Positions 1-64,000 of a stretch of DNA of 64,000 nucleotides are shown piece after piece. Position numbers and translations under genes: made by a program. Position 1 is the stretch's first letter; each line of letters starts with the position of its first letter. The DNA is taken from NCBI GenBank assembly GCA_009789175.1, contig CP046866.1, positions 124,001 through 188,000 on the forward strand. The letters are read 5' to 3'. The notes under the pieces are model-generated. The model was not told the origin of the DNA, did no database searches, and worked only from the letters and a program-made list of their open reading frames with translations. This DNA is from Salinibaculum litoreum (GTDB lineage Archaea; Halobacteriota; Halobacteria; Halobacteriales; Haloarculaceae).

Positions 1-1894
1 GCAGGCGAACGTCACAGACGAATCGATATACGAGGAGTTCGAGGAGAACTGGCCCGACGCCTGGGAGCGGGCTGCCGACCTGCTCGACTGGGACGAGGAC
101 TACGACCAGGTCCTCGACGACAGCGAAGCGCCGTTTTACGAATGGTTCACCGGCGGGTCGCTGAACGCGTCGGCAAACTGTGTGGACCGACACCTCGACG
201 AACGCGGGGACGAACCCGCAATCGAATGGGTGGGCGAACTCGGCGAGGAGCGCACCTACACCTACGAGGAACTCCACCGCGAGGTCAACGAGTTCGCTGC
301 CGTCCTGCGCGAGCAGGGTGTCGAGGAAGACGACGTAGTGACGATGTACATGCCGATGATTCCGGAGCTGCCGATTGCGATGCTCGCGTGTGCCCGCATC
401 GGTGCCCCACACGCCGTGGTCTTCGCCGGCTTCTCGGCGGATGCACTCGCCACCCGGATGAACGCGGCCGACTCCGAACACCTCATCACCTGCGACGGCT
501 ACTACCGCCGCGGTGACGCCCTGGAACACCTCGACAAGGCCGAAGAAGGGCTCGAACAGGTCGACCAGGCGGTCGACACCATCGTCGTCGACCGCCTCGA
601 AGACGACTTCGACCACGAACTCGGCCCGAACCAGTCAGACTACCACGACCTGCTGGCCGACCAGGAGGGCGCAGAGGTCGAACCGGTCGAACGCGACGCC
701 GAGGACATGCTCTTTTTGATGTACACCTCGGGGACGACGGGCAAGCCCAAAGGTGTCAAACACACCACTGGCGGCTATCTGGCCTACACGGCCTGGACTT
801 CCCACGCCGTGCTCGACATCAAATCGGAGGACACCTACTGGTGTTCGGCGGACATCGGCTGGATTACCGGCCACTCCTACATCGTCTACGGTCCGCTGGC
901 GCTCGGGACCACCTCGGTCATGTACGAGGGCACGCCCGATTATCCCGAGAAAGACCGCATGTGGGAAATCGTCGACGACCACGACGTGACCCAACTGTAC
1001 ACCGCACCGACGGCGATTCGGGCGTTCATGAAGTGGGGACAGGAGTACCCCGACAAACACGACCTCTCCTCGCTGCGCTTGCTCGGGACCGTCGGCGAGC
1101 CTATCAACCCCCGCGCCTGGAAGTGGTACTACAAACACATCGGCAACGAGAGCTGTCCCGTCGTCGACACCTGGTGGCAGACCGAAACCGGCGGGATGAT
1201 GATTACGACGCTGCCGGCCGTCAAGAACATGAAGCCCGGGTCCGCCGGGCCGCCGCTGCCGGGTATCGATGCGCGCATCGTCGACGAGAGCGGTAACGAA
1301 GTCGACGCCGGCCGCGCGGGCTACCTGACAGTCAACAACCCGTGGCCCGGCATGCTGCGGACGCTGTACAAAAACGACGAGCGGTTCATCAGCGAGTACT
1401 GGAACGAGTACTCCGACCCCGACGAAGACGAGTGGATCTACTTCCCCGAAGACGGCGCGAAAATCGACGAGGACGGATACATCACCGTGCTCGGTCGGGT
1501 CGACGATGTCATCAACGTCTCCGGCCACCGCCTGGGGACCATGGAAATCGAATCCGCCATCGTGGGCGTCTCCGGCGTCGCCGAGGCAGCGGTCGTCGGC
1601 GGCGACCACGAGATGAAAGGCGAGGCGGTCTACACCTACGTCATCACCGAGGACGGCTACGAGGGTGACGAGGACCTCCGCCAGGAGATTATCGAATCCG
1701 TCGAGGACTCCATCGGCCCGATCGCACGGCCTGAGGCAGTCGTGTTCACCCACGAACTGCCGAAGACGCGCTCGGGCAAAATCATGCGGCGCCTGCTCGA
1801 AGACATCGCAAACGGCGACGACCTCGGTAACACGAGCACGCTTCGGAACCCCGAAGTGGTCGAGGAAATCGCCGAGAAGGTCCAGGGCGACTAA
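1..1894 (+). CDS. acs: acetyl-CoA synthetase (5' end cut by window)
   Basis: This enzyme makes acetyl-CoA from acetate, ATP and CoA through an acetyl-adenylate in the cytoplasm. The frame is already open at base 2, so the N-terminus lies outside the window; 630 residues are visible of a family of about 650. I see the adenylation loop YTSGTTGKPKG (near base 722), DTWWQTETGG (near 1167), whose Trp pair is typical of acetate-specific members, and PKTRSGKIMRR (near 1760), whose Lys is needed for adenylation and is the usual acetylation site. The GTG at 182 is internal. A symporter pair and a Usp gene follow on the same strand 13 bases later, which suggests an acetate uptake and activation unit. 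A propionate-preferring enzyme is possible but less likely. Confidence 0.95.
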   Translation, partial: QANVTDESIYEEFEENWPDAWERAADLLDWDEDYDQVLDDSEAPFYEWFTGGSLNASANCVDRHLDERGDEPAIEWVGELGEERTYTYEELHREVNEFAAVLREQGVEEDDVVTMYMPMIPELPIAMLACARIGAPHAVVFAGFSADALATRMNAADSEHLITCDGYYRRGDALEHLDKAEEGLEQVDQAVDTIVVDRLEDDFDHELGPNQSDYHDLLADQEGAEVEPVERDAEDMLFLMYTSGTTGKPKGVKHTTGGYLAYTAWTSHAVLDIKSEDTYWCSADIGWITGHSYIVYGPLALGTTSVMYEGTPDYPEKDRMWEIVDDHDVTQLYTAPTAIRAFMKWGQEYPDKHDLSSLRLLGTVGEPINPRAWKWYYKHIGNESCPVVDTWWQTETGGMMITTLPAVKNMKPGSAGPPLPGIDARIVDESGNEVDAGRAGYLTVNNPWPGMLRTLYKNDERFISEYWNEYSDPDEDEWIYFPEDGAKIDEDGYITVLGRVDDVINVSGHRLGTMEIESAIVGVSGVAEAAVVGGDHEMKGEAVYTYVITEDGYEGDEDLRQEIIESVEDSIGPIARPEAVVFTHELPKTRSGKIMRRLLEDIANGDDLGNTSTLRNPEVVEEIAEKVQGD

Positions 1895-1907
1895 CCTCCA
1901 GTAAACA

Positions 1908-2345
1908 ATGTCAGACACGCAATCCAGTGAGGGTGACTCCTCGCAACGAGTCGAAACGGACGGTGGTGTGGCAGCGCAGGAAGATGCTGTCGACTACCTC
2001 GAAACGGAAATCAATCTGCTGAGCCCCAGTACCCCCTTTATGCGGGACCACCTACGGGTGGTCTGGGGGACATTCCTCGTCTGGGTACTCGTCGTCTGGG
2101 GGCCGTTCCTCGCGACAGTTGCCGCACCCGATGCGATGACGAGCCAACTGCCGGTCATCGGCTTCCCGGCACACTACTTCCTCATCGCCTTCGTCGCGCC
2201 GACCGGGTCACTCATCCTGGCCGCAATCTATGCGCGCCAGCGCGACAAACTCGACGAGAAATACGGTATCGACCCGACCGAAGTCGTCGAAGAGGAACCT
2301 GCAGGCGGCGAGGCCGCCGCGACTGACGGAGGGGTCGAGCGATGA
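1908..2345 (+). CDS. DUF4212 small subunit of sodium:solute symporter
   Basis: A 145-residue membrane protein of the DUF4212 family, known as the small partner of two-gene sodium:solute symporters. Residues 1-30 are acidic and probably cytoplasmic. Two hydrophobic segments follow (about 50-71 and 85-108), separated by a loop, and then a charged tail. The motif region SPSTPFMRDHLRVVW just before the first segment is typical of the family. The stop overlaps the start of the large symporter subunit (ATGA at 2342-2345), so the two are translationally coupled. The substrate is inferred as acetate or another short acid only from the neighbouring acs gene. Confidence 0.88.
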   Translation: MSDTQSSEGDSSQRVETDGGVAAQEDAVDYLETEINLLSPSTPFMRDHLRVVWGTFLVWVLVVWGPFLATVAAPDAMTSQLPVIGFPAHYFLIAFVAPTGSLILAAIYARQRDKLDEKYGIDPTEVVEEEPAGGEAAATDGGVER

Positions 2346-4012
2346 TGGCAGCACACCTCCTGGATATCGCTGCACCGCTGCAGTCGGTTCTCGAGACGGA
2401 CACCTTCCGCCCGGTCGGTGCCGCCATCGTCTTCCTGATGATGGCGTCGTTCCTGGTCATCGGCTATCTGTTCAAGGTCGCCGACACCGAAGGCATGTGG
2501 GTCGCCGGCCGTGGCATCGGGAACATCGAGAACGGGATGGCAATCGGTTCGAACTGGATGTCCGCCGCATCGTATCTCGGGCTGGCAGGGCTGATTGCCC
2601 TCTCAGGCTTTTACGGGCTGGCGTTCGTCGTCGGCTGGACGACCGGCTACTTCATCCTGCTTATCTTCCTGGCCGCGCAGATGCGCCGGTTCGGGAAGTA
2701 CACCGCACCCGACTTCGTGGGCGACCGCTTCAACTCACCCACCGCACGCGCGCTGGCCGCGTTCACCACGCTGCTCATCGCGTACGTCTACTCGGTCGGT
2801 CAGGCAAGCGGAATGGGCCTGGTCGGTCAGTACGTCTTCGGGCTGGACTTCGCCCCGATGGTCATTGTGATGATGACTATCACCGTCGGCTACCTCGCCA
2901 TCTCGGGGATGCTCGGCGCGACCAAGAACATGGCCGTCCAGTACGTCATCCTCATCGTGGCGTTCCTGGCGGGCGTGTACGCGGTCGGGTTCGTCGGACC
3001 GCCGGGCCAGTCCGGCTACTCGACGGTCCTGCCCCAGATCGAGTACGGTGCACTCATCGGTGAACTCGATGCGCAGTTCGCCGAACCCTTCGCCAACAGT
3101 TCGCCGTGGCTGTGGGCCGGGACGGCGCTCTCGCTCATTCTCGGGACCTGCGGCCTGCCGCACGTGCTCGTGCGGTTTTACACGGTCGAAAACGAACGGA
3201 CTGCCCGGTGGTCGACGGTGTCCGGGCTGTTCTTCATCATGCTGCTGTACTGGGCCGCGCCCGCGATGGCAGCCTTCGGTGTCGACCTCTACGAGGTGAC
3301 CGAGGGAACCAGCGCCTTCGCTGCCGAGGGCGGCATGTCCGGTGCGGAAGGTGACGTTATCGTCGTGCTCGCCGCACAGTTCGCGGAGCTTCCGACGTGG
3401 TTCGTGAGCTTCATCGCGGCCGGTGCGATGGCCGCAGCGATTGCGACGACGGCAGGCCTGTTCATCACGGCCTCCTCCGCAGTCGCACACGACATCTACA
3501 CGGAACTCATCAACCCAGACGCGACCCAGCGCCAGCAGGTCCTCATCGGCCGTGCCACCATCGTCGGCATCGGTGCGCTGGTCACTATCACGGCACTGGA
3601 CCCGCCGGCACTCATCGGTCAGCTCGTCGCGCTGGCGTTCTCGCTTGCAGGCATCGTCCTGTTCCCGATGTTCTTCCTCGGTCTCTGGTGGGAGAACACC
3701 AACCGTCAGGGCGCACTCGCCGGGATGATTTTCGGCCTGGCTCTCTGGATTACTGCGACGGTCAACAGCATCGTCGTCAGCGAACCCTTCAGTCCGTTCC
3801 TCGCCGAGTGGGTGCCCGCAATCGGTGCCGCACTCGTCGGAACGCCGCTCGTGTTCCTCATCACCATCGCCGTCTCGCTGGTGACGCCGGAACCGCCGGA
3901 GGAGACCAAGAAGATCGTCCGGCAGTGTCACAGTCCCAAACCGATGGGACAACAGCAAAGCGCAGCAGACGTTGTGACCGACGGGGGCGAGGAGACCCCC
4001 GCGGACGACTAA
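2342..4012 (+). CDS. sodium:solute symporter family transporter (ActP/VC_2705-like)
   Basis: A 556-residue integral membrane protein of the sodium:solute symporter (SSS) family, with about 13 hydrophobic segments starting at residue 18 and a short polar tail. Features seen include the early segment with EGMWVAGRGIGNIENGMAIGSNWMSAASYLG, given here only by its ends (residues about 49-80), which matches the Na+-site region of acetate permease-like members, and MGLVGQYVFGLDFAP. It starts inside the stop of the DUF4212 gene; a second ATG one codon later is an equal choice. Position between acs and uspA suggests acetate, lactate or propionate import coupled to Na+. The substrate is not proven by sequence. 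Confidence 0.9.
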   Translation: MMAAHLLDIAAPLQSVLETDTFRPVGAAIVFLMMASFLVIGYLFKVADTEGMWVAGRGIGNIENGMAIGSNWMSAASYLGLAGLIALSGFYGLAFVVGWTTGYFILLIFLAAQMRRFGKYTAPDFVGDRFNSPTARALAAFTTLLIAYVYSVGQASGMGLVGQYVFGLDFAPMVIVMMTITVGYLAISGMLGATKNMAVQYVILIVAFLAGVYAVGFVGPPGQSGYSTVLPQIEYGALIGELDAQFAEPFANSSPWLWAGTALSLILGTCGLPHVLVRFYTVENERTARWSTVSGLFFIMLLYWAAPAMAAFGVDLYEVTEGTSAFAAEGGMSGAEGDVIVVLAAQFAELPTWFVSFIAAGAMAAAIATTAGLFITASSAVAHDIYTELINPDATQRQQVLIGRATIVGIGALVTITALDPPALIGQLVALAFSLAGIVLFPMFFLGLWWENTNRQGALAGMIFGLALWITATVNSIVVSEPFSPFLAEWVPAIGAALVGTPLVFLITIAVSLVTPEPPEETKKIVRQCHSPKPMGQQQSAADVVTDGGEETPADD

Positions 4013-4015
4013 CCA

Positions 4016-4489
4016 ATGTACGATCATATCCTCGTTCCGACAGACGGTAGCTCGACCTCAGAAGTAGCCGTCGACAACGCCGTCGACATCGCCGAGAAGT
4101 ACGGCGCCACGCTGCATACGCTGTACGTCGTCGATGTCGACGCCACCAGCTACGGGCTGGGCACCGAACAGGTCGACCGCATCCGACAGGGGCACCTCGA
4201 CGAGATGCCCGAGGTAAAAGAGGACGCCGAGGAGGCGACCGGTTACGTCGCCGACGCCGCCGAGCGGGCTGGCGTCGCCTTCGAGGAGCACATCCGCGTC
4301 GGTGAACCGGCACGCGCCATCCGGAAGTTCGTCGAAGACGAGAACATCGACCTCGTCGTCATGGGGAGTCACGGCCGGTCGGGCCTCTCGCGGGTCATCC
4401 TCGGCAGCGTCGCCGAGAAGGTCCTGCGACGGACCCACCTGCCGGTACTCGTCGTCGACAGTCACGAACTCCACAACGGCGAGGAGTAA
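4016..4489 (+). CDS. universal stress protein (single UspA domain)
   Basis: A 157-residue cytoplasmic UspA-fold protein. It starts with the usual first strand MYDHILVPTDGS and carries the ATP-binding pattern G-x2-G-x9-G-S (MGSHGRSGLSRVILGS, about residues 119-134), so it belongs to the nucleotide-binding class. It begins 3 bases after the symporter stop and is almost certainly in the same transcript. Usp proteins often accompany transporters in haloarchaea, where they may sense ATP or energy state; that role is inferred. A T-run follows at 4534-4540. Confidence 0.9.
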   Translation: MYDHILVPTDGSSTSEVAVDNAVDIAEKYGATLHTLYVVDVDATSYGLGTEQVDRIRQGHLDEMPEVKEDAEEATGYVADAAERAGVAFEEHIRVGEPARAIRKFVEDENIDLVVMGSHGRSGLSRVILGSVAEKVLRRTHLPVLVVDSHELHNGEE

Positions 4490-4533
4490 TCCCCCTCGTC
4501 GAGTTCATCGCCTCACGCGCCGATTTGCCGACC

Positions 4534-4540
4534 TTTTTTT
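4534..4540 (+). terminator. poly-T terminator after the acs-symporter-usp block
   Basis: A run of seven T on the plus strand lies 45 bases after the Usp stop, in the short gap between convergent genes. Archaeal transcription ends at such T-runs without needing a hairpin. The assignment is by position only. Confidence 0.55.
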
Positions 4541-4556
4541 GACGGAATCGACTGCC

Positions 4557-6755
4557 TCAGAACAGCCGTTCCTCCAGCGCCCGCCGGACCGGCCCGGGCT
4601 GGTCGGCACCGTAGACGACGACCGTGTCACAGTCGGCCGCGCCGTGGTCCCGGTGCCCGAAGAGCCTGTCTCGAACACTGCGTCTGGTCCCGCTGACCAC
4701 CAGCAGGTCCGCATCGACCGCGGCCACGTCGATAGCTTCCTGGCGGTCACTGGTCTCGACGATGGTCGTTTTGACCGGGGCGTCGACCATCGTCTCCAGT
4801 TCCGCGAAGTAATCGTCGATGGTGTCCCGGCGCGTCGCGGGTGCGTCGGGTTCGACCGGGTAGAAAAACCGTATCTCCGCGTCTGCCGCGGTCGCCACGC
4901 CATCGACGACGGGGATTTTCGCCGGGTCGTAGGGGCCGCCGTCGGTCACGACCGAGACAGTCTCGATAGCGTCGTTCGCGAAGGCGACGACTTCGATGAC
5001 ATCACAGGGGGCGTGGTCCTCGACCCAGCCCGTCCGGTCACCCAGCACGGAGGAGGGGAACTGGTCGGCCGGGCGCTCGATGACCAGCGCGTCCGCCCCC
5101 GTCTCGCCAGCGTAGTTGACGATAGCGTGTTTGGTGTCGTGGCTGACGACTTCTCCGAAGAGGATGGGCACGTCGCTGTCCGTCGAGCGGTCCTCCAACC
5201 GCTGTTCGAACGACTGGTCCTGCGGGGTGAGGGTTTCCGCCGACCGACCCAGCGGTGTCTGGTCGGGCACCTCGTCGAACTGGGCGACGCGAACCCGCCC
5301 GTTGCGGTCCCGTGCCACGTCGGCCGCGAGGTCGATGAGGTTCGTTTCCGTGGCCGGCGGCGTCTGTTCTGTCGTCGCCACCAGCACCTCGTACTCGTCG
5401 GTCTCGACCTGTGACTGGGTCTTCTCGACGGCTGACCGGCCGACGCTCCGTCGGAGCGCATCCGTGGCTGCGCCCTCCCGGTCGACGCCGCCGCGGCGGT
5501 AGACGTAGGCGTAGTACCACACCATCGATGCGACCGTGATGAGGACGGCACCAACCATGGGCTGCCAGCCCATCTGCGTCAGCAGGACGAGCCCGCCCAC
5601 AACCCCGACTCCCTGTGGGAACGGGTACAGCGGTGTCTCGAAACTCGGCTCGTAGGCCGCAACGTCACCCTCTCGGAAGGCGACCACGGCGAGATTGATG
5701 AGGATGAAGACGAGAATCTGGAAGGCGCTGGCGAGTTTGGCGATACCGCTGACGGCGTTGGTCGCCACGAGTGCGAGGAAGACGACACCCGTCAGCGTAA
5801 TCGCCGGGACGGGCGTCCCGAAGCGGTCGTGAATCGACTCGAAGGTCGGCGGCGCAAGCCCGTCGCGACTCATCGCCAGCGGGTATCGTGACGAGGAGAG
5901 GATACCGGCGTTTGCGGTACTGATAAGCGCTAGCAACGCCGCGACGATGACCGCGAGGACGCCAACCGTCGAGAGTGTCGCGTCGGCGGCGATTATCATC
6001 GGGACCGACGAGTCCGAAAGCTGGTCGGCGGGTGCGACCCCCACCATGACAGCGACGATGGCGACGTAGATAGCCGTCGTCAGGACCAGCGAGCCGAGAA
6101 TCCCAAGCGGAATGTTCCGGTCGGGGTTCTCGATTTCCTCCGCGACGCTCGCGACTTTCGTCACGCCGGCATACGAGACGAAGACGAACCCGGTCGCACC
6201 GACGATGCCGCCGAACCCGCTGCTGTAGAAGTCCCCAAACCGGGCGCTGTCGACACCGCCTGTCCCGCCGACGATGAACCACAGCATCGCCGCCAGCATC
6301 ACGATGACGATACCGACCTGCAGGCGGCCGCTCTGTTTCGCGCCGAAGATGTTCACCCCGATGAGTACGACCCCGACCGCGAGCGCGACCGGCCGCACGG
6401 GAAGGTCGAACAGATAGACGAGGTAGGGCGCACCGCCGACCAGCGCCAGCGCACCCTTAAACGTCAGTGAGAACCACGTGCCGACGCCGGCAATCGTTCC
6501 GAGCAACGGCCCCATGCCGCGCTCGATGTAGAGGTAGGTGCCACCGGCTTCGGGCATAGCCGTGGCCATCTCGGATTTGCTCAGGGCGGCCGGGAGGACC
6601 AGTATCCCGGCGACGAGATACGCCAGCACCACCGCCGGTCCAGCCATCTTCATCGCCAGACCGGGCAGGATGAAGATACCGCTGCCGACCATCGCGCCGA
6701 TGCTGATGGCGATAACCGACGGGAGGCCGAGGTCCCGCTCCAGTTCTTTCCCCAT
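4557..6755 (-). CDS. APC amino-acid permease fused to two Usp-like domains
   Basis: A 732-residue protein. The first 425 or so residues form a 12-segment APC-superfamily permease, with the substrate-loop signature GAMVGSGIFILPG near the start. The remaining 280 residues are two tandem Usp-like domains without an obvious G-x2-G-x9-G nucleotide loop. The likely role is uptake of an amino acid or similar cation, with cytoplasmic Usp domains gating or sensing. I chose the ATG at 6755 (MGKELERDLG) because permeases of this kind begin there. The frame stays open to an ATG at 6896, but that extension is Arg-rich and unlike haloarchaeal protein. It is divergent from the Lrp/AsnC gene, which is a plausible regulator. 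Confidence 0.85.
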   Translation of the reverse strand: MGKELERDLGLPSVIAISIGAMVGSGIFILPGLAMKMAGPAVVLAYLVAGILVLPAALSKSEMATAMPEAGGTYLYIERGMGPLLGTIAGVGTWFSLTFKGALALVGGAPYLVYLFDLPVRPVALAVGVVLIGVNIFGAKQSGRLQVGIVIVMLAAMLWFIVGGTGGVDSARFGDFYSSGFGGIVGATGFVFVSYAGVTKVASVAEEIENPDRNIPLGILGSLVLTTAIYVAIVAVMVGVAPADQLSDSSVPMIIAADATLSTVGVLAVIVAALLALISTANAGILSSSRYPLAMSRDGLAPPTFESIHDRFGTPVPAITLTGVVFLALVATNAVSGIAKLASAFQILVFILINLAVVAFREGDVAAYEPSFETPLYPFPQGVGVVGGLVLLTQMGWQPMVGAVLITVASMVWYYAYVYRRGGVDREGAATDALRRSVGRSAVEKTQSQVETDEYEVLVATTEQTPPATETNLIDLAADVARDRNGRVRVAQFDEVPDQTPLGRSAETLTPQDQSFEQRLEDRSTDSDVPILFGEVVSHDTKHAIVNYAGETGADALVIERPADQFPSSVLGDRTGWVEDHAPCDVIEVVAFANDAIETVSVVTDGGPYDPAKIPVVDGVATAADAEIRFFYPVEPDAPATRRDTIDDYFAELETMVDAPVKTTIVETSDRQEAIDVAAVDADLLVVSGTRRSVRDRLFGHRDHGAADCDTVVVYGADQPGPVRRALEERLF

Positions 6756-7042
6756 CGTCCTACGTGACTCGGACCTGCTGGCCGAGAGCAGTACTGCGTC
6801 GCGCTCGACGGACTGTGCCAGTGACACCCCTCGCATCACGGTGGACGACTGCGGCCGGCGGATACATCTATCCGGCCATTGTTCACGGTAGCGCATAAAT
6901 CGACCGGTATTTTTGTGAGTTCGTTTCTAAAGCATGGTTTAAAATAGCAATTTAGCAGTAGTTGATAGCTCGTCGGGAGCGTTTGTTGTGGTACCTCATG
7001 CCATCCACACCAGTTATTTGGGTCGGGTAAAAACGGCGTGGC

Positions 7043-7516
7043 ATGGCCTGGGAAATCGACGACCTGGACAAGCGGATTATCTACTGTCTCCAGCAGGACG
7101 CACGCAACACCACCTCCTCGGATATCGCCGAGAGCATGGGCGTTTCCTCCAGTACGGTCCGCAATCGCATCCAGCGGCTCGAAGAGCGCGGCATCATCAC
7201 GGAGTACGACACCCGCATCGACTTCGAGGCTGCCGGGTCACAGCTCTATACACTCATCATCTGCACCGCGCCGATTCCGGAGCGGAGCAAACTGGCGCGA
7301 CAGGCACTGGAAGTCGACGGCGTGGTCGACGTTCGTGAGGTGATGACCGGCGAGGAGAACGTCCACGTCGCCATCGTCGGTACCGACAGCAACGACCTGA
7401 GTCGTATCACCGAGGAACTGGACGAACTCGGGTTGGAAGTCAACGACGAAGACCTCATCCGCAACGAATACGCGACGCCCTACAGCGAGTTCGACGTGAC
7501 CACAGAGGAGGAGTGA
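7043..7516 (+). CDS. Lrp/AsnC family transcriptional regulator
   Basis: A 157-residue DNA-binding regulator. Residues 5-60 are the AsnC winged helix-turn-helix (IDDLDKRIIYCLQQDARNT, then SSSTVRNRIQRLEERGII). Residues 66-140 form the RAM-like sensing domain, ending in an acidic tail. TTATTTG at 7014-7020 is 27 bases before the ATG and is a credible TATA element for a leaderless message. Such regulators bind amino acids, and the divergent permease gene is the obvious target. The effector is unknown. Confidence 0.88.
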   Translation: MAWEIDDLDKRIIYCLQQDARNTTSSDIAESMGVSSSTVRNRIQRLEERGIITEYDTRIDFEAAGSQLYTLIICTAPIPERSKLARQALEVDGVVDVREVMTGEENVHVAIVGTDSNDLSRITEELDELGLEVNDEDLIRNEYATPYSEFDVTTEEE

Positions 7517-7669
7517 CCCCGCTTCCTGCGTTCACGCACCACAAATTTTACCCACCCTTGATTTGGCAACACGTCACGAAGATGTGGGTGTGAGTCACGA
7601 GTCGTCCCGGGCGTCGAGCCACGCCGTAGACACGCTCCAGGCGATACGCTGACTAACGGAGACACACCA

Positions 7670-8530
7670 ATGACAGACACACTCCTCAACGCGGTGACGG
7701 CGGTACAGTCAGACCTGGTACTGCAGATGACACAGAACGATGCCTACGAGTACATCCACGACGACACCCTGCTGGCGTCGTCGCTGTGGGCGAACATCGC
7801 GCTGGCAGGGCTGGCCATTCTCCTCTTTGTCTACATGGGTCGCAACATTGAGGACCCACGCGCCCAACTCATCTGGGTTGCAACGCTGCTCGTGCCGCTG
7901 GTCTCGATTTCGAGTTACGCGGGGCTCGTCTCGGGGCTGACCGTCGGCTTCCTCGAAATGCCGGCCGGCCACGCACTCGCCGGCGAGGGTGCAATCTTCT
8001 CGCCGTGGGGTCGGTATCTGACGTGGACGTTCTCGACACCCATGATTCTGGCCGCGCTGGGACTGCTTGCCGGGACCAACCGGGCCAAACTGTTCACTGC
8101 AATCACGATGGACATCGGGATGTGCATCACGGGACTGGCAGCAGCGCTGGTCACCGGGTCGCATCTCCTGCGGTGGGTGTTCTACGGTATCAGCTGTGCC
8201 TTCTTCCTGGCCGTCATCTACGTCCTGCTGGTCGAATGGCCAAAGGACGCCGAGGCCACCGGGACTGCGGAGATATTCAACACGCTCAAAGTCCTCACTG
8301 TCGTGTTGTGGCTCGGCTACCCGATTCTGTGGGCGCTTGGCTCGGAGGGCTTTGCCGTGCTCGACGTGGCTATCACCTCCTGGGGCTACTCCGGACTGGA
8401 CATCCTCGCGAAGTACGTCTTCGCCTTCCTCCTGTTGCGCTGGGTTGCCGCAAACGAGGACAGCGTCGCTGACGGTGCGGTGGCGACAGGCGCAAGCGGA
8501 GCCAGTGGCCCGAGGGCAGTCGACGACTGA
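7670..8530 (+). CDS. hop: halorhodopsin, light-driven chloride pump
   Basis: A 286-residue seven-helix microbial rhodopsin in the cytoplasmic membrane. Helix C reads RYLTWTFSTPMILAAL: Thr118, Ser122 and Ala129 occupy the positions of Asp85, Thr89 and Asp96 of bacteriorhodopsin, which is the TSA signature of inward chloride pumps. Arg115 is kept. Lys248 in LDILAKYVFAF is the retinal Schiff-base lysine. No retinal synthesis gene or bat-type regulator is nearby, so this is a stand-alone gene. No clear TATA box lies 25-28 bases upstream; an AATTTTAC about 120 bases upstream suggests a leader. A sensory rhodopsin is unlikely given the full TSA motif. Confidence 0.95.
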   Translation: MTDTLLNAVTAVQSDLVLQMTQNDAYEYIHDDTLLASSLWANIALAGLAILLFVYMGRNIEDPRAQLIWVATLLVPLVSISSYAGLVSGLTVGFLEMPAGHALAGEGAIFSPWGRYLTWTFSTPMILAALGLLAGTNRAKLFTAITMDIGMCITGLAAALVTGSHLLRWVFYGISCAFFLAVIYVLLVEWPKDAEATGTAEIFNTLKVLTVVLWLGYPILWALGSEGFAVLDVAITSWGYSGLDILAKYVFAFLLLRWVAANEDSVADGAVATGASGASGPRAVDD

Positions 8531-9002
8531 GACTCTCAACGGTGTCGTAGCACTCTTGATACGGTAGCTTTTCCGGCGTAGAAATGGTCGAATACGCGCG
8601 CAAGGACCGTTCTCGCGGTCCGGTTTGAGTCGTGATTCTGTCGCGCTCACACCACTCGGCGCAAAAGTCCACGCTACAACGGCTGAACGCTCGGCTTCGC
8701 CTCGCATTCAGTGAACCGCGCTCGCGTCGCTCGCGCGGATGCCTGCTGTTCACTGGGTCACCTGTACTCAGCGTAGACGCACGAATGGCACTACTGTAGT
8801 CACGACAACCGATGAATAGAATTGAAACCACCTGAGCGAAAACCGACCTATTCACCACTTATTCCACGTACGATAACCTATTTGTCATCTGCGACTGGGA
8901 GCCCAACCGAAGTCGAATCCGATAACGAAAACCAACTACTGCCACGATAAGGTATACCACCCTTCGAAAAACTTTTTAATTGTTGGTCATTCCCACCCGG
9001 CA
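8531..9002. repeat. 472-base gene-free block with nested inverted repeats
   Basis: No gene is supported here. The first 225 bases hold several hairpins: GGACCG/CGGTCC at 8604-8609 and 8616-8621, a CTGAACG-type stem near 8691, CCGCGC/GCGCGG at 8716-8721 and 8733-8738, and an outer CAGTGAAC/GTTCACTG at 8709-8716 and 8748-8755. From memory, parts of this (minus-strand sense) resemble short segments seen repeatedly next to genes in other haloarchaea, so it may be a dispersed repeat. The last 150 bases are AT-richer and contain the HNH gene promoter. Confidence 0.45.
8973..8980 (+). promoter_or_regulatory. TATA/BRE promoter of the HNH gene
   Basis: CGAAAAACTTTTTAAT combines a BRE-like CGAAA with a TTTTTAAT TATA box 23-30 bases before the ATG at 9003. 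The spacing predicts a leaderless transcript. Confidence 0.65.
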
Positions 9003-10304
9003 ATGGGGTCTAGCGGCAGTTCTCTCAGTATCGACCAGCGGTGGCGACATCCCTCCAGTTACTCACAAGAGGAGTCTTACTATGGTGATGGTCGGTACCC
9101 GCCCGACTGGGAGGCACGACGAAACCAAGTGAAGGAAAACGCAGTCGGACTTTGCGGTCGGTGCAAGCGAGCAGTTTCAGAACTGGACCGTAGTGGACAT
9201 GCCCATCACATCCGACCGCTCTCCAAGGGCGGAACAAATGAATTAGATAACCTTGTCTACCTCTGTGGTGATTGTCACGACCTCTTACATTTAGATATCG
9301 ATGTGGATATTGACGGCGATTATAGAAACGCACCGGTATTTCCGGATGAGAGAAGTGACCTGAGAGTTGCCGTCATCCGGGAACCTCTCGGTGGAGAAGA
9401 CAAAAAGTGGCTAGACGACTCAGTTGCAGCAACTCGACGTCTTCTCGAAACGCTTGAAGAGGTCAGCGCCTCTGGGCAAGAAAACCGATTTGCTATCAAC
9501 ACACGAGTATATGATATTGCTCCGCGTGACTCTATTGATGCGGGCAACAATCTACGTGAGTTACTTGAACCCCGTGTTGACAAACCGATCGAGCAAATCG
9601 CCTCGACACCCACCACGATTGAACTCGTCCACATCGATACGGAACGAGTCGAACATGACGGAGATAATCACGTCAAGGTCAGATACAAGGTCGTCGACGG
9701 AACAGGAAAACCGGTAGAAGGGGCAAGGGTCACCGAGAAGATAGGTGACACCTCGGGTAAACGAACTGGGCCTGACGGCGAAGTGACATTGTGGCCCTCC
9801 GGGGACCCGACCTATCGTGCCACCGTGGAGATCGACCGACCGACAGGTACTGAGGAACTGACCGCAAAGCACTATCCACGGGCGAAAAGCGTGCGTATCG
9901 AGGGGGACGAAGACGACAATGTTGGTGATAAAGGAAAACCAGCAGGCAACGCGGAAGACGACGATTCAACAGAAACAGAACGCGAGGGGAGAACCGCAGG
10001 TAGAATCGCCTTTATCGGTGTTATCGGTGGTTTGGCTTTTCTCACTTTACACTCTCTCGTTGGGAACCCAGTCTACGCATCTGGCGCATTCGCTTCCCTT
10101 GCTCTCGGTGTGGGCCTCGTTTTATTCACACTGATGTACATTGGGTCTTCAGATAAGGAGTCACTCGGTACGGAGCTGGTAGCCTGGCTCACCTCCGGCT
10201 ACGTTTGCTTGTATGGGATTTGGCTCTATCCCGCTCCCACTGGTGTACTCGGGAAAATCCTGCTCACGGTCCTTGCAGTTGGTGTATTGTCCTATTTCAG
10301 TTAG
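9003..10304 (+). CDS. HNH nuclease-domain protein with four C-terminal membrane helices
   Basis: A 433-residue protein of unknown role. Residues 43-96 form a clear HNH nuclease with zinc ribbon: C51-x2-C54, GHAHHIRPLSKGG (66-77), the mid Asn83, and C88-x2-C91-H92. Residues about 205-300 look like a beta-sandwich of the carboxypeptidase-regulatory/Ig type (VVDGTGKPVEGARV, then GPDGEVTLWP). An acidic linker follows, then four hydrophobic segments at about 333-354, 360-382, 391-410 and 414-433. The nuclease would face the cytoplasm, tethered to the membrane. Codon third positions are visibly more AT-rich than in the neighbours and the gene stands alone, which suggests horizontal transfer. A defence effector is possible but is inference. 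A degenerate or regulatory HNH is the alternative. Confidence 0.72.
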   Translation: MGSSGSSLSIDQRWRHPSSYSQEESYYGDGRYPPDWEARRNQVKENAVGLCGRCKRAVSELDRSGHAHHIRPLSKGGTNELDNLVYLCGDCHDLLHLDIDVDIDGDYRNAPVFPDERSDLRVAVIREPLGGEDKKWLDDSVAATRRLLETLEEVSASGQENRFAINTRVYDIAPRDSIDAGNNLRELLEPRVDKPIEQIASTPTTIELVHIDTERVEHDGDNHVKVRYKVVDGTGKPVEGARVTEKIGDTSGKRTGPDGEVTLWPSGDPTYRATVEIDRPTGTEELTAKHYPRAKSVRIEGDEDDNVGDKGKPAGNAEDDDSTETEREGRTAGRIAFIGVIGGLAFLTLHSLVGNPVYASGAFASLALGVGLVLFTLMYIGSSDKESLGTELVAWLTSGYVCLYGIWLYPAPTGVLGKILLTVLAVGVLSYFS

Positions 10305-10316
10305 AGGGAGTGACCG

Positions 10317-10352
10317 AACCCGTCGGGTTTGGTATCCGCCTCCACAAGGCGG
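10317..10352 (+). terminator. two adjacent hairpins after the HNH gene
   Basis: AACCCG-T-CGGGTT (10317-10329) is followed by CCGCCT-loop-AGGCGG (10336-10341 and 10347-10352). GGTATCC is directly repeated at 10331 and 10354, bracketing the second hairpin. This may be a transcription end structure or the scar of a small insertion. No T-run follows. Confidence 0.35.
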
Positions 10353-10473
10353 AGGTATCCCGAGCCTTGGGGTATTACAGTTTGCAACCTTCCTGTTCTC
10401 TCAGTGTGAACCGTCCACCTTCGCGTCGAAAGTACAGCGTCGGGAATGGGTTTAGGACACGCCGTACACTCCG

Positions 10474-10746
10474 TTACCGCGTCGCAAAGTAATAGAGTGG
10501 GACAAGGCCCGGAATCATGAAGGGATACACGATTGGTCCGGCGATAGCCGATTCCGTTCTGACTATCCCCACTATGCCCAGCAGTGTCACGATAAGATAG
10601 CCAACACACGCCGCAAGGAATCCGTTCACGAGGCCGACAGACCAGCATCCGACTGCGAGAGCAAGGCTGGCAATCTGTCCCCACGCCCCAAAACGAGATA
10701 ATGCGGCTGGCTCGGCGTCGATTCCCCTGATTCTTGTCTTCTCCAA
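10474..10746 (-). CDS. small membrane protein, uncertain start
   Basis: I do not recognise this 90-residue frame. It is very hydrophobic, with about three segments (residues 22-42, 45-64 and 69-88), typical of small haloarchaeal membrane proteins. The only in-frame start is a TTG at 10746, which is rare in these organisms; ATG and GTG just upstream are in other frames. It may therefore be a decayed gene or a chance frame. It lies between the HNH gene and the HTH pair, in a stretch that looks accessory. Confidence 0.42.
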   Translation of the reverse strand: MEKTRIRGIDAEPAALSRFGAWGQIASLALAVGCWSVGLVNGFLAACVGYLIVTLLGIVGIVRTESAIAGPIVYPFMIPGLVPLYYFATR

Positions 10747-10809
10747 GCCATCACTGTGTCGAATCCTTCCGTCCGTGCGGATTACGACCGTCCCTGCTCT
10801 CGCTGTGTC

Positions 10810-11130
10810 CTATGTCGTCTCAGAGGAATCTGTCTCCCGTGGCGTCCAGAGACCGTACAGGATTGCCAGCAATCCGATGGTCTGGCTGATGATAGCGACG
10901 TTGTCCAGGAGGATGGGCTCGACGGCTGACGTGAGGAGACTGGCCAGCGAGAGAACCGGCGTCAGACAGACCAGCACGAAGCCAACAGCGATGAACAACA
11001 TCGGTCCCTGGCCGTTCCGGAGATACCCGCGGACAGAGATGTACGCGACTGCCAGCCCGAGTACAACCGACACGACAGCGAAGGCCAGCCCCACCAGTGC
11101 GATTGGATGCCACGACGCGATGCCGGTCAT
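10810..11130 (-). CDS. membrane protein paired with HTH gene (DUF7521-like)
   Basis: A 106-residue protein with three hydrophobic segments (about 9-30, 41-64, 75-93) and a polar tail. It has the look of the DUF7521 group of haloarchaeal membrane proteins that sit behind a small HTH gene; the family name is from memory. Its ATG overlaps the stop of the HTH gene (ATGA at 11127-11130), so the two are coupled. A membrane sensor or antagonist working with the regulator is a reasonable guess, but no function is known to me. Confidence 0.68.
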   Translation of the reverse strand: MTGIASWHPIALVGLAFAVVSVVLGLAVAYISVRGYLRNGQGPMLFIAVGFVLVCLTPVLSLASLLTSAVEPILLDNVAIISQTIGLLAILYGLWTPRETDSSETT

Positions 11131-11474
11131 CGGTCTCTCACCTGATTGACGAACTCGGTGAGCCGGTCTGACATGCGTTCCGTCCGAGTTGTCGTCGTAT
11201 CGATTTCCTCCTCGGTAATCTCTATGACGATCTGTGTCGGGTCGGCAGTAAAGGTCGTGTAGTGGTGACCGTCCGCGTCGTACTCCATCTCCGTCTCCAA
11301 CAGTCCGTGTGCTGTCAGCTCGTCCGTCCGCCGATACACGGACTGGGGCGAGATATCACATGCCTCGCTCAACTGGTCCGCTGACATGGGTTCGCTCATC
11401 GTCTCTTGCAGGATTCGCCGTGCATGCCTGTCCCCGAGGATGTCGAGAAGTGACTGTTGCTCCTCATCGGTCAT
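11127..11474 (-). CDS. ArsR-type winged-helix transcriptional regulator
   Basis: A 115-residue DNA-binding protein. Residues 7-60 are a winged helix (ILGDRHARRILQETM, then SADQLSEACDISPQSVYRRTDELTA, residues about 31-55). A beta wing and an acidic helix follow (EITEEEIDTTTTRTERMSDR). There are no Cys metal ligands, so it is not a classical metal-sensing ArsR. It is the first gene of a two-gene unit with the overlapping membrane protein. Its target is unknown and may be its own unit. Confidence 0.75.
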   Translation of the reverse strand: MTDEEQQSLLDILGDRHARRILQETMSEPMSADQLSEACDISPQSVYRRTDELTAHGLLETEMEYDADGHHYTTFTADPTQIVIEITEEEIDTTTTRTERMSDRLTEFVNQVRDR

Positions 11475-11602
11475 CGTCTCTCTGTGTGCCCGTCCTCATC
11501 ACCTCTCGTTACAGATGGCTGAATAAAAAACGGCCGTACACAGTTCCAGCGCGTGGAACCGTGTGCCCCCACTCTTTTATCCCGTCTCCCAAGGACAGTG
11601 TG

Positions 11603-11965
11603 ATGGCAACGATGTCCTCCAACGATACCCCTCCCCACGACCGGGATACCGACGCTGCGGCCCTCGTCCACATCGTCGGGACGCTGTTTGGCTTCGTCGG
11701 CGTCACGCTCATGTACCTCCTCACGGACGACCGGTTCACAAAGCAAAACGCAGCGAACGCACTGAACTGGCACGTGCCGGTCTCGCTCGCTGCCATCGTG
11801 GTCGTCCTCATCGGCCTCGGTGTGAACGAACTTGCGGGCGTTGCGATGGCGGTGACACTCGCGGGTGCGACGATTCTCTTTGCACTGATAGCGGCTCTCC
11901 GGGCTTACCGGGGGGACGCGTGGGAATATCCGCTCGCCCCGCGGTTTGTCACCGTCAGTCACTGA
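11603..11965 (+). CDS. DUF4870-family membrane protein
   Basis: A 120-residue membrane protein with the DUF4870/Tic20-like pattern. A polar N-terminus is followed by HIVGTLFGFVGVTLMYLL, the conserved QNAANALNWHV segment (about 54-64), and two more helices. The ATG at 11603 was chosen because the longer open frame upstream is basic and unlike haloarchaeal protein. Proteins of this family are abundant small membrane proteins of unknown function. No operon partner is evident; the proteasome gene begins 122 bases later with its own promoter. Confidence 0.75.
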   Translation: MATMSSNDTPPHDRDTDAAALVHIVGTLFGFVGVTLMYLLTDDRFTKQNAANALNWHVPVSLAAIVVVLIGLGVNELAGVAMAVTLAGATILFALIAALRAYRGDAWEYPLAPRFVTVSH

Positions 11966-12004
11966 CCGCGGACCGAAACACGCCAGCAGTGACCGATTTC
12001 GGCA

Positions 12005-12036
12005 GCCTCGTAGATGGGTCAGTCAGACTGCGAGGC
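12005..12036. repeat. 6-bp inverted repeat with 20-base loop before psmB
   Basis: GCCTCG at 12005-12010 pairs with CGAGGC at 12031-12036. It lies 20 bases before the psmB TATA box. It could be a terminator for the DUF4870 gene or an operator; the stem is short. Confidence 0.3.
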
Positions 12037-12055
12037 GGTAGTAGGGAACAGGGGG

Positions 12056-12062
12056 TTTATTA
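12056..12062 (+). promoter_or_regulatory. TATA box of psmB
   Basis: TTTATTA is 26-32 bases before the ATG at 12088, which fits a leaderless or near-leaderless transcript and supports the ATG over the GTG at 12082. Confidence 0.55.
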
Positions 12063-12087
12063 CGCGAGGGGCCAGTAAGCCGTGGTA

Positions 12088-12810
12088 ATGCAAGACCCGA
12101 CTCACGGTGCGGACCTCTCCACAGAGAACCTGGAGGGACGGTTCCAGACGGACCCCTACGAGCCGGAACTGGGCTCGCTCCCCCAGAGTCAGCGTGACGA
12201 AGAAAGCGTCAACAAGACGGGGACGACGACTATCGGCATCTCCACGGCCGAGGGCGTCGTCATCGCGACGGACAAGCGCGCCTCGCTGGGCGGTCGCTTC
12301 GTCTCGAACAAGAACGTCCAGAAGGTCGAACAGATTCACCCGACGGCGGCGCTGACCCTCGTTGGCTCCGTCGGCGGCGCACAGTCCTTTATCCGCACGC
12401 TACGTGCCGAGGTCAACCTCTACGAAGCGCGCCGTGGCGAGCAGATGAGCATGCAGGCACTCTCGACGCTCGCGGGCAACTTCGCCCGTGGCGGCCCCTT
12501 CCTCGCTATCAATCCCATCCTCGGTGGCGTCGACGACGAGGGCAGTCACGTCTACAGCATCGACCCTGCCGGCGGTGTGATGGAAGACGACTACACCATC
12601 ACCGGTTCCGGGCTGACCGTCGCCTACGGGACTCTGGAAGACCGATACGAGGAGGATATGACAAACGACGAGGCCCAGCGCGCGGCCGCAGCGGGTATCA
12701 AGGCTGCCGCAGAGCGCGACACTGGTTCCGGCAACGGTATCTACATCGCCGACGTGACCGAGGACGGCGTCGACATCTCCGATTACGACCTGGACGAAGT
12801 CGACGTCTGA
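12088..12810 (+). CDS. psmB: 20S proteasome beta subunit
   Basis: The catalytic subunit of the archaeal 20S proteasome, 240 residues. A 45-residue propeptide ends in KTG; self-cleavage would leave Thr46 of TTTIGI as the active-site nucleophile. The supporting residues are present: Asp at mature position 17 (ATDKR) and Lys in NVQKVEQI, equivalent to Lys33 with a one-residue shift. GSG and the Asp/Ser residues near the C-terminal part (GSGNGIYIADVTEDG) are typical. It works in the cytoplasm with alpha rings and PAN/Cdc48 ATPases, none of which lie here. I use the ATG at 12088, not the GTG at 12082. Confidence 0.94.
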   Translation: MQDPTHGADLSTENLEGRFQTDPYEPELGSLPQSQRDEESVNKTGTTTIGISTAEGVVIATDKRASLGGRFVSNKNVQKVEQIHPTAALTLVGSVGGAQSFIRTLRAEVNLYEARRGEQMSMQALSTLAGNFARGGPFLAINPILGGVDDEGSHVYSIDPAGGVMEDDYTITGSGLTVAYGTLEDRYEEDMTNDEAQRAAAAGIKAAAERDTGSGNGIYIADVTEDGVDISDYDLDEVDV

Positions 12811-12873
12811 GCACTCGCGTCCCGTCTCGCCGTCTAGACGGACTTTTCCCGGCCGACGCCGATTGTTCAGTCG

Positions 12874-13644
12874 ATGAACCCCAACCGCGTCGACTCGCTG
12901 GTTGATCTGGCGTATGGCCTGCTGATTTTCACTGCCGTCGTACTGATGGCCGTCGTCGGGACTGCCACTGGTATCGCCTTCGGGTTGGGTGTCCTCGTCT
13001 CCTATTCGCTGCACGTCGTCTGGAAGATGGGCCGATACGACCCCGACTGGATGTCCCGGGAGGTCGTCCAGAAAGTCGAGGAAGACCTCTCCGAGGATGT
13101 CACGAAAAACGTCGAAGAGTCGGTCACCGAGACAGTCGCCGACGAGGTCGCAAAGAACGTCGAGAAAGAAGTCACCGAGACAGTCGCCGACGAGGTGACG
13201 AAAAACGTCGAGGAGACCGTCTCTGCAGAGGTCGAGACGGCAACTGCCGACGTGGCCAAAAACGTCGAACAGGAGGTCACGGAGTCCGTCGCCGAGGAAG
13301 TCGCCGAAAACGTCGAGCAGGAAGTCACGGAGTCCGTCGCTGAGGAGGTCGCGGAAAACGTCGAGGAGACGGTCACCGAGGAAGTGGTAGACGACGTTGC
13401 CGAAACGGTCGAGGAGACGGTCACCGAGGAAGTAGCAGACGACGTTGCCGAAACGGTCGAGGAGACGGTCACCGAGGAGGTTGCCGAGAACGTCGCGGAA
13501 AACGTCGAGCAGGAAGTCACGGAGGAGGTCACCGAGAACGTCGAGGAGACGCTGACCGAGGAGGTCGACGAGGTCAAGGAGAAACTCGACGAAGTCGAGC
13601 AGGCTGTCGGCGATGCCGAAGACCTCGAAGACGACGCGCCGTAG
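12874..13644 (+). CDS. membrane-anchored protein with long V-x-x-x tetrad repeats
   Basis: I do not recognise this 256-residue protein. Residues 10-50 contain two closely spaced hydrophobic segments. From about residue 66 to 235 the chain is an acidic repeat with Val at every fourth position, for example VEETVTEEVADDVAET. The main unit is 16 residues, repeated about eight times with one 19-residue and one 12-residue variant. The tail (DEVKEKLDEVEQAVGD) looks like an ordinary coiled coil. A strict 4-residue period matches neither a 7- nor an 11-residue coiled coil. The protein probably has a cytoplasmic or surface rod anchored by the N-terminal helices; its function is unknown. Adjacent units are nearly identical in DNA, so length may vary between strains. 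Confidence 0.78.
   Translation: MNPNRVDSLVDLAYGLLIFTAVVLMAVVGTATGIAFGLGVLVSYSLHVVWKMGRYDPDWMSREVVQKVEEDLSEDVTKNVEESVTETVADEVAKNVEKEVTETVADEVTKNVEETVSAEVETATADVAKNVEQEVTESVAEEVAENVEQEVTESVAEEVAENVEETVTEEVVDDVAETVEETVTEEVADDVAETVEETVTEEVAENVAENVEQEVTEEVTENVEETLTEEVDEVKEKLDEVEQAVGDAEDLEDDAP
13099..13590 (+). repeat. in-gene tandem repeat, 48-base unit
   Basis: These bases encode the 16-residue V-x-x-x units. A 23-base segment beginning GTCGAGGAGACGGTCACCGA recurs at 13360, 13408 and 13456, exactly 48 bases apart. Earlier units are more diverged. The array is in frame throughout, so unit loss or gain would keep the gene open. Confidence 0.85.
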
Positions 13645-13656
13645 TCCCCCCGCTGC

Positions 13657-13663
13657 TTATATA
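13657..13663 (+). promoter_or_regulatory. TATA box of the phosphomutase gene
   Basis: TTATATA is centred 25 bases before the ATG at 13685, in the short gap after the repeat protein. This predicts a leaderless message and fixes the start of the mutase. Confidence 0.7.
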
Positions 13664-13684
13664 CTGCCGGACAGAAGCCGGGAT

Positions 13685-15031
13685 ATGGACCTGTTCGGGA
13701 CCGCCGGTATCCGGGGACCGGTCACCGAGGTGACGGCGGACCTCGCACTCGCCGTGGGACGGGCCGCTGGCGTCGACGGCGGCGACTTTGTCGTCGGCCG
13801 GGACGGGCGTGTGACGGGACAGACACTCGCTGCCGCAGTGACTGCGGGACTGGAATCGGCGGGTGCAACTGTCGAACGCATCGGGACTGTGCCCACGCCC
13901 GCACTCGCCTACGCCTCGCGTGGCCGGCGCGGTATCATGCTCACTGCCAGTCACAACCCGCCCGCGGACAACGGCATCAAATGTTTCGTCGACGGCCGAG
14001 AGTACGACACCGACGCCGAACAGTACATCGAAGAGCGAGTCATGGAGGCAGAGGGGACTGTCGACTGGGACGACTGGGGCACTGACCACGCCGGTGCTGT
14101 CCTCGACGCGTACCGGAGCGCAGTCGCTGACTTTGCCGCCGACCACGGCGCGGCCCCCTCGGACCTGACGGTGGCCGTCGACTGCGGCAACGGGATGGCG
14201 AGTCTCGCCACTCCACAGGTGTTGACGACGCTTGGCGTGGACGTACGCGCGCTCAACGCCAGCGTCGACGGCCACTTCCCCGCCCGCGAGTCGAAGCCGA
14301 CCCCCGAGACGCTAGCTGACCTGCGTGCCTTCGTCGCCGATGGCGACGCCGACGTGGGTATCGGCCACGACGGCGACGCCGACCGCATCGTCATCATCGA
14401 CAGCGAGGGCGACGTCGTCCACGAGGACACGGTGCTCGCTATCCTCGCCGAACACTACACCCGCGAGAGCGACGCCACAGACCCCGTGGTCGTGACGACG
14501 CCCAACGCCTCCGGGCGCATCGACGAACGCGTCCACGCAGCGGACGGACGCGTCGAGCGCGTCGCGCTGGGGGCGCTGCACGAGGGTATCGCCAGCGCCC
14601 GCGCCGACGGCGACGCCGACACGGAGGTCGTCTTCGCTGCCGAACCCTGGAAGCACATCCACACCGGCTTCGGCGGATGGATAGACGCCGTCGCCTCCGC
14701 GGCCGTGCTGGCGCGACTCGTCGCCGACGAGGGCCTCCCCGGCCTCCGGGACCCCGTCACCGAACGACCCTACCGCAAGGTCAGCGTCGACTGTCCCGAC
14801 GAGCGCAAGGAGACTGCCATGGAGACGCTTGCGACAGCACTGCCCGATGCGTTCCCCGAGGCCGGCGTCGATACGTCCTACGGCATCCGACTGGAACTCC
14901 CCGACGGCTCGTGGACGCTGGTCCGCCCGAGCGGCACCGAACCCTACGTGCGCGTCTACGCGGAAAGCGAGGACGTGGACGAACTGGTGGCCGCGGTGAC
15001 CGAGGAAGTCGAGGCCGCTGTCGACGACTGA
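13685..15031 (+). CDS. alpha-D-phosphohexomutase family protein (glucosamine/mannose/pentose phosphomutase)
   Basis: A 448-residue cytoplasmic phosphomutase. It has FGTAGIRG at the N-terminus, the phosphoserine loop TASHNPP with Ser89, the Mg-binding loop GHDGDADR, and the phosphate-binding RPSGTEPYVRVYAE. The sugar-recognition loop is unusual: where most members have GE-x-SGH, this one has AEPWKHIH followed by GFGGWID. Substrate choice is therefore open; pentose 1-phosphate is attractive because cdd and udp, which release ribose 1-phosphate, follow within 1 kb. Glucosamine or mannose phosphate remain possible. The start at 13685 is set by the TATA box; a longer open frame from 13613 overlaps the repeat gene and is not believed. 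Confidence 0.85.
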   Translation: MDLFGTAGIRGPVTEVTADLALAVGRAAGVDGGDFVVGRDGRVTGQTLAAAVTAGLESAGATVERIGTVPTPALAYASRGRRGIMLTASHNPPADNGIKCFVDGREYDTDAEQYIEERVMEAEGTVDWDDWGTDHAGAVLDAYRSAVADFAADHGAAPSDLTVAVDCGNGMASLATPQVLTTLGVDVRALNASVDGHFPARESKPTPETLADLRAFVADGDADVGIGHDGDADRIVIIDSEGDVVHEDTVLAILAEHYTRESDATDPVVVTTPNASGRIDERVHAADGRVERVALGALHEGIASARADGDADTEVVFAAEPWKHIHTGFGGWIDAVASAAVLARLVADEGLPGLRDPVTERPYRKVSVDCPDERKETAMETLATALPDAFPEAGVDTSYGIRLELPDGSWTLVRPSGTEPYVRVYAESEDVDELVAAVTEEVEAAVDD

Positions 15032-15104
15032 TACTGTCGGCCGCGCTAGTGGGTAGTTGCCACTACAGGTAGCGAATCTCTGCACAGCGTGAGGACCGAT
15101 ACTA

Positions 15105-15575
15105 TCAGTTCGCGACCTCGAGGAAGTCTTTCGGTGTCGTGCCAACACGGATGACGATGGGGTCGTACTCCTCGTTGGTATTGAACACGACACCGACCCT
15201 CTGTTCATCCGTGTCATCGATAGCCACGGTCTTACTTGCCTGCGAAGTCCCCTCTATCGCCGTATTCGTGAGTTCAACGCTGACCGCATACTCACCAGTG
15301 GCTCCCAACACGTCATCGCTATTCTGATCCTGCTCGTGCTCTAAGTCGAACGGTTTCTCAAGAGCGGTGTCTCCGGCAGGGTCGACAACCTCGATTGCTC
15401 CCTCGATTTGCCGGTCTGCCATGTTGAACACGTTCACCTCTTCGAGAGCCACCCCACTCGTGAAATCTGTGATAGCAGAACACCCAGCGACCGAGGTCAG
15501 AAGGGCTGTTCCGCTCACCACGAGAACCTGCCGTCGGGTTGCCGACACTCCGTCTGTGTGGTTGCGAAGCCTCAT
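15105..15575 (-). CDS. Tat-exported lipoprotein, unknown function
   Basis: A 156-residue predicted surface lipoprotein. The N-terminus has a twin-arginine motif (TRRQVLVVSG) and a lipobox ending in SVAGC, giving Cys at about residue 32 as the lipid anchor. This is the normal export route in haloarchaea. The mature part is a small beta-rich acidic domain (VNVFNMADRQIEGAIEVVDP, with a later YDPIVIRVG) seen in many haloarchaeal secreted proteins; I cannot assign a role. The ATG at 15575 gives a perfect signal peptide; the open frame up to 15770 is rejected. GGTTATAC about 33 bases upstream is a likely TATA box. Confidence 0.78.
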   Translation of the reverse strand: MRLRNHTDGVSATRRQVLVVSGTALLTSVAGCSAITDFTSGVALEEVNVFNMADRQIEGAIEVVDPAGDTALEKPFDLEHEQDQNSDDVLGATGEYAVSVELTNTAIEGTSQASKTVAIDDTDEQRVGVVFNTNEEYDPIVIRVGTTPKDFLEVAN

Positions 15576-15808
15576 GAGTGAACCATATCCCGTTTTCGTG
15601 TGCGCGACGTATAACCAGACGCGCAGTATTTCACGTCGAGAAACACGTCGTGTGGCTCTCCAGTCGGTCTGAGGGGGGTGGCGTCGCCGGAATGTGGTGG
15701 TGGTGGTACAGTAGCCCGTGACCGCTCTCTTAGTGGGCGAACAATGACTCTTCGGCTGTGGCCCGCTCACGCCGACACTGGTCTCCTCTCTGGGGACGGG
15801 TTACTTCA

Positions 15809-15824
15809 GTGTCGGAGCCGACAC
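15809..15824. promoter_or_regulatory. 16-bp palindrome in the cdd promoter
   Basis: GTGTCGG-AG-CCGACAC is a perfect inverted repeat lying between a weak TATA (GGGTTACTTC, about 15799-15808) and the cdd ATG at 15832, over the expected transcription start. A repressor bound here would block the cdd-udp unit. The protein is unknown. Confidence 0.5.
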
Positions 15825-15831
15825 GGCCGGT

Positions 15832-16227
15832 ATGGACGACCTGCTTGTGGCCGCCCGCGACGCACTCGATGACGCATACGTGCCGTACTCCGAGTACAGC
15901 GTCGGCGCGGCGCTACGGACCGCCGATGGCACCGTTTACACCGGCTGTAACGTCGAGAACGCCAACTACTCGAACAGCCTCCATGCCGAGGAAGTCGCAG
16001 TCGGCGGCGCAGTTGCCGACGGCCACCGCGAGTTCGACGCCCTGGCCGTCGTCTCCTCGGCAGCGGACGGCGTCACCCCCTGCGGGATGTGCCGCCAGAC
16101 CCTCGCTGAGTTCTGTGGGGCGGACTTTCCGGTCCACTGCGAGAGCGAGGACGGAACGACGACCTACCGGCTTGGCGACCTCATCCCGGAGACGATTACA
16201 CCGGACCATCTGGGGGTGGAGCCATGA
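15832..16227 (+). CDS. cdd: cytidine deaminase
   Basis: This enzyme converts cytidine and deoxycytidine to uridine forms in the cytoplasm. Its 131 residues match the short tetrameric class. Zinc ligands are His51 of HAEE and Cys84 and Cys87 of PCGMC, with Glu53 as the proton shuttle. The short class normally has Cys in place of His51, so this site is the mixed type. It overlaps the next gene, a uridine phosphorylase, by ATGA (16224-16227). Together they would turn cytidine into uracil plus ribose 1-phosphate. Confidence 0.93.
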   Translation: MDDLLVAARDALDDAYVPYSEYSVGAALRTADGTVYTGCNVENANYSNSLHAEEVAVGGAVADGHREFDALAVVSSAADGVTPCGMCRQTLAEFCGADFPVHCESEDGTTTYRLGDLIPETITPDHLGVEP

Positions 16228-17075
16228 CAGGTGCGGACGGCGACGATTCCCGGCAGTCGACTGCAGGTGCCGAGGACCCCCGCGAGGACGAACAGTACCA
16301 CCTCGAAGTCACCGAGGGTGAGGTCGCAGACAGCGTTCTCCTGCCTGGTGACCCAGACCGCGTCGAGACCATCCGGGAGGGGTGGACCGAGAGCGAGGTG
16401 GTCGCGGACCACCGGGAGTACCGCACGGCGACCGGGTCCGTCGAGGGGACGCCGATTTCGGTCACCTCGACCGGTATCGGGTCGCCCTCCGCGGCTATTG
16501 CAGTCGAGGAGTTAGCCCGGGTCGGCGCGGATACGCTGATTCGCGTCGGCTCCTGTGGGGCTATCCAGGCGGAGACTGACATCGGCGACCTGATTATCAC
16601 CAGCGGGGCCGTCCGCCAGGAAGGGACCAGTTCGGAGTACGTCCGCGACGACTACCCCGCCGTCGCGGACCACGCGGTCGTCGCGGCGCTGGCCGCCGCC
16701 GCCGAACAGCTGGGCTATGACTACCACGTCGGGCTGACGGCCTCGACGGACTCTTTCTATGCCGGACAGAGTCGCGAGGGCTTTGGCGGCTTTCGCGCTC
16801 GCGACAGCGAGGCCGACGTGGCGGAGCTACAGGATGCGGGCGTACTCAACTTCGAGATGGAGGCCAGTGCCATCCTCACACTCGCCAACGTCTACGGCCT
16901 GCGCGCGGGGGCGGTCTGTACGGTGTATGCCGACCGGACGACCGGCGAGTTCCGCGTCGAGGGTGAACAGCGGGCGGCGAAGACAGCGAGCAAGGCAGTC
17001 GCGTTGCTCGCAGAGATGGACGAGCAGGTCGCTGCGACCGATGCCGACGCCTGGCACGCCGGCCTCGGCCTGTGA
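16224..17075 (+). CDS. udp: uridine phosphorylase (PNP/UDP family)
   Basis: A 283-residue nucleoside phosphorylase that splits uridine with phosphate to uracil and ribose 1-phosphate. I see the phosphate-binding LLPGDPDRV, STGIGSPSAAIAVEEL, the RVGSCGAIQ segment, and FEMEASAI, whose Met-Glu contacts the ribose. An acidic 25-residue N-terminal extension is typical of haloarchaeal homologues. It is coupled to cdd by a 4-base overlap. Purine specificity cannot be excluded, but the cdd partner favours uridine. Confidence 0.9.
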   Translation: MTGADGDDSRQSTAGAEDPREDEQYHLEVTEGEVADSVLLPGDPDRVETIREGWTESEVVADHREYRTATGSVEGTPISVTSTGIGSPSAAIAVEELARVGADTLIRVGSCGAIQAETDIGDLIITSGAVRQEGTSSEYVRDDYPAVADHAVVAALAAAAEQLGYDYHVGLTASTDSFYAGQSREGFGGFRARDSEADVAELQDAGVLNFEMEASAILTLANVYGLRAGAVCTVYADRTTGEFRVEGEQRAAKTASKAVALLAEMDEQVAATDADAWHAGLGL

Positions 17076-17115
17076 GCATAAGACAGATTACCGCTGCGTG
17101 TCATCACGGTGGCAC

Positions 17116-18096
17116 ATGGACGTCACGGAAGCCAGCCCTGAATGTGACCGCATCCTCCAGTCTGTCGGCGACTGTGTCGTCGCCGACGATGCCTTCCTCG
17201 AAACGCTGTTGACTGCCATCCTCGCTCGCGGACACGTCCTGCTGGAGGACGTACCCGGGACGGGAAAGACGCTCACCGCGCGCACGTTCGCGACGGTGCT
17301 TGGCCTGTCGTTTTCCCGCGTACAGTTCACGCCGGACCTCCTGCCGGCGGACGTGACCGGGACGCCGGTCTACAGCGAGCGCGACGAGTCGTTCACCTTC
17401 AGCGAGGGCCCCATCTTCGCGAATCTCGTCCTCGCGGACGAAATCAACCGGGCACCGCCGAAGACCCAGGCCGCCCTGCTCGAAGCGATGGCCGAGGGAC
17501 AGGTCACCGTCGACGGGACCACTCACGACCTGCCCGAGCCGTTCATCGTCATGGCGACCCAGAATCCCGTCGAGAGCGAGGGCGTCTTCCCGCTCCCGGA
17601 AGCCCAGCGGGACCGGTTCCTGGTCAAGACTGCGATGGGCTATCCCGACGAGGAGGCCGAAAACCGACTGCTCCGGCGACGAACGGACCGCACAGCGCAG
17701 ATGCCAAGCGCCGAGCAGTCCCTGGACCCGACGGCGGTGCGTGAGCTGCAGTCCGTCCCCGAGTCGGTCACCGTCGACGACGACGTGGTGGCCTACATCA
17801 CTGCAATCGCCCGCGAGACGCGTGCCGACACCCGTATCGAAGTCGGCTGTTCGCCCCGTGGGACACAGCGGCTGCTCGAAGCCGCCCGTGCGCGGGCAGT
17901 TCTGTCCGACCGGTCGTTCGTCAGGCCGGTCGACGTGGAGCGGATTGCAGAGCCCGTCCTGGCTCATCGGCTCGTCCTGACTACCGACGCCACGGTCGAC
18001 GATGTCGACCCGGCGGACGTGGTCGCGGACGTGCTGGACCGGGTTCCGACCCCATCGGTCGCCACGTCGGCGGACCGGACTGCACCCACCGAGTGA
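17116..18096 (+). CDS. MoxR-family AAA+ ATPase
   Basis: A 326-residue cytoplasmic ATPase of the MoxR group. It has Walker A EDVPGTGKT (about 46-54), Walker B LVLADEINRAPPK, sensor 1 MATQNP, and a C-terminal lid (SPRGTQRLLEAARARA). GATTACC at 17087-17093 is a TATA candidate 22-29 bases before the ATG. The frame is open from 16759, but that part overlaps udp. It opens a tightly overlapping operon with DUF4129, DUF58 and membrane genes. MoxR with DUF58 proteins is a known chaperone-like pair for assembling or activating partner proteins; the client here is unknown. Confidence 0.9.
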   Translation: MDVTEASPECDRILQSVGDCVVADDAFLETLLTAILARGHVLLEDVPGTGKTLTARTFATVLGLSFSRVQFTPDLLPADVTGTPVYSERDESFTFSEGPIFANLVLADEINRAPPKTQAALLEAMAEGQVTVDGTTHDLPEPFIVMATQNPVESEGVFPLPEAQRDRFLVKTAMGYPDEEAENRLLRRRTDRTAQMPSAEQSLDPTAVRELQSVPESVTVDDDVVAYITAIARETRADTRIEVGCSPRGTQRLLEAARARAVLSDRSFVRPVDVERIAEPVLAHRLVLTTDATVDDVDPADVVADVLDRVPTPSVATSADRTAPTE

Positions 18097-18815
18097 CCGA
18101 TGCCCGAGTACGACGTGTCATGAAACGGGCTGCATTCATCGGCCTCGGCGTTGTCGCGATGGTTGCGCTCGCACTCGCGGCGGCCTCAGTCGGCTCTGTT
18201 GCCGTCGCCATCGACCCCGGCGACAGTGGGGGCGAGCCCGGCCCATCCCAGTCCACCGGCTGTACGACCGATGGCGACAGCAACGACAGCACGAGCGGCG
18301 CGTCGGAGTGCCAGGGCGGCGGCGGTCCGGGCAGTGATGGCATCGACGTATCGCTCCCTGAGTCCGGCGGGTCCGCCGACAGCAACGGCAGCCAGCCGCC
18401 CGCCTGGCAGGTCGCGCTGAGCCTGGCGCTCGTTGTCCTCGGTGGTGTCGTCGTCATCTACGGGCTGACCCGCGGCGAGTCCGCCGAGGTCGACCCCGAC
18501 GACGAGCAGTGGGTCCCGACAGCAGACGGCGACACCTACGACGGCGTCGACTTCGCCGCAGATGTCGAACCCGACAACGATGTCTATCGGGCGTGGCTCG
18601 GACTCAGGCACGCGGCCGACGCCGGGGCTGACCGGTCGCCGGCAGCAGTCGCGGACAGTGCCGTCCAAGCGGGGTACCCGCAGTCGGCGGTCGAACGACT
18701 CACCGACCTGTTCTGTGCGGTCCGGTATGGCGACCGTTCGCTGACAGCCGAGCGCGAACGACGCGCCAGACAGCTTGCGGACACGCTCGATATCCCGCTG
18801 GCGGGTGAACCATGA
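18093..18815 (+). CDS. DUF4129-domain membrane protein
   Basis: A 240-residue protein with an N-terminal signal-like helix (about 11-34), a Gly/Ser/Asp-rich extracellular loop containing two Cys, a second helix (about 104-126), and a cytoplasmic C-terminal domain. The C-terminal domain has the DUF4129 pattern (VYRAWLGLRHAAD, then RSPAAVADSAVQAGYPQ and LTDLFCAVRYG). It overlaps MoxR by ATGA and the DUF58 gene likewise. DUF4129 proteins accompany MoxR/DUF58/transglutaminase clusters; no transglutaminase gene is present here. Confidence 0.82.
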   Translation: MTDARVRRVMKRAAFIGLGVVAMVALALAAASVGSVAVAIDPGDSGGEPGPSQSTGCTTDGDSNDSTSGASECQGGGGPGSDGIDVSLPESGGSADSNGSQPPAWQVALSLALVVLGGVVVIYGLTRGESAEVDPDDEQWVPTADGDTYDGVDFAADVEPDNDVYRAWLGLRHAADAGADRSPAAVADSAVQAGYPQSAVERLTDLFCAVRYGDRSLTAERERRARQLADTLDIPLAGEP

Positions 18816-20698
18816 CCGAGCGCTGGGTCGTCGCCGCCGGCATCGGGATGTGTCTCGGCGGCGTCGCGCTCGTGGTCGTGCCCGGGCTCTCGCTTGGGGT
18901 TCCGGCGCTGCTGGCGGCCCTGCTGGCACTCGTCGTCCTCCTCATCGCCGTTCTCGTTGCGACGAGCTATCTGGTCAACCCCGAGCGACCGTCAGTGTCG
19001 TTGCCTGTCCCCGAGCGCAGACCCCGCTACCGACGCCCCGGTGGCGAGTTCCGGACACTCGTCGACTCCGTCGGGCTTGCGGGCCGGCGCGCGGTCGATG
19101 CCGATGACGAGTCGCCCCGCGAGCGCCTGCACGCGGAACTCCACGGGCTTGCAGTCGCGGTGTTGGTCCGGACGACGGGCTGTCAGCCCGCGGAAGCACG
19201 GGACCGTCTCGATAGCGGGGTCTGGACCGACGACGAGCGCGCGGCGGCGTTTTTCACCGACGGTCTCACGCCCCCGCTCTCGGCTCGGGAGCGCCTGCCC
19301 GTCCCCGCCACCGACCCGCCGCTCGTCCGGCGCGCCCGCCACGCAGTCCGCGAACTGGGGCGGGCCGTCGAGGATGACCAGGCCGACCCCGGACACGGCG
19401 AGGGGACACGTCAGGACCCGGAGACCTCCTACTGGCCGACTGGGGACCTGCCGGCCGAACGCTCGACCGGGCGGCGTCGGCAGGTGGCCGTGGCGGTGTT
19501 GCTCGCAAGCGGTATCGGCGTCTTCGCGGGTGCGCCGGGGCTGTTGCTGGTCGGGTCCTTCGGTATCGCAATCGCTGCGACGGCCCGCTTCGTGTCTCCC
19601 TCGCCATCCCTCGCCGTCGAGCGCACCGTTAGCGAGACATCCCCCGAGCCGGGGTCGACAGTGACCGTCACCGTCACCGTCCGCAACGAGAGCGACCGTA
19701 CTGTGGCCGACCTCCGTCTCCTCGACGGTGTCCCGCCCGGACTGACCGTCGTCGAGGACACGCCCCGGTGTGCGACCGCCCTCAGACCGGGCCGGGCGAC
19801 GACGTTTCGCTACACTGTCGAGGCCGTCCCCGGTAGACACACCTTCGAGACGCCGCTCGTGATAGCCGGCGACTTCGTCGGTGCCACCGAGTCCGTCGAG
19901 ACTGTCGAGACGGCCACCGAGACGACGCTTGATTGTGGGTTCGACCGCGAGGACCCGCCGGTCCCCGACGTGCAGTCACAGGTCACCGTCGACCCCGGAC
20001 GGCTTTCGGCGGATGCGACGGGCGCTGGCGTCGAGTTCGACACCGTCAGGGAGTACAGGCCCGGCGACCCGCCCGGACGCATCGACTGGCGTCACCGCGC
20101 GAAGACCGGCGACCTCGCGACAGTCTCCTTCGTCGAGCCACGCCGGCCCCGCGTCCTGCTGGTCGTCGACGCCCGGGCGGCCGCCTACGTCGCCGACACG
20201 GATGGGATTCCTGCCCCCCGACACGCCGCACGCGGTGCGTTCCATCTCGGAAACGGGCTGCTCGCCGACGCTCGGCCGGTCGGTCTCACCGTCCTCGGCG
20301 GGGACGCGTGGCTTTCGCCCGCCGGCGGGATCGAGCAACGTGAGCGCCTCCGGCGAACCCTCGCCGGGGAGTCTATCCCGTGGACGCCACCTTCGGAGTC
20401 CGACGCCAGCGACGCCGCTGCTCGCCTCACCGCTCGCCTTGACCCCGACACGCAGGTCGTCCTGTTTTCCCCGCTGTCGGACGACGGCATCGTCGACCTG
20501 TGTCGACGGTTGGACGCGGCGGGACACGCGGTCTCCGTCCACAGTCCGGACTGTACGGACGCCGAAACCGTCGAGGAAGCCTACGGCCGTCTCCAGCGGT
20601 GGCGACGCCTCTCTGAACTGCGTGGCGAGAGTATCCGGGTCGAGGACTGGAACCCGGCGAGTCCACCCGAGGAGGTGTTTGCTCGTGCCAGCCAGTGA
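18812..20698 (+). CDS. DUF58 protein fused to an N-terminal DUF7269-like membrane domain
   Basis: A 628-residue membrane protein that looks like two usually separate proteins joined. Residues 1-210 have two adjacent hydrophobic segments and a soluble helical domain (GEFRTLVDSVGLAGRRAV, ARDRLDSGVWTDD) like haloarchaeal DUF7269 proteins (name from memory). From residue 218 a fresh pair of membrane helices begins, then a CARDB-like beta domain (SETSPEPGSTVTVTVTVRNE) and the DUF58 core (GVEFDTVREYRPGDPPGRIDWRHRA, ends given; residues about 409-433), a von Willebrand A-like region. No stop or frameshift separates the halves. The function is linked to the MoxR ATPase; the substrate is unknown. Confidence 0.85.
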   Translation: MTERWVVAAGIGMCLGGVALVVVPGLSLGVPALLAALLALVVLLIAVLVATSYLVNPERPSVSLPVPERRPRYRRPGGEFRTLVDSVGLAGRRAVDADDESPRERLHAELHGLAVAVLVRTTGCQPAEARDRLDSGVWTDDERAAAFFTDGLTPPLSARERLPVPATDPPLVRRARHAVRELGRAVEDDQADPGHGEGTRQDPETSYWPTGDLPAERSTGRRRQVAVAVLLASGIGVFAGAPGLLLVGSFGIAIAATARFVSPSPSLAVERTVSETSPEPGSTVTVTVTVRNESDRTVADLRLLDGVPPGLTVVEDTPRCATALRPGRATTFRYTVEAVPGRHTFETPLVIAGDFVGATESVETVETATETTLDCGFDREDPPVPDVQSQVTVDPGRLSADATGAGVEFDTVREYRPGDPPGRIDWRHRAKTGDLATVSFVEPRRPRVLLVVDARAAAYVADTDGIPAPRHAARGAFHLGNGLLADARPVGLTVLGGDAWLSPAGGIEQRERLRRTLAGESIPWTPPSESDASDAAARLTARLDPDTQVVLFSPLSDDGIVDLCRRLDAAGHAVSVHSPDCTDAETVEEAYGRLQRWRRLSELRGESIRVEDWNPASPPEEVFARASQ

Positions 20699-21176
20699 CG
20701 GGTCGCGACCGGCCCCACTCGGCGCTGTCGGCGCTGTGCTTGCGGCGCTTGTCGTTGCCGTTTCCGTCTCGGGGTCTATCCCTGCGCTCTCGATTGCCCT
20801 CGTGGGTACTGGGCTGCTGGCGGCTGGACTCCGGTCGTCGTCGGTGCGCGGGGTGCAACTGGGGTCGGTAGGGCTGTTCGGCGCGGTCGTACTGGTCGCG
20901 GTCGGGAGCGCCACGACGGAGTGGGTGCTGGTAGCGACGGTTCCCGCAGCACTGTCGTGGGCGCTTGCGGGCCACAGTGTCCGCCTCGGGAGACAGGTCG
21001 GAACAGCGGCGACGTGGCGCGTCGAGGCGGTCCACGCCGTCTCGATGGTCGTCGTCCTGGCGCTCGGGGGTGGTGTCGGCTACCTCGTCTACCGGTCGAG
21101 TGCCGGGAGTTCCTCGCCGCTCGCGCTGGCGCTGTTGCTCGGGAGCGTGCTCGCGGTGACACTGGCCCTGCGGTGA
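20685..21176 (+). CDS. membrane protein, last gene of MoxR operon (DUF7519-like)
   Basis: A 163-residue protein with five to six hydrophobic segments and almost no soluble part. It starts with GTG at 20685, inside the end of the DUF58 gene (14-base overlap), the only start that matches the hydrophobic pattern; the open frame reaching back to 19881 is a shadow. Proteins like this close MoxR-DUF58 operons in haloarchaea (DUF7519, from memory). It may form the membrane part of the complex. No motif gives a function. Confidence 0.75.
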   Translation: MPASDGSRPAPLGAVGAVLAALVVAVSVSGSIPALSIALVGTGLLAAGLRSSSVRGVQLGSVGLFGAVVLVAVGSATTEWVLVATVPAALSWALAGHSVRLGRQVGTAATWRVEAVHAVSMVVVLALGGGVGYLVYRSSAGSSSPLALALLLGSVLAVTLALR

Positions 21177-21178
21177 GC

Positions 21179-21727
21179 CTACGGTGCGACCGGGCGCGTC
21201 TCGCCGACGTTGCGCCACGCGGCCGTGACGATGCCGGCGGTCTGGCCCGCCCCAACCACTGCCAGTCCGACGAGTATCGTCTCCGGGGCGGCGATGCCGC
21301 CAATGTGGCCGATGGCGTATATCGCCGCACCACCGAGTGACGTGCCGGCCGCGGCGACGTAGATATAGCGGGCCGGCACTGCAGCGACGACAGACGCGGT
21401 CTTGACGTAGGCCAGTCCCGGCAGGACCATCCAGCCATACAGCGAGAGAGCCAGCAGCGTCGGCTGGGTGGGGTCCATCGCGAGGCCGGCGGTCCCGGCG
21501 AGGGTGACGAGCAAGCCGCCGGCCAGCACGAGTCGCCACGCCCCCAGCGCCGGGCCGTCCATCTCGTCGTAGGCGACAGCCAGGAACGCCAGCAACAACA
21601 GGTCCATCACGACCAGCGCAATCAACAGCGTCCGCTCGCTGACCAGTGTCGTCTCGTGGGCGAGCATCGTGACGACCCACGCGGACGGGACGAGCCATGC
21701 CGGTCCGACATCTGTCAGCACTCCCAT
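21179..21727 (-). CDS. six-helix membrane protein of unknown function
   Basis: A 182-residue membrane protein with about six hydrophobic segments. Acidic and His residues sit at segment ends (VTMLAHETTLVSERTLL, then LGAWRLVLAGGLLV). I do not recognise a family. It is convergent with the MoxR operon, 2 bases apart, and divergent from the hydrogenase operon. The ATG at 21727 is preferred over the GTG at 21745. There is no evidence that it belongs with the hydrogenase. Confidence 0.65.
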   Translation of the reverse strand: MGVLTDVGPAWLVPSAWVVTMLAHETTLVSERTLLIALVVMDLLLLAFLAVAYDEMDGPALGAWRLVLAGGLLVTLAGTAGLAMDPTQPTLLALSLYGWMVLPGLAYVKTASVVAAVPARYIYVAAAGTSLGGAAIYAIGHIGGIAAPETILVGLAVVGAGQTAGIVTAAWRNVGETRPVAP

Positions 21728-21933
21728 CGTGGTGGGTCGACTCACCGCGTGACAAAGATAGTTGTGGGGACCGGAGGTGGTTCGTTCGTCTCAGGCGAGC
21801 ACTCCGAAACTGCTGGCATTTCCACCGTCGGGTGCGACATTCCCTGGAGTACGTGTCCCGGCCGGCCACGCCAGAGCACGCTCCGCTGAACCGGCTCGTA
21901 TCCGCTCTCTGGGTGCCCCAGCGACCGTTTTTA

Positions 21934-21973
21934 GGGTGTGATAATTAGCCACCCCATTTTTATGGGAATATTC
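21934..21973 (+). promoter_or_regulatory. promoter and possible operators of the hydrogenase operon
   Basis: TTTTTATG at 21957-21964 is 23-30 bases before the ATG at 21987, giving a leaderless start. GGGTG (21934-21938) and CACCC (21950-21954) form an inverted repeat just upstream of the TATA box. The perfect palindrome GAATATTC (21966-21973) sits between TATA and the expected start of transcription. Either could bind a regulator; none is identified. Confidence 0.55.
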
Positions 21974-21986
21974 ATATCCGCCATAT

Positions 21987-23213
21987 ATGACACAATCCCT
22001 GGCGAATTCGGCGTCATCTCCGACCCGGCGCAACTTCCTGAAACTCGTTGGGACAGCGGCCGCAGGGTCTGTCATCACAGAATACGAGACAGAGATTGCA
22101 GCGGCACTTCAGCGTGCGACAGACGGACCGAAGGAAGTCGTCTGGATACAGGGCCAGACCTGCTCTGCCTGTACTATGTCGACACTTCAGGGTGCCTCAC
22201 CGAGTCTGGAGGAGGCGATTCACGAGTTCCAGCTCGATGTGACGTACCATCCCGAGTTGATGGCGGAGTCGGGCGATGCGGCTATCGAGGCGATGAGCAA
22301 GTCCCCCGATGTCCTCATCGTCGAGGGGGCGATTCCGACCAAGATTCCCTCCGCTGCGACGTTCGGGCGGACCGAAGACGGCCGCCCCAAGCCGGTGTAT
22401 GACTGGGTACAGGAACTGGCCCCAGAGTCCGAGTTCGTGATGGCCGTCGGCACCTGTGCGTCCTACGGTGGCTGGCAGTCGGCACAGAACGGTGCCCCCG
22501 CGGTCATGGACGACCCCGAGGAGGGTCCCTGGCTCGACGACAACGTCACCGGGGCACGCGGGCTCCAGTACACCCACAAGGACGACAGCGGCGGCGCGCT
22601 CGGCCCCGACTTCACCTCGAAGGCGGGGCTGCCGGTCATCAACGTCCCCGGCTGTATGACCCATCCCGACTACGTGCTGTTGACCGTCGCGACGCTGCTC
22701 AACGACGAGGAGCCCGACCTCGACGAGTTCAACCGCCCGAAAGCGTTCTACGGGCCGCTGGTCCACGACCAGTGTTCCCGCCGTGGCTACTTCGACCGCG
22801 GTGAGTTCGTCGACCACGTCGGCGACGGCTCCGGGAAGTGCCTGTACAACGTCGGCTGCAAGGGGCCGTACTGTCACTGTGACGACTCCGTGCGGCTGTG
22901 GAACGACGGAACGAGCGTCTGTCGCAACGTCGGCGCGCCCTGTATCGGCTGTATGGAACCGGGCTTCTGGGACGAGATGACTCCCTTCTACCAGCCTATC
23001 GAACAGCAGGGTCTCGGTCCACTCGACTGGGAGACCATCGGGAAACTCATCGTCGGCGGGACCGTCGCCGGCATCGGTGCCCACGCCGCCCGCAAGGCGA
23101 TGGGCTATGGCAACGGCGACGAACTCGACGAGCAGGCCGTCGAGGATGCCGAGGCACGGGCCGACGGTGGCTGTGGCTGTGGTACGGGCTGTGACTGCAC
23201 GAGTGAGGACTGA
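21987..23213 (+). CDS. uptake [NiFe] hydrogenase, small subunit (Tat-exported)
   Basis: A 408-residue electron-transfer subunit. TRRNFLKLV (residues 13-21) is a Tat signal that would carry the folded heterodimer out of the cell. Proximal cluster ligands: C59 and C62 (QTCSAC), with GTCASYGG and GCMTHPDY. Distal: H260, C263, C285, C291. Medial: C298, C312, C319, C322; C312 aligns with the proline that gives a [3Fe-4S] cluster in most relatives, so a [4Fe-4S] is inferred. The two extra proximal cysteines of oxygen-tolerant enzymes are absent. A C-terminal helix (about 352-374) anchors it. An unusual tail carries Cys at 396, 398, 402 and 404. The gene opens an eleven-gene operon. Confidence 0.95.
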   Translation: MTQSLANSASSPTRRNFLKLVGTAAAGSVITEYETEIAAALQRATDGPKEVVWIQGQTCSACTMSTLQGASPSLEEAIHEFQLDVTYHPELMAESGDAAIEAMSKSPDVLIVEGAIPTKIPSAATFGRTEDGRPKPVYDWVQELAPESEFVMAVGTCASYGGWQSAQNGAPAVMDDPEEGPWLDDNVTGARGLQYTHKDDSGGALGPDFTSKAGLPVINVPGCMTHPDYVLLTVATLLNDEEPDLDEFNRPKAFYGPLVHDQCSRRGYFDRGEFVDHVGDGSGKCLYNVGCKGPYCHCDDSVRLWNDGTSVCRNVGAPCIGCMEPGFWDEMTPFYQPIEQQGLGPLDWETIGKLIVGGTVAGIGAHAARKAMGYGNGDELDEQAVEDAEARADGGCGCGTGCDCTSED

Positions 23214-23216
23214 ACG

Positions 23217-24782
23217 ATGCCAGAGATAGAAATCGACCCCACGACACGTATCGAGGGCCACCACAGTACGACGCTGCACGTCGACGACGGCGTCGTCACG
23301 GAGGCAAAGAGCCACATGGACATGTTCCGCGGGATGGAACTGGTCGTGTTGAACCGACCACCGTCCGACGCCCCGGTGTTCACCCAGCGGGTCTGTGGCG
23401 TCTGCTTTACCGTCCATCGGTACACCTCGCTGCGGGCAATCGAGAACGCCGCTCGCAAGGCGGGCGTCTTCGACGACATCCCGCCGACGGCAAAGCGGAT
23501 GCGCAATCTGATGGAGGCGATGTTCACGCTGTGGAACCACGCCGTCCACACTTTCGCCCTCGTCGGGCCGGACTACTCCTCGGCCGTGATGGGCGAGGAC
23601 GGCGTCGAGCGACTCGACCCGCTTGAGGGGGACGGCTACCTGACTGCACTGGAGATGCAACGCCAGTTGCTCCAGGGCTTCGCGGAGTTTGGCGGGAAGG
23701 CCCCGCACCCGCTGACGTACTCTCCGGGCGGGATGGCCGCGACGCCGACGGCGGAGAAAATCCAGAGCATCCGCGACCAACTCGAAACCGTAAGCGAGTG
23801 GCTCGGGCCGACCGACGCCGTCCCCGAAGTCGTCGAGAACGTCAACAACGGACAAGTCGAGTCCGACTTCGCACAGGGGCTACACGACATCGTGGCGTTG
23901 CTCGTGACGGCCAAGGAAGTCGGTGCCGACGACTTCGGCGTCGGGCCGGGTCGATACTACTCGAACGGCAAGTACTACGACATGGACGGCGGGAAGGAAC
24001 TGGAACCCGGCGTCTATCTCGACGGCAAGCGCCAGCCAAAGAGCAAAGACGAGATTACCTCGGCCATCACCGAGGATGTCTCGCGGGCGTGGTACACCGA
24101 CGACTCCGGCGGCCAGCCCATGGAGGAGACGCCGCCCAAACCCGACCCCGAGAAGGAAGGCGCCTACTCCTGGGGGAAAGCACCCCGCTTCAACGGCAAG
24201 AACATGGAGTGTGGGCCGCTCGCACGCCTCGTGCTGGCCGACAGCGACCCCTTCGACTTGCGGGCGACGCTGGGCGACGACCCGGCGAAATCCAGCACGC
24301 TCAACCGGCTCATCGCCCGCGCACAGGAGTCGCTCTGGCTCCGTGACAAGGCGATGGAGTGGCTGGACGAAATCGAGGCCGGCGGCACCGTCGGCCAGGA
24401 GTGGACCGACGACTTCACCGCCGAGGGTGTCGGCCTCTCGGAGGCTTCCCGTGGCGCAATCTCGCACTGGGTCCGTGTCGAGGACGGCACCATCACCAAC
24501 TACCAGATTATCACGCCGACACTGTGGAATCTCGGACCCCGTGACGACGAGGGGACGCCGAGCATCTTCGAAGGTGCCGTCGAAGGCATGAATGTGCAGG
24601 ATGTCGAGAACCCCATCAACGTCCTGCGGACCGTGCGCTCGTTTGACCCGTGTCTCGCCTGTTCGGTCCACGTCGAGAGTCCCGACGCCAGTTACACCGA
24701 GGAGATAACGCCCGCCTCGCCCGGCACTGCCGTGGGCGGGGGCGAGACGCCCTACGCAGGCCAGCGGACTGACCAACAATGA
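23217..24782 (+). CDS. uptake [NiFe] hydrogenase, large catalytic subunit
   Basis: The 521-residue subunit that holds the Ni-Fe site and splits H2. Nickel ligands are C60 and C63 in RVCGVCFTVH and C479 and C482 in DPCLACSVH. It has the family N-terminus DPTTRIEGHH and no signal peptide, so it is exported together with the small subunit. The maturation protease would cut after His485, removing a 36-residue tail (V486 to Q521), longer than the roughly 15 residues common in group 1 enzymes. It follows the small subunit by 3 bases and overlaps cytochrome b by ATGA. The fourth ligand is Cys, not selenocysteine. Confidence 0.96.
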   Translation: MPEIEIDPTTRIEGHHSTTLHVDDGVVTEAKSHMDMFRGMELVVLNRPPSDAPVFTQRVCGVCFTVHRYTSLRAIENAARKAGVFDDIPPTAKRMRNLMEAMFTLWNHAVHTFALVGPDYSSAVMGEDGVERLDPLEGDGYLTALEMQRQLLQGFAEFGGKAPHPLTYSPGGMAATPTAEKIQSIRDQLETVSEWLGPTDAVPEVVENVNNGQVESDFAQGLHDIVALLVTAKEVGADDFGVGPGRYYSNGKYYDMDGGKELEPGVYLDGKRQPKSKDEITSAITEDVSRAWYTDDSGGQPMEETPPKPDPEKEGAYSWGKAPRFNGKNMECGPLARLVLADSDPFDLRATLGDDPAKSSTLNRLIARAQESLWLRDKAMEWLDEIEAGGTVGQEWTDDFTAEGVGLSEASRGAISHWVRVEDGTITNYQIITPTLWNLGPRDDEGTPSIFEGAVEGMNVQDVENPINVLRTVRSFDPCLACSVHVESPDASYTEEITPASPGTAVGGGETPYAGQRTDQQ

Positions 24783-25642
24783 GCACACCCGAATCCTCGG
24801 CCGGGTCCGGCGGCGGTCCCGACAGCGACAGCGAGTCGACCGGGTCGATCAAGGAGCGTGCGGTGGCGCTGGGACAGGAGATGCTCCGTCCCCCGGAGGA
24901 AGCCGACGACCGATACCGTCGCATTCAGGCGCTGAAAGGCCGCGTCACGGTCGAGCGCCACAGCCTCGGGGCACGTATCGCTCACTGGCTGCAGGCCTTC
25001 TGTATGCTCCTGTTGATGTGGACGGGGTATGCCATTTGGACGGGGAACTACTGGATTCTCGATGTCGCGACCTGGGACGGCTACGCCACCGCCCTGGAAC
25101 TGCACGTCTGGGGTGGCGTCGTCTTGATGCTGTATCTCTTCGTGGTCTTCCCGCTGTATCACGTCTACGTCGACGGCCACCGACAGCTCGCGGAACTGGC
25201 GGACATCCGCGAGGCGTTTCACATCGGGCAGGCCTTCGCCGGACTCAAATCCTACATCCCCGGCTACCACGACGCCCGCCAGACCTACGACGAGGAGGAG
25301 GGCGACTGGGTTGCCTACCACCCGATGCAGAAGACGTTCTTCTGGTGGATTTCCATCTTCTTTGGCGTGCTCGTACTCACCGGCTTTGGCATGTATGCGG
25401 AGATGCGGAGTGACCCGGCCTGGTGGGTCGAACTGCTCGGCTTCCTCGATGGCTATCTCGGGTTCGTCCTGCTCCAACAGATTCACCTGCTGACCTTCTT
25501 CATCGCCGTCGCGATGGTCATCGGCCACGTCTATTTCGCTCTCCTGCCGGGGAACCGAAACGCGCTGAAGTCGATGGTCTTTGGCGACATGGAGGCGTAC
25601 GTACTCGGCGACGGGGAGGACAACGAGCATGACGACGACTGA
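24779..25642 (+). CDS. hydrogenase b-type cytochrome subunit
   Basis: A 287-residue di-heme cytochrome b of the cytochrome b561/Ni-Fe hydrogenase b-type family, which passes electrons from the small subunit to quinone. After a 60-residue acidic cytoplasmic N-terminus come four main membrane segments. Likely heme ligands are His in RHSLGARIAHWLQAF, ELHVWGG, LLQQIHLLTFF and VIGHVYFALL. The loop between segments 2 and 3 (about 135-180) is long. It overlaps the large subunit (4 bases) and the protease gene (14 bases). Its presence makes the enzyme respiratory rather than soluble or ferredoxin-linked. Confidence 0.93.
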   Translation: MSTPESSAGSGGGPDSDSESTGSIKERAVALGQEMLRPPEEADDRYRRIQALKGRVTVERHSLGARIAHWLQAFCMLLLMWTGYAIWTGNYWILDVATWDGYATALELHVWGGVVLMLYLFVVFPLYHVYVDGHRQLAELADIREAFHIGQAFAGLKSYIPGYHDARQTYDEEEGDWVAYHPMQKTFFWWISIFFGVLVLTGFGMYAEMRSDPAWWVELLGFLDGYLGFVLLQQIHLLTFFIAVAMVIGHVYFALLPGNRNALKSMVFGDMEAYVLGDGEDNEHDDD

Positions 25643-26117
25643 CCAGGTGACACCGGAGGGAACGGCCCGGACGCAGGCCGTCGTCGGTGTCGGGAGCATG
25701 GTCATGCGCGACGACGGCGTCGGCTACCACGCCGTCGACCGTTTGCAGGAGCGTGACCTCCCCGAGGGAGCGACCGCAACGCATGCCAGTACAACGGCGT
25801 TTCTTGCCTTGGAGGCGATGAGCGGGACCGACCGCGCTATCGTCGTCGACGCGCTGGACCTCGATGCGTCGCCGGGGACGATTCGGGAGTTCAGACTCGA
25901 CCAACCCGACCAGCATCCGGAGGTGACGATGCACGATTTCAGCTTCAGCGACGCACTCGCGGCCGGTTCCGGCGCGTACGATATTCCCGAGGAGATACTG
26001 CTGGTCGGGGTCGTCCCCGGGACGGTCGAGCCGGGTGTCGAACTGTCAGAGCCGGTCGAGGCCGCACTGCCGGAGCTTCTCGACCGCATCGAACGCAGAC
26101 TGCGGACAGAACAATGA
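25629..26117 (+). CDS. hydrogenase maturation protease
   Basis: A 162-residue cytoplasmic endopeptidase of the HyaD/HycI family that cuts the large subunit tail once nickel is in place. The N-terminal VVGVGSMVMRDDGVGYHAV carries the conserved GxGN-like turn and the first metal-binding Asp; VVDALDLDASPGTI holds the second; MHDFSF gives the His in the usual place. The normal Asn of GNxL is Ser here (GSMV). The ATG at 25629 lies inside the cytochrome b gene end, and the frame before it is a shadow. It overlaps the following microprotein by ATGA. Confidence 0.92.
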   Translation: MTTTDQVTPEGTARTQAVVGVGSMVMRDDGVGYHAVDRLQERDLPEGATATHASTTAFLALEAMSGTDRAIVVDALDLDASPGTIREFRLDQPDQHPEVTMHDFSFSDALAAGSGAYDIPEEILLVGVVPGTVEPGVELSEPVEAALPELLDRIERRLRTEQ

Positions 26118-26290
26118 ACGGAAAATGGTACTGTACGGACTGTGGCGAACAGATTGCGAAAGAAGACATCGACGACCACGAGGCAGAGGGTCACCACGTC
26201 AAGGGCCACTTCCAGCCCGACCGGCTCCTGCCCGGTGACCCGGAGATGATCGGCTCCGGCGTCGATACGGTCGATGGGGGTGAGCACTGA
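26114..26290 (+). CDS. 58-residue zinc-finger-like microprotein in the hydrogenase operon
   Basis: A short gene of unknown function, below common length cut-offs. It is framed by two overlaps: its ATG overlaps the protease stop (ATGA at 26114-26117) and its TGA shares its last base with the hypC ATG at 26290. The 58 residues begin MNGKWYCTDCGEQI: C7-x2-C10, then H22 and H27/H28, fit a C2H2 zinc site, with a further H32. The rest is polar, acidic and without membrane segments. Position between protease and hypC suggests a part in maturation, nickel delivery or regulation; all of this is inference. A zinc-ribbon DNA-binding protein is the alternative. Confidence 0.8.
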   Translation: MNGKWYCTDCGEQIAKEDIDDHEAEGHHVKGHFQPDRLLPGDPEMIGSGVDTVDGGEH

Positions 26291-26625
26291 TGTGTCTCGG
26301 TGTCCCCGGTGAAATCACGGAAATCGACGGCAGCGAGGCGATTGCGGACTTCTGGGGCGTCGAGCGCCGCGTCAGAATCGATGTCGTCGGCGACTCCGTC
26401 GAGGTCGGTGACTACATCCTCAACCACGCGGGCTTTGCGATTCGGAAGATACCCGAGCGCGAAGTCGAGGAGACGATGGCAATCTACGAGTCACTGTTTG
26501 GCGACGACCCCGACGAGGCACTTGACGAAATCGGTGCTGACGACGACGCCGACATCGACATCGGACGGGGCCGACCGCAGACGACAGCCCCCGGTGGAGA
26601 CGCAGGTGAACAGGATGACGACTGA
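26290..26625 (+). CDS. hypC: hydrogenase maturation chaperone HypC
   Basis: HypC binds HypD and carries the Fe(CN)2CO unit to the large subunit precursor. It begins MCLGVPGEI with the essential Cys2, exposed after Met removal, and keeps the small beta-barrel pattern (VGDYILNHAGFAIRKI). At 111 residues it is longer than the usual 75-90 because of an acidic tail. It starts on the last base of the microprotein stop and overlaps hypD by 11 bases. Confidence 0.95.
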   Translation: MCLGVPGEITEIDGSEAIADFWGVERRVRIDVVGDSVEVGDYILNHAGFAIRKIPEREVEETMAIYESLFGDDPDEALDEIGADDDADIDIGRGRPQTTAPGGDAGEQDDD

Positions 26626-27724
26626 CGCCGGCGACCTGAAGTTCCGGGACCCCGAGACCGCCCAGGAGATTGCCGCGGACATCGAGGCCCAGATGGAGCG
26701 CATCGGCGAGTCGATCGAGATCATGCACGTCTGTGGCAGTCACGAGCAGGTCATCGCCAAGTTCGGCCTGCGGTCGATGCTGCCCGACGACCTCTCGGTG
26801 ACGATGGGACCGGGCTGTCCGGTCTGTGTGACGAACATGCCCGAAGTCGACGAGGCCGTCGCGCTGGCCGAGGCCGGCAAGACCGTCGTCACCTACGGCG
26901 ACATGTTCAAAGTACCCGGCAGCGCGCGCAGTCTCGCCGACGCGAAGGCCGACGGAGCAAGCGTCGAGGTCATCTACAGCGCCAGCGAGGCCGTCGAACT
27001 CGCCGAGGACAACCCCGAGGAAGATGTCGTCTTCTTCGCGACGGGCTTCGAGACGACCGCCGCGCCGACCGCGGCCGTCCTGCAGGCCGACCCGCCGGAG
27101 AACTTCTACGTCCTCTCGGCACACAAGTACGTCCCGCCCGCGATGGAGGTCGTCGCGGAGATGCCCGACACCGATGTCGACGCCTTTCTCGCGGCCGGCC
27201 ACGCCGCGACCATCACGGGCTATGGCCTCTTCGAGGACTTTGTCGAGGAGTATGACCTCCCCGTCGTCGTCGGCGGGTTCGAACCGCTGGATGTCCTCTA
27301 CGGCGTCCGTCGCATCCTTGCGTTTATCGAGGCCGGCGAGGGGGGACTCGACAACGCCTACCCCCGGTGTGTCTCTCGTGAGGGCAACACTGCAGCGATG
27401 GGGGCAATCGAGGACGTCTTCACCCGCACCTCCGGGGAGTGGCGGGGTATCGCGGACATCCCCGACGCCAACTTCGAGTTGAACGAGACCTACGCCGACC
27501 ACAGCGCCCGCAAGCAGTTCGATATCGAGGGCGTCGAGGGTGACGCCGACCCGCTCACCGAGGAGTGCATCTGCGGGGATATCATGGCCGGGACGGCCTC
27601 GCCGGAGGGGTGTGCCCTCTTCGGCGAGGAGTGTACGCCACAGAACCCGGTCGGTGCCTGCATGGTCTCGGACGAGGGGACCTGCAAAATCTGGCACGAG
27701 TACGGGGGCAAACCGGACCTATGA
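26615..27724 (+). CDS. hypD: hydrogenase maturation protein HypD
   Basis: HypD (369 residues) is the iron-sulfur scaffold on which the Fe(CN)2CO group is made, with HypC and HypE. It has MHVCGSHE, GPGCPVCVT and the thiol-redox region near GFETTAAPT. The C-terminal cluster cysteines lie in CICGDIMAG, EGCALFGEEC and GACMVSDEGTC. The ATG at 26615 within the end of hypC gives the standard length; the longer frame is a shadow of hypC. It overlaps hypE by ATGA. Confidence 0.95.
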   Translation: MTTDAGDLKFRDPETAQEIAADIEAQMERIGESIEIMHVCGSHEQVIAKFGLRSMLPDDLSVTMGPGCPVCVTNMPEVDEAVALAEAGKTVVTYGDMFKVPGSARSLADAKADGASVEVIYSASEAVELAEDNPEEDVVFFATGFETTAAPTAAVLQADPPENFYVLSAHKYVPPAMEVVAEMPDTDVDAFLAAGHAATITGYGLFEDFVEEYDLPVVVGGFEPLDVLYGVRRILAFIEAGEGGLDNAYPRCVSREGNTAAMGAIEDVFTRTSGEWRGIADIPDANFELNETYADHSARKQFDIEGVEGDADPLTEECICGDIMAGTASPEGCALFGEECTPQNPVGACMVSDEGTCKIWHEYGGKPDL

Positions 27725-28770
27725 GCGACGAACAGTCCCAGGGCGACACCGACGGCGATGTCGTCACAGTCGCCCACGGCTCCGGGTCGGGACGGACGCG
27801 TGATTTTCTCGACGAGCGCGTCGTCCCGCGCTTTGACGGCGATGGCGACCTCCCGGTCGGGCTCTCGGCGCTGGATGACGGGGCGGTCCACAATATCGGC
27901 GACCAGTCCGTCGTCGTCACGACCGACAGCCACGTCGTCTCGCCGCTTTCCTTTCCCGGCGGCGACATCGGTCGGCTGGCCGTCGCGGGCACGGTCAACG
28001 ACCTCGCGGTGATGGGCGCGACCGAACCACTGTCGCTGACCTGCTCGCTGGTCGTCGAAGCCGGGACGCCCGTGGACTTGCTCGATGCCATCCTCGATTC
28101 GATGGAGCGGACCTGCGAGGCGGCTGGCTGTGCCATCACGACCGGCGACACGAAGGTGATGGGCAGCGGCGAGGTCGACGGGGTCGTCATCAACACGACC
28201 GGCGTCGGCCTCGTCCCGACCGGCGAACACGTCCCCGACGCGGGTCTCTCACCGGGCGACAAACTCGTGCTCTCGGGGCCGGTCGGCGACCACGGCATCA
28301 CGCTGCTGGCCGAACGCGAGGGGTTCGACATCGAGGGCGACCTGGAAAGTGATGTCGCGCCGGTCAACGACATCGTGGCGGCCGCACTCGATGCTGGCCA
28401 GGTGACGGCGATGAAAGACCCCACGCGGGGCGGCTTCGCGACTGCGGTAAACGAGATGGTCCGCAAAGCCGAGGTGGGTGCGACGCTCGACGAGCCTGCC
28501 ATCCCGGTCCGAGACCCCGTCGCGTCGACCGGCGAACTGCTCGGTATCGACCCGCTGGATGTCGCAAACGAGGGGAAAGTCCTCTTCGGCGTCGCCAGCG
28601 AGGATGCCGACAGCGTCCTCGATGCCATCCGCGAGGTGCCCGGCGGCGAGGAGGCCGCCCTCGTCGGCGAGGTGACCGACGAGAACCGCGGGCGGGTCGT
28701 CCTCGACACTGGCTTTGGCCAGCGGTACCTCTCGGAACCCGAGGGTGAACAGCTCCCCCGTATCTGTTGA
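27721..28770 (+). CDS. hypE: hydrogenase maturation protein HypE
   Basis: HypE (349 residues) dehydrates the carbamoyl group put on its C-terminal Cys by HypF, giving the thiocyanate that becomes the CN ligand. The protein ends PRIC, so the essential terminal Cys is present. The AIR-synthase-like ATP domains are seen in TVNDLAVMGA, SLVVEAGT and KDPTRGGFATA. It starts at the ATG overlapping hypD; hypA begins 2 bases after its stop. Confidence 0.95.
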   Translation: MSDEQSQGDTDGDVVTVAHGSGSGRTRDFLDERVVPRFDGDGDLPVGLSALDDGAVHNIGDQSVVVTTDSHVVSPLSFPGGDIGRLAVAGTVNDLAVMGATEPLSLTCSLVVEAGTPVDLLDAILDSMERTCEAAGCAITTGDTKVMGSGEVDGVVINTTGVGLVPTGEHVPDAGLSPGDKLVLSGPVGDHGITLLAEREGFDIEGDLESDVAPVNDIVAAALDAGQVTAMKDPTRGGFATAVNEMVRKAEVGATLDEPAIPVRDPVASTGELLGIDPLDVANEGKVLFGVASEDADSVLDAIREVPGGEEAALVGEVTDENRGRVVLDTGFGQRYLSEPEGEQLPRIC

Positions 28771-28772
28771 CC

Positions 28773-29159
28773 ATGCACGAACTCAGCGTCGCCGAGGCGA
28801 TTCTCGACCGCGCACGCGAGGCTGCCGCCGACCACGGCGCGGACAGCGTCGAGACGCTGACGGTCGAACTCGGTGAGGCGACTCACATCAACGCCGACCA
28901 GTTGCGGTTTTGCATCGAGACGGTCGCCGAGGAGACGCCGCTGTCGGCGGTCGAGGTGGCCATCGAGCGCGTCCCGGCGCGGGCCGCGTGTGACTGTGGC
29001 TGGTCGGGCGAGCCGCCGACCTTCGACGGCACGGCGGCCGTCGTCCCCTCGACTCGCTGTCCGGAGTGTGGCTCCGGCACGGAGTTCACGCAGGGCAGGG
29101 AGTGCCGGCTGGCAAGCATCGACGTTCCCGCAGACACACAGACACCGACAGAACGATGA
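28773..29159 (+). CDS. hypA: hydrogenase nickel chaperone HypA
   Basis: HypA (128 residues) binds nickel and passes it to the large subunit with HypB. The ATG at 28773 gives MHELSV, placing the Ni-binding His at position 2; a TTG two codons upstream would spoil this. The zinc site is CDCGWSG and CPECGSG. It overlaps hypB by ATGA (29156-29159). Confidence 0.95.
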   Translation: MHELSVAEAILDRAREAAADHGADSVETLTVELGEATHINADQLRFCIETVAEETPLSAVEVAIERVPARAACDCGWSGEPPTFDGTAAVVPSTRCPECGSGTEFTQGRECRLASIDVPADTQTPTER

Positions 29160-29971
29160 CTCACCACGTATCGACACCGCTGACGCATCGCTCGCCAATC
29201 GACCGCTTGCTCGCCGTGCTATCCAGCGACGACACGGCTCCGGTCGCTCGCGCCCACCGCTTTGGCCACGGCGACGACGAGGATGACCACGGCGACGCCG
29301 ACGACGTGCTGGCCCGCTTCCGCGAGCAGGCGCGGGACCTCCACGAGCGGGTCGTCCACGACCACGATATCTTCGCCGTCGAGTTCCTTGGCGCGACCGG
29401 CAGCGGGAAGACGACACTCGTCGAGCGTCTCATCGAACGGACGCCCGACGACGAGCGGGTCGGTGTCGTCGTCGGTGACGTGGCTGGCGATGACGATGCG
29501 AGCCGCTTTCGTGACCACGGCGTCGCCGTCGCAAACGTCACCACCGGCAAGGAGTGTCACCTCGATCCGGCGATGCTGGGCGAGGCAATCGGCGAGTTCG
29601 ACCTCGCCGCACTCGACCGCCTCTACGTCGAGAACGTCGGGAACATGGTCTGTCCGGCCGACTTCCCGCTCGGGGCACAGGCCCGCGTCCTCGTCGTGAG
29701 TACGACCGAGGGCGACGACGTGGTGCGCAAACACCCGCTGCTGTTCGAAGCCTGTGACGCCGCCGTCATCAACAAGGTCGATGTCGCCGAAGCCGTCGGG
29801 GCCGACGTGTCACGGATGCGCACCGATGTCGCAGAACTCGCCCCCGACATGGCGGTCTTCGAGACGAACGCCCGCGGCGGCCAGGGGGTCGACGACCTCG
29901 CGGCGTTTCTCGCCGACGTTCGGACGGGGGGCCACCACGGCCACGCGGCTCACGAACACGCACACGACTGA
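29156..29971 (+). CDS. hypB: hydrogenase nickel-insertion GTPase HypB
   Basis: HypB (271 residues) is the SIMIBI-class GTPase for nickel insertion. Walker A GATGSGKTTL, the switch region VGDVAGDDDASRF, metal-site NVTTGKECHLD, ENVGNMVCPADF and the base-binding NKVD are all present. The N-terminal Cys-rich nickel motif of many HypB proteins is missing. Instead there is a His/Asp stretch (HGDDEDDHGDADD, about residues 38-50) and a C-terminal tail with His clusters (GGHHGHAAHEHAHD), likely for nickel binding or storage. It overlaps hypA, and hypF follows after 2 bases. Confidence 0.95.
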   Translation: MTHHVSTPLTHRSPIDRLLAVLSSDDTAPVARAHRFGHGDDEDDHGDADDVLARFREQARDLHERVVHDHDIFAVEFLGATGSGKTTLVERLIERTPDDERVGVVVGDVAGDDDASRFRDHGVAVANVTTGKECHLDPAMLGEAIGEFDLAALDRLYVENVGNMVCPADFPLGAQARVLVVSTTEGDDVVRKHPLLFEACDAAVINKVDVAEAVGADVSRMRTDVAELAPDMAVFETNARGGQGVDDLAAFLADVRTGGHHGHAAHEHAHD

Positions 29972-29973
29972 CG

Positions 29974-32247
29974 ATGGGGGACCGGACCCGCGCCGTCGTC
30001 CGCGTGACCGGTGTCGTCCAGGGCGTGGGCTTTCGGCCTTTCGTCTACCGCCGGGCGGACGATACGGGCCTCGACGGGTACGTCCGCAACACCGGCGACG
30101 GCGTCGACGCCGTCTTCGAGGGGCCACGTGGGGCTGTCGAGTCCGTTATCGAAGCCATTCGAACGGACAACCCACCGCTCGCCCGTGTCGAGCGCGTCGA
30201 CGTGGAGTGGACGGAGCCGGCAGGTGTCGACGGCTTCGAGATTCGGGACTCCGACAGCGACGGCGGCGCTGGCGTCCCCGTTCCACCGGACACCGGCGTC
30301 TGCGAGCAGTGTCTCGCCGACATCCGTGGCTCGGACTCACAGTATCACGGCTACTGGGCGACCGCCTGCGTCGACTGCGGCCCCCGGTTCACGGTCGTCC
30401 GGAGCGTTCCCTACGACCGCACACGCACCGCGATGGCAGAGTTCCCGATGTGTGGGGCCTGCCGGGAGCGCTACGAGACGCCGACTGACCGCCGGTATCA
30501 CGCCCAGACCATCGCCTGTCAGTCCTGCGGGCCGACGCTGCGTTTCGAGGATGGTGACAGCGTCGTCGCGACGGAGCAGGACGCGATTCGACACGCCGGG
30601 CAGCGCCTGGCCGACGGCGACCTGCTTGCCATCCGTGGTATCGGCGGCACGCATCTCGTCTGTGACGCGACGGTCCCGGCCGTCGAGAAACTGCGCGAGC
30701 GGACTCGCCGCCCCGCCAAACCCTTCGCGCTCATGGCTCCCTCGGTCGATTCGATCCGGAGTTTCGCCGCCGTCGATGACGATGCCGAGACCGTCCTGAC
30801 CGACATCCGACGGCCTATCGTCCTCCTCGAACGCGAGAGCGGCGCCGACTGGCTGGATACCGTCGCGCCGGGGCTTTCGACCGTCGGTGTCATGCTGCCC
30901 TACGCCGGGGTACACCACCTCCTGTTCGACCACGTCGAGGGGCCGCTGGTGATGACCAGCGCCAACATGCCCGGCGAGCCGATGGTGACGACCGTCGACG
31001 GCATCCGCGACACACTCGGGAGCGTCGTCGATGGCGCACTGGTCCACGACCGCGACATCGTCGCCCGCTGTGACGACAGCGTCGTCCGCGTCGTCGACGG
31101 GGACCGTCGGTTCCTCCGCCGGTCGCGTGGCTGGACACCCGAAGCGTTGCCCAACCCCGCTGCCGAGGACGGAACTGCCCCCGTACTGGCTGTCGGGCCG
31201 GAGCGGGACGCGACCGTCGCCGTCGCCGACGCCGACCGCGTCGTCCTCTCCCAGCACGTCGGCGACGTGGACGACCCGGCGACGCTCGCGTTCCACCGCG
31301 AGGCCGTTGCCCACCTGACCGACCTGACCGGTATCGACCCATCTGTCGTTGCCTGTGACATGCACCCCGACTTCCTGACGCGTGCCGAAGCCGAACGCGA
31401 CGCCGAGGATGGTCTCGACGGCCCGGTCACCGTCCAGCACCACCACGCACACGCCGCCGCGCTGTTGGCCGAACACGACCGCTCGCGGGCCGTCGTCGTG
31501 ACTGCCGACGGGACCGGCTACGGACCTGACGGAACTGTCTGGGGTGGGGAGGTACTCGACGCGACGCTTGCGGACTTCGAGCGCGTCGGCGGACTCGACT
31601 CGTTCCCGCTCCCGGGCGGTGAGGCCGCCGTAGAGCACCCCGCCCGGACGCTCGCTGGCCTGCTGGCGGATGCGGAGACGGTCGGAGACCGTCTCCTCGC
31701 GACGGGTGCCGTGGAGTCACGCTCGGAGGCACGCGTGGTCCGCCAGCAGGCCCGCCAGGGCGTGAACACACCGGAGACGAGCAGCGCCGGCCGCTTTCTC
31801 GACGGGGTGGCGGCTCTCGTCGGGGCCTGTGACCGCCGTCGCTACGAGGGCGAACCCGCACAGCGACTGGAAGCACTCGCACGTGAGGGGAGCGTCCGCG
31901 AACTGTCGGTCCCGTTCGGGGAGTGCGACGGTGACCGCGTCGTGGCGACCGGGGAACTGCTGCGGGCTCTCGATTCCTTGCCGGCACCGCCAGCCGATGT
32001 CGCGGCGACCGCACAGGATGCGCTCGCACGCGGCCTCGGCGAGATTGCCGTCGAGACGGCGAACGAGCGTGGGGTCGATGCGGTCGGGTTCACCGGTGGC
32101 GTCGCCTACAACGGTGCCATCTCCCGACGCTTTCGAGAACTCGTCGAATCGGCCGGACTGGACGTACTTTCCCCTGACAGAGTCCCGCCGGGTGATGGTG
32201 GGATAGCATACGGACAGGCGGTCGTTGCGACTGCGAGACAGGACTGA
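29974..32247 (+). CDS. hypF: carbamoyltransferase HypF
   Basis: HypF (757 residues) makes the CN precursor from carbamoyl phosphate and loads it on HypE. The domains in order are: acylphosphatase (1-90, VVQGVGFRPFVYR); two zinc-finger modules (CEQC with CVDCGPRF, then CGAC with CQSCGPTL); a YrdC-like domain (AIRGIGGTHLVC, residues about 200-370); and a Kae1/TobZ-like domain with HHHAHAAALLAEH (metal/ATP site). All parts appear intact. It is the last gene of the operon and is convergent with the NADH dehydrogenase gene 61 bases on. Confidence 0.96.
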   Translation: MGDRTRAVVRVTGVVQGVGFRPFVYRRADDTGLDGYVRNTGDGVDAVFEGPRGAVESVIEAIRTDNPPLARVERVDVEWTEPAGVDGFEIRDSDSDGGAGVPVPPDTGVCEQCLADIRGSDSQYHGYWATACVDCGPRFTVVRSVPYDRTRTAMAEFPMCGACRERYETPTDRRYHAQTIACQSCGPTLRFEDGDSVVATEQDAIRHAGQRLADGDLLAIRGIGGTHLVCDATVPAVEKLRERTRRPAKPFALMAPSVDSIRSFAAVDDDAETVLTDIRRPIVLLERESGADWLDTVAPGLSTVGVMLPYAGVHHLLFDHVEGPLVMTSANMPGEPMVTTVDGIRDTLGSVVDGALVHDRDIVARCDDSVVRVVDGDRRFLRRSRGWTPEALPNPAAEDGTAPVLAVGPERDATVAVADADRVVLSQHVGDVDDPATLAFHREAVAHLTDLTGIDPSVVACDMHPDFLTRAEAERDAEDGLDGPVTVQHHHAHAAALLAEHDRSRAVVVTADGTGYGPDGTVWGGEVLDATLADFERVGGLDSFPLPGGEAAVEHPARTLAGLLADAETVGDRLLATGAVESRSEARVVRQQARQGVNTPETSSAGRFLDGVAALVGACDRRRYEGEPAQRLEALAREGSVRELSVPFGECDGDRVVATGELLRALDSLPAPPADVAATAQDALARGLGEIAVETANERGVDAVGFTGGVAYNGAISRRFRELVESAGLDVLSPDRVPPGDGGIAYGQAVVATARQD

Positions 32248-32308
32248 GAGAAAAACAGCTTGTGGCAGGGAGTGCGGGCCGGGGTTCCCTGGGACGAACG
32301 TGTCGTCG

Positions 32309-33475
32309 TTACATGTCCGACCAGGCGCTCACGGCCCGGCCGGTGCTGTCGACGTCTTTGATCCAGCGGGCGGCAATCGCCTTCTTGAGGAACTTCGCGG
32401 GGAAGCCACCGAAGGTCTCGAAGACGGGGACGACGTACACGTCGTGGGCAACAGCGGATTCGCCGACCGAGACGACCGTCCCTTTGTCCTTGTACTTCCA
32501 CTTCTTGAGTGGCTGCCCGCGGATTTCGCGGGCGATGTTCTTGCCGGCGACTTCGGCGGCCTGCCAGGCGGCCTGTGCGGTCGGCGGGGCAGGGTCGTCA
32601 CCGGGCTGGTCGACGAGTGCGCAGTCGCCGATTGCGAACACGCGGGGGTCCGTCGTCTGGAAGTCCTGTTCCGCGTGCAGGCGGTTCGAGCGGTCGTCCT
32701 TGTCGACACCGGTCTTCTCGGCTGCCTCGCGGCCGGTGATACCGCCGGTCCAGACGAGCACGTCGTAATCGAGTTCCGTCTCGTCACCGATGTAGACGGT
32801 CTCCTCGTCGACTTCGCCGATGAACTCCCCGCACATGATGTTGACACCGCGGGCCTCCAGGCGGTCCCGGAGTGCGCCCTGCAGGTCCGGGTCGCTGTTG
32901 GGCAGGACCTCGTCCAGCCCTTCAACGAGGTGGATGTCGATGGGGTAGTTCTCCTCATCGCGAAGCTCTGCGACTTCGCCAGCGGTCTGGATACCCGAGA
33001 GGCCGGCCCCGCCGATAACGACCTGTACGGGGTCGCTCGGAGTCGCTGCTTCGGCCTGCTGGGTGATGTCCTCGTGGATGCCCAGCGCGTCGTCGAGACC
33101 CTTGAGGGTGTGTGAGTACTTTTCTAGGCCCTCGATGCCGAAGAAGGCAGTTTGGGAACCGATACCAATCAGCACGTAATCGTAGTCAACCGTCTCTCCG
33201 TCGTCCAGATGGACCGTCCGTTCGTCGGTGTCGACCTCGGTGACTTCGGCCTGGATAAACTCCGTGTCCCGGGACTTGATGTCATCTACCGGGATGGAAA
33301 TTTTCTCCTTGACGCTCGGGTCCCGGATGCAGCGGTGGGACTCGTGGAGAACCAGATGGTAGTCGTGTTCTGCAATCCAGGTCACGTCTGCTTCCCCGTC
33401 CAGTGCCGATTCGAGGCTCTTGATAGTGCCCGCCCCGGCGTACCCCGAACCGAGGACGACAACGTTCTCCGTCAT
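32309..33475 (-). CDS. type II NADH dehydrogenase (FAD-dependent)
   Basis: A 388-residue flavoprotein of the NDH-2 family that oxidises NADH and reduces quinone on the inner membrane face without pumping. FAD-binding GSGYAG at the start, the NAD-site GGAGLSGIQTAGEVAEL, and the second FAD motif FAIGDCALVDQ are clear. The C-terminal region (FPAKFLKKAIAARWIKDV) looks like the membrane-binding end. A sulfide:quinone reductase is less likely, since I see no matching redox Cys pair. A TATA-like TTGTATC lies about 30 bases upstream. Confidence 0.85.
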   Translation of the reverse strand: MTENVVVLGSGYAGAGTIKSLESALDGEADVTWIAEHDYHLVLHESHRCIRDPSVKEKISIPVDDIKSRDTEFIQAEVTEVDTDERTVHLDDGETVDYDYVLIGIGSQTAFFGIEGLEKYSHTLKGLDDALGIHEDITQQAEAATPSDPVQVVIGGAGLSGIQTAGEVAELRDEENYPIDIHLVEGLDEVLPNSDPDLQGALRDRLEARGVNIMCGEFIGEVDEETVYIGDETELDYDVLVWTGGITGREAAEKTGVDKDDRSNRLHAEQDFQTTDPRVFAIGDCALVDQPGDDPAPPTAQAAWQAAEVAGKNIAREIRGQPLKKWKYKDKGTVVSVGESAVAHDVYVVPVFETFGGFPAKFLKKAIAARWIKDVDSTGRAVSAWSDM

Positions 33476-33517
33476 ACCGCCCCCTCGGGGACGCCCTGAT
33501 ACAAAGGCTACGGAATG

Positions 33518-33533
33518 CTAACTGCCATGTTAG
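33518..33533. promoter_or_regulatory. palindrome upstream of the NADH dehydrogenase promoter
   Basis: CTAAC-TGCCAT-GTTAG is an inverted repeat located just upstream of the probable TATA of the dehydrogenase gene (minus strand) and downstream of the regulator gene. Its place suggests an operator, perhaps for that regulator. Confidence 0.45.
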
Positions 33534-33601
33534 TGAATACCAATTTAGGACGAGACCGGGGGAAGAGTGCCAACAGATGGTAGCAGATGACAGCGACTGG
33601 A

Positions 33602-34135
33602 CTAGTGGTCCGGCTCTTCGACGGGGGCCTGCATGTCATCGATAGTGAGAATGAGGACGTTGTCGGTGCCGTCTTTCCCTTCCAGGGTCCCGATAATCTG
33701 GAGTTTCGACAGCGGCGTGGGGCCGACGGTGATCTTGTCCGCTTCGTGGAAGTCGCTAATTGAGCCACGCAGTTTTATCTCGGCGCGGCACTCCTCGGGG
33801 TGCTGGACGCTCGTGAGGTCGATTTCCGCGACGTTGGCCTCTTCGACGAGTGCACCGTTGTGATACAGCGGCACGTCTGCCGCGTGGTCCATCTCCTGAA
33901 TCTGGAGCGCATCGTATGCCGACGCCGTTGGCTTGTAGCCACCTTTCGGCCCGGGGACTCCCTCGACGAGCTGGAGGGCTTTCAGGCTCTGCATCTGGTT
34001 GCGAATCGTTCCCGGGTTACGGTCGACCTCGTCGGCGATGTCCTCGCCTTTTACCGCTGTCTCGTCTTCTCTGTACAGGTTTACTAGCTCCTGTAGAATC
34101 GTTTTCTGGCTCGGTGTGAGTTCGATTGATGACAT
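33602..34135 (-). CDS. winged-helix transcriptional regulator with C-terminal ligand-like domain
   Basis: A 177-residue protein. Residues 5-75 are a winged helix (LTPSQKTILQELVNLYR, then GEDIADEVDRNPGTIRNQ), close to the Rrf2/HTH groups of haloarchaea. No Cys is present, so it does not bind an iron-sulfur cluster as true Rrf2 sensors do. Residues 85-170 form a separate beta-rich domain (ADVPLYHNGALVEEANVAEI). CTTAAGT near 34161 is a TATA candidate 27 bases upstream. It precedes the NADH dehydrogenase gene on the same strand and is a candidate regulator of it. Confidence 0.75.
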   Translation of the reverse strand: MSSIELTPSQKTILQELVNLYREDETAVKGEDIADEVDRNPGTIRNQMQSLKALQLVEGVPGPKGGYKPTASAYDALQIQEMDHAADVPLYHNGALVEEANVAEIDLTSVQHPEECRAEIKLRGSISDFHEADKITVGPTPLSKLQIIGTLEGKDGTDNVLILTIDDMQAPVEEPDH

Positions 34136-34235
34136 AACTCATGATTCGGCAGTCCATTCCTTAAGTCCGACGGTGGGGGTTCTCCCGGAATCGCGAATGA
34201 GAACCACTTTTGCTCCCCCGAAGCAGGTCATCGCT

Positions 34236-35165
34236 ATGGACGACAAACGCGTACTCGTCACCGGCGGTGCAGGGTTCATCGGGTCGAACCTCGCCAATCA
34301 CCTCGCGGAGGACAACGAGGTCATTGCAGTCGATGACTGCTATCTCGGGACGCCCGAGAACCTCGACGACGCGGTCGAGTTCGTCGATGCGAGCGTGCTG
34401 GACGATGACCTGCCGACGGACGTGGACGTTCTCTTCCATCTTGCCGCGCTGTCCTCGTATGCAATGCACGAGGAGGACCCGAGGAGGGGTGCGCGGGTCA
34501 ACGTCGAGGGATTCGTCAACACGGTCGACCAGGCTCGGCGCGACGGCTGTGACACCGTGGTCTACGCGACCACATCCTCGATTTACGGCTCCAGAACGGA
34601 GCCATCACCCGAGGACATGCCAGTCACCGTCAACACGGGGTATGAAGCCTCGAAGATGGCCCGCGAGAAGTATGGCGAGTACTTCCGCAACCACTACGGG
34701 ATGGATGTCGCGGGCCTGCGGTTTTTCTCGGTCTATCAGGGCTATGGCGGGGCGGAGGAACACAAAGGCGAGTACGCAAACGTCATCGCCCAATTCGCCG
34801 ACGATATCGCAAGCGGGCAGTCGCCGAAACTCTACGGCGACGGTACCCAGACGCGGGATTTCACCCACGTCTCAGATATCGTCCGCGGGACCGAACTGGC
34901 CGCCGAACACGAACTCAACGGCATCTACAACCTCGGGACCGGGGAGGCCTACTCCTTTAATACGGTGGTCGAGATGATAAACGACGAACTCGACACGAGT
35001 GTCGACCCCGAGTACGTCGAGAATCCGATTCCGGAAGACGTCTACGTGCACGACACCTGTGCGGACTACGAGAAGGTTCACGAGGCGACCGGCTGGGAAC
35101 CCCAGATAGACTTCGAAGAGGGGATTCGCCGGGTCTGCGCGCAGTACGCGGGCGACGGGAACTGA
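34236..35165 (+). CDS. NAD-dependent nucleotide-sugar epimerase/dehydratase
   Basis: A 309-residue extended short-chain dehydrogenase of the GalE/GDP-mannose dehydratase group. The NAD site is TGGAGFIGSNL at residues 9-19. The catalytic pair is in GYEASKMAREKY (Y-x3-K), with the Ser/Thr of TTSSIYG before it, and FFSVYQGYG and DGTQTRDFTHV are typical. It would act on an NDP-sugar for glycan or S-layer glycosylation; the exact substrate is not readable. The start at 34236 is set by the Rossmann strand; the frame upstream is a shadow. Confidence 0.85.
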   Translation: MDDKRVLVTGGAGFIGSNLANHLAEDNEVIAVDDCYLGTPENLDDAVEFVDASVLDDDLPTDVDVLFHLAALSSYAMHEEDPRRGARVNVEGFVNTVDQARRDGCDTVVYATTSSIYGSRTEPSPEDMPVTVNTGYEASKMAREKYGEYFRNHYGMDVAGLRFFSVYQGYGGAEEHKGEYANVIAQFADDIASGQSPKLYGDGTQTRDFTHVSDIVRGTELAAEHELNGIYNLGTGEAYSFNTVVEMINDELDTSVDPEYVENPIPEDVYVHDTCADYEKVHEATGWEPQIDFEEGIRRVCAQYAGDGN

Positions 35166-35172
35166 TTTATAA
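35166..35172 (+). promoter_or_regulatory. TATA box of the 80-residue membrane protein
   Basis: TTTATAA starts 1 base after the epimerase stop and is centred 25 bases before the ATG at 35194, which gives this small gene its own promoter. Confidence 0.65.
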
Positions 35173-35193
35173 GCTAGCCGAGTAATCGGTGGT

Positions 35194-35436
35194 ATGGTTC
35201 TCAGCCGTCACCGTGACTTCCTGCGCAGTCAGCGCGTCTTTGCGGTTGCTGTGGTTCTGGTCCTCGGATGGCCGTTCGCACTCTCACTCGTGAACGCACC
35301 CGTCCAGACGCCGTGGATTCTGCCACAGGTACTCGGCATGCTCTACGTCCTCGCTCGATTGCTGTACGGCGTTGCACTCGTTTGCCGTGCGTCCTACGTC
35401 GGGCTTCGAACCGGGTACGACGCCGAGTCCGAGTAG
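35194..35436 (+). CDS. small two-helix membrane protein
   Basis: An 80-residue protein with two hydrophobic segments (about 14-33 and 41-65) and charged ends. I do not recognise a family. A good TATA box exactly 25 bases upstream and an acidic C-terminus support it as a real gene. It lies between the epimerase and arginase genes, each with its own promoter, so context says nothing about its job. Confidence 0.6.
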   Translation: MVLSRHRDFLRSQRVFAVAVVLVLGWPFALSLVNAPVQTPWILPQVLGMLYVLARLLYGVALVCRASYVGLRTGYDAESE

Positions 35437-35477
35437 CGAGCAGATTCGACCACCACGGGTGTTCTACGGCCCGTCAC

Positions 35478-35484
35478 TTTTATA
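35478..35484 (+). promoter_or_regulatory. TATA box of the arginase gene
   Basis: TTTTATA is centred 27 bases before the ATG at 35508 and predicts a leaderless transcript. Confidence 0.65.
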
Positions 35485-35507
35485 CGATGGCGGGTGACTG
35501 AGATACA

Positions 35508-36422
35508 ATGGACCAGACTGTACGTCTTCTCGGGGTGCCGATGGACCTCGGCGCGGACCGACGGGGCGTCGATATGGGGCCCTCTGCGATTCGGTACGCC
35601 GGCCTCGCCGACCAGTTGGAGACGATCAGCCAGGCGTGCGTTGACGGTGGCGACATCACCGTTCCCCGCCCGGAGGAGCGTGACCCGCGCAACGACGACT
35701 TCGGTGACGGCCCGACGAAGTACGTACAGGAGATTCGGGAGGTCTGTGAGGACGTGGCGACAGCGGTGAGCGCTACCGTCTCCGATGGCGAGTTCCCGCT
35801 CGTCCTCGGCGGCGACCACTCGATTGCCATCGGGACGGTCGCAGGAATCGCGGACGGGCGCGACACTGGACTGCTGTGGTTCGATGCCCACGGCGACTTC
35901 AACACCCCCTCGACCACCCCCAGCGGCAACGTCCACGGGATGTCACTGGCAGCCATCCTCGGTGTCGGACCGTTCGCCGATGCTGGCTGGGCACACTCCC
36001 CACGAGTCCGTCCAGAGAACGTCGCTATTGTCGGCCTCCGAAGTCTCGACGAGGGCGAACGCGACATGCTCCGGGAGAGTCCCGCCTCGGCGTATACGAT
36101 GACCGACATCGACAAGCGCGGTATCACCGATGTGGTCGAGGAAGCCATCGACGTGGTCACGCGAGATGTCGAGCAGGTCCACGTCAGCCTCGACGTGGAT
36201 TGTCTGGACCCCACGGAGGCCCCCGGCGTCGGAACACCGGTCCGTGGCGGGATGTCCTACCGCGAGGCCCACGCAGCGATGGAACTGGTCGACTCCCGGA
36301 TGCACTCCCGGCTCTGTAGCCTGGAGGTCGTCGAGGTCAATCCTATTCTCGACCAGCACAACAGAACTGCCGAACTGGCCTGTGAACTCGTCGCCAGCGC
36401 ACTCGGGAAGCGAATCATGTAG
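35508..36422 (+). CDS. arginase (ureohydrolase family)
   Basis: A 304-residue binuclear manganese enzyme that hydrolyses arginine to ornithine and urea. Metal ligands are in GGDHS, DAHGDFNTP and SLDVDCLDP. The SGNVHGM segment between them is arginase-like, since agmatinases have a different loop there. DAHGD in place of the common DAHTD or DAHAD is a mild change. The gene is monocistronic, with its own TATA. Agmatinase or formiminoglutamase activity is the main alternative. Confidence 0.87.
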   Translation: MDQTVRLLGVPMDLGADRRGVDMGPSAIRYAGLADQLETISQACVDGGDITVPRPEERDPRNDDFGDGPTKYVQEIREVCEDVATAVSATVSDGEFPLVLGGDHSIAIGTVAGIADGRDTGLLWFDAHGDFNTPSTTPSGNVHGMSLAAILGVGPFADAGWAHSPRVRPENVAIVGLRSLDEGERDMLRESPASAYTMTDIDKRGITDVVEEAIDVVTRDVEQVHVSLDVDCLDPTEAPGVGTPVRGGMSYREAHAAMELVDSRMHSRLCSLEVVEVNPILDQHNRTAELACELVASALGKRIM

Positions 36423-36461
36423 AAAACGACATATTATGGTGCACACGAACGAAGCATCGAT

Positions 36462-37304
36462 ATGGTCCCCTCCACCGCTTTTGACGCTCTCTTCGCGCCG
36501 CTGGTCCTCCTTCAGTCCGTCCCGTTCGGGATAGTTTTTCTCTATGGTTTTGCGTTCTCGCTTGCGCTCGTCCCTCTCGGTATCGGTGGGCTCTCGCTGT
36601 ACCGCTGGCACGTCCTCAGCCAGGACGAGGCCAACCAGTACCGGGCGACTGTCGACGGCCCAATCGAGGTTGCAGGGACAGTTCAGGCCGCGGATTCCGA
36701 CCCGATTCGCGCGTCCGTGAGTGCTACGGAGTGTGTCGTCTGTGAAATCGAGGCCCAGCGGTACGTCTCAGGACAACACGGTGGAGACTGGCGGACGGTT
36801 ACCTCCAGGGCAGAGCGCCATCCGTTCGTCATCGACTCCCCCCTCGGGACTGTCCGCGTCGAACCCGAGGCGGCTGACCTCGTCTTTGAGGACGAGGTCG
36901 TCGCGGAAGTCGAGAAAGGGGAGGAACCGACCGGGCGGATGGCTGGCTTCTTTGAGGCTGTCGGCGTCGATGCCTCCGAGGGAACTCTCGCCGACCTCGC
37001 GCCGTCGAATACTCTCTTCGGAAGCAAGTACCGGGTCGTCGAACGCCGGGTCGATATTGGTGAGGACGTGTACGTGGCCGGTACTGCCAGCCGCGATGCT
37101 GATGTGACCGTCGGGTTCGATTCTCCGGATGCCGTGATTCGGGCACTGGAAGACCCGTCGCTCACGCAGCGACTATTCGGCCTGCCATTCATTATCGGCG
37201 ACCGCGGGGAGCAGGCGGTTCGTGGGCACTTCTGGAGGCGTGGCCTGCTGTTCACTGCTGGTGGGGCTGTTGCCCTCTTGCTGGTCGCTGGGATTCTCAC
37301 CTGA
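36462..37304 (+). CDS. GIDE-like membrane protein
   Basis: A 280-residue protein with an N-terminal helix (about 22-47) and a C-terminal helix (about 257-278) around a beta-rich domain. The domain (YRATVDGPIEVAGTVQAADS, ECVVCEIEAQRY, PFVIDSPLGTVRVEPEAADL) matches the BAM/GIDE-type domain known beside membranes in eukaryotic MUL1-like ligases and in many archaea, but without any RING finger. Its role in archaea is unknown. A second protein of this type lies at 44377-45585. Confidence 0.72.
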   Translation: MVPSTAFDALFAPLVLLQSVPFGIVFLYGFAFSLALVPLGIGGLSLYRWHVLSQDEANQYRATVDGPIEVAGTVQAADSDPIRASVSATECVVCEIEAQRYVSGQHGGDWRTVTSRAERHPFVIDSPLGTVRVEPEAADLVFEDEVVAEVEKGEEPTGRMAGFFEAVGVDASEGTLADLAPSNTLFGSKYRVVERRVDIGEDVYVAGTASRDADVTVGFDSPDAVIRALEDPSLTQRLFGLPFIIGDRGEQAVRGHFWRRGLLFTAGGAVALLLVAGILT

Positions 37305-37344
37305 GGGGGTGTCCCACGGCGGTCCCGCTCACTCGCCAGTACGC

Positions 37345-37351
37345 TATTATA
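37345..37351 (+). promoter_or_regulatory. TATA box of the second permease gene
   Basis: TATTATA is centred 27 bases before the ATG at 37375 and supports that start. Confidence 0.6.
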
Positions 37352-37374
37352 CTTGGCGGTGTGCAAGGTAATCG

Positions 37375-38799
37375 ATGGGGACTACTTCTGACACCGGTAC
37401 GAATCGCGCCGGTGAGCAACCGACCACCGTCTCGTCAGTCGGTGACGAGGAAGGGAAGGCGAGTGTCACCGACGACGGCACTGAACTCGAGCGGACAATC
37501 GGTCTCAAAGGTGGGTTGGCAATCGGTATCGGGACGATGATCGGTGCAGGTATCTTCGTGTTCCCGGGGCTCGCCGCCGGGCAGGCGGGGCCGGCCGCCG
37601 CCGGCTCGTTCGCTCTCGGTGCCGTCATCGCGCTGTTGGTCGCGCTCCCGGCCTCCGAACTCGCGACGGCGATGCCCAAATCCGGCGGTGGCTACTACTT
37701 CGTCTCCCGTGCTCTTGGCTCGCTCGCTGGTGCCGTCGTAGGTATCAGCATCTGGCTCGGACTGGTCTTTGCGACTGCCTTCTATCTGGTCGGCTTTGGC
37801 AACTACGCGGCGGCCGTTCTCGCCGAGGCCGGGGTGCCCGTCGGTGGCGGCCTCGTCACCCCGCTTGCTGTGGTCTTTGCGTTTCTATTGACGGGGCTCA
37901 ACCTCGTCGGTACCGAGAACGCCGCGAAACTCCAGAACTACGTCGTCGGACTACTCCTGTCGATTCTGGTCGTCTTTCTCGCCTACGGCGGCCTCGATAC
38001 CGTCGGCGTCTTCGGGAGTGTCAGGACGCGAGAGACGTTGCTCCCCTTCGGTCTGTTCCCGGTATTTACGACCGCCGCGCTCGTCTTCACCTCCTATCTC
38101 GGCTTCGCACAGGTCGCGACGGTCGCCGGCGACCTCAAAAACCCCGGCCGGAACCTGCCGCTCGCGATGGTCGGCTCGGTCATCGCTGTCGGCATCCTCT
38201 ACGTGGCCACGATCTTCGTCGCCACCAGCGCCTTCGGGAGCGCGCGCCTGGAGACGTTCGGCGAGACGGCCATCGTCGAGGTCGCCCGGCAGTTCTTCGG
38301 CCGGCCCGGTGCAATCGCCATTTTGCTCGCCGGTCTGCTCGCGACGGTTTCGAGTGCGAATGCCTCGATTCTCTCCACCTCGCGGGCCGTCTTTGCGGTG
38401 AGCAAGGACGCACTCATTCCGGGGACGGCCAGCAGACTCAACCTGAAATACGGCACCCCGCATGTCGCGCTGGCGATGGCCGGCGGGCCGGTCGTCTTGC
38501 TGACTGCGCTTGGTGAGGTGGAAATACTCGCCGAAGTAGCTTCCTTCCTCCACCTCGTCATGTACGGCCTGATGTGTGTCTCACTCATCGCCATGCGCCG
38601 GAACGAACCGGACTGGTACGACCCCGACTTCCGCGTGCCGGCGTACCCGCTTATCGCCGGCGTGGGTGCGCTGGCGAGCTTCGGTCTCGTCGCGTTCATG
38701 CAACCGGCATCGCTGGCCATCGGCTTCGTCATCATGGTGCTCTCGGCTGGCTGGTACGTCTACTACGCCGATGACGTGCAACTCAAGGGGGCACTATGA
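37375..38799 (+). CDS. APC-family amino-acid permease
   Basis: A 474-residue permease with 12 membrane segments after a 38-residue polar N-terminus. [13 protein letters not shown] is the substrate loop of helix 1, and [10 protein letters not shown] follows as in APC transporters. It overlaps a separate two-domain Usp gene by ATGA (38796-38799). This is the split version of the fused permease-Usp at 4557-6755. The substrate is unknown; amino acids or polyamines are likely. The arginase gene upstream may hint at basic amino acids, but the link is weak. Confidence 0.88.
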
Positions 38800-39545
38800 C
38801 CGACGACGTGACGCCCGCCGACGAGGGCGACCTCTCAATTCGTGAGCCGCCGAAGGTTCTCATTCCACTGGCGGTGCTGGAGGGCGAGACTGTGCCGAAG
38901 ACACTCGCCACCTTCCTCGACCCGGCCGATATCGTCGTGTTGGGGTATCACGTCCTCCCCGACCAGACCTCCACCGAGCAAGCCAGCATGCAGTTCGAGG
39001 AGCGCGCACAGGAGACCATCGCCGATGTCGCCGCTGTCTTCGAGGAGGCAGTCGAGACCCGTATCGTCTTCACTCACGACCGCGACCAGACCGTCGAGCG
39101 CGTCGCCGCCGATATCGATGCGACGGCGGTTTTACACTCCAACCCCGGCGGGTCCATCGATGACGTGCTGGTTCCGCTCCGGAACGCTATCGACGCCGAC
39201 CGCCTCGCGGACCTGGTCGCCACGCTCGTCGCCGAGCACCATGTGACGCTGTGGGGCCTCCAGCAGGACGGCTTCGACGCCGCAGCGGCCGTCGCGGACG
39301 CGAGCGAGCGCCTGACAGACCGCGGCTTCTCCGCCGACCGGATCACCACGGAGACGACGACGGTCGAGGGCGACCCCATCCGTGCTATCGTTGCTCGCTC
39401 TGCCGAGTTCGACGCTATCGTGATGGGTGAAAGCGAGGAGTCGCTGCGCTCCGTGTTCCTCGGCGAAGACGAAGACAGAGTCGCCGAGGCGACGGTTGCG
39501 CCGGTGCTGGTCGTCCGTGACCGGGACACCGGTGACGACTCCTGA
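38796..39545 (+). CDS. two-domain universal stress protein, partner of the permease
   Basis: A 249-residue cytoplasmic protein made of two Usp-like halves (about 20-130 and 135-243). The second half ends [24 protein letters not shown], residues about 209-232, which resembles but does not match the ATP-binding G-x2-G-x9-G loop. Coupled to the permease by overlapping start and stop, it probably controls transport. Its direct binding partner is unknown. Confidence 0.85.
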
Positions 39546-39630
39546 GAAAAACGCGGGCCGACGCTGACGGTTACTCCTCGAAAAATCTCGACCAAAACGG
39601 CGCTCGCTCCCGTGGGTCGCTCGCGGTTAC

Positions 39631-42159
39631 CTATCCCTCGACCGGGACCACGGTCACACTCGCCACACCGTCGCCGGCCTCGACTTCCATCACTTTCACG
39701 CCCTTCGTGTTGCGGCCGACCGTCGAGATGTCCGCGACCGGACAGCGCATAATCTGCCCGTCTTCGCTCATCACGACGATGTGGTCGCGTTCCTCGACGG
39801 CTTTGACCGTCGTCACGGGACCGTTGCGCTCGTCGGTTTTGATGTCGATGAGGCCCTTGCCGTAGCGAGACTGGGTGCGATACTCCGAGAGGGGCGTCCG
39901 CTTGCCGTAGCCGTTGGTGGTGACCGTCAGGAGGTCCCGTTCGTCGCCGTGTTCGGTGGCGACGAGGCCGGCGACGTGGTCGCCGTCTCGGAGTTTGATG
40001 CCGCCGACGCCGCGGGCGTTGCGCCCCATCTGTCGGACTTCGCTCTCGTCGAAGCGGATGGTCATCCCCTGCTCGGTGGCGATGACGAGGTCCTTCGTGC
40101 CGTCCGTGACTTCGACATCCACGAGTTCGTCGCCGTCTTCGAGGCTGGCGGCGATGATACCCGTCGAGAGGATGTTCTCGAAATTCGTCGCACACGTCCG
40201 CTTGACGTAGCCGTCGCGGGTGGCCATCGTGATACACTCCTCGGACCCGAGTTCGTCGGTGTTCACGACGGCGGTAATCTCCTCCTCGTCGTCGAAGTCG
40301 ATGAGGTTCACTGCCGACTTCCCGCGTGCCGTCCGGGACATCTCCGGTATCTCGTAGGCCTTCAGCCGGTAGACCTGTCCCTGATTGGTGAAACACAGCA
40401 GGTAGTCGTGGGAGTTGGCCCGGAACACCTTCGAGACCCGGTCCCCCTCCTTGGGGTCGGCACCGATGATACCCTTCCCGCCGCGGTTTTGCGGGTCGAA
40501 ATTACTTGCGGGCATCCGCTTGATGTAGTCGTCCTCCGTGATGACCACCAGCACGTCCTCCTCGGGGATGAGGTCCTCGTGCGTGACCTCGCCCTCGGCT
40601 TCCATGATGGTCGTCCGGCGTTCGTCGTCGTACTCTTCTTTGATGTCCTGCAGTTCGTCTTTGATGACGCCCAGTAGCTTCTCCTCGTCGGCCAGCACCG
40701 CTTCGAGGTAGTCGATGGTCTCCTGGATGTCCTCGTACTCCGCCTCGATTTCGGCGGCTTCCATCGAGGTGAGCGACCCGACCTGCATCCGGAGGATGTG
40801 GTTGGCCTGCTCCTCGGAGAACTCGAAGTTGGCCTGCATATCGCGGTACTCGAGTTCGCCGTCACGGTCTTGGAGGTCCAGTTCGGAGACGGCCAGGTCG
40901 CCGGTGAGGACTTGTCTGGCCTCGTCGCGGTCCGCCGAGACGGTGACGAGGTTGACGATGGCTTCGGCCTTGTCGACGGCTTCCAGCCGGCCTTCGAGGA
41001 TGTGCGCACGGTCTTTGGCCTCCTGCAGGTCGTGTTCCGAGCGCCGGCGGACGACCTCCTTGCGGTGGTCGACGTAGTGAGCAAGCGTCTCCTTCAGGGA
41101 GAGTACTTGTGGCTGGCCGTCGACCAGCGCGAGGTTGATGACGCCGAAGGTGGATTCGAGGTGGTGTTCGAGTAGTTGATTTTCGACCACGTCGACGTTC
41201 GCGCCGCGTTTCAGGTCGACGACGATGCGAACCCCGTTGCGGTCGGACTCGTCGCGCAAATCCGAGATGCCCTCTATCTTGCCCTCGTTGACGTCGTCGG
41301 CGATGCGCTCGACGACGCGTGCCTTGTTCTCCTGGAAGGGCAACTCGGTGATGACGATGCGGTCACTGCCCGACTCCGAGCGTTCGATATCGTAGTCGGC
41401 TCGTACGCGCAAGCGACCGCGGCCCGTCGAGTACGCCGAGTAGATGGCGTCCTTTCCGACGATGTTCGCGCCCGTCGGGAAATCCGGCCCCTTGACGTGT
41501 TCCATCAAGTCCTCGACGGTACAGTCGGGATTGTCGATGAGATGGACCGTCGCGTCGACGAGTTCGCCGAGGTTGTGCGGCGGGATGTTCGTCGACATAC
41601 CGACTGCGATACCCGACGAGCCGTTGAGCAACAGATTCGGTAGCTTTGCCGGCAACACTGCGGGCTCGGTCAGCCGGTCGTCGTAGTTGGCGTTGAAATC
41701 GACGGTGTCTTTCCCGATGTCTTCGAGCAGTTCCTCGGCGACGGGGGCCATCCGGGCCTCCGTATAGCGCATCGCCGCTGCAGGGTCGCCGTCCATCGAC
41801 CCGAAGTTCCCCTGCCCGTCGACCAGCGGATACCGGAGCGAGAAGTCCTGTGCCATCCGCACGAGCGTGTCGTAGATGGCCGAGTCACCGTGTGGGTGGT
41901 AGTCACCCATCGTCTCCCCGACAATCGAGGAGGACTTGCGGTGACTGGAGCCCGAGGAGACGCCCATCTCGTGCATCGCATAGAGGATGCGCCGGTGGAC
42001 GGGTTTGAGTCCGTCACGCACGTCGGGCAGGGCCCGACCCGCGATGACGCTCATCGCGTAGTCGATGTAGGACTGCTCCATCTCGTCTTCGATGCGAACG
42101 TGCTCGACGTTCGCCGCCGGTGCCTCCACGTCGTCGGTGTCTGGTACGTCAGAACTCAT
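39631..42159 (-). CDS. gyrA: DNA gyrase subunit A
   Basis: The 842-residue breakage-reunion subunit of gyrase. The active-site Tyr is in [10 protein letters not shown] (about residue 130). The N-terminal winged helix ([19 protein letters not shown], residues about 46-64) and [10 protein letters not shown] are as expected. The C-terminal third is a six-bladed beta-pinwheel, and its gyrase box reads QNRGGKG, close to the canonical QRRGGKG, so negative supercoiling is expected. It follows gyrB on the same strand after a 52-base gap and is probably co-transcribed. Confidence 0.97.
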
Positions 42160-42211
42160 CGTGTCCTCACCCGTGTCCGTTCTCCGTGTGCCGGTGTGTA
42201 CTCCGCTCCCG

Positions 42212-44242
<2,031 letters not shown>

Positions 44243-44347
44243 TTATGTCCACGATTGGAAGTGAGAACTTTCCTGGGCAGCTTGCAGTTGCTGTGCCGTC
44301 CATTTCCCGGTGTTCCTGGTATAAACAGTTGTGGGTGCCGTAACTAA

Positions 44348-44354
44348 TTTATAC
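44348..44354 (+). promoter_or_regulatory. TATA box of the second GIDE-like gene
   Basis: TTTATAC is centred 26 bases before the ATG at 44377, within an AT-rich 35-base stretch. A second AT-rich element (TTATATATG) lies too near the ATG to serve. Confidence 0.65.
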
Positions 44355-44376
44355 TATTGTTTATATATGTGGTTTC

Positions 44377-45585
44377 ATGACAACACATCTCCTGCCAGCA
44401 CTCTTCGGCGCGGTCATCGGTGTCGCCCTCGCAGGCTACGGTGGCTACAGCACACGGAACGCGCTCCGGGAGCGCAGCGCGGTCAAAAGCGCCCCGGACG
44501 CGACTGCGGGGACACTCCGGGCCGGACAGGGGCCGGTCGAACTCGACGGGACAGCACACGCTGCAGAATACTCGTTTACCTCCCCGCTGACACAGCAGGA
44601 GTGTATCGCCTACCGCTTCGTCAAGGAGGAGAAACAGCGCAAGCACACACATCAGGACAACGACCTCCATCTTGGTGATGACGATGACCACCACGACAAC
44701 AGGCCGAAATACGAGTGGGTCACCATCCACGAGGAGGAGTCGGGTGCTCCCTTCTGGGTCGACGACGGCACCGGCCGGACGCTCGTCGACGGGTCGACCG
44801 CCGACCTCGATATGGAACGGTCTTACGAGGTCGATACCGACGATGTCAAGCAGGGCATCGGCGAGAAGGTCGTCGCCTCGGTCAAGGGACTGGTCGGCGG
44901 CGACAGCCCCGAGGAAGAACACGAGATTCCCGAGCAATACGTCGAGGAACTGCGCGACGGCGGCGCGCACGGCCGCCGATACAAGGAATGGGTCGTCCAC
45001 GAGGGCGAGGAGGTGTACGTCTACGGTGAGGCCGTCGCACCCGAACAGACGCCACTGGGAAGCGGCGTCGAAAGCGAGATGTCCGCTGCAGTTGGGGCCG
45101 TGCAGAGTGGCGGCGGCCTGCTGGGCATGCTGACGGGCCTGGTTGGGGTCGGCAAAGAGGCGGCGTCAAATCCCCAGACTCGCTACAAGCCCCGCGCAAT
45201 CAAGCGACTGCCGGACCCCGACACCGAGGCACAGGACCAGCACAGACAGGAGGTTCAGGAGACGGCCGAGGAGGTCAAACAGATGAACGACCAGGATTTG
45301 CAGAACAATCCCCAGGCCGCCCGCGATATGATGGACAAAGCAACCGAAATGATGCAACAGGCCGGCGCTGCCGCATCGGACACACTCCCGCCGACGCCGG
45401 CGCTGGACGACGCGCCTGCCGTCGTCTCCTGGGGAGACCAGGCGCCCACGTTTGTCGTTTCCGACCAGGGCAAAGGGTCGGTCCTGCGCGATTACTCGAC
45501 CGGGGCGGCGAAGTACGCCGTGCTGGCCATCGTTGGCATTGCTCTGGCAGTGGGGGCCGTCGCGTTCGGGCTGGGGCTGTTCTAG
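44377..45585 (+). CDS. GIDE-like membrane protein with His/Asp-rich loop
   Basis: A 402-residue membrane protein. An N-terminal helix (about 5-23) is followed by a BAM/GIDE-like beta domain (AGQGPVELDGTAHAAEYSF, QQECIAYRFVKEEK, PFWVDDGTGRTLVDGSTADL) and a Gln/Asp-rich helical part. A C-terminal helix (about 379-401) ends the chain. A loop at about residues 88-110 is rich in His and Asp (HTHQDNDLHLGDDDDHHD) and looks metal-binding. It is divergent from gyrB and upstream of top6B, but with its own promoter. The function is unknown. Confidence 0.72.
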   Translation: MTTHLLPALFGAVIGVALAGYGGYSTRNALRERSAVKSAPDATAGTLRAGQGPVELDGTAHAAEYSFTSPLTQQECIAYRFVKEEKQRKHTHQDNDLHLGDDDDHHDNRPKYEWVTIHEEESGAPFWVDDGTGRTLVDGSTADLDMERSYEVDTDDVKQGIGEKVVASVKGLVGGDSPEEEHEIPEQYVEELRDGGAHGRRYKEWVVHEGEEVYVYGEAVAPEQTPLGSGVESEMSAAVGAVQSGGGLLGMLTGLVGVGKEAASNPQTRYKPRAIKRLPDPDTEAQDQHRQEVQETAEEVKQMNDQDLQNNPQAARDMMDKATEMMQQAGAAASDTLPPTPALDDAPAVVSWGDQAPTFVVSDQGKGSVLRDYSTGAAKYAVLAIVGIALAVGAVAFGLGLF

Positions 45586-45728
45586 CCGGCTTCCTGGACT
45601 GACAGCCACACAACGTCGGCGGCCACGTCTCTGGGAATCATTCACGTTTCGGTGGCCTGTCGTCTTCTTCGAGGGTCGGTAGTCGGCCGAGTCGTCGGGC
45701 GTTCACTTTCACCCCGCTGGCGAGTTCC

Positions 45729-45734
45729 TTATAA
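45729..45734 (+). promoter_or_regulatory. TATA box of top6B
   Basis: TTATAA is centred 31 bases before the ATG at 45763, so the message would have a leader of about 5 bases. It supports this start over the upstream in-frame ATG at 45652. Confidence 0.55.
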
Positions 45735-45762
45735 CGGAGGCGGCAGTACAGGGGCGCACAGA

Positions 45763-48156
45763 ATGACCTCCTATCAGTCGCGCCTCGGCGAGGGTGAGGG
45801 GATAGCCGAGGAGCTGGCAGAGAGCCAGCAGGCCATCTCCATCGCCGAGTTCTTCGAGAAGAACAAGCACATGCTCGGGTTCGACAGCGAGGCCCGGGCG
45901 CTCGTGACTGCCGTCAAGGAAGCCGTCGACAACGCCCTGGACGCCACCGAGGAGGCCGGCATCCTCCCCGATATCTACGTCGAGATTCAGGAGGCCGGCG
46001 ACTACTACCGGCTCATCGTCGAGGACAACGGTCCCGGCATCACCAGAGAGCAGATTCCCAAAATCTTCGGGAAGCTCCTCTATGGCAGCCGCTTCCACAA
46101 ACGCGAGCAAAACCGCGGCCAGCAGGGTATCGGTATCTCCGCGGCCGTCCTCTACTCACAGCTCACCTCCGGCAAGCCCGCCAAGATCACCTCACGTACC
46201 GAGGGCTCCGCGGAGGCGGAATACTTCGAACTCATCGTCGACACCGACACCAACGAACCCGAGATTAGCGAGGAGTCGACGACCTCCTGGGAGCGACCCC
46301 ACGGAACCCGTATCGAACTGGAGATGGAGGGCAACATGCGTGCCCGCCAGCAGCTCCACGATTACATCAAACACACCGCGGTCGTCAACCCGCACGCGCG
46401 AATCGAGATGCGCGAGCCCGACGAGCACTTCAAATACGAGCGGGCGACCGACCAACTGCCCGACGAGACCGAAGAGATTCGGCCCCACCCCCACGGCGTC
46501 GAACTCGGGACGCTCATCAAAATGCTCGAATCGACGGACTCCTACTCCGTCTCGGGGTTCATGCAGGGGGAGTTCACCCGCGTCGGTGGCAAGACTTCTG
46601 ACTCGGTTATCGATAACTTCCGTGACCGCTATTTCGGCCGCGAGATGACCTGGCGGCCGCCCGAGGCCCACGAAGACGCGGATGTCGAAACAGCCGTCGA
46701 GGACGCTGTCGCCAACAAGGGCAAGGAAGCGACCGCCGACTTTGCGGCGACTGTCGCCGGCCGTATCGCCGCCGACGACCGCATCGCATACTTCCAGGTC
46801 GCCGAGATTGTCGATGACGTGGCCGCCGAGGTGGCCGAGGAGTACGACACCACGTTCGGCGACACCGTCCGTGAAAACGCTATCGAGGCCGCCTGGCAGG
46901 AGATTACCACGGACTTGACTGCGGACCTCTACGCGCTCGTCGACGACGCCACCACCAAGCGCAAGGACGACGCCCACGTCCAGGGGCTCGCCGAGCGCGT
47001 CGCCGGCAAGTTCGAGAACCGTACCGATGACGCCCGCCACCGCGTGACGCGTGCGGACCTTCGTTCCTACGTGGGCAAGGCCGCCGAGGACACCGAGGAG
47101 TTCGACGGTGCCACCTTCGGCGAGACGGCACGGGAAAACGTCACCGAGGCCATCTGGGAGCGCATGGAGACGGTCCCGGACGACCCGCCGAAGGTCCACG
47201 ATATCGCCGACGAGCGCGACACTGCCTCGGACCTGCTGGAGGCGATGCGGGAGACGGACATCATCTCGCCACCGACGGGCTGTCTCTCGCCTATCACGGC
47301 CGACCTCGTGGAGGCGGGGCTCACCAAGGAGTACGACGCGGACTTCTATGCGGCCGCGACCAGGGACGCGTCAGTCCACGGTGGCGACCCCTTCATCGTC
47401 GAGGCGGGCATCGCCTACGGCGGTGATGTCGAGGCTGAGGGGAAAGCGGAGGTGATGCGGTTTGCCAACCGCGTCCCGCTGGTCTATCAGCGCGGGGCCT
47501 GTGCGACGACGGATGTGGTGAAATCCATCAACTGGCGCAACTACGGGCTGGACCAGCCCGGCGGCAGCGGCATTCCCAACGGGCCCGTCGTCGTGATGGT
47601 TCACATCGCCTCCACGAACGTGCCCTTCACGAGCGAGTCGAAAGATGCCGTGGCCAACATCCCCGAAATCGAGGACGAAATCGAACTCGCCATCCGGGAG
47701 GCCGCACGCGAACTGAAGAGCTATCTGAACAAACGGCGCTCGATGCAACAGCGCCGCGAGAAGGAGAACAAACTCGCCACCATCCTCCCGGAGATGGCAG
47801 AGAAGATTGCGGACGTAACGGGCGAGGAGCCACTGGACATCGACGACACGATGGCACGCATCATGAACAACGTGCTCGTCGAGCGCCGGCGCGAGAACGG
47901 CACGGTCGAACTCGTCGTCGAGAACAACGACGACGCCAACGCCGACCTCGAAATCACCGACATCGTCGACGCCGAACCCGACGGGGTAGAGGACGGCACA
48001 GTCGTCGAGATGGACGGTGAGTGGTTCGTCAAGTGGTCCCCTACGGTCGGCAGCGGCGAGGAGGCTCGTCTCTCCTATGGTCTGCCGAATGAGGCCGACT
48101 GCAACGTCTCCGTCGACGGCATCGAAGAGGAGAAACTCACGGTGACTGACCAATGA
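45763..48156 (+). CDS. top6B: DNA topoisomerase VI subunit B
   Basis: The 797-residue ATPase subunit of topoisomerase VI. The GHKL site is [15 protein letters not shown] and [11 protein letters not shown]; an H2TH domain and transducer domain follow. Compared with crenarchaeal homologues of about 530 residues it is much longer. An insert of about 200 residues (about 310-520), rich in Asp/Glu helices, lies within the middle part as in other haloarchaea, and there is a C-terminal Ig-like extension ([20 protein letters not shown], near 720). The A subunit overlaps by ATGA. Confidence 0.95.
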
Positions 48157-49244
48157 GCGTAGACACAGACTCCGAGGCGCGAGAGCAACTCATCGACCTG
48201 GCGGCACAGTTTTACGACCAGTTTGCGGAGGGTGACGTCCCCTCCATGGAGGTCCCGACGCGGACCAAGACCAACATCGAGTACGACGAGGACAAGCACG
48301 TCTGGGTCTACGGCGACCGCACCTCCACTCGCTCGGCAAAGAGCATCCGCGGCGCACAGAAGTTGCTGAAGGCAATCTACACGATCGACTTCCTCGCCCA
48401 GCAACTCGACGAGGGCCGCTCCTCGACGCTGCGTGAACTCTACTACCTGAGCGAGTCCTGGGACCTCGATGAAGCGCAGTTTTCGAGTCAGGACGAGTCG
48501 AACGACCTCGTCGAGGACCTGGAAATCGTCTCCGGAGCGACCCGCGAGGACTTCCACATGCGCCCGGAGGAATCGGGTGCGACCATCATGGGTCCCCTGA
48601 AACTGCGCGAACAGACTCGCCGTGGCGAGCGGGAGATTCACTGCCAGAAAGACGTCGGCGAGGGTGGCTACCAGATTCCGAACAACCCCGACACCATCGA
48701 CTTTCTCTCCAACGATGCGGACTTCGTGCTCGCGGTGGAGACCGGTGGTATGCGCGACCGTCTCGTCGAGAACGGCTTCGACGAGGAGTACAACGCCCTG
48801 ATTGTCCACCTCAAGGGCCAGCCGGCGCGTGCGACCCGCCGGATTACCAAGCGACTGCACGACGAACTCGACCTGCCGGTGACGGTCTTTACTGACGGTG
48901 ACCCCTGGAGTTACCGCATCTACGGCTCGGTCGCCTACGGCTCTATCAAAAGCGCCCACCTCTCTGAGTACCTGGCGACGCCCGAGGCCGATTTCATCGG
49001 TATCCGTCCCGAGGACATCGTGGAGTATGACCTCCCGACGGACCCGCTCAGTGACTCCGACGTGAACGCACTGGAGTCGGAACTGGAGGACCCCCGCTAC
49101 CAGACCGAGTTCTGGGAGGAGCAAATCGAACTACAACTCGACATCGAGAAAAAATCCGAACAGCAGTCACTGGCCTCCCGCGGGCTTGACTTCGTGACCG
49201 ACACCTACCTTCCCGAACGGCTCTCCGAGATGGGTGTCCTCTAG
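48153..49244 (+). CDS. top6A: DNA topoisomerase VI subunit A (Spo11-like)
   Basis: The 363-residue cleavage subunit. The catalytic Tyr is in [10 protein letters not shown] (about residues 91-100), and the TOPRIM metal site is [11 protein letters not shown] and [18 protein letters not shown]. With subunit B it forms the A2B2 enzyme that relaxes and decatenates DNA. It is coupled to top6B by a 4-base overlap. The gyrase genes stand divergently 1.6 kb upstream, so all main type II enzymes are clustered. Confidence 0.97.
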
Positions 49245-49332
49245 TCGGGCCTGAGGGCCCAGTCTGTCCCTGTGATTCGCGTTTTCGTCGGACAGCAACT
49301 ATTACCTCCCTGGAGACGTAGCCTGACATAGC

Positions 49333-50910
49333 ATGTCTGGTCAGGGTCGGCTGTCGGGTGACGAGGCGCGGTCACGCCTGTACGACGTGATGCGTCGTGA
49401 CGGCTCGACCGACCAGCGGATTCGACAGGCGCTGGAGTTGGGGGCCGAGTACTTCGGCGTCGAACACGGCTACGTCGCCCGCATCGACCAGGAACACGAC
49501 GACTGGGAGGTGTACGTGAGCATCGACCCCGAGGGCAGCACTGTCCACGAGGGACTGGCCGTGGATTTTTCGACAACGTACTGTCAGCGAACTATCGAGG
49601 AAGAGGGTGTCGTCACCTTCCACGACGGGCCCGACGAGCAACTGGCGGCGGACTCCTCGTTTCAGACCTACGGCTTTTACTGCTATCACGGCGCACCGGT
49701 TATCGTCGACGGGGAACCGTTCGGGACCGTTTGCTTTGCCTCCACGGATGCCCGCGCCGAGGCATTCACGGACGCCGAGAAGGCTTTCACCGACCTCGTC
49801 GCGAACATGGTGGGTCAGGAAATCGAGCGCCAGCAGCGTCAGGCCGAACTCGACGCTCGCGAGCGGGAACTCGAAGAGCGCCAGGAAATCTTCCGGGCGG
49901 TCATCGACGCCAGTTTCGACATGGTGTTCCGGTTCGATACGGACGGTACCTACACCTATCACACGCCCGGCAGTGAGGCCTACGTCGGGTACGAGGCGAC
50001 AGAACTCATCGGGAACCCGTACACGTTCTTGCTCCCTGACGAGGAAGCCAAACAGAAGGCGACACGGCTGTTCGAGCGGGTTCTCGATGGGGAGACAGTC
50101 GAGGAGCGCTACCTACCACTGGCGCGGAGAGATGGCGAGATAGTCTATGCCGATGTTCGTGTCACGCCGGTCTATGACGCGTCCGTCCCTGACTCGGAGC
50201 GTGGCCCCGCGGACGTGGTCGCCGTACAGGGGATGGCGCGCGACGCAACGGAGCGCCGGCGACGCCAGCAACTCAATCAGGTGTTGAACCGGGTGCTGCG
50301 GCACAACCTCCGCAACGACGTGGGCGTGATGAAAGGCTACGCCGAGACGCTGGCTGTCCATCTCGCCGAGGAAGAGGACCGCGAACTCGCCGAGCGCATC
50401 CAGCGCACGGCCGACAAGTTGCTCGAACTCAGCGACACGGCCCGGCGACTGGAAGACCACATGGAGCGGTCACCCGACCTCGAACCGATGGATGTCGTTC
50501 CGGTCGTCGAGGACGCTATCGGGCAGTTGCGCGAGCAGTATCCATCGGTCTCGGTATCGGCGGACCTTCCCCAGGAAGCGGTCGCAGAAACGGCGCCGCA
50601 ACTGCGGACCGCACTTTGGGAGTTGCTGGACAACGCTGCACGCCACGCCGGTGAGGCGCCGACTGTCGAGATATCGGCGACCCGTGGCGAGCAGTGGGTG
50701 ACGATCACCGTCGCCGACGATGGACCGGGGTTACCGTCGGACGAACGGGTAGTGCTGGCAACGGGTGAGGAGACACCGCTGGTCCACGGGGGCGGCCTCG
50801 GCCTCTGGCTGGTCCGGTGGGTGGTTTCGACACTTGATGGTGAGATGTCCGTTCCAGCCAATGTTGATGGCGGACGGGTCGTCGTCTCGCTCCCGCGAGC
50901 ATCAGCGTAG
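49333..50910 (+). CDS. GAF-PAS sensor histidine kinase
   Basis: A 525-residue soluble kinase. Order: GAF (about 20-165; AVDFSTTYCQRTIEEEGVV), a short coiled linker, PAS with PAC (about 185-310; VIDASFDMVFRFDTDGTY), HisKA-like VLRHNLRNDVGVMKGYAE with the phospho-His, and HATPase with LWELLDNAARH, DDGPGLPSDE and GGGLGLWLV. No membrane helix is present, so it senses a cytoplasmic signal. No receiver gene is adjacent. It precedes the pilus operon but has its own TATA-like CTATTACC at 49297. Confidence 0.9.
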   Translation: MSGQGRLSGDEARSRLYDVMRRDGSTDQRIRQALELGAEYFGVEHGYVARIDQEHDDWEVYVSIDPEGSTVHEGLAVDFSTTYCQRTIEEEGVVTFHDGPDEQLAADSSFQTYGFYCYHGAPVIVDGEPFGTVCFASTDARAEAFTDAEKAFTDLVANMVGQEIERQQRQAELDARERELEERQEIFRAVIDASFDMVFRFDTDGTYTYHTPGSEAYVGYEATELIGNPYTFLLPDEEAKQKATRLFERVLDGETVEERYLPLARRDGEIVYADVRVTPVYDASVPDSERGPADVVAVQGMARDATERRRRQQLNQVLNRVLRHNLRNDVGVMKGYAETLAVHLAEEEDRELAERIQRTADKLLELSDTARRLEDHMERSPDLEPMDVVPVVEDAIGQLREQYPSVSVSADLPQEAVAETAPQLRTALWELLDNAARHAGEAPTVEISATRGEQWVTITVADDGPGLPSDERVVLATGEETPLVHGGGLGLWLVRWVVSTLDGEMSVPANVDGGRVVVSLPRASA

Positions 50911-50988
50911 CACCCGGATGGGTACACCTCGTGGTGCCCGCCCGTCATAATCTCTTTACCGTAGCGCTTGTGATGTGGTATCGACTCT

Positions 50989-52761
50989 ATGTCTGAGCCA
51001 GACCCCGATAATGAGGGGGGTGACCGTGTGGCAGACTGGGCCGAGCGTATCGATAGCGACGACGCAGTGCCGTCCGAGGGGACGGACCCGGATTCGACCG
51101 ACGCTAGCCGTGACACACCAGTGGACCTCCTCGAGCAGGTACCGGAGACCGAGACACCGCCGGACGAACCCGAACAGACAGTTCTTGCCGACGTGCGTGC
51201 GTACTTCGAGGACTTCGAGAGCGATTTTGCGCCCCAGCCGGCTGACGAGTTCGTCGAAACGTCGTTTTTCGACTTTGATTACCGCCAGACGACCGAGGAA
51301 GTCGACCGCTACTGGGTGAACGAACCGTTCGCGTACATCGCTATTTGCCACGATACTTCGACCAACGACTACAGCTACCGTGTCGTCGAACCCACTCTTT
51401 CGGAGTTTGAACGGTACGTCCGCGAGGATATCATGGCTGACCTCAGAGATGTGTTGATGCACGTCGACAGCCGCGACGGGGACCGTGAGGAGCGTCTCGA
51501 GGACGAACTGACGACGCTTGCGAGCCGGTACGCCCGTGATGTCGACGCGGGGTCACTGCACAAGATTCGGTACTACATCTATCGAGACCTGCTCGGGTAT
51601 GACCGCATCGACCCGCTCGTTCGTGACAGCAGACTCGAAGACATCTCCTGTGACGGCATCGATGTCCCCGTCTACGTCTATCACCGCGAATACCGCGATA
51701 TGGAGACGAACATCTCTTTCGGCGAGGACCGACTGAACTCGCTGGTGATCCGACTTGCCCAGCGAAGCGACAAACACGTCTCCATTGCCGACCCGATGGT
51801 CGATGCCAGCCTCCCCAACGGCTCGCGCATCCAGATGACACTCGGCACCGAAGTCAGCACGCGGGGGTCAAACTTCACGATTCGGCAGTTCTCCGATGTC
51901 CCACTGACGCCCATCGACCTCATCGACTTCGGGACGTTCTCCGTCGAGACGATGACGTACTTCTGGTTGGCTATCGAGAACAACCTCTCGTTGCTCTTTG
52001 CGGGCGGGACGGCGTCGGGCAAGACCACGTCGATGAACGCCATCTCGATGTTCATTCCGCGCAAGAACAAGGTCATCTCCATCGAGGATACCCGCGAGAT
52101 TACGCTGCCACACGACAACTGGATTCAGAGCGTTACCCGGGAAGGCGGTGCCTCTGGGTCCAGCGAAATCGACATGTATCAGCTGTTGCAGGCCGCGTTG
52201 CGCCAGCGCCCGGAGTACCTGCTGGTCGGCGAGATACGGACTGAGGCGGACGTTGCGCTGGCCTTCTTCCAGGCGATGGCCACGGGGCACGCTGCCTACA
52301 CGACGATGCATGCTGACTCGACCGATACGGTGCTTTCACGACTCCAGAACCCACCGCTTTCGGTGCCCGAGCAGATGGTGCGGGAACTGGACATCGTGGC
52401 TATCCAGCGGCAACTGTTCGTCGGTGACCGCCGCGTCCGGCGAAACGTTGGTATCTCCGAACTCGGCCACGGGAGCGACGGTGGGATGATGACACGGGAT
52501 GTCTATGAGTGGGACCCCGCTTCGGATACCGTGGAGTCGGTTGCACCGTCGGGGAAACTTCGCGAGATAATGCACACCAACGGCTGGGACGAACAGCGCC
52601 TGCAGACCGAACTGGCAGACCGTGAGCGGTTGCTCCGATACATGGTCGACGAAGGTATCTCCGGATACGAACAGTTCCAGACGGTCGTCTGGCAGTACGC
52701 GAGCAACAGAGACGAAGTCGTGGCGCTGCTCGACTCCGGCCAGCTTGAGGAGTTACTGTAA
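50989..52761 (+). CDS. type IV pilus-like secretion ATPase (TadA/GspE family)
   Basis: A 590-residue cytoplasmic hexameric ATPase that powers pilus or archaellum-like assembly. An acidic 60-residue N-terminus is followed by the N-domain, and then the ATPase core: LFAGGTASGKTTSMNA (Walker A), EDTREITLPHDNW (Asp box), LLVGEIRTEAD (Walker B) and TGHAAYTTMHADS (His box). The next gene, a TadC-like platform protein, begins 2 bases after the stop, and the pilin-like gene is next; together they form one assembly unit. Substrate pilins other than that third gene are not seen, and no prepilin peptidase is in the window. Confidence 0.92.
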   Translation: MSEPDPDNEGGDRVADWAERIDSDDAVPSEGTDPDSTDASRDTPVDLLEQVPETETPPDEPEQTVLADVRAYFEDFESDFAPQPADEFVETSFFDFDYRQTTEEVDRYWVNEPFAYIAICHDTSTNDYSYRVVEPTLSEFERYVREDIMADLRDVLMHVDSRDGDREERLEDELTTLASRYARDVDAGSLHKIRYYIYRDLLGYDRIDPLVRDSRLEDISCDGIDVPVYVYHREYRDMETNISFGEDRLNSLVIRLAQRSDKHVSIADPMVDASLPNGSRIQMTLGTEVSTRGSNFTIRQFSDVPLTPIDLIDFGTFSVETMTYFWLAIENNLSLLFAGGTASGKTTSMNAISMFIPRKNKVISIEDTREITLPHDNWIQSVTREGGASGSSEIDMYQLLQAALRQRPEYLLVGEIRTEADVALAFFQAMATGHAAYTTMHADSTDTVLSRLQNPPLSVPEQMVRELDIVAIQRQLFVGDRRVRRNVGISELGHGSDGGMMTRDVYEWDPASDTVESVAPSGKLREIMHTNGWDEQRLQTELADRERLLRYMVDEGISGYEQFQTVVWQYASNRDEVVALLDSGQLEELL

Positions 52762-52763
52762 CG

Positions 52764-54725
52764 ATGTCGGTGACAGACGTGACCGAGATGCGCTGGCTCG
52801 TCCGCCGGACTGCCTGGCTCTATGAACCACTCCGTCGATTCTTCGCCGCGCGGACCGACCGCCACGAGGACCTCCACGACGATTTGAACGCTGCGCGCAT
52901 TCCCGTTACCGTCGCCGGGTATCTCGCGCGGTCGGTCATCCTCGTCATCGCTGCCGCTCTCGTCGGTCTCATCGTTGGCGTCGGTACGGCACTCGTTCTC
53001 GGCGAGACAGGACGTATCGCGGCACTGACTGGCGTCGCAAGTCTGGGTGCAGTCGGTCGCTTTGTCAGCACCTACCGGTTTGTGTTTGTCGCGCTCACTC
53101 TCGCCGTGGGATTCGCGCTCGCGTTCGCCGGCGGGACCTGGTATTTCCGGTACTACTTCCCACGGTACCAGGCGAGAGTTCGGGCAAAAAAGCTCAATCT
53201 CATGCTACCCTCGGCGATTAGCTACATGTACGCCCTCTCACGCGGTGGGCTCGACACCGTCAGCGTCTTCAGGAATCTCGCAGCCGCCGAGGAGACGTAT
53301 GACGAAATGGCTCGCGAGGCTGGCCTAGTCATCAACCATGTCGATTATCTCGGTCGTGACTTCATGCAGGCGCTCCGGGAAGCCAGCGAGGTCACCCCGT
53401 GTGATTACACGAGCGAATTCTTCACGGACCTCCTGAGTGTCATCGAATCCGGCGGTGATGTGGAGTCATTCCTCGCCGACCAGCGCAACGAAGCCCTGCA
53501 GGACGCTCGCCTCGTACAGGACTCCTACATCGAGAACATCGCCCTGTTCGCCGAGGTGTATGTTACTGTCCTCATCGCCGGCCCGCTGTTTTTGCTCATA
53601 CTCCTGATGGTCATGGGTATCACTGGGCTCGGAACGCTCGAGTTGGTCAACATCGTCGTCTACGTGGGTATCCCGCTTGCGTCCATACTCTCGTTGCTCG
53701 TGCTCGACCGACTTGGTGAGCCGTTCCGACAGACGTCGACACAGCCGGCTGACACCGTCGCTCACCGGCCCGACGTTCCGGACGACCCGGCTGCACGGGC
53801 CTATGCCAAACGAAAACGACGCATCAGCCGTCGCGGCTGGCTGTCGTCGTTTCTCTCCCGGTGCCGCGAGAAGCCGTCCTGGGTGTTGCTTGCATCGGTA
53901 CCACTGGGAGTCGTTGCAGGCGGGCTGGCAGTTCTTTCCGGTACCGTCTCAGCATCCCTGAGTGGGCTGTCCGCGCAACCGCTCGTCACGACGACGCTTT
54001 TGTTCGTTCTGCCATTTGTCGTCGCGGTACTCCCCCTCGTCGGGTTCTTCGAACTCAAGCAGCGACGGACTGATACGGTCCTCCGGCGATTCCCCGACGT
54101 TCTCTCGTCGATTGCCGGCGCGAGTCGGATTGGAATCCGTCCATCGGAAGCTATCGAGAGAACCGCCGAGCGCTCGGAGGGCCCCCTCTCGGTAGAACTC
54201 GAACGGGTGCACAACGAAATCGAGTGGTTCGACGACGTGCGCGGGACGCTACTGCGACTGGCGCGCCGGACTCGAACGCGCATCGTCACGCGGACGCTCC
54301 GGCTCGTCGTTGATGCCGACGAAGCCAGCGGCAACCTCTCCGAGACGCTCTCGGTCGCCGCCGAAGACGCCCGGACGCAGCGTCAGTTTTTCCGGCGGCG
54401 TTCACAGGAACTGTCCTCATACGTTGCCGCGGCAATCATCTCGTTTCTGGTCTACCTCGCGATTCTCCTGTTGATAAACGAGTTTTACTTCGAACAGGCG
54501 CTTGCGCTCGGCCAGCAAAGCACCGCCTCTGACCCGTCCCTTCCCGTCAGTCTGCAGAGTATCGATGCTGAGGGGTTCCAAATCGCATTTATCCACTCGT
54601 CGCTGGTTCAGGCACTGTTCATCGGACTGGTCGCTGGCAAGATGGCGGGCGGCCGTTTACTATCGGGTTTGAAGTACAGTCTCGTGATGATGGTCGTGAC
54701 GGTACTCGCATTCGGGGTGTTCTGA
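52764..54725 (+). CDS. type IV pilus-like membrane platform protein (TadC/PilC family)
   Basis: A 653-residue membrane protein with two T2SF domains, a duplication of the platform module usual in haloarchaea. The first domain is around LPSAISYMYALSRGGLDTVS (residues about 148-167), the second around FPDVLSSIAGASRIGIRPSE. Each is flanked by helix pairs, about 8-9 membrane segments in all. It is the partner of the preceding ATPase. The pilin-like gene begins directly after its stop. Confidence 0.9.
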   Translation: MSVTDVTEMRWLVRRTAWLYEPLRRFFAARTDRHEDLHDDLNAARIPVTVAGYLARSVILVIAAALVGLIVGVGTALVLGETGRIAALTGVASLGAVGRFVSTYRFVFVALTLAVGFALAFAGGTWYFRYYFPRYQARVRAKKLNLMLPSAISYMYALSRGGLDTVSVFRNLAAAEETYDEMAREAGLVINHVDYLGRDFMQALREASEVTPCDYTSEFFTDLLSVIESGGDVESFLADQRNEALQDARLVQDSYIENIALFAEVYVTVLIAGPLFLLILLMVMGITGLGTLELVNIVVYVGIPLASILSLLVLDRLGEPFRQTSTQPADTVAHRPDVPDDPAARAYAKRKRRISRRGWLSSFLSRCREKPSWVLLASVPLGVVAGGLAVLSGTVSASLSGLSAQPLVTTTLLFVLPFVVAVLPLVGFFELKQRRTDTVLRRFPDVLSSIAGASRIGIRPSEAIERTAERSEGPLSVELERVHNEIEWFDDVRGTLLRLARRTRTRIVTRTLRLVVDADEASGNLSETLSVAAEDARTQRQFFRRRSQELSSYVAAAIISFLVYLAILLLINEFYFEQALALGQQSTASDPSLPVSLQSIDAEGFQIAFIHSSLVQALFIGLVAGKMAGGRLLSGLKYSLVMMVVTVLAFGVF

Positions 54726-54726
54726 G

Positions 54727-56526
54727 ATGGGGGAACGTTCTCGCAGCCCACAGGATGGCCGCGCTCAAACGGCAGTTATCGGCTTTGTGTTGATGTTCGG
54801 GCTCGTCATGTTGCTCCTGAGTATCCTGCAGGTGACCGCTGTCCCCGCCTGGAACCAGGGCGAGGAGTTCGACCACAGCCAGCAAGTCCGAAACGAACTC
54901 GAACTGCTACGGGACGACATTTCACGAACGGCCGCCCGTGGACGAACGACGTCCAGTTCAGTCACGCTCGGGACGCGGTACCCACGCCGCCCCTTCCTGC
55001 TCAATCCAGCGGACCCGTCCGGTCGTCTCCGGACGACCGAGGAGGGGATTGTCCAACTGGAGAATCTGACCGCCCGGGGCGAAACCGGTCACTACTGGAC
55101 CAACGAGACCCGAACGTTCACGACCCGACACCTCACCTACCGGCCAGATTACAACGAGTACGACAACGCCCCGACGACTGTTCTCGAAAACGGCGTCCTC
55201 TATGACCGGCACGGGAATCGGTCGCTCCCGCTCACCTCCCCGACAGTCGTGAGTGGCCGCCAGATTACGCTCGTCACGCTCAACGGTTCCTTAGAGGAAT
55301 CAGGCACGGCCGCGACTGATGTCGAACTCACACCACTGAGTGCACCCCAGCAAGTCACCAGTGTCGAGGGCGACGGACCGGTCCGCATCCGCCTCCCAAC
55401 CCGGATGGACGAGAGTACCTGGGAGGGGTTACTCGAAGACGAGTTCGTGGACAACGGTGGCAACGTCTACGACAACGTAACGGTCAGCGACGGCGAGCCC
55501 TACGATACCGTGACGATTACGCTTCGAGGTAATCGTACCTACGACCTCAGACTGGCGGAAGTCGGCGTCGGGAATCGCCTTGCCAGTCACGAACCGCGGT
55601 ATCTCACCGTCGAATCGTCGCCCGAACTCCGGCTTGCGCCGGGCGACAACGAGCGTCTGGTCTTCGAAGTTCGTGACGCCTACAACAACCCGGTCAGTGG
55701 TGTGCAGGTGAACGCGTCGCGGCTCGGCGGGCGCGGCGCGCTCGTCCCGGTCGACAACGTGACTGACGCCGACGGCCACGCGACGTTCCGGTACACCGCG
55801 GGAAGCGCCGGAACTGAGACTATCGAGGCAAGCTTCAACAACGGAAGCGGGCCGGCAGAGACTGCGACGGTGACTGTCCAGACGACTGTCCCTGCCACCT
55901 CGGCCAACGCGACTGGCCCAGTCGTGAGCGACATCGACACGAATGCGACGGCTGTCGACGGTGAGACTGTCCTGCAGGGACAGGTCCTGACGCTGACTGC
56001 CAACGCGAGTGATTTCCAGCGCGGTGGGACGGACATCTATGCCGTCGAGTGGTGGTCGAACCGCACTGACCCGGGTGGCAGTGAGGACAACGGCTTCCCG
56101 TTCGTTCCTGCTGACGGGACCTTCGATACTGTCGAGGAGTCGGCTAACGCGTCCGGACTAGACACAGCCGACTGGACGCCCGGAACACACGAACTCTCCG
56201 TCCGCGCCCAGGACGCGGACGGGAACTGGGGGCCAGTCGAGACGTACACTGTCACCGTTGAACCCGCAACGGGGACAGTCGAGGCGCTGTCTGCCACCGC
56301 TTCCGGACGCAATGATATCGATGTCGAAGTGTCGGCGGACGGGGCTCCAGCGGGTGCTGAAATCGAAGTGCGCGCACTCGGTACCCAGCGAACCACGAGG
56401 GTGCCAGTGACGGCAACACAGCCACAGACGGTGACGATAGGCGGGCAGCGGCAGGCTACTGGGATTCTCGTGGTCCTGTACGACGGCAACACCGAACTGG
56501 ACCGTGATGAACTCGCGTACTCCTGA
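54727..56526 (+). CDS. pilin-like secreted protein with Ig-type domains
   Basis: A 599-residue exported protein. The N-terminus (GRAQTAVIGFVLMFGLVMLL, residues 11-30) resembles a class III prepilin or archaellin-type signal: charged residues, a cleavage site, then the hydrophobic assembly helix. The rest is beta-rich and Asn/Thr-rich with many NxS/T sites. It includes an invasin-like Ig domain (FEVRDAYNNPVSGVQVNAS, about residues 314-332) and a PKD/Ig-like region (WTPGTHELSVRAQDADGNW). It is far larger than normal pilins and could be a tip, adhesin or sheath component of the pilus built by the two preceding proteins. The exact role is inferred. Confidence 0.78.
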   Translation: MGERSRSPQDGRAQTAVIGFVLMFGLVMLLLSILQVTAVPAWNQGEEFDHSQQVRNELELLRDDISRTAARGRTTSSSVTLGTRYPRRPFLLNPADPSGRLRTTEEGIVQLENLTARGETGHYWTNETRTFTTRHLTYRPDYNEYDNAPTTVLENGVLYDRHGNRSLPLTSPTVVSGRQITLVTLNGSLEESGTAATDVELTPLSAPQQVTSVEGDGPVRIRLPTRMDESTWEGLLEDEFVDNGGNVYDNVTVSDGEPYDTVTITLRGNRTYDLRLAEVGVGNRLASHEPRYLTVESSPELRLAPGDNERLVFEVRDAYNNPVSGVQVNASRLGGRGALVPVDNVTDADGHATFRYTAGSAGTETIEASFNNGSGPAETATVTVQTTVPATSANATGPVVSDIDTNATAVDGETVLQGQVLTLTANASDFQRGGTDIYAVEWWSNRTDPGGSEDNGFPFVPADGTFDTVEESANASGLDTADWTPGTHELSVRAQDADGNWGPVETYTVTVEPATGTVEALSATASGRNDIDVEVSADGAPAGAEIEVRALGTQRTTRVPVTATQPQTVTIGGQRQATGILVVLYDGNTELDRDELAYS

Positions 56527-56567
56527 TCCGCCGGTACGTACAAGACGCGGGGCGACAAAGCTCCCCT

Positions 56568-57677
56568 GTGACGGCCAATGAACCACGGCCGAACCGCAAC
56601 CTCATTCGTGCAGCCCTCGACACGCTCCCGGTCAACGTCGCTATCCTCGATGCGAGTGGGACCATCGTCTGGACCAACCGTTCCTGGGGGGCATTCAGCG
56701 AAGCAGGCAGCGGGGACGCCGAGCGGACATCTATCGGTGTCAACTATCTCGACGCTGCCGCGGACAGCGACGAGTTCGGCGATAGGGCTATCGACGGACT
56801 GGACGCGTTGCTCACGGGCGAACACGAGGAGTTCTCCATGGAGTATCCCTGTCACACGCCCGACCGCGAGCAGTGGTATCTCATGTGGGCTGCACCCTTC
56901 GATGTCGACGGGCAGCGGTACGTAAGCGTCGCTCACTTCGACGTGACCGACCGCGCCCTCGCGGAGCAGGCAGTCGCCGACCGGACTGCGGAAGTCCGCC
57001 GCCAGCGGGACCACCTCGCCTTGCTCAACCAGATTGTCCGCCACGACATCCGCAACGACATCCAACTCGTCTTGACACACGCAGAGCTGTTAGAGGACGC
57101 TGTCCCGGAAGACGAACGGGACCACGTCGACCGCGTCCTCCAGCAGGCGTCACACGTCATCGAACTCACCGAGGCCGTCGGCGACCTGGAGGAAGTCATC
57201 ACCGACGACTCCGAGCCGACGCTGACGCCAGTCAACCTCGGCGCAGTCCTGCGAGTCGAAGTCGACAAACTCCGCTCCGGATACCAGACGGCACACACCA
57301 GCGTCACCGTTTCCGGCACCGAGGAGTTACCGTTCGAAACCGAGGTGCTGGCAAACGAGATGCTCTCGTCGGTGTTCGGCAACCTCCTGACGAACGCAGT
57401 CGTCCACAACACCAGCGACGAGCCACGGATCGACATCAGCATCGAACGTCGGACGGACGCCGTCGTTGTCACCGTCGCCGACGACGGGCCTGGCATTCCC
57501 GAAGCCGACTGGCAGAGCGCCTTCGGCCACGGTGAGATGGGGCTTGACAGCCCGGGAACCGGTATCGGGCTGTACCTCGTCGACAGCCTCACTGACCTCT
57601 ACGGCGGCGACGTCTGGATTACCGACAGCGACTTCGGCGGGACCGCGGTCCACGTAGAACTCCAACTTGCCGATTGA
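56568..57677 (+). CDS. PAS-domain sensor histidine kinase
   Basis: A 369-residue soluble kinase: one PAS domain (about 12-130; LDTLPVNVAILDASGTIVW), HisKA-like IVRHDIRNDIQLVLTHAELL with the phospho-His, and HATPase (LLTNAVVHN, DDGPGIPEAD, GTGIGLYLVDSL). It starts with GTG at 56568; no in-frame ATG precedes the PAS domain. It follows the pilin-like gene by 41 bases on the same strand and may read through from that operon. The signal is unknown. Confidence 0.87.
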   Translation: MTANEPRPNRNLIRAALDTLPVNVAILDASGTIVWTNRSWGAFSEAGSGDAERTSIGVNYLDAAADSDEFGDRAIDGLDALLTGEHEEFSMEYPCHTPDREQWYLMWAAPFDVDGQRYVSVAHFDVTDRALAEQAVADRTAEVRRQRDHLALLNQIVRHDIRNDIQLVLTHAELLEDAVPEDERDHVDRVLQQASHVIELTEAVGDLEEVITDDSEPTLTPVNLGAVLRVEVDKLRSGYQTAHTSVTVSGTEELPFETEVLANEMLSSVFGNLLTNAVVHNTSDEPRIDISIERRTDAVVVTVADDGPGIPEADWQSAFGHGEMGLDSPGTGIGLYLVDSLTDLYGGDVWITDSDFGGTAVHVELQLAD

Positions 57678-57717
57678 TAGGACGGTCGGCTGCGCGTCTC
57701 GCTTTCGATTGCGGACG

Positions 57718-58485
57718 CTATCTCGTCTGGTCGTCGGGTTCGGCCAGGCTCACGTCGATGCCCCGCTCGGCGAGGGCCTCGGCAAAGGCAGCGGAGTCGG
57801 CTTCGATACTCTCGAAGGTATTGTAGTGGACAGGGACGACCAGGTCCGGTTCCATGGCCCCGGCGAGGTCGGCGGCCGCCTGTCGGTCCATCGTGTACGT
57901 CCCGCCGATAGGTGGCAATAACACGTCGACGCCGAGTTCCTCGTGTCCTGCAAGCACGTCGGTGTCACCGGGGAAAAACACGCGCGTCCCATCGATGGAC
58001 AGCAGGAAGCCACACCCGAAGCCCTCCGGATGAATCGGCGTCCCGTCGGCACGGGTATGTGGGCCATCCGGGTGATTGTAGGCCGCCACGGTCCAGAAGA
58101 GTACGTCACCGATGGCACCCTGTGTTTCCATCCCGACTGTCCGAAGGTCGTACCCGAGGTCGACGGGTCTCGTGTCAGTCCGCTGCGTGCCGTGGACGTT
58201 GATACCCTCGAAGGTAACGAGAGTCGAGTCATCAGCTGCCACGCGGTCGATGCCGTCTGGGTCGTAGTGGTGGCGGTGCGTGACGAAGACGATATCGCCG
58301 TCTTCGGGCCGGTAGTCGTTCCCGGGTGGATGTGCCCCACGGGCGCGCTCGCTCGGTGGGTCCCACTCGCCGGTCAACACGCCGTAGCGGCCAGGGTCGA
58401 TGTAGACGACGGTCTCCGGGCCTGCGATGCGGATGGTGGCATAGCCCAGCCAGTCGATTATCAGTGAGCCGAACTCGACGGTCAT
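57718..58485 (-). CDS. metallo-beta-lactamase-fold hydrolase (UPF0173-like)
   Basis: A 255-residue protein of the MBL fold. Features are WLGYATIRI, YIDPGRYG, the metal motif VTHRHHYDPDGID, then FFPGDTDVL and VPVHYNTFE. The usual H-x-H-x-D-H metal motif reads HRHHYD here, so the normal Asp-His pair is shifted or replaced; the site may bind one metal. A second His for the metal is seen in AAYNHPDGPH. The substrate is unknown. It is convergent with the kinase gene, and its start codon is 54 bases from the end of the ligase gene (same strand). Confidence 0.8.
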   Translation of the reverse strand: MTVEFGSLIIDWLGYATIRIAGPETVVYIDPGRYGVLTGEWDPPSERARGAHPPGNDYRPEDGDIVFVTHRHHYDPDGIDRVAADDSTLVTFEGINVHGTQRTDTRPVDLGYDLRTVGMETQGAIGDVLFWTVAAYNHPDGPHTRADGTPIHPEGFGCGFLLSIDGTRVFFPGDTDVLAGHEELGVDVLLPPIGGTYTMDRQAAADLAGAMEPDLVVPVHYNTFESIEADSAAFAEALAERGIDVSLAEPDDQTR

Positions 58486-58539
58486 GGGTACTGTTCGGGA
58501 CCGTCGGGGTTAATCGCTCCCGGTTTCGGTTGGGTCGAG

Positions 58540-60201
58540 TTACCTGCCACCCTCTCCGGCCAGTCGCTTCACGCGCTCCAGCGTGTCTGCCGTCGCCGGC
58601 TCTTTGTCCTCGCGGACGGTGACGAACCGCGGGAACCGCAGCGCGTATCCCGACGAGTAGGTCGGTGAGGTCTGTATCTCTTCATAGCCCACCTCGAAGA
58701 CGACTGCGGGCGCTATGTCGACAGCAGTGCCATCCTCGTTGCGGATGTGCGGTGAGAGCAGGTCGGTCAGCTCTTCCAGTTGCTCGTCGGTGATGCCCGT
58801 CGCCACCTTTCCGATGGTCTCGTAGGCCTCGCCCGCTCGGACGGAGAGTTCGAAGGTCCCCAGCAGACTCGCCCGCCGTCCTTCACCCCACTCCGCGCCG
58901 GTGACGACCAGGTCTAGCGTCTCGACGTCGGGCTTGCGCTTGCGCCAGTCCTGCCCGCGCTTGCCGGGGGTGTAGGCGGCCTCGGGCTGTTTCAGCATGA
59001 TACCCTCGTGGCCGCCGGCGAGTGCGTCCGTCTCGACGGCCTCGATAGCCTCGGCATCGTCGTGGACCTGCAGTGTCGAGACGACCGACTCGTCGTCGAC
59101 GACCGAAGCGAGTCGCTCGTGGCGCGTTGCCAGCGGTGCATCGAGCAGGTCCTCACCGTCGGCGTGCAGGCAGTCGAAGGCGTGCAGGCGCACGGAAACG
59201 TCTTCCCGGGCCCGCGCCACGTCGTGTTTCCGTCGGAACCGCCGCAGTACCTGCTGGAAGGGCAGCGGAGTGCCGTCGTCGTCGACTGCGACCACTTCGC
59301 CGTCTAAGATGACGGGCACGTCGACGACTGACTCGACCGTCTCGACGACTTCGGGCAGCGGGTCGGTCACCTCCTCCATGTTCCGGGAGTACAGCGATAC
59401 CGCCTCGCCGTCGTAGTGGACCTGGACACGAGCGCCGTCGTACTTGATTTCGACACCGGCTTCGCCCCAGTCTTCCAGCGCGCCGGTGACGGTGCCCGTC
59501 TGTGCGAGCATCGCCTGCACCGGCCGACCCACCGTCAGCGTGATGTCGGCCAGTCCAGATGCTCCCTCCTCGCGGGCTGTCGTTGCGACGTGACCGTAAT
59601 CGTTCGAGACCTGCAGGGCGCGCTGGACGTCCTCGACGGGTACGTCGAAGGCCTCGGCGATGGCGTCTCTGACGGTCCCTTCGCCGACGCCGAGACGCAT
59701 CTCCGAGAGCACGAGCCGGGCGAGATACTTCGCTTCCGCGCTCTCACAGCGGTTGAACAGCCCGAACAGCGTGTCCAGTTTCGTCTCCTGGCTCCCCGCC
59801 CCTTCCGCGGCAGCGAGTGACCTGAGGTCGTCTTCCACGTCGGCGACGGCCAGCCCCTCCGTTCCGCCGGCACTGAACGCGGCCAGTCCCTGTTGGCCAC
59901 CGAACTCGTAGCTTGCGGCCACCTCGCCGATTTCGCCGGTCTCGGCCAGCCGCGTCTCGACGTCGTCGGCGCTGACGTTTTGCCCGGCCGCCCGCGCCAG
60001 CGCCTCGTAGAGTAGCTGTGGCCCGATATCGAGCGTGCGGGAGTCGTGCGCCGGGAACACCCGACCGAGCAGAAAGCGGGTCACCGTCGGCAGGTCCGAC
60101 CCGGCGTCGGCCAGCGCATCGGCGACGATGGTCCGAATCTCCAGGTCCGCGGGCTCGTCTTCGACGGTTGCGGCCGTGTCGGCGAAGGCGGCGAACTCCA
60201 T
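58540..60201 (-). CDS. lig: ATP-dependent DNA ligase
   Basis: A 553-residue replicative-type ligase with the archaeal/eukaryotic ligase I layout. The N-terminal DNA-binding domain occupies about 1-230. The adenylated Lys is in EIKYDGARVQVH; further motifs are SRNMEEVTDPLPE, LDGEVVAVD, EGIMLKQPEAAY and DWRKRKP. An OB domain completes it. The ATG at 60201 (MEFAAFADTA) matches the family; nine extra residues from 60228 are possible but less likely. It seals nicks in DNA replication and repair. Confidence 0.95.
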   Translation of the reverse strand: MEFAAFADTAATVEDEPADLEIRTIVADALADAGSDLPTVTRFLLGRVFPAHDSRTLDIGPQLLYEALARAAGQNVSADDVETRLAETGEIGEVAASYEFGGQQGLAAFSAGGTEGLAVADVEDDLRSLAAAEGAGSQETKLDTLFGLFNRCESAEAKYLARLVLSEMRLGVGEGTVRDAIAEAFDVPVEDVQRALQVSNDYGHVATTAREEGASGLADITLTVGRPVQAMLAQTGTVTGALEDWGEAGVEIKYDGARVQVHYDGEAVSLYSRNMEEVTDPLPEVVETVESVVDVPVILDGEVVAVDDDGTPLPFQQVLRRFRRKHDVARAREDVSVRLHAFDCLHADGEDLLDAPLATRHERLASVVDDESVVSTLQVHDDAEAIEAVETDALAGGHEGIMLKQPEAAYTPGKRGQDWRKRKPDVETLDLVVTGAEWGEGRRASLLGTFELSVRAGEAYETIGKVATGITDEQLEELTDLLSPHIRNEDGTAVDIAPAVVFEVGYEEIQTSPTYSSGYALRFPRFVTVREDKEPATADTLERVKRLAGEGGR

Positions 60202-60270
60202 CGGCGCATCGTAAGATACGTGGCACAAAAAGACGCCGCTTCTACCGAGCCGTCGCTGTCGGCTCTCCTC

Positions 60271-62742
60271 TCACTCGTCGTCGGTCCCAACGTAGGTCAC
60301 TTCGACTTCGATGCCGGGGGCGTCACCGTCGGCTGTCGACTCGTATGGCCCATCCACCTGGTTCGCGTTCGGTGTGTAGGGTGGCCCCTCGTAGTCGAAC
60401 TCCCCGTTGCCGTTGCTATCCCGGTGGGCGACGATGTAGATGCTTCTATTCTGCGTGATAGGTTTCTCCAGTGGGATGGTGACGCTCCCGCCATCCTCTC
60501 CGGGCTTGATGTAGTCGCTGCGCCCGATGACCGAGGAGTTGAGGCCGTCGTCGTAGACGACGACCCAGCCGCCGTCCGAGAGCGATGCTGATTCGATCTG
60601 GACCGCATCTCCCGTGGACGTAGCGTCACTTGCCCCGATGGATGCGACGGGTGAGGCGACGACGACGAATACGACGTACGCGATAGTCAACATCACAGCG
60701 GCGTGTTTTGTCCCGTCTCTGATGGACCCCTCGCCGAGTTGCCCTGCGATGAACCCGGAGGCAACCGCCTGAATCAGCGCGGTATGGAAAAAGACCAGCG
60801 TGTACGCGGCCTTATCGACACTGCCCAGGCGGCCGAACGCGCCAGTGCCGACGCCGAGTCTGTTCCCCGAATCCGGCGAGGGAACCGTCTCCGGCAGGCT
60901 CGGTACCAGCACCTCGTTGACCGCGAGGATGATGACGAGAAAGACCGCAAACGAGATGTAGATGACGACGAGGTAGGTAAGCATCTGCTGGCGGCGCTGT
61001 CTACGCATCTTCAGGTCTGCCCGGGACTGGTTGGCCGCGATACGAAGCACCGGCCCCATGTTCCCGCTGGCCTCCATCGCGTTGGTCAACAGGACGACGA
61101 TCCGCGTGATAGCAGTCGTCCTGACGCGGCGACCAAAGCGGACCAGTGCGTCGGAGACGCTCGCGCCATATTCCATGTCCCGCCAGATGCGGTCTACCTC
61201 GGGGGTCAACACCCCGAGGTCGCTACCCCGGATACGGTCGAACCCTTTGACGACGGACATCCCTGCCTCGTTGAGGCTGGCCAGTCGCTCCAGCAACTCC
61301 GGTGTCGCGGCTTCGATACCGTCGATACGGCGCTTGTACAGTTCCCTGATGACCGCATAGGTAATCAGGACGAACAGAAACGACTGTACGAGGATATCGT
61401 CCAGCACCCGTCTGTTGATGCCACTCTCGGTTAGCACCTGCGGGAACCGCACGGCAATCACTAGCAGGGCGACGGGGACGGTGACATACAGCAGCGTCTT
61501 CGGATTCCAGATGATGGTCTGCAGTGGGCTCCCCAGGACCGACTTGATGCGGCTCACCTTGTCGTACCACCCCAGGATGAGTTCGTTCTCGCGGTCGCTT
61601 GCGTGGCCGCCATCGGCCCGCCGGGCCTCGACCGGTGGCGCGGACCGAACTGGCGTCTGCAGGTCGTACCGGTCGAGGATGTCACCGCCGATGCTCCGGG
61701 AGATACCCAGCGTCTCCAGTTTCTGTGACAGAAAGAGCGCAAAGCCGATGTTTGCCAGCGGAATCAGGACGTACGCCAGCAGCGTCAGCAGCCACAGCGT
61801 GTCCGTCGTCGTCAGCCCGAACACCAGCAGGATGGTAATCAGGAACAGGACACCGGCGACGAGCACCGTCACGTACGCCTCGGCGATGGTCGCAAGCACT
61901 TCCAGGATTTCCTCCTGGCGTTCCTCGGCGTCTTCGCGGAACCGCTCGTATTGCTCGTCGAGGAACCCCGAGAGGCTACTCCCGCTCTGGAGGATACTGG
62001 CGAGGTTCTCCGAGAACGTCTTGAACTGCTCGCTGGGCGTCCGTTTGGACATCTCTCGAAGAGCGGTAATCATATCCCGTCCGAAGAGGTCCATCTCCCG
62101 GACGGTGATGCTCATCTCCCGTGCCGTCTCGCCGTACACTTCGCTGTTCTCCGTGAGCGTGCGCAGAATCTGGGGGAACTCCAGTCCGCCCCGCGAGAGG
62201 GCGAACATGAAGGCCGTGGTCCGTGGCAGCCCTTCCTCGATGCTGCGCCGTCGCACTTCGGCGTTGCTGGCCGGGAGTTGCCAGCGGAAGACGTACGCAA
62301 GTGCCGACGCGAACAGTCCGACCGTAAACCCGCCACCGAGTACGATGCTCCATCGCTCGGCCGGCGAGAGGACCAACTTGTAATCGACCCGTGCGCCCAG
62401 CGGGACGGCAATCGTGTCCGGCAGCCCCGTGAGCAGTCGGACGAACTGCTCGAAGACGAGCAAGACCCCGGAGATGGCGTAGGCACCCGCGATGCCGCCC
62501 GCCACGAGTGCCAGCACCGTGTACAGAAGCGTCGTCGCGGCGTAGCCGTTATACGAGTCGTTGATGTAGGCGGCTTCGAGCGTGCGCTTTCGGTCGGCGT
62601 TTTCCGAGACGAACCGGCCAAAGAGCAGGCGCGCAAAGCGGTAGACGACGCGTTTGATGCGGGTGTCGACTTTCGCGCCCAGCCACGCGCCGGTAGCGAG
62701 TACGACGAACACTGGCGGCAGGAACCAGACTGCGTTCACCAT
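60271..62742 (-). CDS. TadC-like pilus platform protein with C-terminal surface-type domain
   Basis: An 823-residue membrane protein. It has two T2SF domains (first around PRTTAFMFALSRGGLEFPQI, second around ELLERLASLNEAGMSVVKGF) and about nine membrane segments. After the last helix (about residue 690-705) there is a 115-residue beta-rich domain: SLSDGGWVVVYDDG, SVIGRSDYIKPGEDGG, VAHRDSNGNGEFDYEGPPY. This resembles a domain of haloarchaeal surface glycoproteins (DUF7282, from memory) and would sit outside the cell. The upstream gene, 1 base away, is its ATPase. The homologue at 52764-54725 lacks this domain. Confidence 0.88.
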   Translation of the reverse strand: MVNAVWFLPPVFVVLATGAWLGAKVDTRIKRVVYRFARLLFGRFVSENADRKRTLEAAYINDSYNGYAATTLLYTVLALVAGGIAGAYAISGVLLVFEQFVRLLTGLPDTIAVPLGARVDYKLVLSPAERWSIVLGGGFTVGLFASALAYVFRWQLPASNAEVRRRSIEEGLPRTTAFMFALSRGGLEFPQILRTLTENSEVYGETAREMSITVREMDLFGRDMITALREMSKRTPSEQFKTFSENLASILQSGSSLSGFLDEQYERFREDAEERQEEILEVLATIAEAYVTVLVAGVLFLITILLVFGLTTTDTLWLLTLLAYVLIPLANIGFALFLSQKLETLGISRSIGGDILDRYDLQTPVRSAPPVEARRADGGHASDRENELILGWYDKVSRIKSVLGSPLQTIIWNPKTLLYVTVPVALLVIAVRFPQVLTESGINRRVLDDILVQSFLFVLITYAVIRELYKRRIDGIEAATPELLERLASLNEAGMSVVKGFDRIRGSDLGVLTPEVDRIWRDMEYGASVSDALVRFGRRVRTTAITRIVVLLTNAMEASGNMGPVLRIAANQSRADLKMRRQRRQQMLTYLVVIYISFAVFLVIILAVNEVLVPSLPETVPSPDSGNRLGVGTGAFGRLGSVDKAAYTLVFFHTALIQAVASGFIAGQLGEGSIRDGTKHAAVMLTIAYVVFVVVASPVASIGASDATSTGDAVQIESASLSDGGWVVVYDDGLNSSVIGRSDYIKPGEDGGSVTIPLEKPITQNRSIYIVAHRDSNGNGEFDYEGPPYTPNANQVDGPYESTADGDAPGIEVEVTYVGTDDE

Positions 62743-62743
62743 G

Positions 62744-64000
62744 TCAGTCCTTGAGTGTGATGCCCGCGTTGTCTATCCGGTCCATCACCTGCTCTGCGTC
62801 GGCGTAGTACTTGTTGACCATCGCGGTGAACCGCCGGTAGTCGGTGATATCCTCCTGCTGGAGGTAGCGGAGGAAGCGCCGGCGGTTGCGCATCTCATGT
62901 AACAGGTCGGACTGGCTCCAGCCGCGCTCCTCGCGTATCTCTTCGAGCATCTCGGAGTTGGACTCGCTGAACTCGTCTTCGGTCGCCCGCCAGTTGTAGG
63001 TGTTCGAGTAGTCGAGTTCGCCGGTCCGCTGGTCTATCCCCTCGATTTCGGCCAGCGTTTTCGCCCGCCGGACCCGCTCGTCACCGGACCGGCCCAGCAC
63101 CTGCACACAGAGCACGTCAAGTGACGTGACCATCGGCCGTGGGACGTTTATCGGCTCGTTTTCCAGCCTGTTGATGACCGTCTGCACCGAGTCCGCGTGC
63201 ATCGTCGAGAAGGTCGTGTGGCCGGTGTTCATCGCCTGAAAGAGCGTAATCGCCTCCTCACCACGGACCTCCCCGACGACGATGTACTCCGGGCGGTGAC
63301 GGAGTGCCGACCGCAAGAGGTCGTACATCGTGATGTCTCCCTCGCCCATTCCTTCCCGGGTGACCGCGGACAGCCAGTTGTCGTGATACAGCGATAGCTC
63401 GCGAGTGTCCTCGATGGTGAGTACCTTCGACCGGGGCGGAATGAACATCGAGACGGCGTTCATCGAGGTGGTCTTGCCCGCTGCCGTCCCGCCTGCAAAG
63501 ATGAGCGAGCGGTTGTTTTCGATGGCCAGCCACAGATACGCGAGCATCCGCAGGTCGAAAGTCCCGTAGTTCAGGAGGTCGATGGGGGTGAACGGTTCGT
63601 CGGCGTACTTCCGGATGGTGAAGGCGGAGCCTTTCGGTGTGACCTCCTCGCCGAGTGCGAGCTCGATACGCGACCCATCGGGCAGTGTCGTCGACAGGAC
63701 GGGGTCCGAGACGGAGATGTGTCGCCCCGAGCGCTGGGCCAACTGGATGACGAAGTTGTTCAGTTCGTCGGTTTCGTAGATGACGTTGGTCTCGATATCG
63801 GTGTAATCGTCGTGGTAGACGAACACCGGCAGGCCCGGTCCGTCACAGGAGATGTCCTCGATGTGGGGGTCGTACATCAGCGGGTCAAGCTTCCCGTAGC
63901 CCTGGAACGACCGGTAGAGGTAGTAGAAGAGCCGATAGAACGACTCCTCGTCGATTGCGACGCCGTATTCCTCCAGACGCTCGCGGAGTTCCTCCCGGAG
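62744..64000 (-). CDS. type IV pilus-like secretion ATPase (5' end cut by window)
   Basis: At least 418 residues of a TadA/GspE-family ATPase; the frame is still open at base 64000, so the N-terminus lies outside. Seen are LIFAGGTAAGKTTSMNA (Walker A), EDTRELSLYHDNW, IVVGEVRGEEAI (Walker B) and TGHTTFSTMHADS. An ATG at 63877 is internal, since the preceding codons (FYRLFYYLYRSFQGYGKLD) are typical family sequence. It pairs with the TadC-like gene directly downstream. It is a paralogue of the ATPase at 50989-52761. Confidence 0.92.
   Translation of the reverse strand, partial: LREELRERLEEYGVAIDEESFYRLFYYLYRSFQGYGKLDPLMYDPHIEDISCDGPGLPVFVYHDDYTDIETNVIYETDELNNFVIQLAQRSGRHISVSDPVLSTTLPDGSRIELALGEEVTPKGSAFTIRKYADEPFTPIDLLNYGTFDLRMLAYLWLAIENNRSLIFAGGTAAGKTTSMNAVSMFIPPRSKVLTIEDTRELSLYHDNWLSAVTREGMGEGDITMYDLLRSALRHRPEYIVVGEVRGEEAITLFQAMNTGHTTFSTMHADSVQTVINRLENEPINVPRPMVTSLDVLCVQVLGRSGDERVRRAKTLAEIEGIDQRTGELDYSNTYNWRATEDEFSESNSEMLEEIREERGWSQSDLLHEMRNRRRFLRYLQQEDITDYRRFTAMVNKYYADAEQVMDRIDNAGITLKD

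Follow-up and report, generated by a model that had tools for sequence, protein, structure and literature searches.

Described haloarchaeal hydrogenases

The use of H2 by haloarchaea has so far been tied to sulfur respiration. Two reports, PMC6176080 and PMC5437934, bear directly on the locus described here. Sorokin 2018 (PMC6176080) described a haloarchaeal hyd/hyp module, whose enzymes, relatives of the one studied here, were assigned to group 1a, and regarded it as suited to lateral transfer. Such modules occur in Natrarchaeobaculum AArc1 and AArc-Mg, Halodesulfurarchaeum and Natronobacterium gregoryi, and H2-dependent growth of carriers has been reported (PMC6176080, PMC5437934). The H2-using haloarchaea studied so far employ CISM (Mo-enzyme) reductases as acceptors, and the AArc strains take up H2 only anaerobically, with no aerobic use (PMC6176080).

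The module in Salinibaculum resembles the published ones in its subunits, its protease, its adjacent hyp genes and its branch in the tree, with hydABC, hydD and hypA-F side by side, as in the module of PMC6176080. We therefore rejected the possibility of a novel system, since the haloarchaeal module is already in print (PMC6176080). There are differences: our host has no Mo-enzyme reductase, the published descriptions name no small zinc-finger gene in their available portions (PMC6176080, PMC5437934), and HydB is only 59% identical to the plasmid enzyme of Natrarchaeobaculum sulfurireducens (G182), whereas our block lies on a chromosome-sized contig.

Gene content of the block

The window, the whole 64-kb stretch of DNA analysed, covers positions 124001-188000 of a 3.3-Mb contig in a genome of 3.73 Mb that is 99.87% complete. 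The eleven complete open reading frames that the first-pass annotation had placed in one direction on the plus strand, at 21987-32247, proved exact to the base, with no gap above 3 bases. Pfam and NCBIfam profiles identified ten of the eleven genes as a complete [NiFe] hydrogenase set. The features are as follows, in gene order.

21746-21986, plus strand: upstream intergenic region; the left insertion boundary lies between hydA and the point where the left-hand gene starts (21745, minus strand)
21987-23213, plus strand: hydA, [NiFe] hydrogenase small subunit (TIGR00391, 192 bits, cut-off 179.5; PF14720; PF01058)
23217-24782, plus strand: hydB, large NiFe subunit (PF00374, 302 bits)
24779-25642, plus strand: hydC, membrane cytochrome b of the b561/HupC type (PF01292, 57 bits, cut-off 30.1; TIGR02125 below its cut-off)
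25629-26117, plus strand: hydD, HydB C-terminal maturation protease (PF01750; TIGR00072, 119 bits)
26114-26290, plus strand: hydrogenase-linked 58-aa C2H2 zinc-finger-like protein (C7, C10, H22, H27; no family at cut-off)
26290-26625, plus strand: hypC, chaperone starting M-C (TIGR00074, 66 bits; PF01455)
26615-27724, plus strand: hypD, Fe(CN)2CO assembly (TIGR00075, 410 bits)
27721-28770, plus strand: hypE, with C-terminal Cys (...PRIC) (TIGR02124, 360 bits)
28773-29159, plus strand: hypA, nickel chaperone (PF01155, 88 bits)
29156-29971, plus strand: hypB, nickel GTPase with His-rich C-terminus (PF02492, 73 bits)
29974-32247, plus strand: hypF, full-length carbamoyltransferase (TIGR00143, 759 bits, positions 1-740 of 741)
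32248-32308, no strand: right insertion boundary, between hypF and an ndh-like gene (32309-33475, minus strand)

Gaps separate hydA/hydB (3 bases), hypE/hypA (2) and hypB/hypF (2). All other junctions overlap: hydB/cytochrome b (4), cytochrome b/hydD (14), hydD/58-aa gene (4), 58-aa gene/hypC (1), hypC/hypD (11), hypD/hypE (4) and hypA/hypB (4). The arrangement is not due to chance, as the identical 11-gene order recurs in all seven of the closest loci fetched and in Salinibaculum sp. KK48 (G391, NZ_CP129992.1). The window's genome contains a single PF00374 gene, matched in two pieces within one frame.

Just 5′ of hydA (21953-21973), the inverted repeat CCCATTTTTATGGG (21953-21966) overlaps the palindrome GAATATTC; neither element was seen upstream of hydA in relatives. 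Inspection of nine upstream regions by eye revealed no conserved motif. The promoter region is not conserved, as DNA homology with the KK48 block begins only at 22021. With respect to the halorhodopsin attributed to the host in the first-pass annotation, a rhodopsin gene (PF01036) is present at 7670-8530, and a helix with the motif ...TFSTP... suggests a halorhodopsin. This halorhodopsin-like gene, 13 kb from the block, is unrelated to it and not a part of it.

Subunits and classification of the hydrogenase

Protein families, ligand residues and the HydB tree agree with the earlier annotation of a complete respiratory uptake hydrogenase. Judged from its sequence, the product of the block is a [NiFe] hydrogenase of group 1 (membrane-bound, respiratory) in which the expected ligands are present. 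HydA has a Tat-type signal (RRNFLKLV), a C-terminal hydrophobic segment and a Cys-rich tail (C396, C398, C402, C404) found only in most of its close relatives. Its cluster ligands are C59, C62, C157, C223, H260, C263, C285, C291, C298, C312, C319 and C322; each of the 12 positions is kept in 19-20 of the 20 aligned rows, G319 and G089 being excluded. The proximal and distal ligands are the usual set. At the medial cluster, Cys312 replaces a proline of the Desulfovibrio desulfuricans enzyme (alignment to 1e3d_A) and Cys298 lies two residues before the usual ligand, both being kept in 19 of the 20 rows. As four medial Cys are found in other archaeal relatives as well, a [4Fe-4S] medial cluster is predicted. 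We considered this cluster as a haloarchaeal novelty and rejected the idea, as it is common to other archaeal group 1 enzymes. The O2-tolerant (group 1d) design is characterized by two extra Cys at the proximal cluster (6-Cys). The proximal site of the window's HydA (CSAC and GTCASYGG, alignment to 1e3d_A) has no supernumerary Cys, which sets the enzyme apart from the known O2-tolerant hydrogenases of 6-Cys type.

HydB contains the motifs R-V-C-G-V-C and D-P-C-L-A-C-S-V-H, with C60, C63, C479, C482 and H485 invariant in 12 aligned sequences, and the 36-aa C-terminal extension after the latter motif is expected to be cut off during maturation. In cytochrome b, H69, H109, H181, H236 and H250 are kept in 13 of 13 sequences.

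Among the relatives, HydA of genomes G319 (L044, 3216-4182) and G089 (L047, 3305-4316) retains the proximal half, while the distal/medial half is lost and replaced by an open Arg/Ser/Gly-rich tail; the adjacent HydB is intact. These proteins represent either decay or a reduced small subunit. In the HydA of G347 (L039), proximal Cys62 is changed to Asp (CSGD), which we take to be reminiscent of high-affinity actinobacterial-type enzymes. Stops were reported inside HydB of G124 and G069, yet full open frames were obtained, and the stops are therefore probably located beyond the end of the gene.

The first-pass annotation had proposed a tree of the large subunit. We built one with 51 HydB-type sequences, 31 of them haloarchaeal, omitting G001 (one stop in the extracted frame). 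The window HydB falls into a haloarchaeal branch beside archaeal enzymes: 30 of the 31 haloarchaeal sequences, all but G129, group with the archaeal MAG 128-326 and G554, and the f15 genomes adjoin this group. The f15 genomes are probably Archaeoglobi, because a grouping of haloarchaeal enzymes with Archaeoglobi has been reported (PMC6176080). HydB of f15 and G554 is 41-47% identical to ours, and these enzymes likewise have four medial-cluster Cys, but in haloarchaea and MAG 128-326 one of these Cys stands two positions closer to the N-terminus (CDD). The best PDB matches, and thus the best solved relatives, of HydB are the periplasmic [NiFeSe] and [NiFe] group 1 enzymes of Desulfovibrio (5jsu, 1e3d). 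Unlike the former, the window enzyme has Cys and not Sec in its active site, and the haloarchaeal clade sits apart from the two Desulfovibrio references. The order small subunit, large subunit, cytochrome b and protease is shared with HoxKGZ, the membrane-bound group 1d hydrogenase of Cupriavidus necator. In contrast to that system, HydA here has no extra proximal Cys, and a C2H2 protein gene occupies the place where C. necator has rubredoxin and other helper genes.

A small C2H2 protein linked to the hydrogenase

The 58-aa protein is the sole product of the eleven genes without a Pfam or NCBIfam family at cut-off. Strong matches (E < 1e-10) were found in 26 of 391 genomes, namely in 26 of 29 hydrogenase carriers and in none of the 362 others, and by coordinates they lie within ~3 kb of hydB. 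The carriers without a strong match are G319, G089 and G129. C7, C10, H22 and H27 are invariant in 19 sequences. A structure model displays a beta-beta-alpha core at residues 3-24, with a mean pLDDT of 69.9 (~80-89 in residues 1-30). No account of the protein was found in the open-licence literature, as far as its text was available; a query for haloarchaea, hydrogenase and zinc finger matched only a paper on a Thermococcus regulator. We propose the protein as a candidate new hydrogenase accessory factor, which may act in maturation, protection or regulation.

Distribution and movement of the block

Among the 391 Halobacteria genomes sampled, 42 had HydB matches at E ≤ 0.001. Group-1-like HydB (E ≤ 2.1e-95) was patchily distributed over 29 of them, and the 13 genomes with only weak matches are read by us as carrying other hydrogenase groups. 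According to the first-pass annotation, the operon would have been ordinary had most haloarchaea carried it at one shared locus; this is not what we found. HydB is 74-76% identical in six other genomes of the 391 and 66% in G347. Taking the sample together with KK48 and the named loci, the hosts of the close clade are Salinibaculum KK48, Halovenus salina, H. aranensis, Halobiforma haloterrestris, Natronomonas LN261, Haloplanus ruber, Halorussus halobius, Halonotius aquaticus and Halohasta salina, and host families are intermingled in the HydB tree. Three genomes, G069, G178 and G258 (L040, L045 and L041 plus second copies), have two group 1 loci each, one of which is without hyp genes in the stretch examined. 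No relative was present among viral contigs, and viral carriage was rejected.

In KK48 the block lies at 201294-211518, with ~80% DNA identity to window positions 22021-32234. The genes that flank the block in the window are adjacent in KK48 without it: homology stops at 1557848 and restarts at 1558103, resuming at window position 32302. Conversely, in the window's genome the genes that flank the KK48 block lie side by side without it (2078784 and 2079018). Comparison of the flanks with KK48 places the insertion boundaries at 21746-21986 and 32248-32308, where the first-pass annotation had proposed to look for them (near 21.7 and 32.3 kb). Its suggestion that the unit could move as one block is supported by these reciprocal empty sites within a genus and by a comparison of 11 loci, in which 54 of 55 pairs have no flanking gene in common; a flanking gene is shared only between two Halovenus species (flanks of 1.1-9 kb, no control operon). 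The module and the idea of its transfer had already been published (PMC6176080). Neither an element nor a target duplication was noticed at the boundaries, and they have no long repeat in common, the longest shared direct repeat being 8 bases; no tRNA is found within the 64-kb window. The empty KK48 site (L064, 1557848-1558103) is intergenic and rich in GC palindromic sequence, and may be a fragile site.

The window and KK48 HydB proteins are sisters in the tree (support 1.0). Divergence at fourfold sites between the two genomes was 0.43 for the block (687/1581; 58-aa gene left out), compared with 0.48 (645/1339) for the flanks of the window site and 0.43 (664/1539) for those of the KK48 site, counted with rtcB lacking a match in the stretch compared. 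As block and flanks are equally diverged, the block most likely predates the split of the Salinibaculum species and was relocated whole. Independent acquisition of the block by the two lineages from close donors would also produce reciprocal empty sites, and would suit the patchy distribution and mixed host families. Nevertheless, we regard this as rather unlikely, with the block and its flanks alike in fourfold divergence (hypF is more diverged, 0.56) and the two HydB proteins each other's closest.

Electron acceptor

No match to PF00384 (molybdopterin oxidoreductase) was found in the window's genome (G000), KK48, G302, G300, G066 or G124, and so the CISM reductases of the published H2 users cannot be the acceptor in these six hosts. 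All six carriers possess PF00115 heme-copper oxidases. With no Mo-enzyme terminal reductase in the window's host, the likely electron sink there is O2 via these oxidases. Counting against this are the lack of aerobic H2 use in the AArc strains (PMC6176080) and the HydA without the two extra proximal Cys. Aerobic H2 use by haloarchaea was not found in the open-licence literature, including PMC9765009, within the text available.

PF00384 was present in 44 of 50 chosen genomes, and its absence in 6 of 30 carriers and 0 of 20 non-carriers (the first non-matching genomes of the same families listed in the HydB search) gave a first hint that its loss is enriched in carriers. This was not upheld class-wide, where 354 of 391 Halobacteria genomes have PF00384 and 37 lack any (5/29 carriers vs 32/362 others, p=0.18). 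Among the closest eight carriers the ratio was 3/8 vs 34/383 (p=0.03), a subset picked after the data had been seen.

Proposed function and alternatives

We consider it quite likely that the block is a self-contained group 1 uptake-hydrogenase hyd-hyp cassette, inherited as one block that changed place, with O2 as the likely sink. Following what is known of the family, HydA and HydB would mature inside the cell, HypCDEF building the Fe(CN)2CO centre and HypAB inserting nickel, and HydD would trim HydB after His485. The folded subunits would be exported through Tat and then sit on cytochrome b at the outer side of the membrane. H2 would be split at the NiFe site, with electrons passing through three Fe-S clusters and the haems to menaquinone and, in the window's host, through heme-copper oxidases to O2. 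The cassette would have been inherited and moved as a unit, its position changing between the two Salinibaculum species.

The enzyme might instead run anaerobically on a non-molybdenum acceptor such as fumarate, or on sulfur through a pathway that does not involve CISM. We consider this less likely than O2: the proximal cluster is the standard 4-Cys type, an O2-sensitive architecture, and published relatives take up H2 only anaerobically (PMC6176080), but the genome has no PF00384 protein. The first-pass annotation had added that the unit looks functional. All eleven frames are open and the ligands intact, but an intact cluster is no proof of H2 use, because strain HSR6 does not use H2 although its cluster is identical to the one in HTSR1, which does (PMC5437934). 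A cluster that is silent or decaying in the window's host would agree with HSR6 and with the HydA halves lost in G319 and G089; given the intact window genes, and silent-site change far above protein change between species, this is improbable. Even less probable is an enzyme that mostly evolves H2 as an anoxic redox valve. [NiFe] hydrogenases are in principle reversible, but the combination of a Tat-exported small subunit and a b-type cytochrome is that of uptake enzymes, and relatives grow on H2 (PMC6176080).

Compared with PMC6176080 and PMC5437934, what is added here is movement between defined sites, carriers without Mo-enzymes and a linked small protein, part of which may already be contained in those papers. 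The reciprocal empty sites give the published transfer idea a concrete form. In the carriers without molybdopterin oxidoreductase (the two Salinibaculum genomes, G302, G300, G066 and G124) the electrons must go to another acceptor, so that aerobic use of H2 in brines can be tested directly. As a tentative idea, to which we give a minor chance of being correct, the moving cassette may allow aerobic haloarchaea devoid of Mo respiratory enzymes to respire H2 in salt-saturated brine, with O2 as acceptor and an enzyme of O2-sensitive type, the C2H2 protein being a new maturation or protection factor in a role that rubredoxin may play in aerobic bacteria.

Follow-up and report, generated by a model that had tools for sequence, protein, structure and literature searches.

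A putative C2H2-like zinc-finger partner of the HybD/HycI-type maturation protease in haloarchaeal group 1 [NiFe]-hydrogenase operons

The machinery that matures [NiFe]-hydrogenases is regarded as largely catalogued: it comprises six Hyp proteins, HypX under aerobic conditions and a dedicated protease for each enzyme. The group 1 enzymes are the membrane-bound uptake hydrogenases. To our knowledge, bacterial proteases of the HybD/HycI family (PF01750, TIGR00072; HydD) work without a finger of the kind considered here, and the solved members of this family, with about 140–165 residues, contain no counterpart of such a finger subunit or domain. In Salmonella, stable complexes between a maturation protease and the large subunit (LSU) that it processes were shown, for which the C-terminal extension is not needed, and roles beyond cleavage were suggested (PMC5299533). 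The protease does not cut when the LSU holds a metal other than nickel (PMC12134894). For haloarchaea, the operon type hydABC-hydD-hypA-F was classed as group 1, and the available parts of these sources mention no small protein (PMC6176080, PMC5437934). Our literature survey, which covered subscription journals little, found no description of a zinc-finger partner of a hydrogenase maturation protease. Haloarchaea also encode zinc-finger microproteins (e.g., Brz, HVO_2753 and HVO_0758), which like the protein described below are small and carry a single Cys/His finger-like domain (PMC2253796, PMC11241148, PMC10716476).

The window analyzed here, a stretch of 64,000 nucleotides of Salinibaculum litoreum (contig CP046866.1, positions 124,001 to 188,000), contains a complete hydrogenase operon on its forward strand. 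The small subunit (SSU, with a Tat signal region, 21987–23213), the LSU (23217–24782, with a C-terminal extension after DPCLACSVH), the cytochrome b subunit (cytb, 24779–25642), the protease (25629–26117), the microprotein (26114–26290), hypC (26290–26625) and hypD (26615–27724) are followed by hypE, hypA, hypB and hypF. Family-model searches identified SSU, LSU, cytb and hypD, and assigned the protease to PF01750 (1.7e-15) and TIGR00072 (1.6e-34) and HypC to PF01455 (1.9e-23). Note that the HypB frame (29066–29971) is rich in His and Asp over a stretch close to its N-terminus and rich in His at its C-terminus (GGHHGHAAHEHAHD), a feature of HypB proteins that store nickel.

The preliminary description of this DNA had drawn attention to a 58-codon frame between the protease and hypC genes, and its coordinates and residues proved exact: the translation of 58 aa (MNGKWYCTDCGEQIAKEDIDDHEAEGHHVKGHFQPDRLLPGDPEMIGSGVDTVDGGEH) has C7, C10, H22, H27, H28 and H32. 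Both junctions are present as described, i.e., an ATGA start/stop overlap with the protease gene (26114–26117) and a TGATG stop/start overlap with hypC (26288–26292), in which one base is common and the hypC ATG begins at 26290. Within the microprotein, the C7-x2-C10 knuckle lies at 26132–26143, the second ligand pair H22-x4-H27 at 26177–26194 and a conserved tail (residues 34–44) at 26213–26245, the tail having the consensus R-P-[DE]-R-L-L-x2-D-P-[WE] with Q34 and E44 in the window copy. The frame is not missed by gene callers, as the homologue of Natrarchaeobaculum sulfurireducens AArc1 is already annotated as ‘hypothetical protein’ (WP_117362505.1). In this organism, the hydrogenase operon including the microprotein gene is located on the plasmid pAArc1-02 (L097).

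The finger gene was identified in 26 of the 391 genomes of the class, i.e., the window's own and 25 homologues with 42–76% identity, and the window copy and most homologues are shorter than 70 residues. In all 26 genomes it lies directly downstream of the protease gene, and hypC comes next in 22 of the 26 loci. The start of the finger gene overlaps the protease stop by 4 bases in 16 of the 20 unfused loci, and of the 22 loci that adjoin hypC, all but one (21) share the one-base overlap with this gene. The preliminary description had proposed a search for the same frame and its Cys/His residues in related operons, and this search returned an invariant core C-x2-C-x11-H-x4-H (26/26) within a wider set of invariant residues (W5, C7, C10, I14, H22, E23, H27, V29, P35, R37, L38, L39 and P43), so that the gene withstood the refutation set there, i.e., a lack of conservation in related operons. 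The Cys/His list given at that time stands for C7, C10, H22 and H27 but not for H28 (kept in 14/26) and H32 (5/26), so that only the former four are candidate ligands. Pairwise pN/pS of the finger gene ranges from 0 to 0.23 over the first 45 codons, which indicates purifying selection. Although the window holds many short frames of similar length, a spurious reading frame in GC-rich DNA is therefore hardly credible and was refuted by the invariant residues shared over 26 genomes together with the low pN/pS; the frame 26114–26290 is a real gene.

Concerning its class, the ligand pattern of C2H2 fingers, C-x2-5-C-x(about 12)-H-x3-5-H, occurs in all 26 homologues. AlphaFold predictions made with an input of 15 sequences place strands at residues 2–7 and 12–14, a helix at 16–24 and a further strand at 29–34, with a mean pLDDT of 81–90 over residues 1–30, and thus predict a beta-beta-alpha finger fold in which a beta hairpin precedes the helix bearing the first His; the tail of the protein has low confidence in these models, yet is strongly conserved. 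No Pfam or NCBIfam model reached its cut-off in a search with the microprotein, in agreement with the earlier statement that no standard hydrogenase maturation protein matches it. Short fingers often escape curated zinc-finger models, and here the Pfam UBZ model matches 13 of the 26 members with a best value of 5.9e-4, below its cut-off. A fold search with the finger gave only weak matches, none of them significant (Foldseek E >= 0.43, Z <= 3.0), mostly to protein-binding zinc modules (ZZ, B-box and UBR-box), and a search of the sequences of solved structures with the family profile gave nothing meaningful, its top E-value of 0.0025 relying on short CxxC stretches. The likeness to UBZ, ZZ, B-box and UBR-box fingers, which are mostly eukaryotic families, is thus weak and no homology is claimed.

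The comparison with described haloarchaeal and hydrogenase-linked proteins separates the finger from each of them. Tarasov et al. defined the CPxCG-related microproteins by one CPxCG-like pattern together with another Cys/His pair whose members enclose 2–3 residues, the two elements being 7–40 residues apart (PMC2253796), whereas the conserved pair here is H-x4-H and most homologues have E, S, A, Q or D after CxxC (the window copy has CTDCG). In contrast to these microproteins, the finger is tied to the maturation of one enzyme, and some species carry it as part of the protease chain. Nor is the finger a HypC. HypA is likewise a small protein with a zinc-binding domain encoded in hydrogenase operons, but combines an N-terminal nickel site with a CxxC-CxxC zinc site, whereas the microprotein has one CxxC and no PF01155 match; a replacement of HypA was rejected, since a separate hypA is found in all 26 finger genomes. 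Finally, the microprotein itself does not have the HycI/HybD fold with its nickel cleft (Asp/Glu, Asp, His), unlike the neighboring protease and the N-terminal portions of the naturally fused proteins described below, which are members of that family.

Indeed, protease and finger form one open frame in six genomes (L012, L014, L019, L022, L023 and L025), two of these fused loci recurring as the records L083 (Natronomonas) and L082 (Halorientalis regularis). In the model of the natural Halorientalis fusion, the finger displays a pLDDT of 96–97 and the whole chain a pTM of 0.70, which says little on domain contact, while the protease part matches E. coli HybD (Z 17.7–17.9) with matches that end at residue 163 of 216. 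The six fusions form one clade on the protease tree (support 98/96), pointing to a single origin of the fusion, and the long branches between members suggest that the fusion has persisted while its carriers diverged widely. The start codon is kept at the fusion junction in all six cases, and it is preceded by a Shine-Dalgarno-like run of at least five bases in four of them (L012, L014, L022 and L023), whereas such a run precedes 15% of the ATGs that these loci contain. Judging from these motifs, a fused gene may yield two products, including a free finger.

HypC–HypD, HypC–LSU and protease–LSU are known contacts, and in partial Mantel distance tests over 16–26 operons they were recovered as positive controls (0.58, 0.40 and 0.37, respectively). 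In the same tests, finger distances correlated with those of the protease after removal of LSU, SSU, HypC and HypD distances (partial r 0.43–0.57, p 0.001–0.003), a result that held when the fused clade was left out and when ranks were used, whereas values near zero or negative were obtained against HypC, HypD, HypE, HypF, cytb and mostly LSU. Some tests gave a weak finger–SSU signal (r 0.17–0.24, p 0.02–0.05), and the use of cytb as control gave a weak finger–LSU signal (r 0.20, p 0.04). Since these tests are limited by short sequences and shared descent, we count them as supporting. Combined with the fusions and with a cassette free of hyp genes, seen in four genomes of one genus (L008–L011) as SSU-LSU-cytb-protease-finger without an adjoining hypC and with the hyp genes elsewhere, they point to the protease rather than HypC as the partner of the finger, a partnership that is well supported by inference.

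The preliminary description had left open a nickel or zinc chaperone, an adaptor for HypC or for the protease, or a regulator. Of these, the protease adaptor is favored by the fusions, the gene linkage and the correlated evolution; nothing specific speaks for a chaperone or a regulator. The frequent one-base overlap with hypC, which would couple translation, suggests that the finger might serve HypC or the HypCD complex as an adaptor when the Fe(CN)2CO group is passed to the LSU, but this role appears quite improbable given the four hypC-free cassettes, finger distances uncorrelated with those of HypC (partial r about 0.00 and p about 0.5 under the main controls) and fusions that, in the loci seen, all involve the protease and never HypC. 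Slightly more room might be given to a nickel-handling protein that delivers nickel to the LSU, or checks nickel in it, beside the protease, as the finger has four invariant Cys/His, the protease refuses an LSU with a metal other than nickel (PMC12134894) and zinc is not bound by some of the small C(P)XCG proteins of haloarchaea (PMC11241148). Nevertheless, such a role is unlikely: HypA, which all 26 finger genomes have, is not replaced by the finger, and neither of the additional histidines, H28 and H32, shows conservation. In addition, C2H2 beta-beta-alpha sites usually hold structural zinc.

Brz, a haloarchaeal zinc-finger microprotein, regulates its neighbor bop (PMC2253796), and such proteins are numerous in haloarchaea; a small transcription regulator of the hydrogenase operon was thus considered, and it is given the same low probability as the HypC adaptor. 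Indeed, the finger gene lies inside the operon behind the protease and is found as a domain of the latter in six genomes, the finger evolves with the protease, the finger region has a net charge of −3 to −8 in the rows checked, and the H-x4-H spacing does not fit the published CPxCG-related motif. Still less probable, to the point of being very doubtful, is a role in redox or iron-sulfur transfer from a position like that of the HoxR rubredoxin: the finger is a small CxxC protein in a hydrogenase operon, but where rubredoxin and HoxR bind iron with two CxxC pairs, it has only two conserved Cys without a second CxxC, its ligand set is C2H2 and no rubredoxin model matches.

Among the 391 genomes, HypD is found in 42, which include all 26 finger genomes. 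A NiFe large subunit is present in all 42, although of several kinds, and the group 1 large subunit (about 510–540 residues) occurs in every finger genome. Genomes with only a 660–720-residue large subunit have neither the finger nor a convincing HypA, and a general Hyp factor for every NiFe hydrogenase was therefore rejected. As an example, this subunit accompanies HypD, with no convincing HypA match and no finger, in G118, G220, G240, G264, G281, G290 and G298 (e.g., L066, L067 and L068). Finger absence was also found in G089 and G319, which have group 1 subunits and the protease and correspond to a single loss on the protease tree, and in G129, which has a divergent group 1 operon; the finger is thus no strict requirement. 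The C-terminal extension of the LSU gave no clear rule dividing genomes with and without the finger.

Beyond the class, a phylum-wide profile search over 295 genomes gave no relative above noise among the best 21 candidates per genome, the one marginal match outside the order has an internal stop, and a contig scan with one peptide pattern from the finger tail matched in haloarchaea only. Genus g6 has a standalone 45-residue relative (MATWYCKDCSEYIDERMASWHESQGHAVLGYRAPESMEDRHLWSS) and g12 has weaker ones, in both cases distant from hydrogenase genes and with similarity restricted to the finger half (L092, 4216–4386; L093, 4475–4708; also in the genomes of L036–L044). These WYCKDC proteins of g6 were rejected as the missing copy of G089 and G319, as they have no adjoining hydrogenase genes and match only the finger half. 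Note that in genus g8 (L063, L064 and L065), a second group 1 SSU/LSU pair stands without adjoining protease, cytochrome and finger, the full cassette being located elsewhere in the genome; this second pair is probably matured in trans.

Altogether, the reading that we favor, and consider reasonably probable, is that the finger serves the HybD/HycI-type maturation protease of group 1 [NiFe]-hydrogenases in haloarchaea as a zinc-finger-like accessory subunit, or as its C-terminal domain, and would help it dock on, or license, the LSU precursor. According to its ligand pattern, the C2H2 core would bind zinc with a structural role, while the RPDRLLxxDP(W) tail, conserved though not predicted to fold alone, would probably be a linear motif docking on the protease or on the protease–LSU complex. 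From what the protease does, the finger may help it recognize or hold the cofactor-loaded LSU precursor, whose C-terminal extension would be cut only after nickel insertion, in line with stable protease–LSU complexes (PMC5299533) and nickel-dependent licensing (PMC12134894). In the fusion branch, protease and finger would be synthesised as a single polypeptide, and the retained internal start might provide some free finger in addition. Against this reading, the fusion arose only once, G089, G319 and G129 do without the finger, and bacterial proteases of the family are not known to need one. A stronger formulation, namely a lineage-specific maturation factor in which a detachable zinc-finger subunit times the protease cut of the LSU and adds a control layer absent from the known Hyp set, is possible but somewhat short of an even chance.

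What we rate as new here is the apparent occurrence of a protease of the HybD type that has a finger as subunit or domain, the finger seemingly being covered by no curated family. Recognition of the nickel-loaded precursor by the protease is still a matter of debate. A conserved finger, fused to this protease in nature, offers a small testable handle on this question. A protease-helper role, if true, would explain one of the numerous haloarchaeal zinc-finger microproteins that lack a characterised function, and the finger gene should be kept when a haloarchaeal hydrogenase is expressed in another host. The finger is probably an unrecognised helper of the final hydrogenase assembly step in hydrogen-burning haloarchaea.
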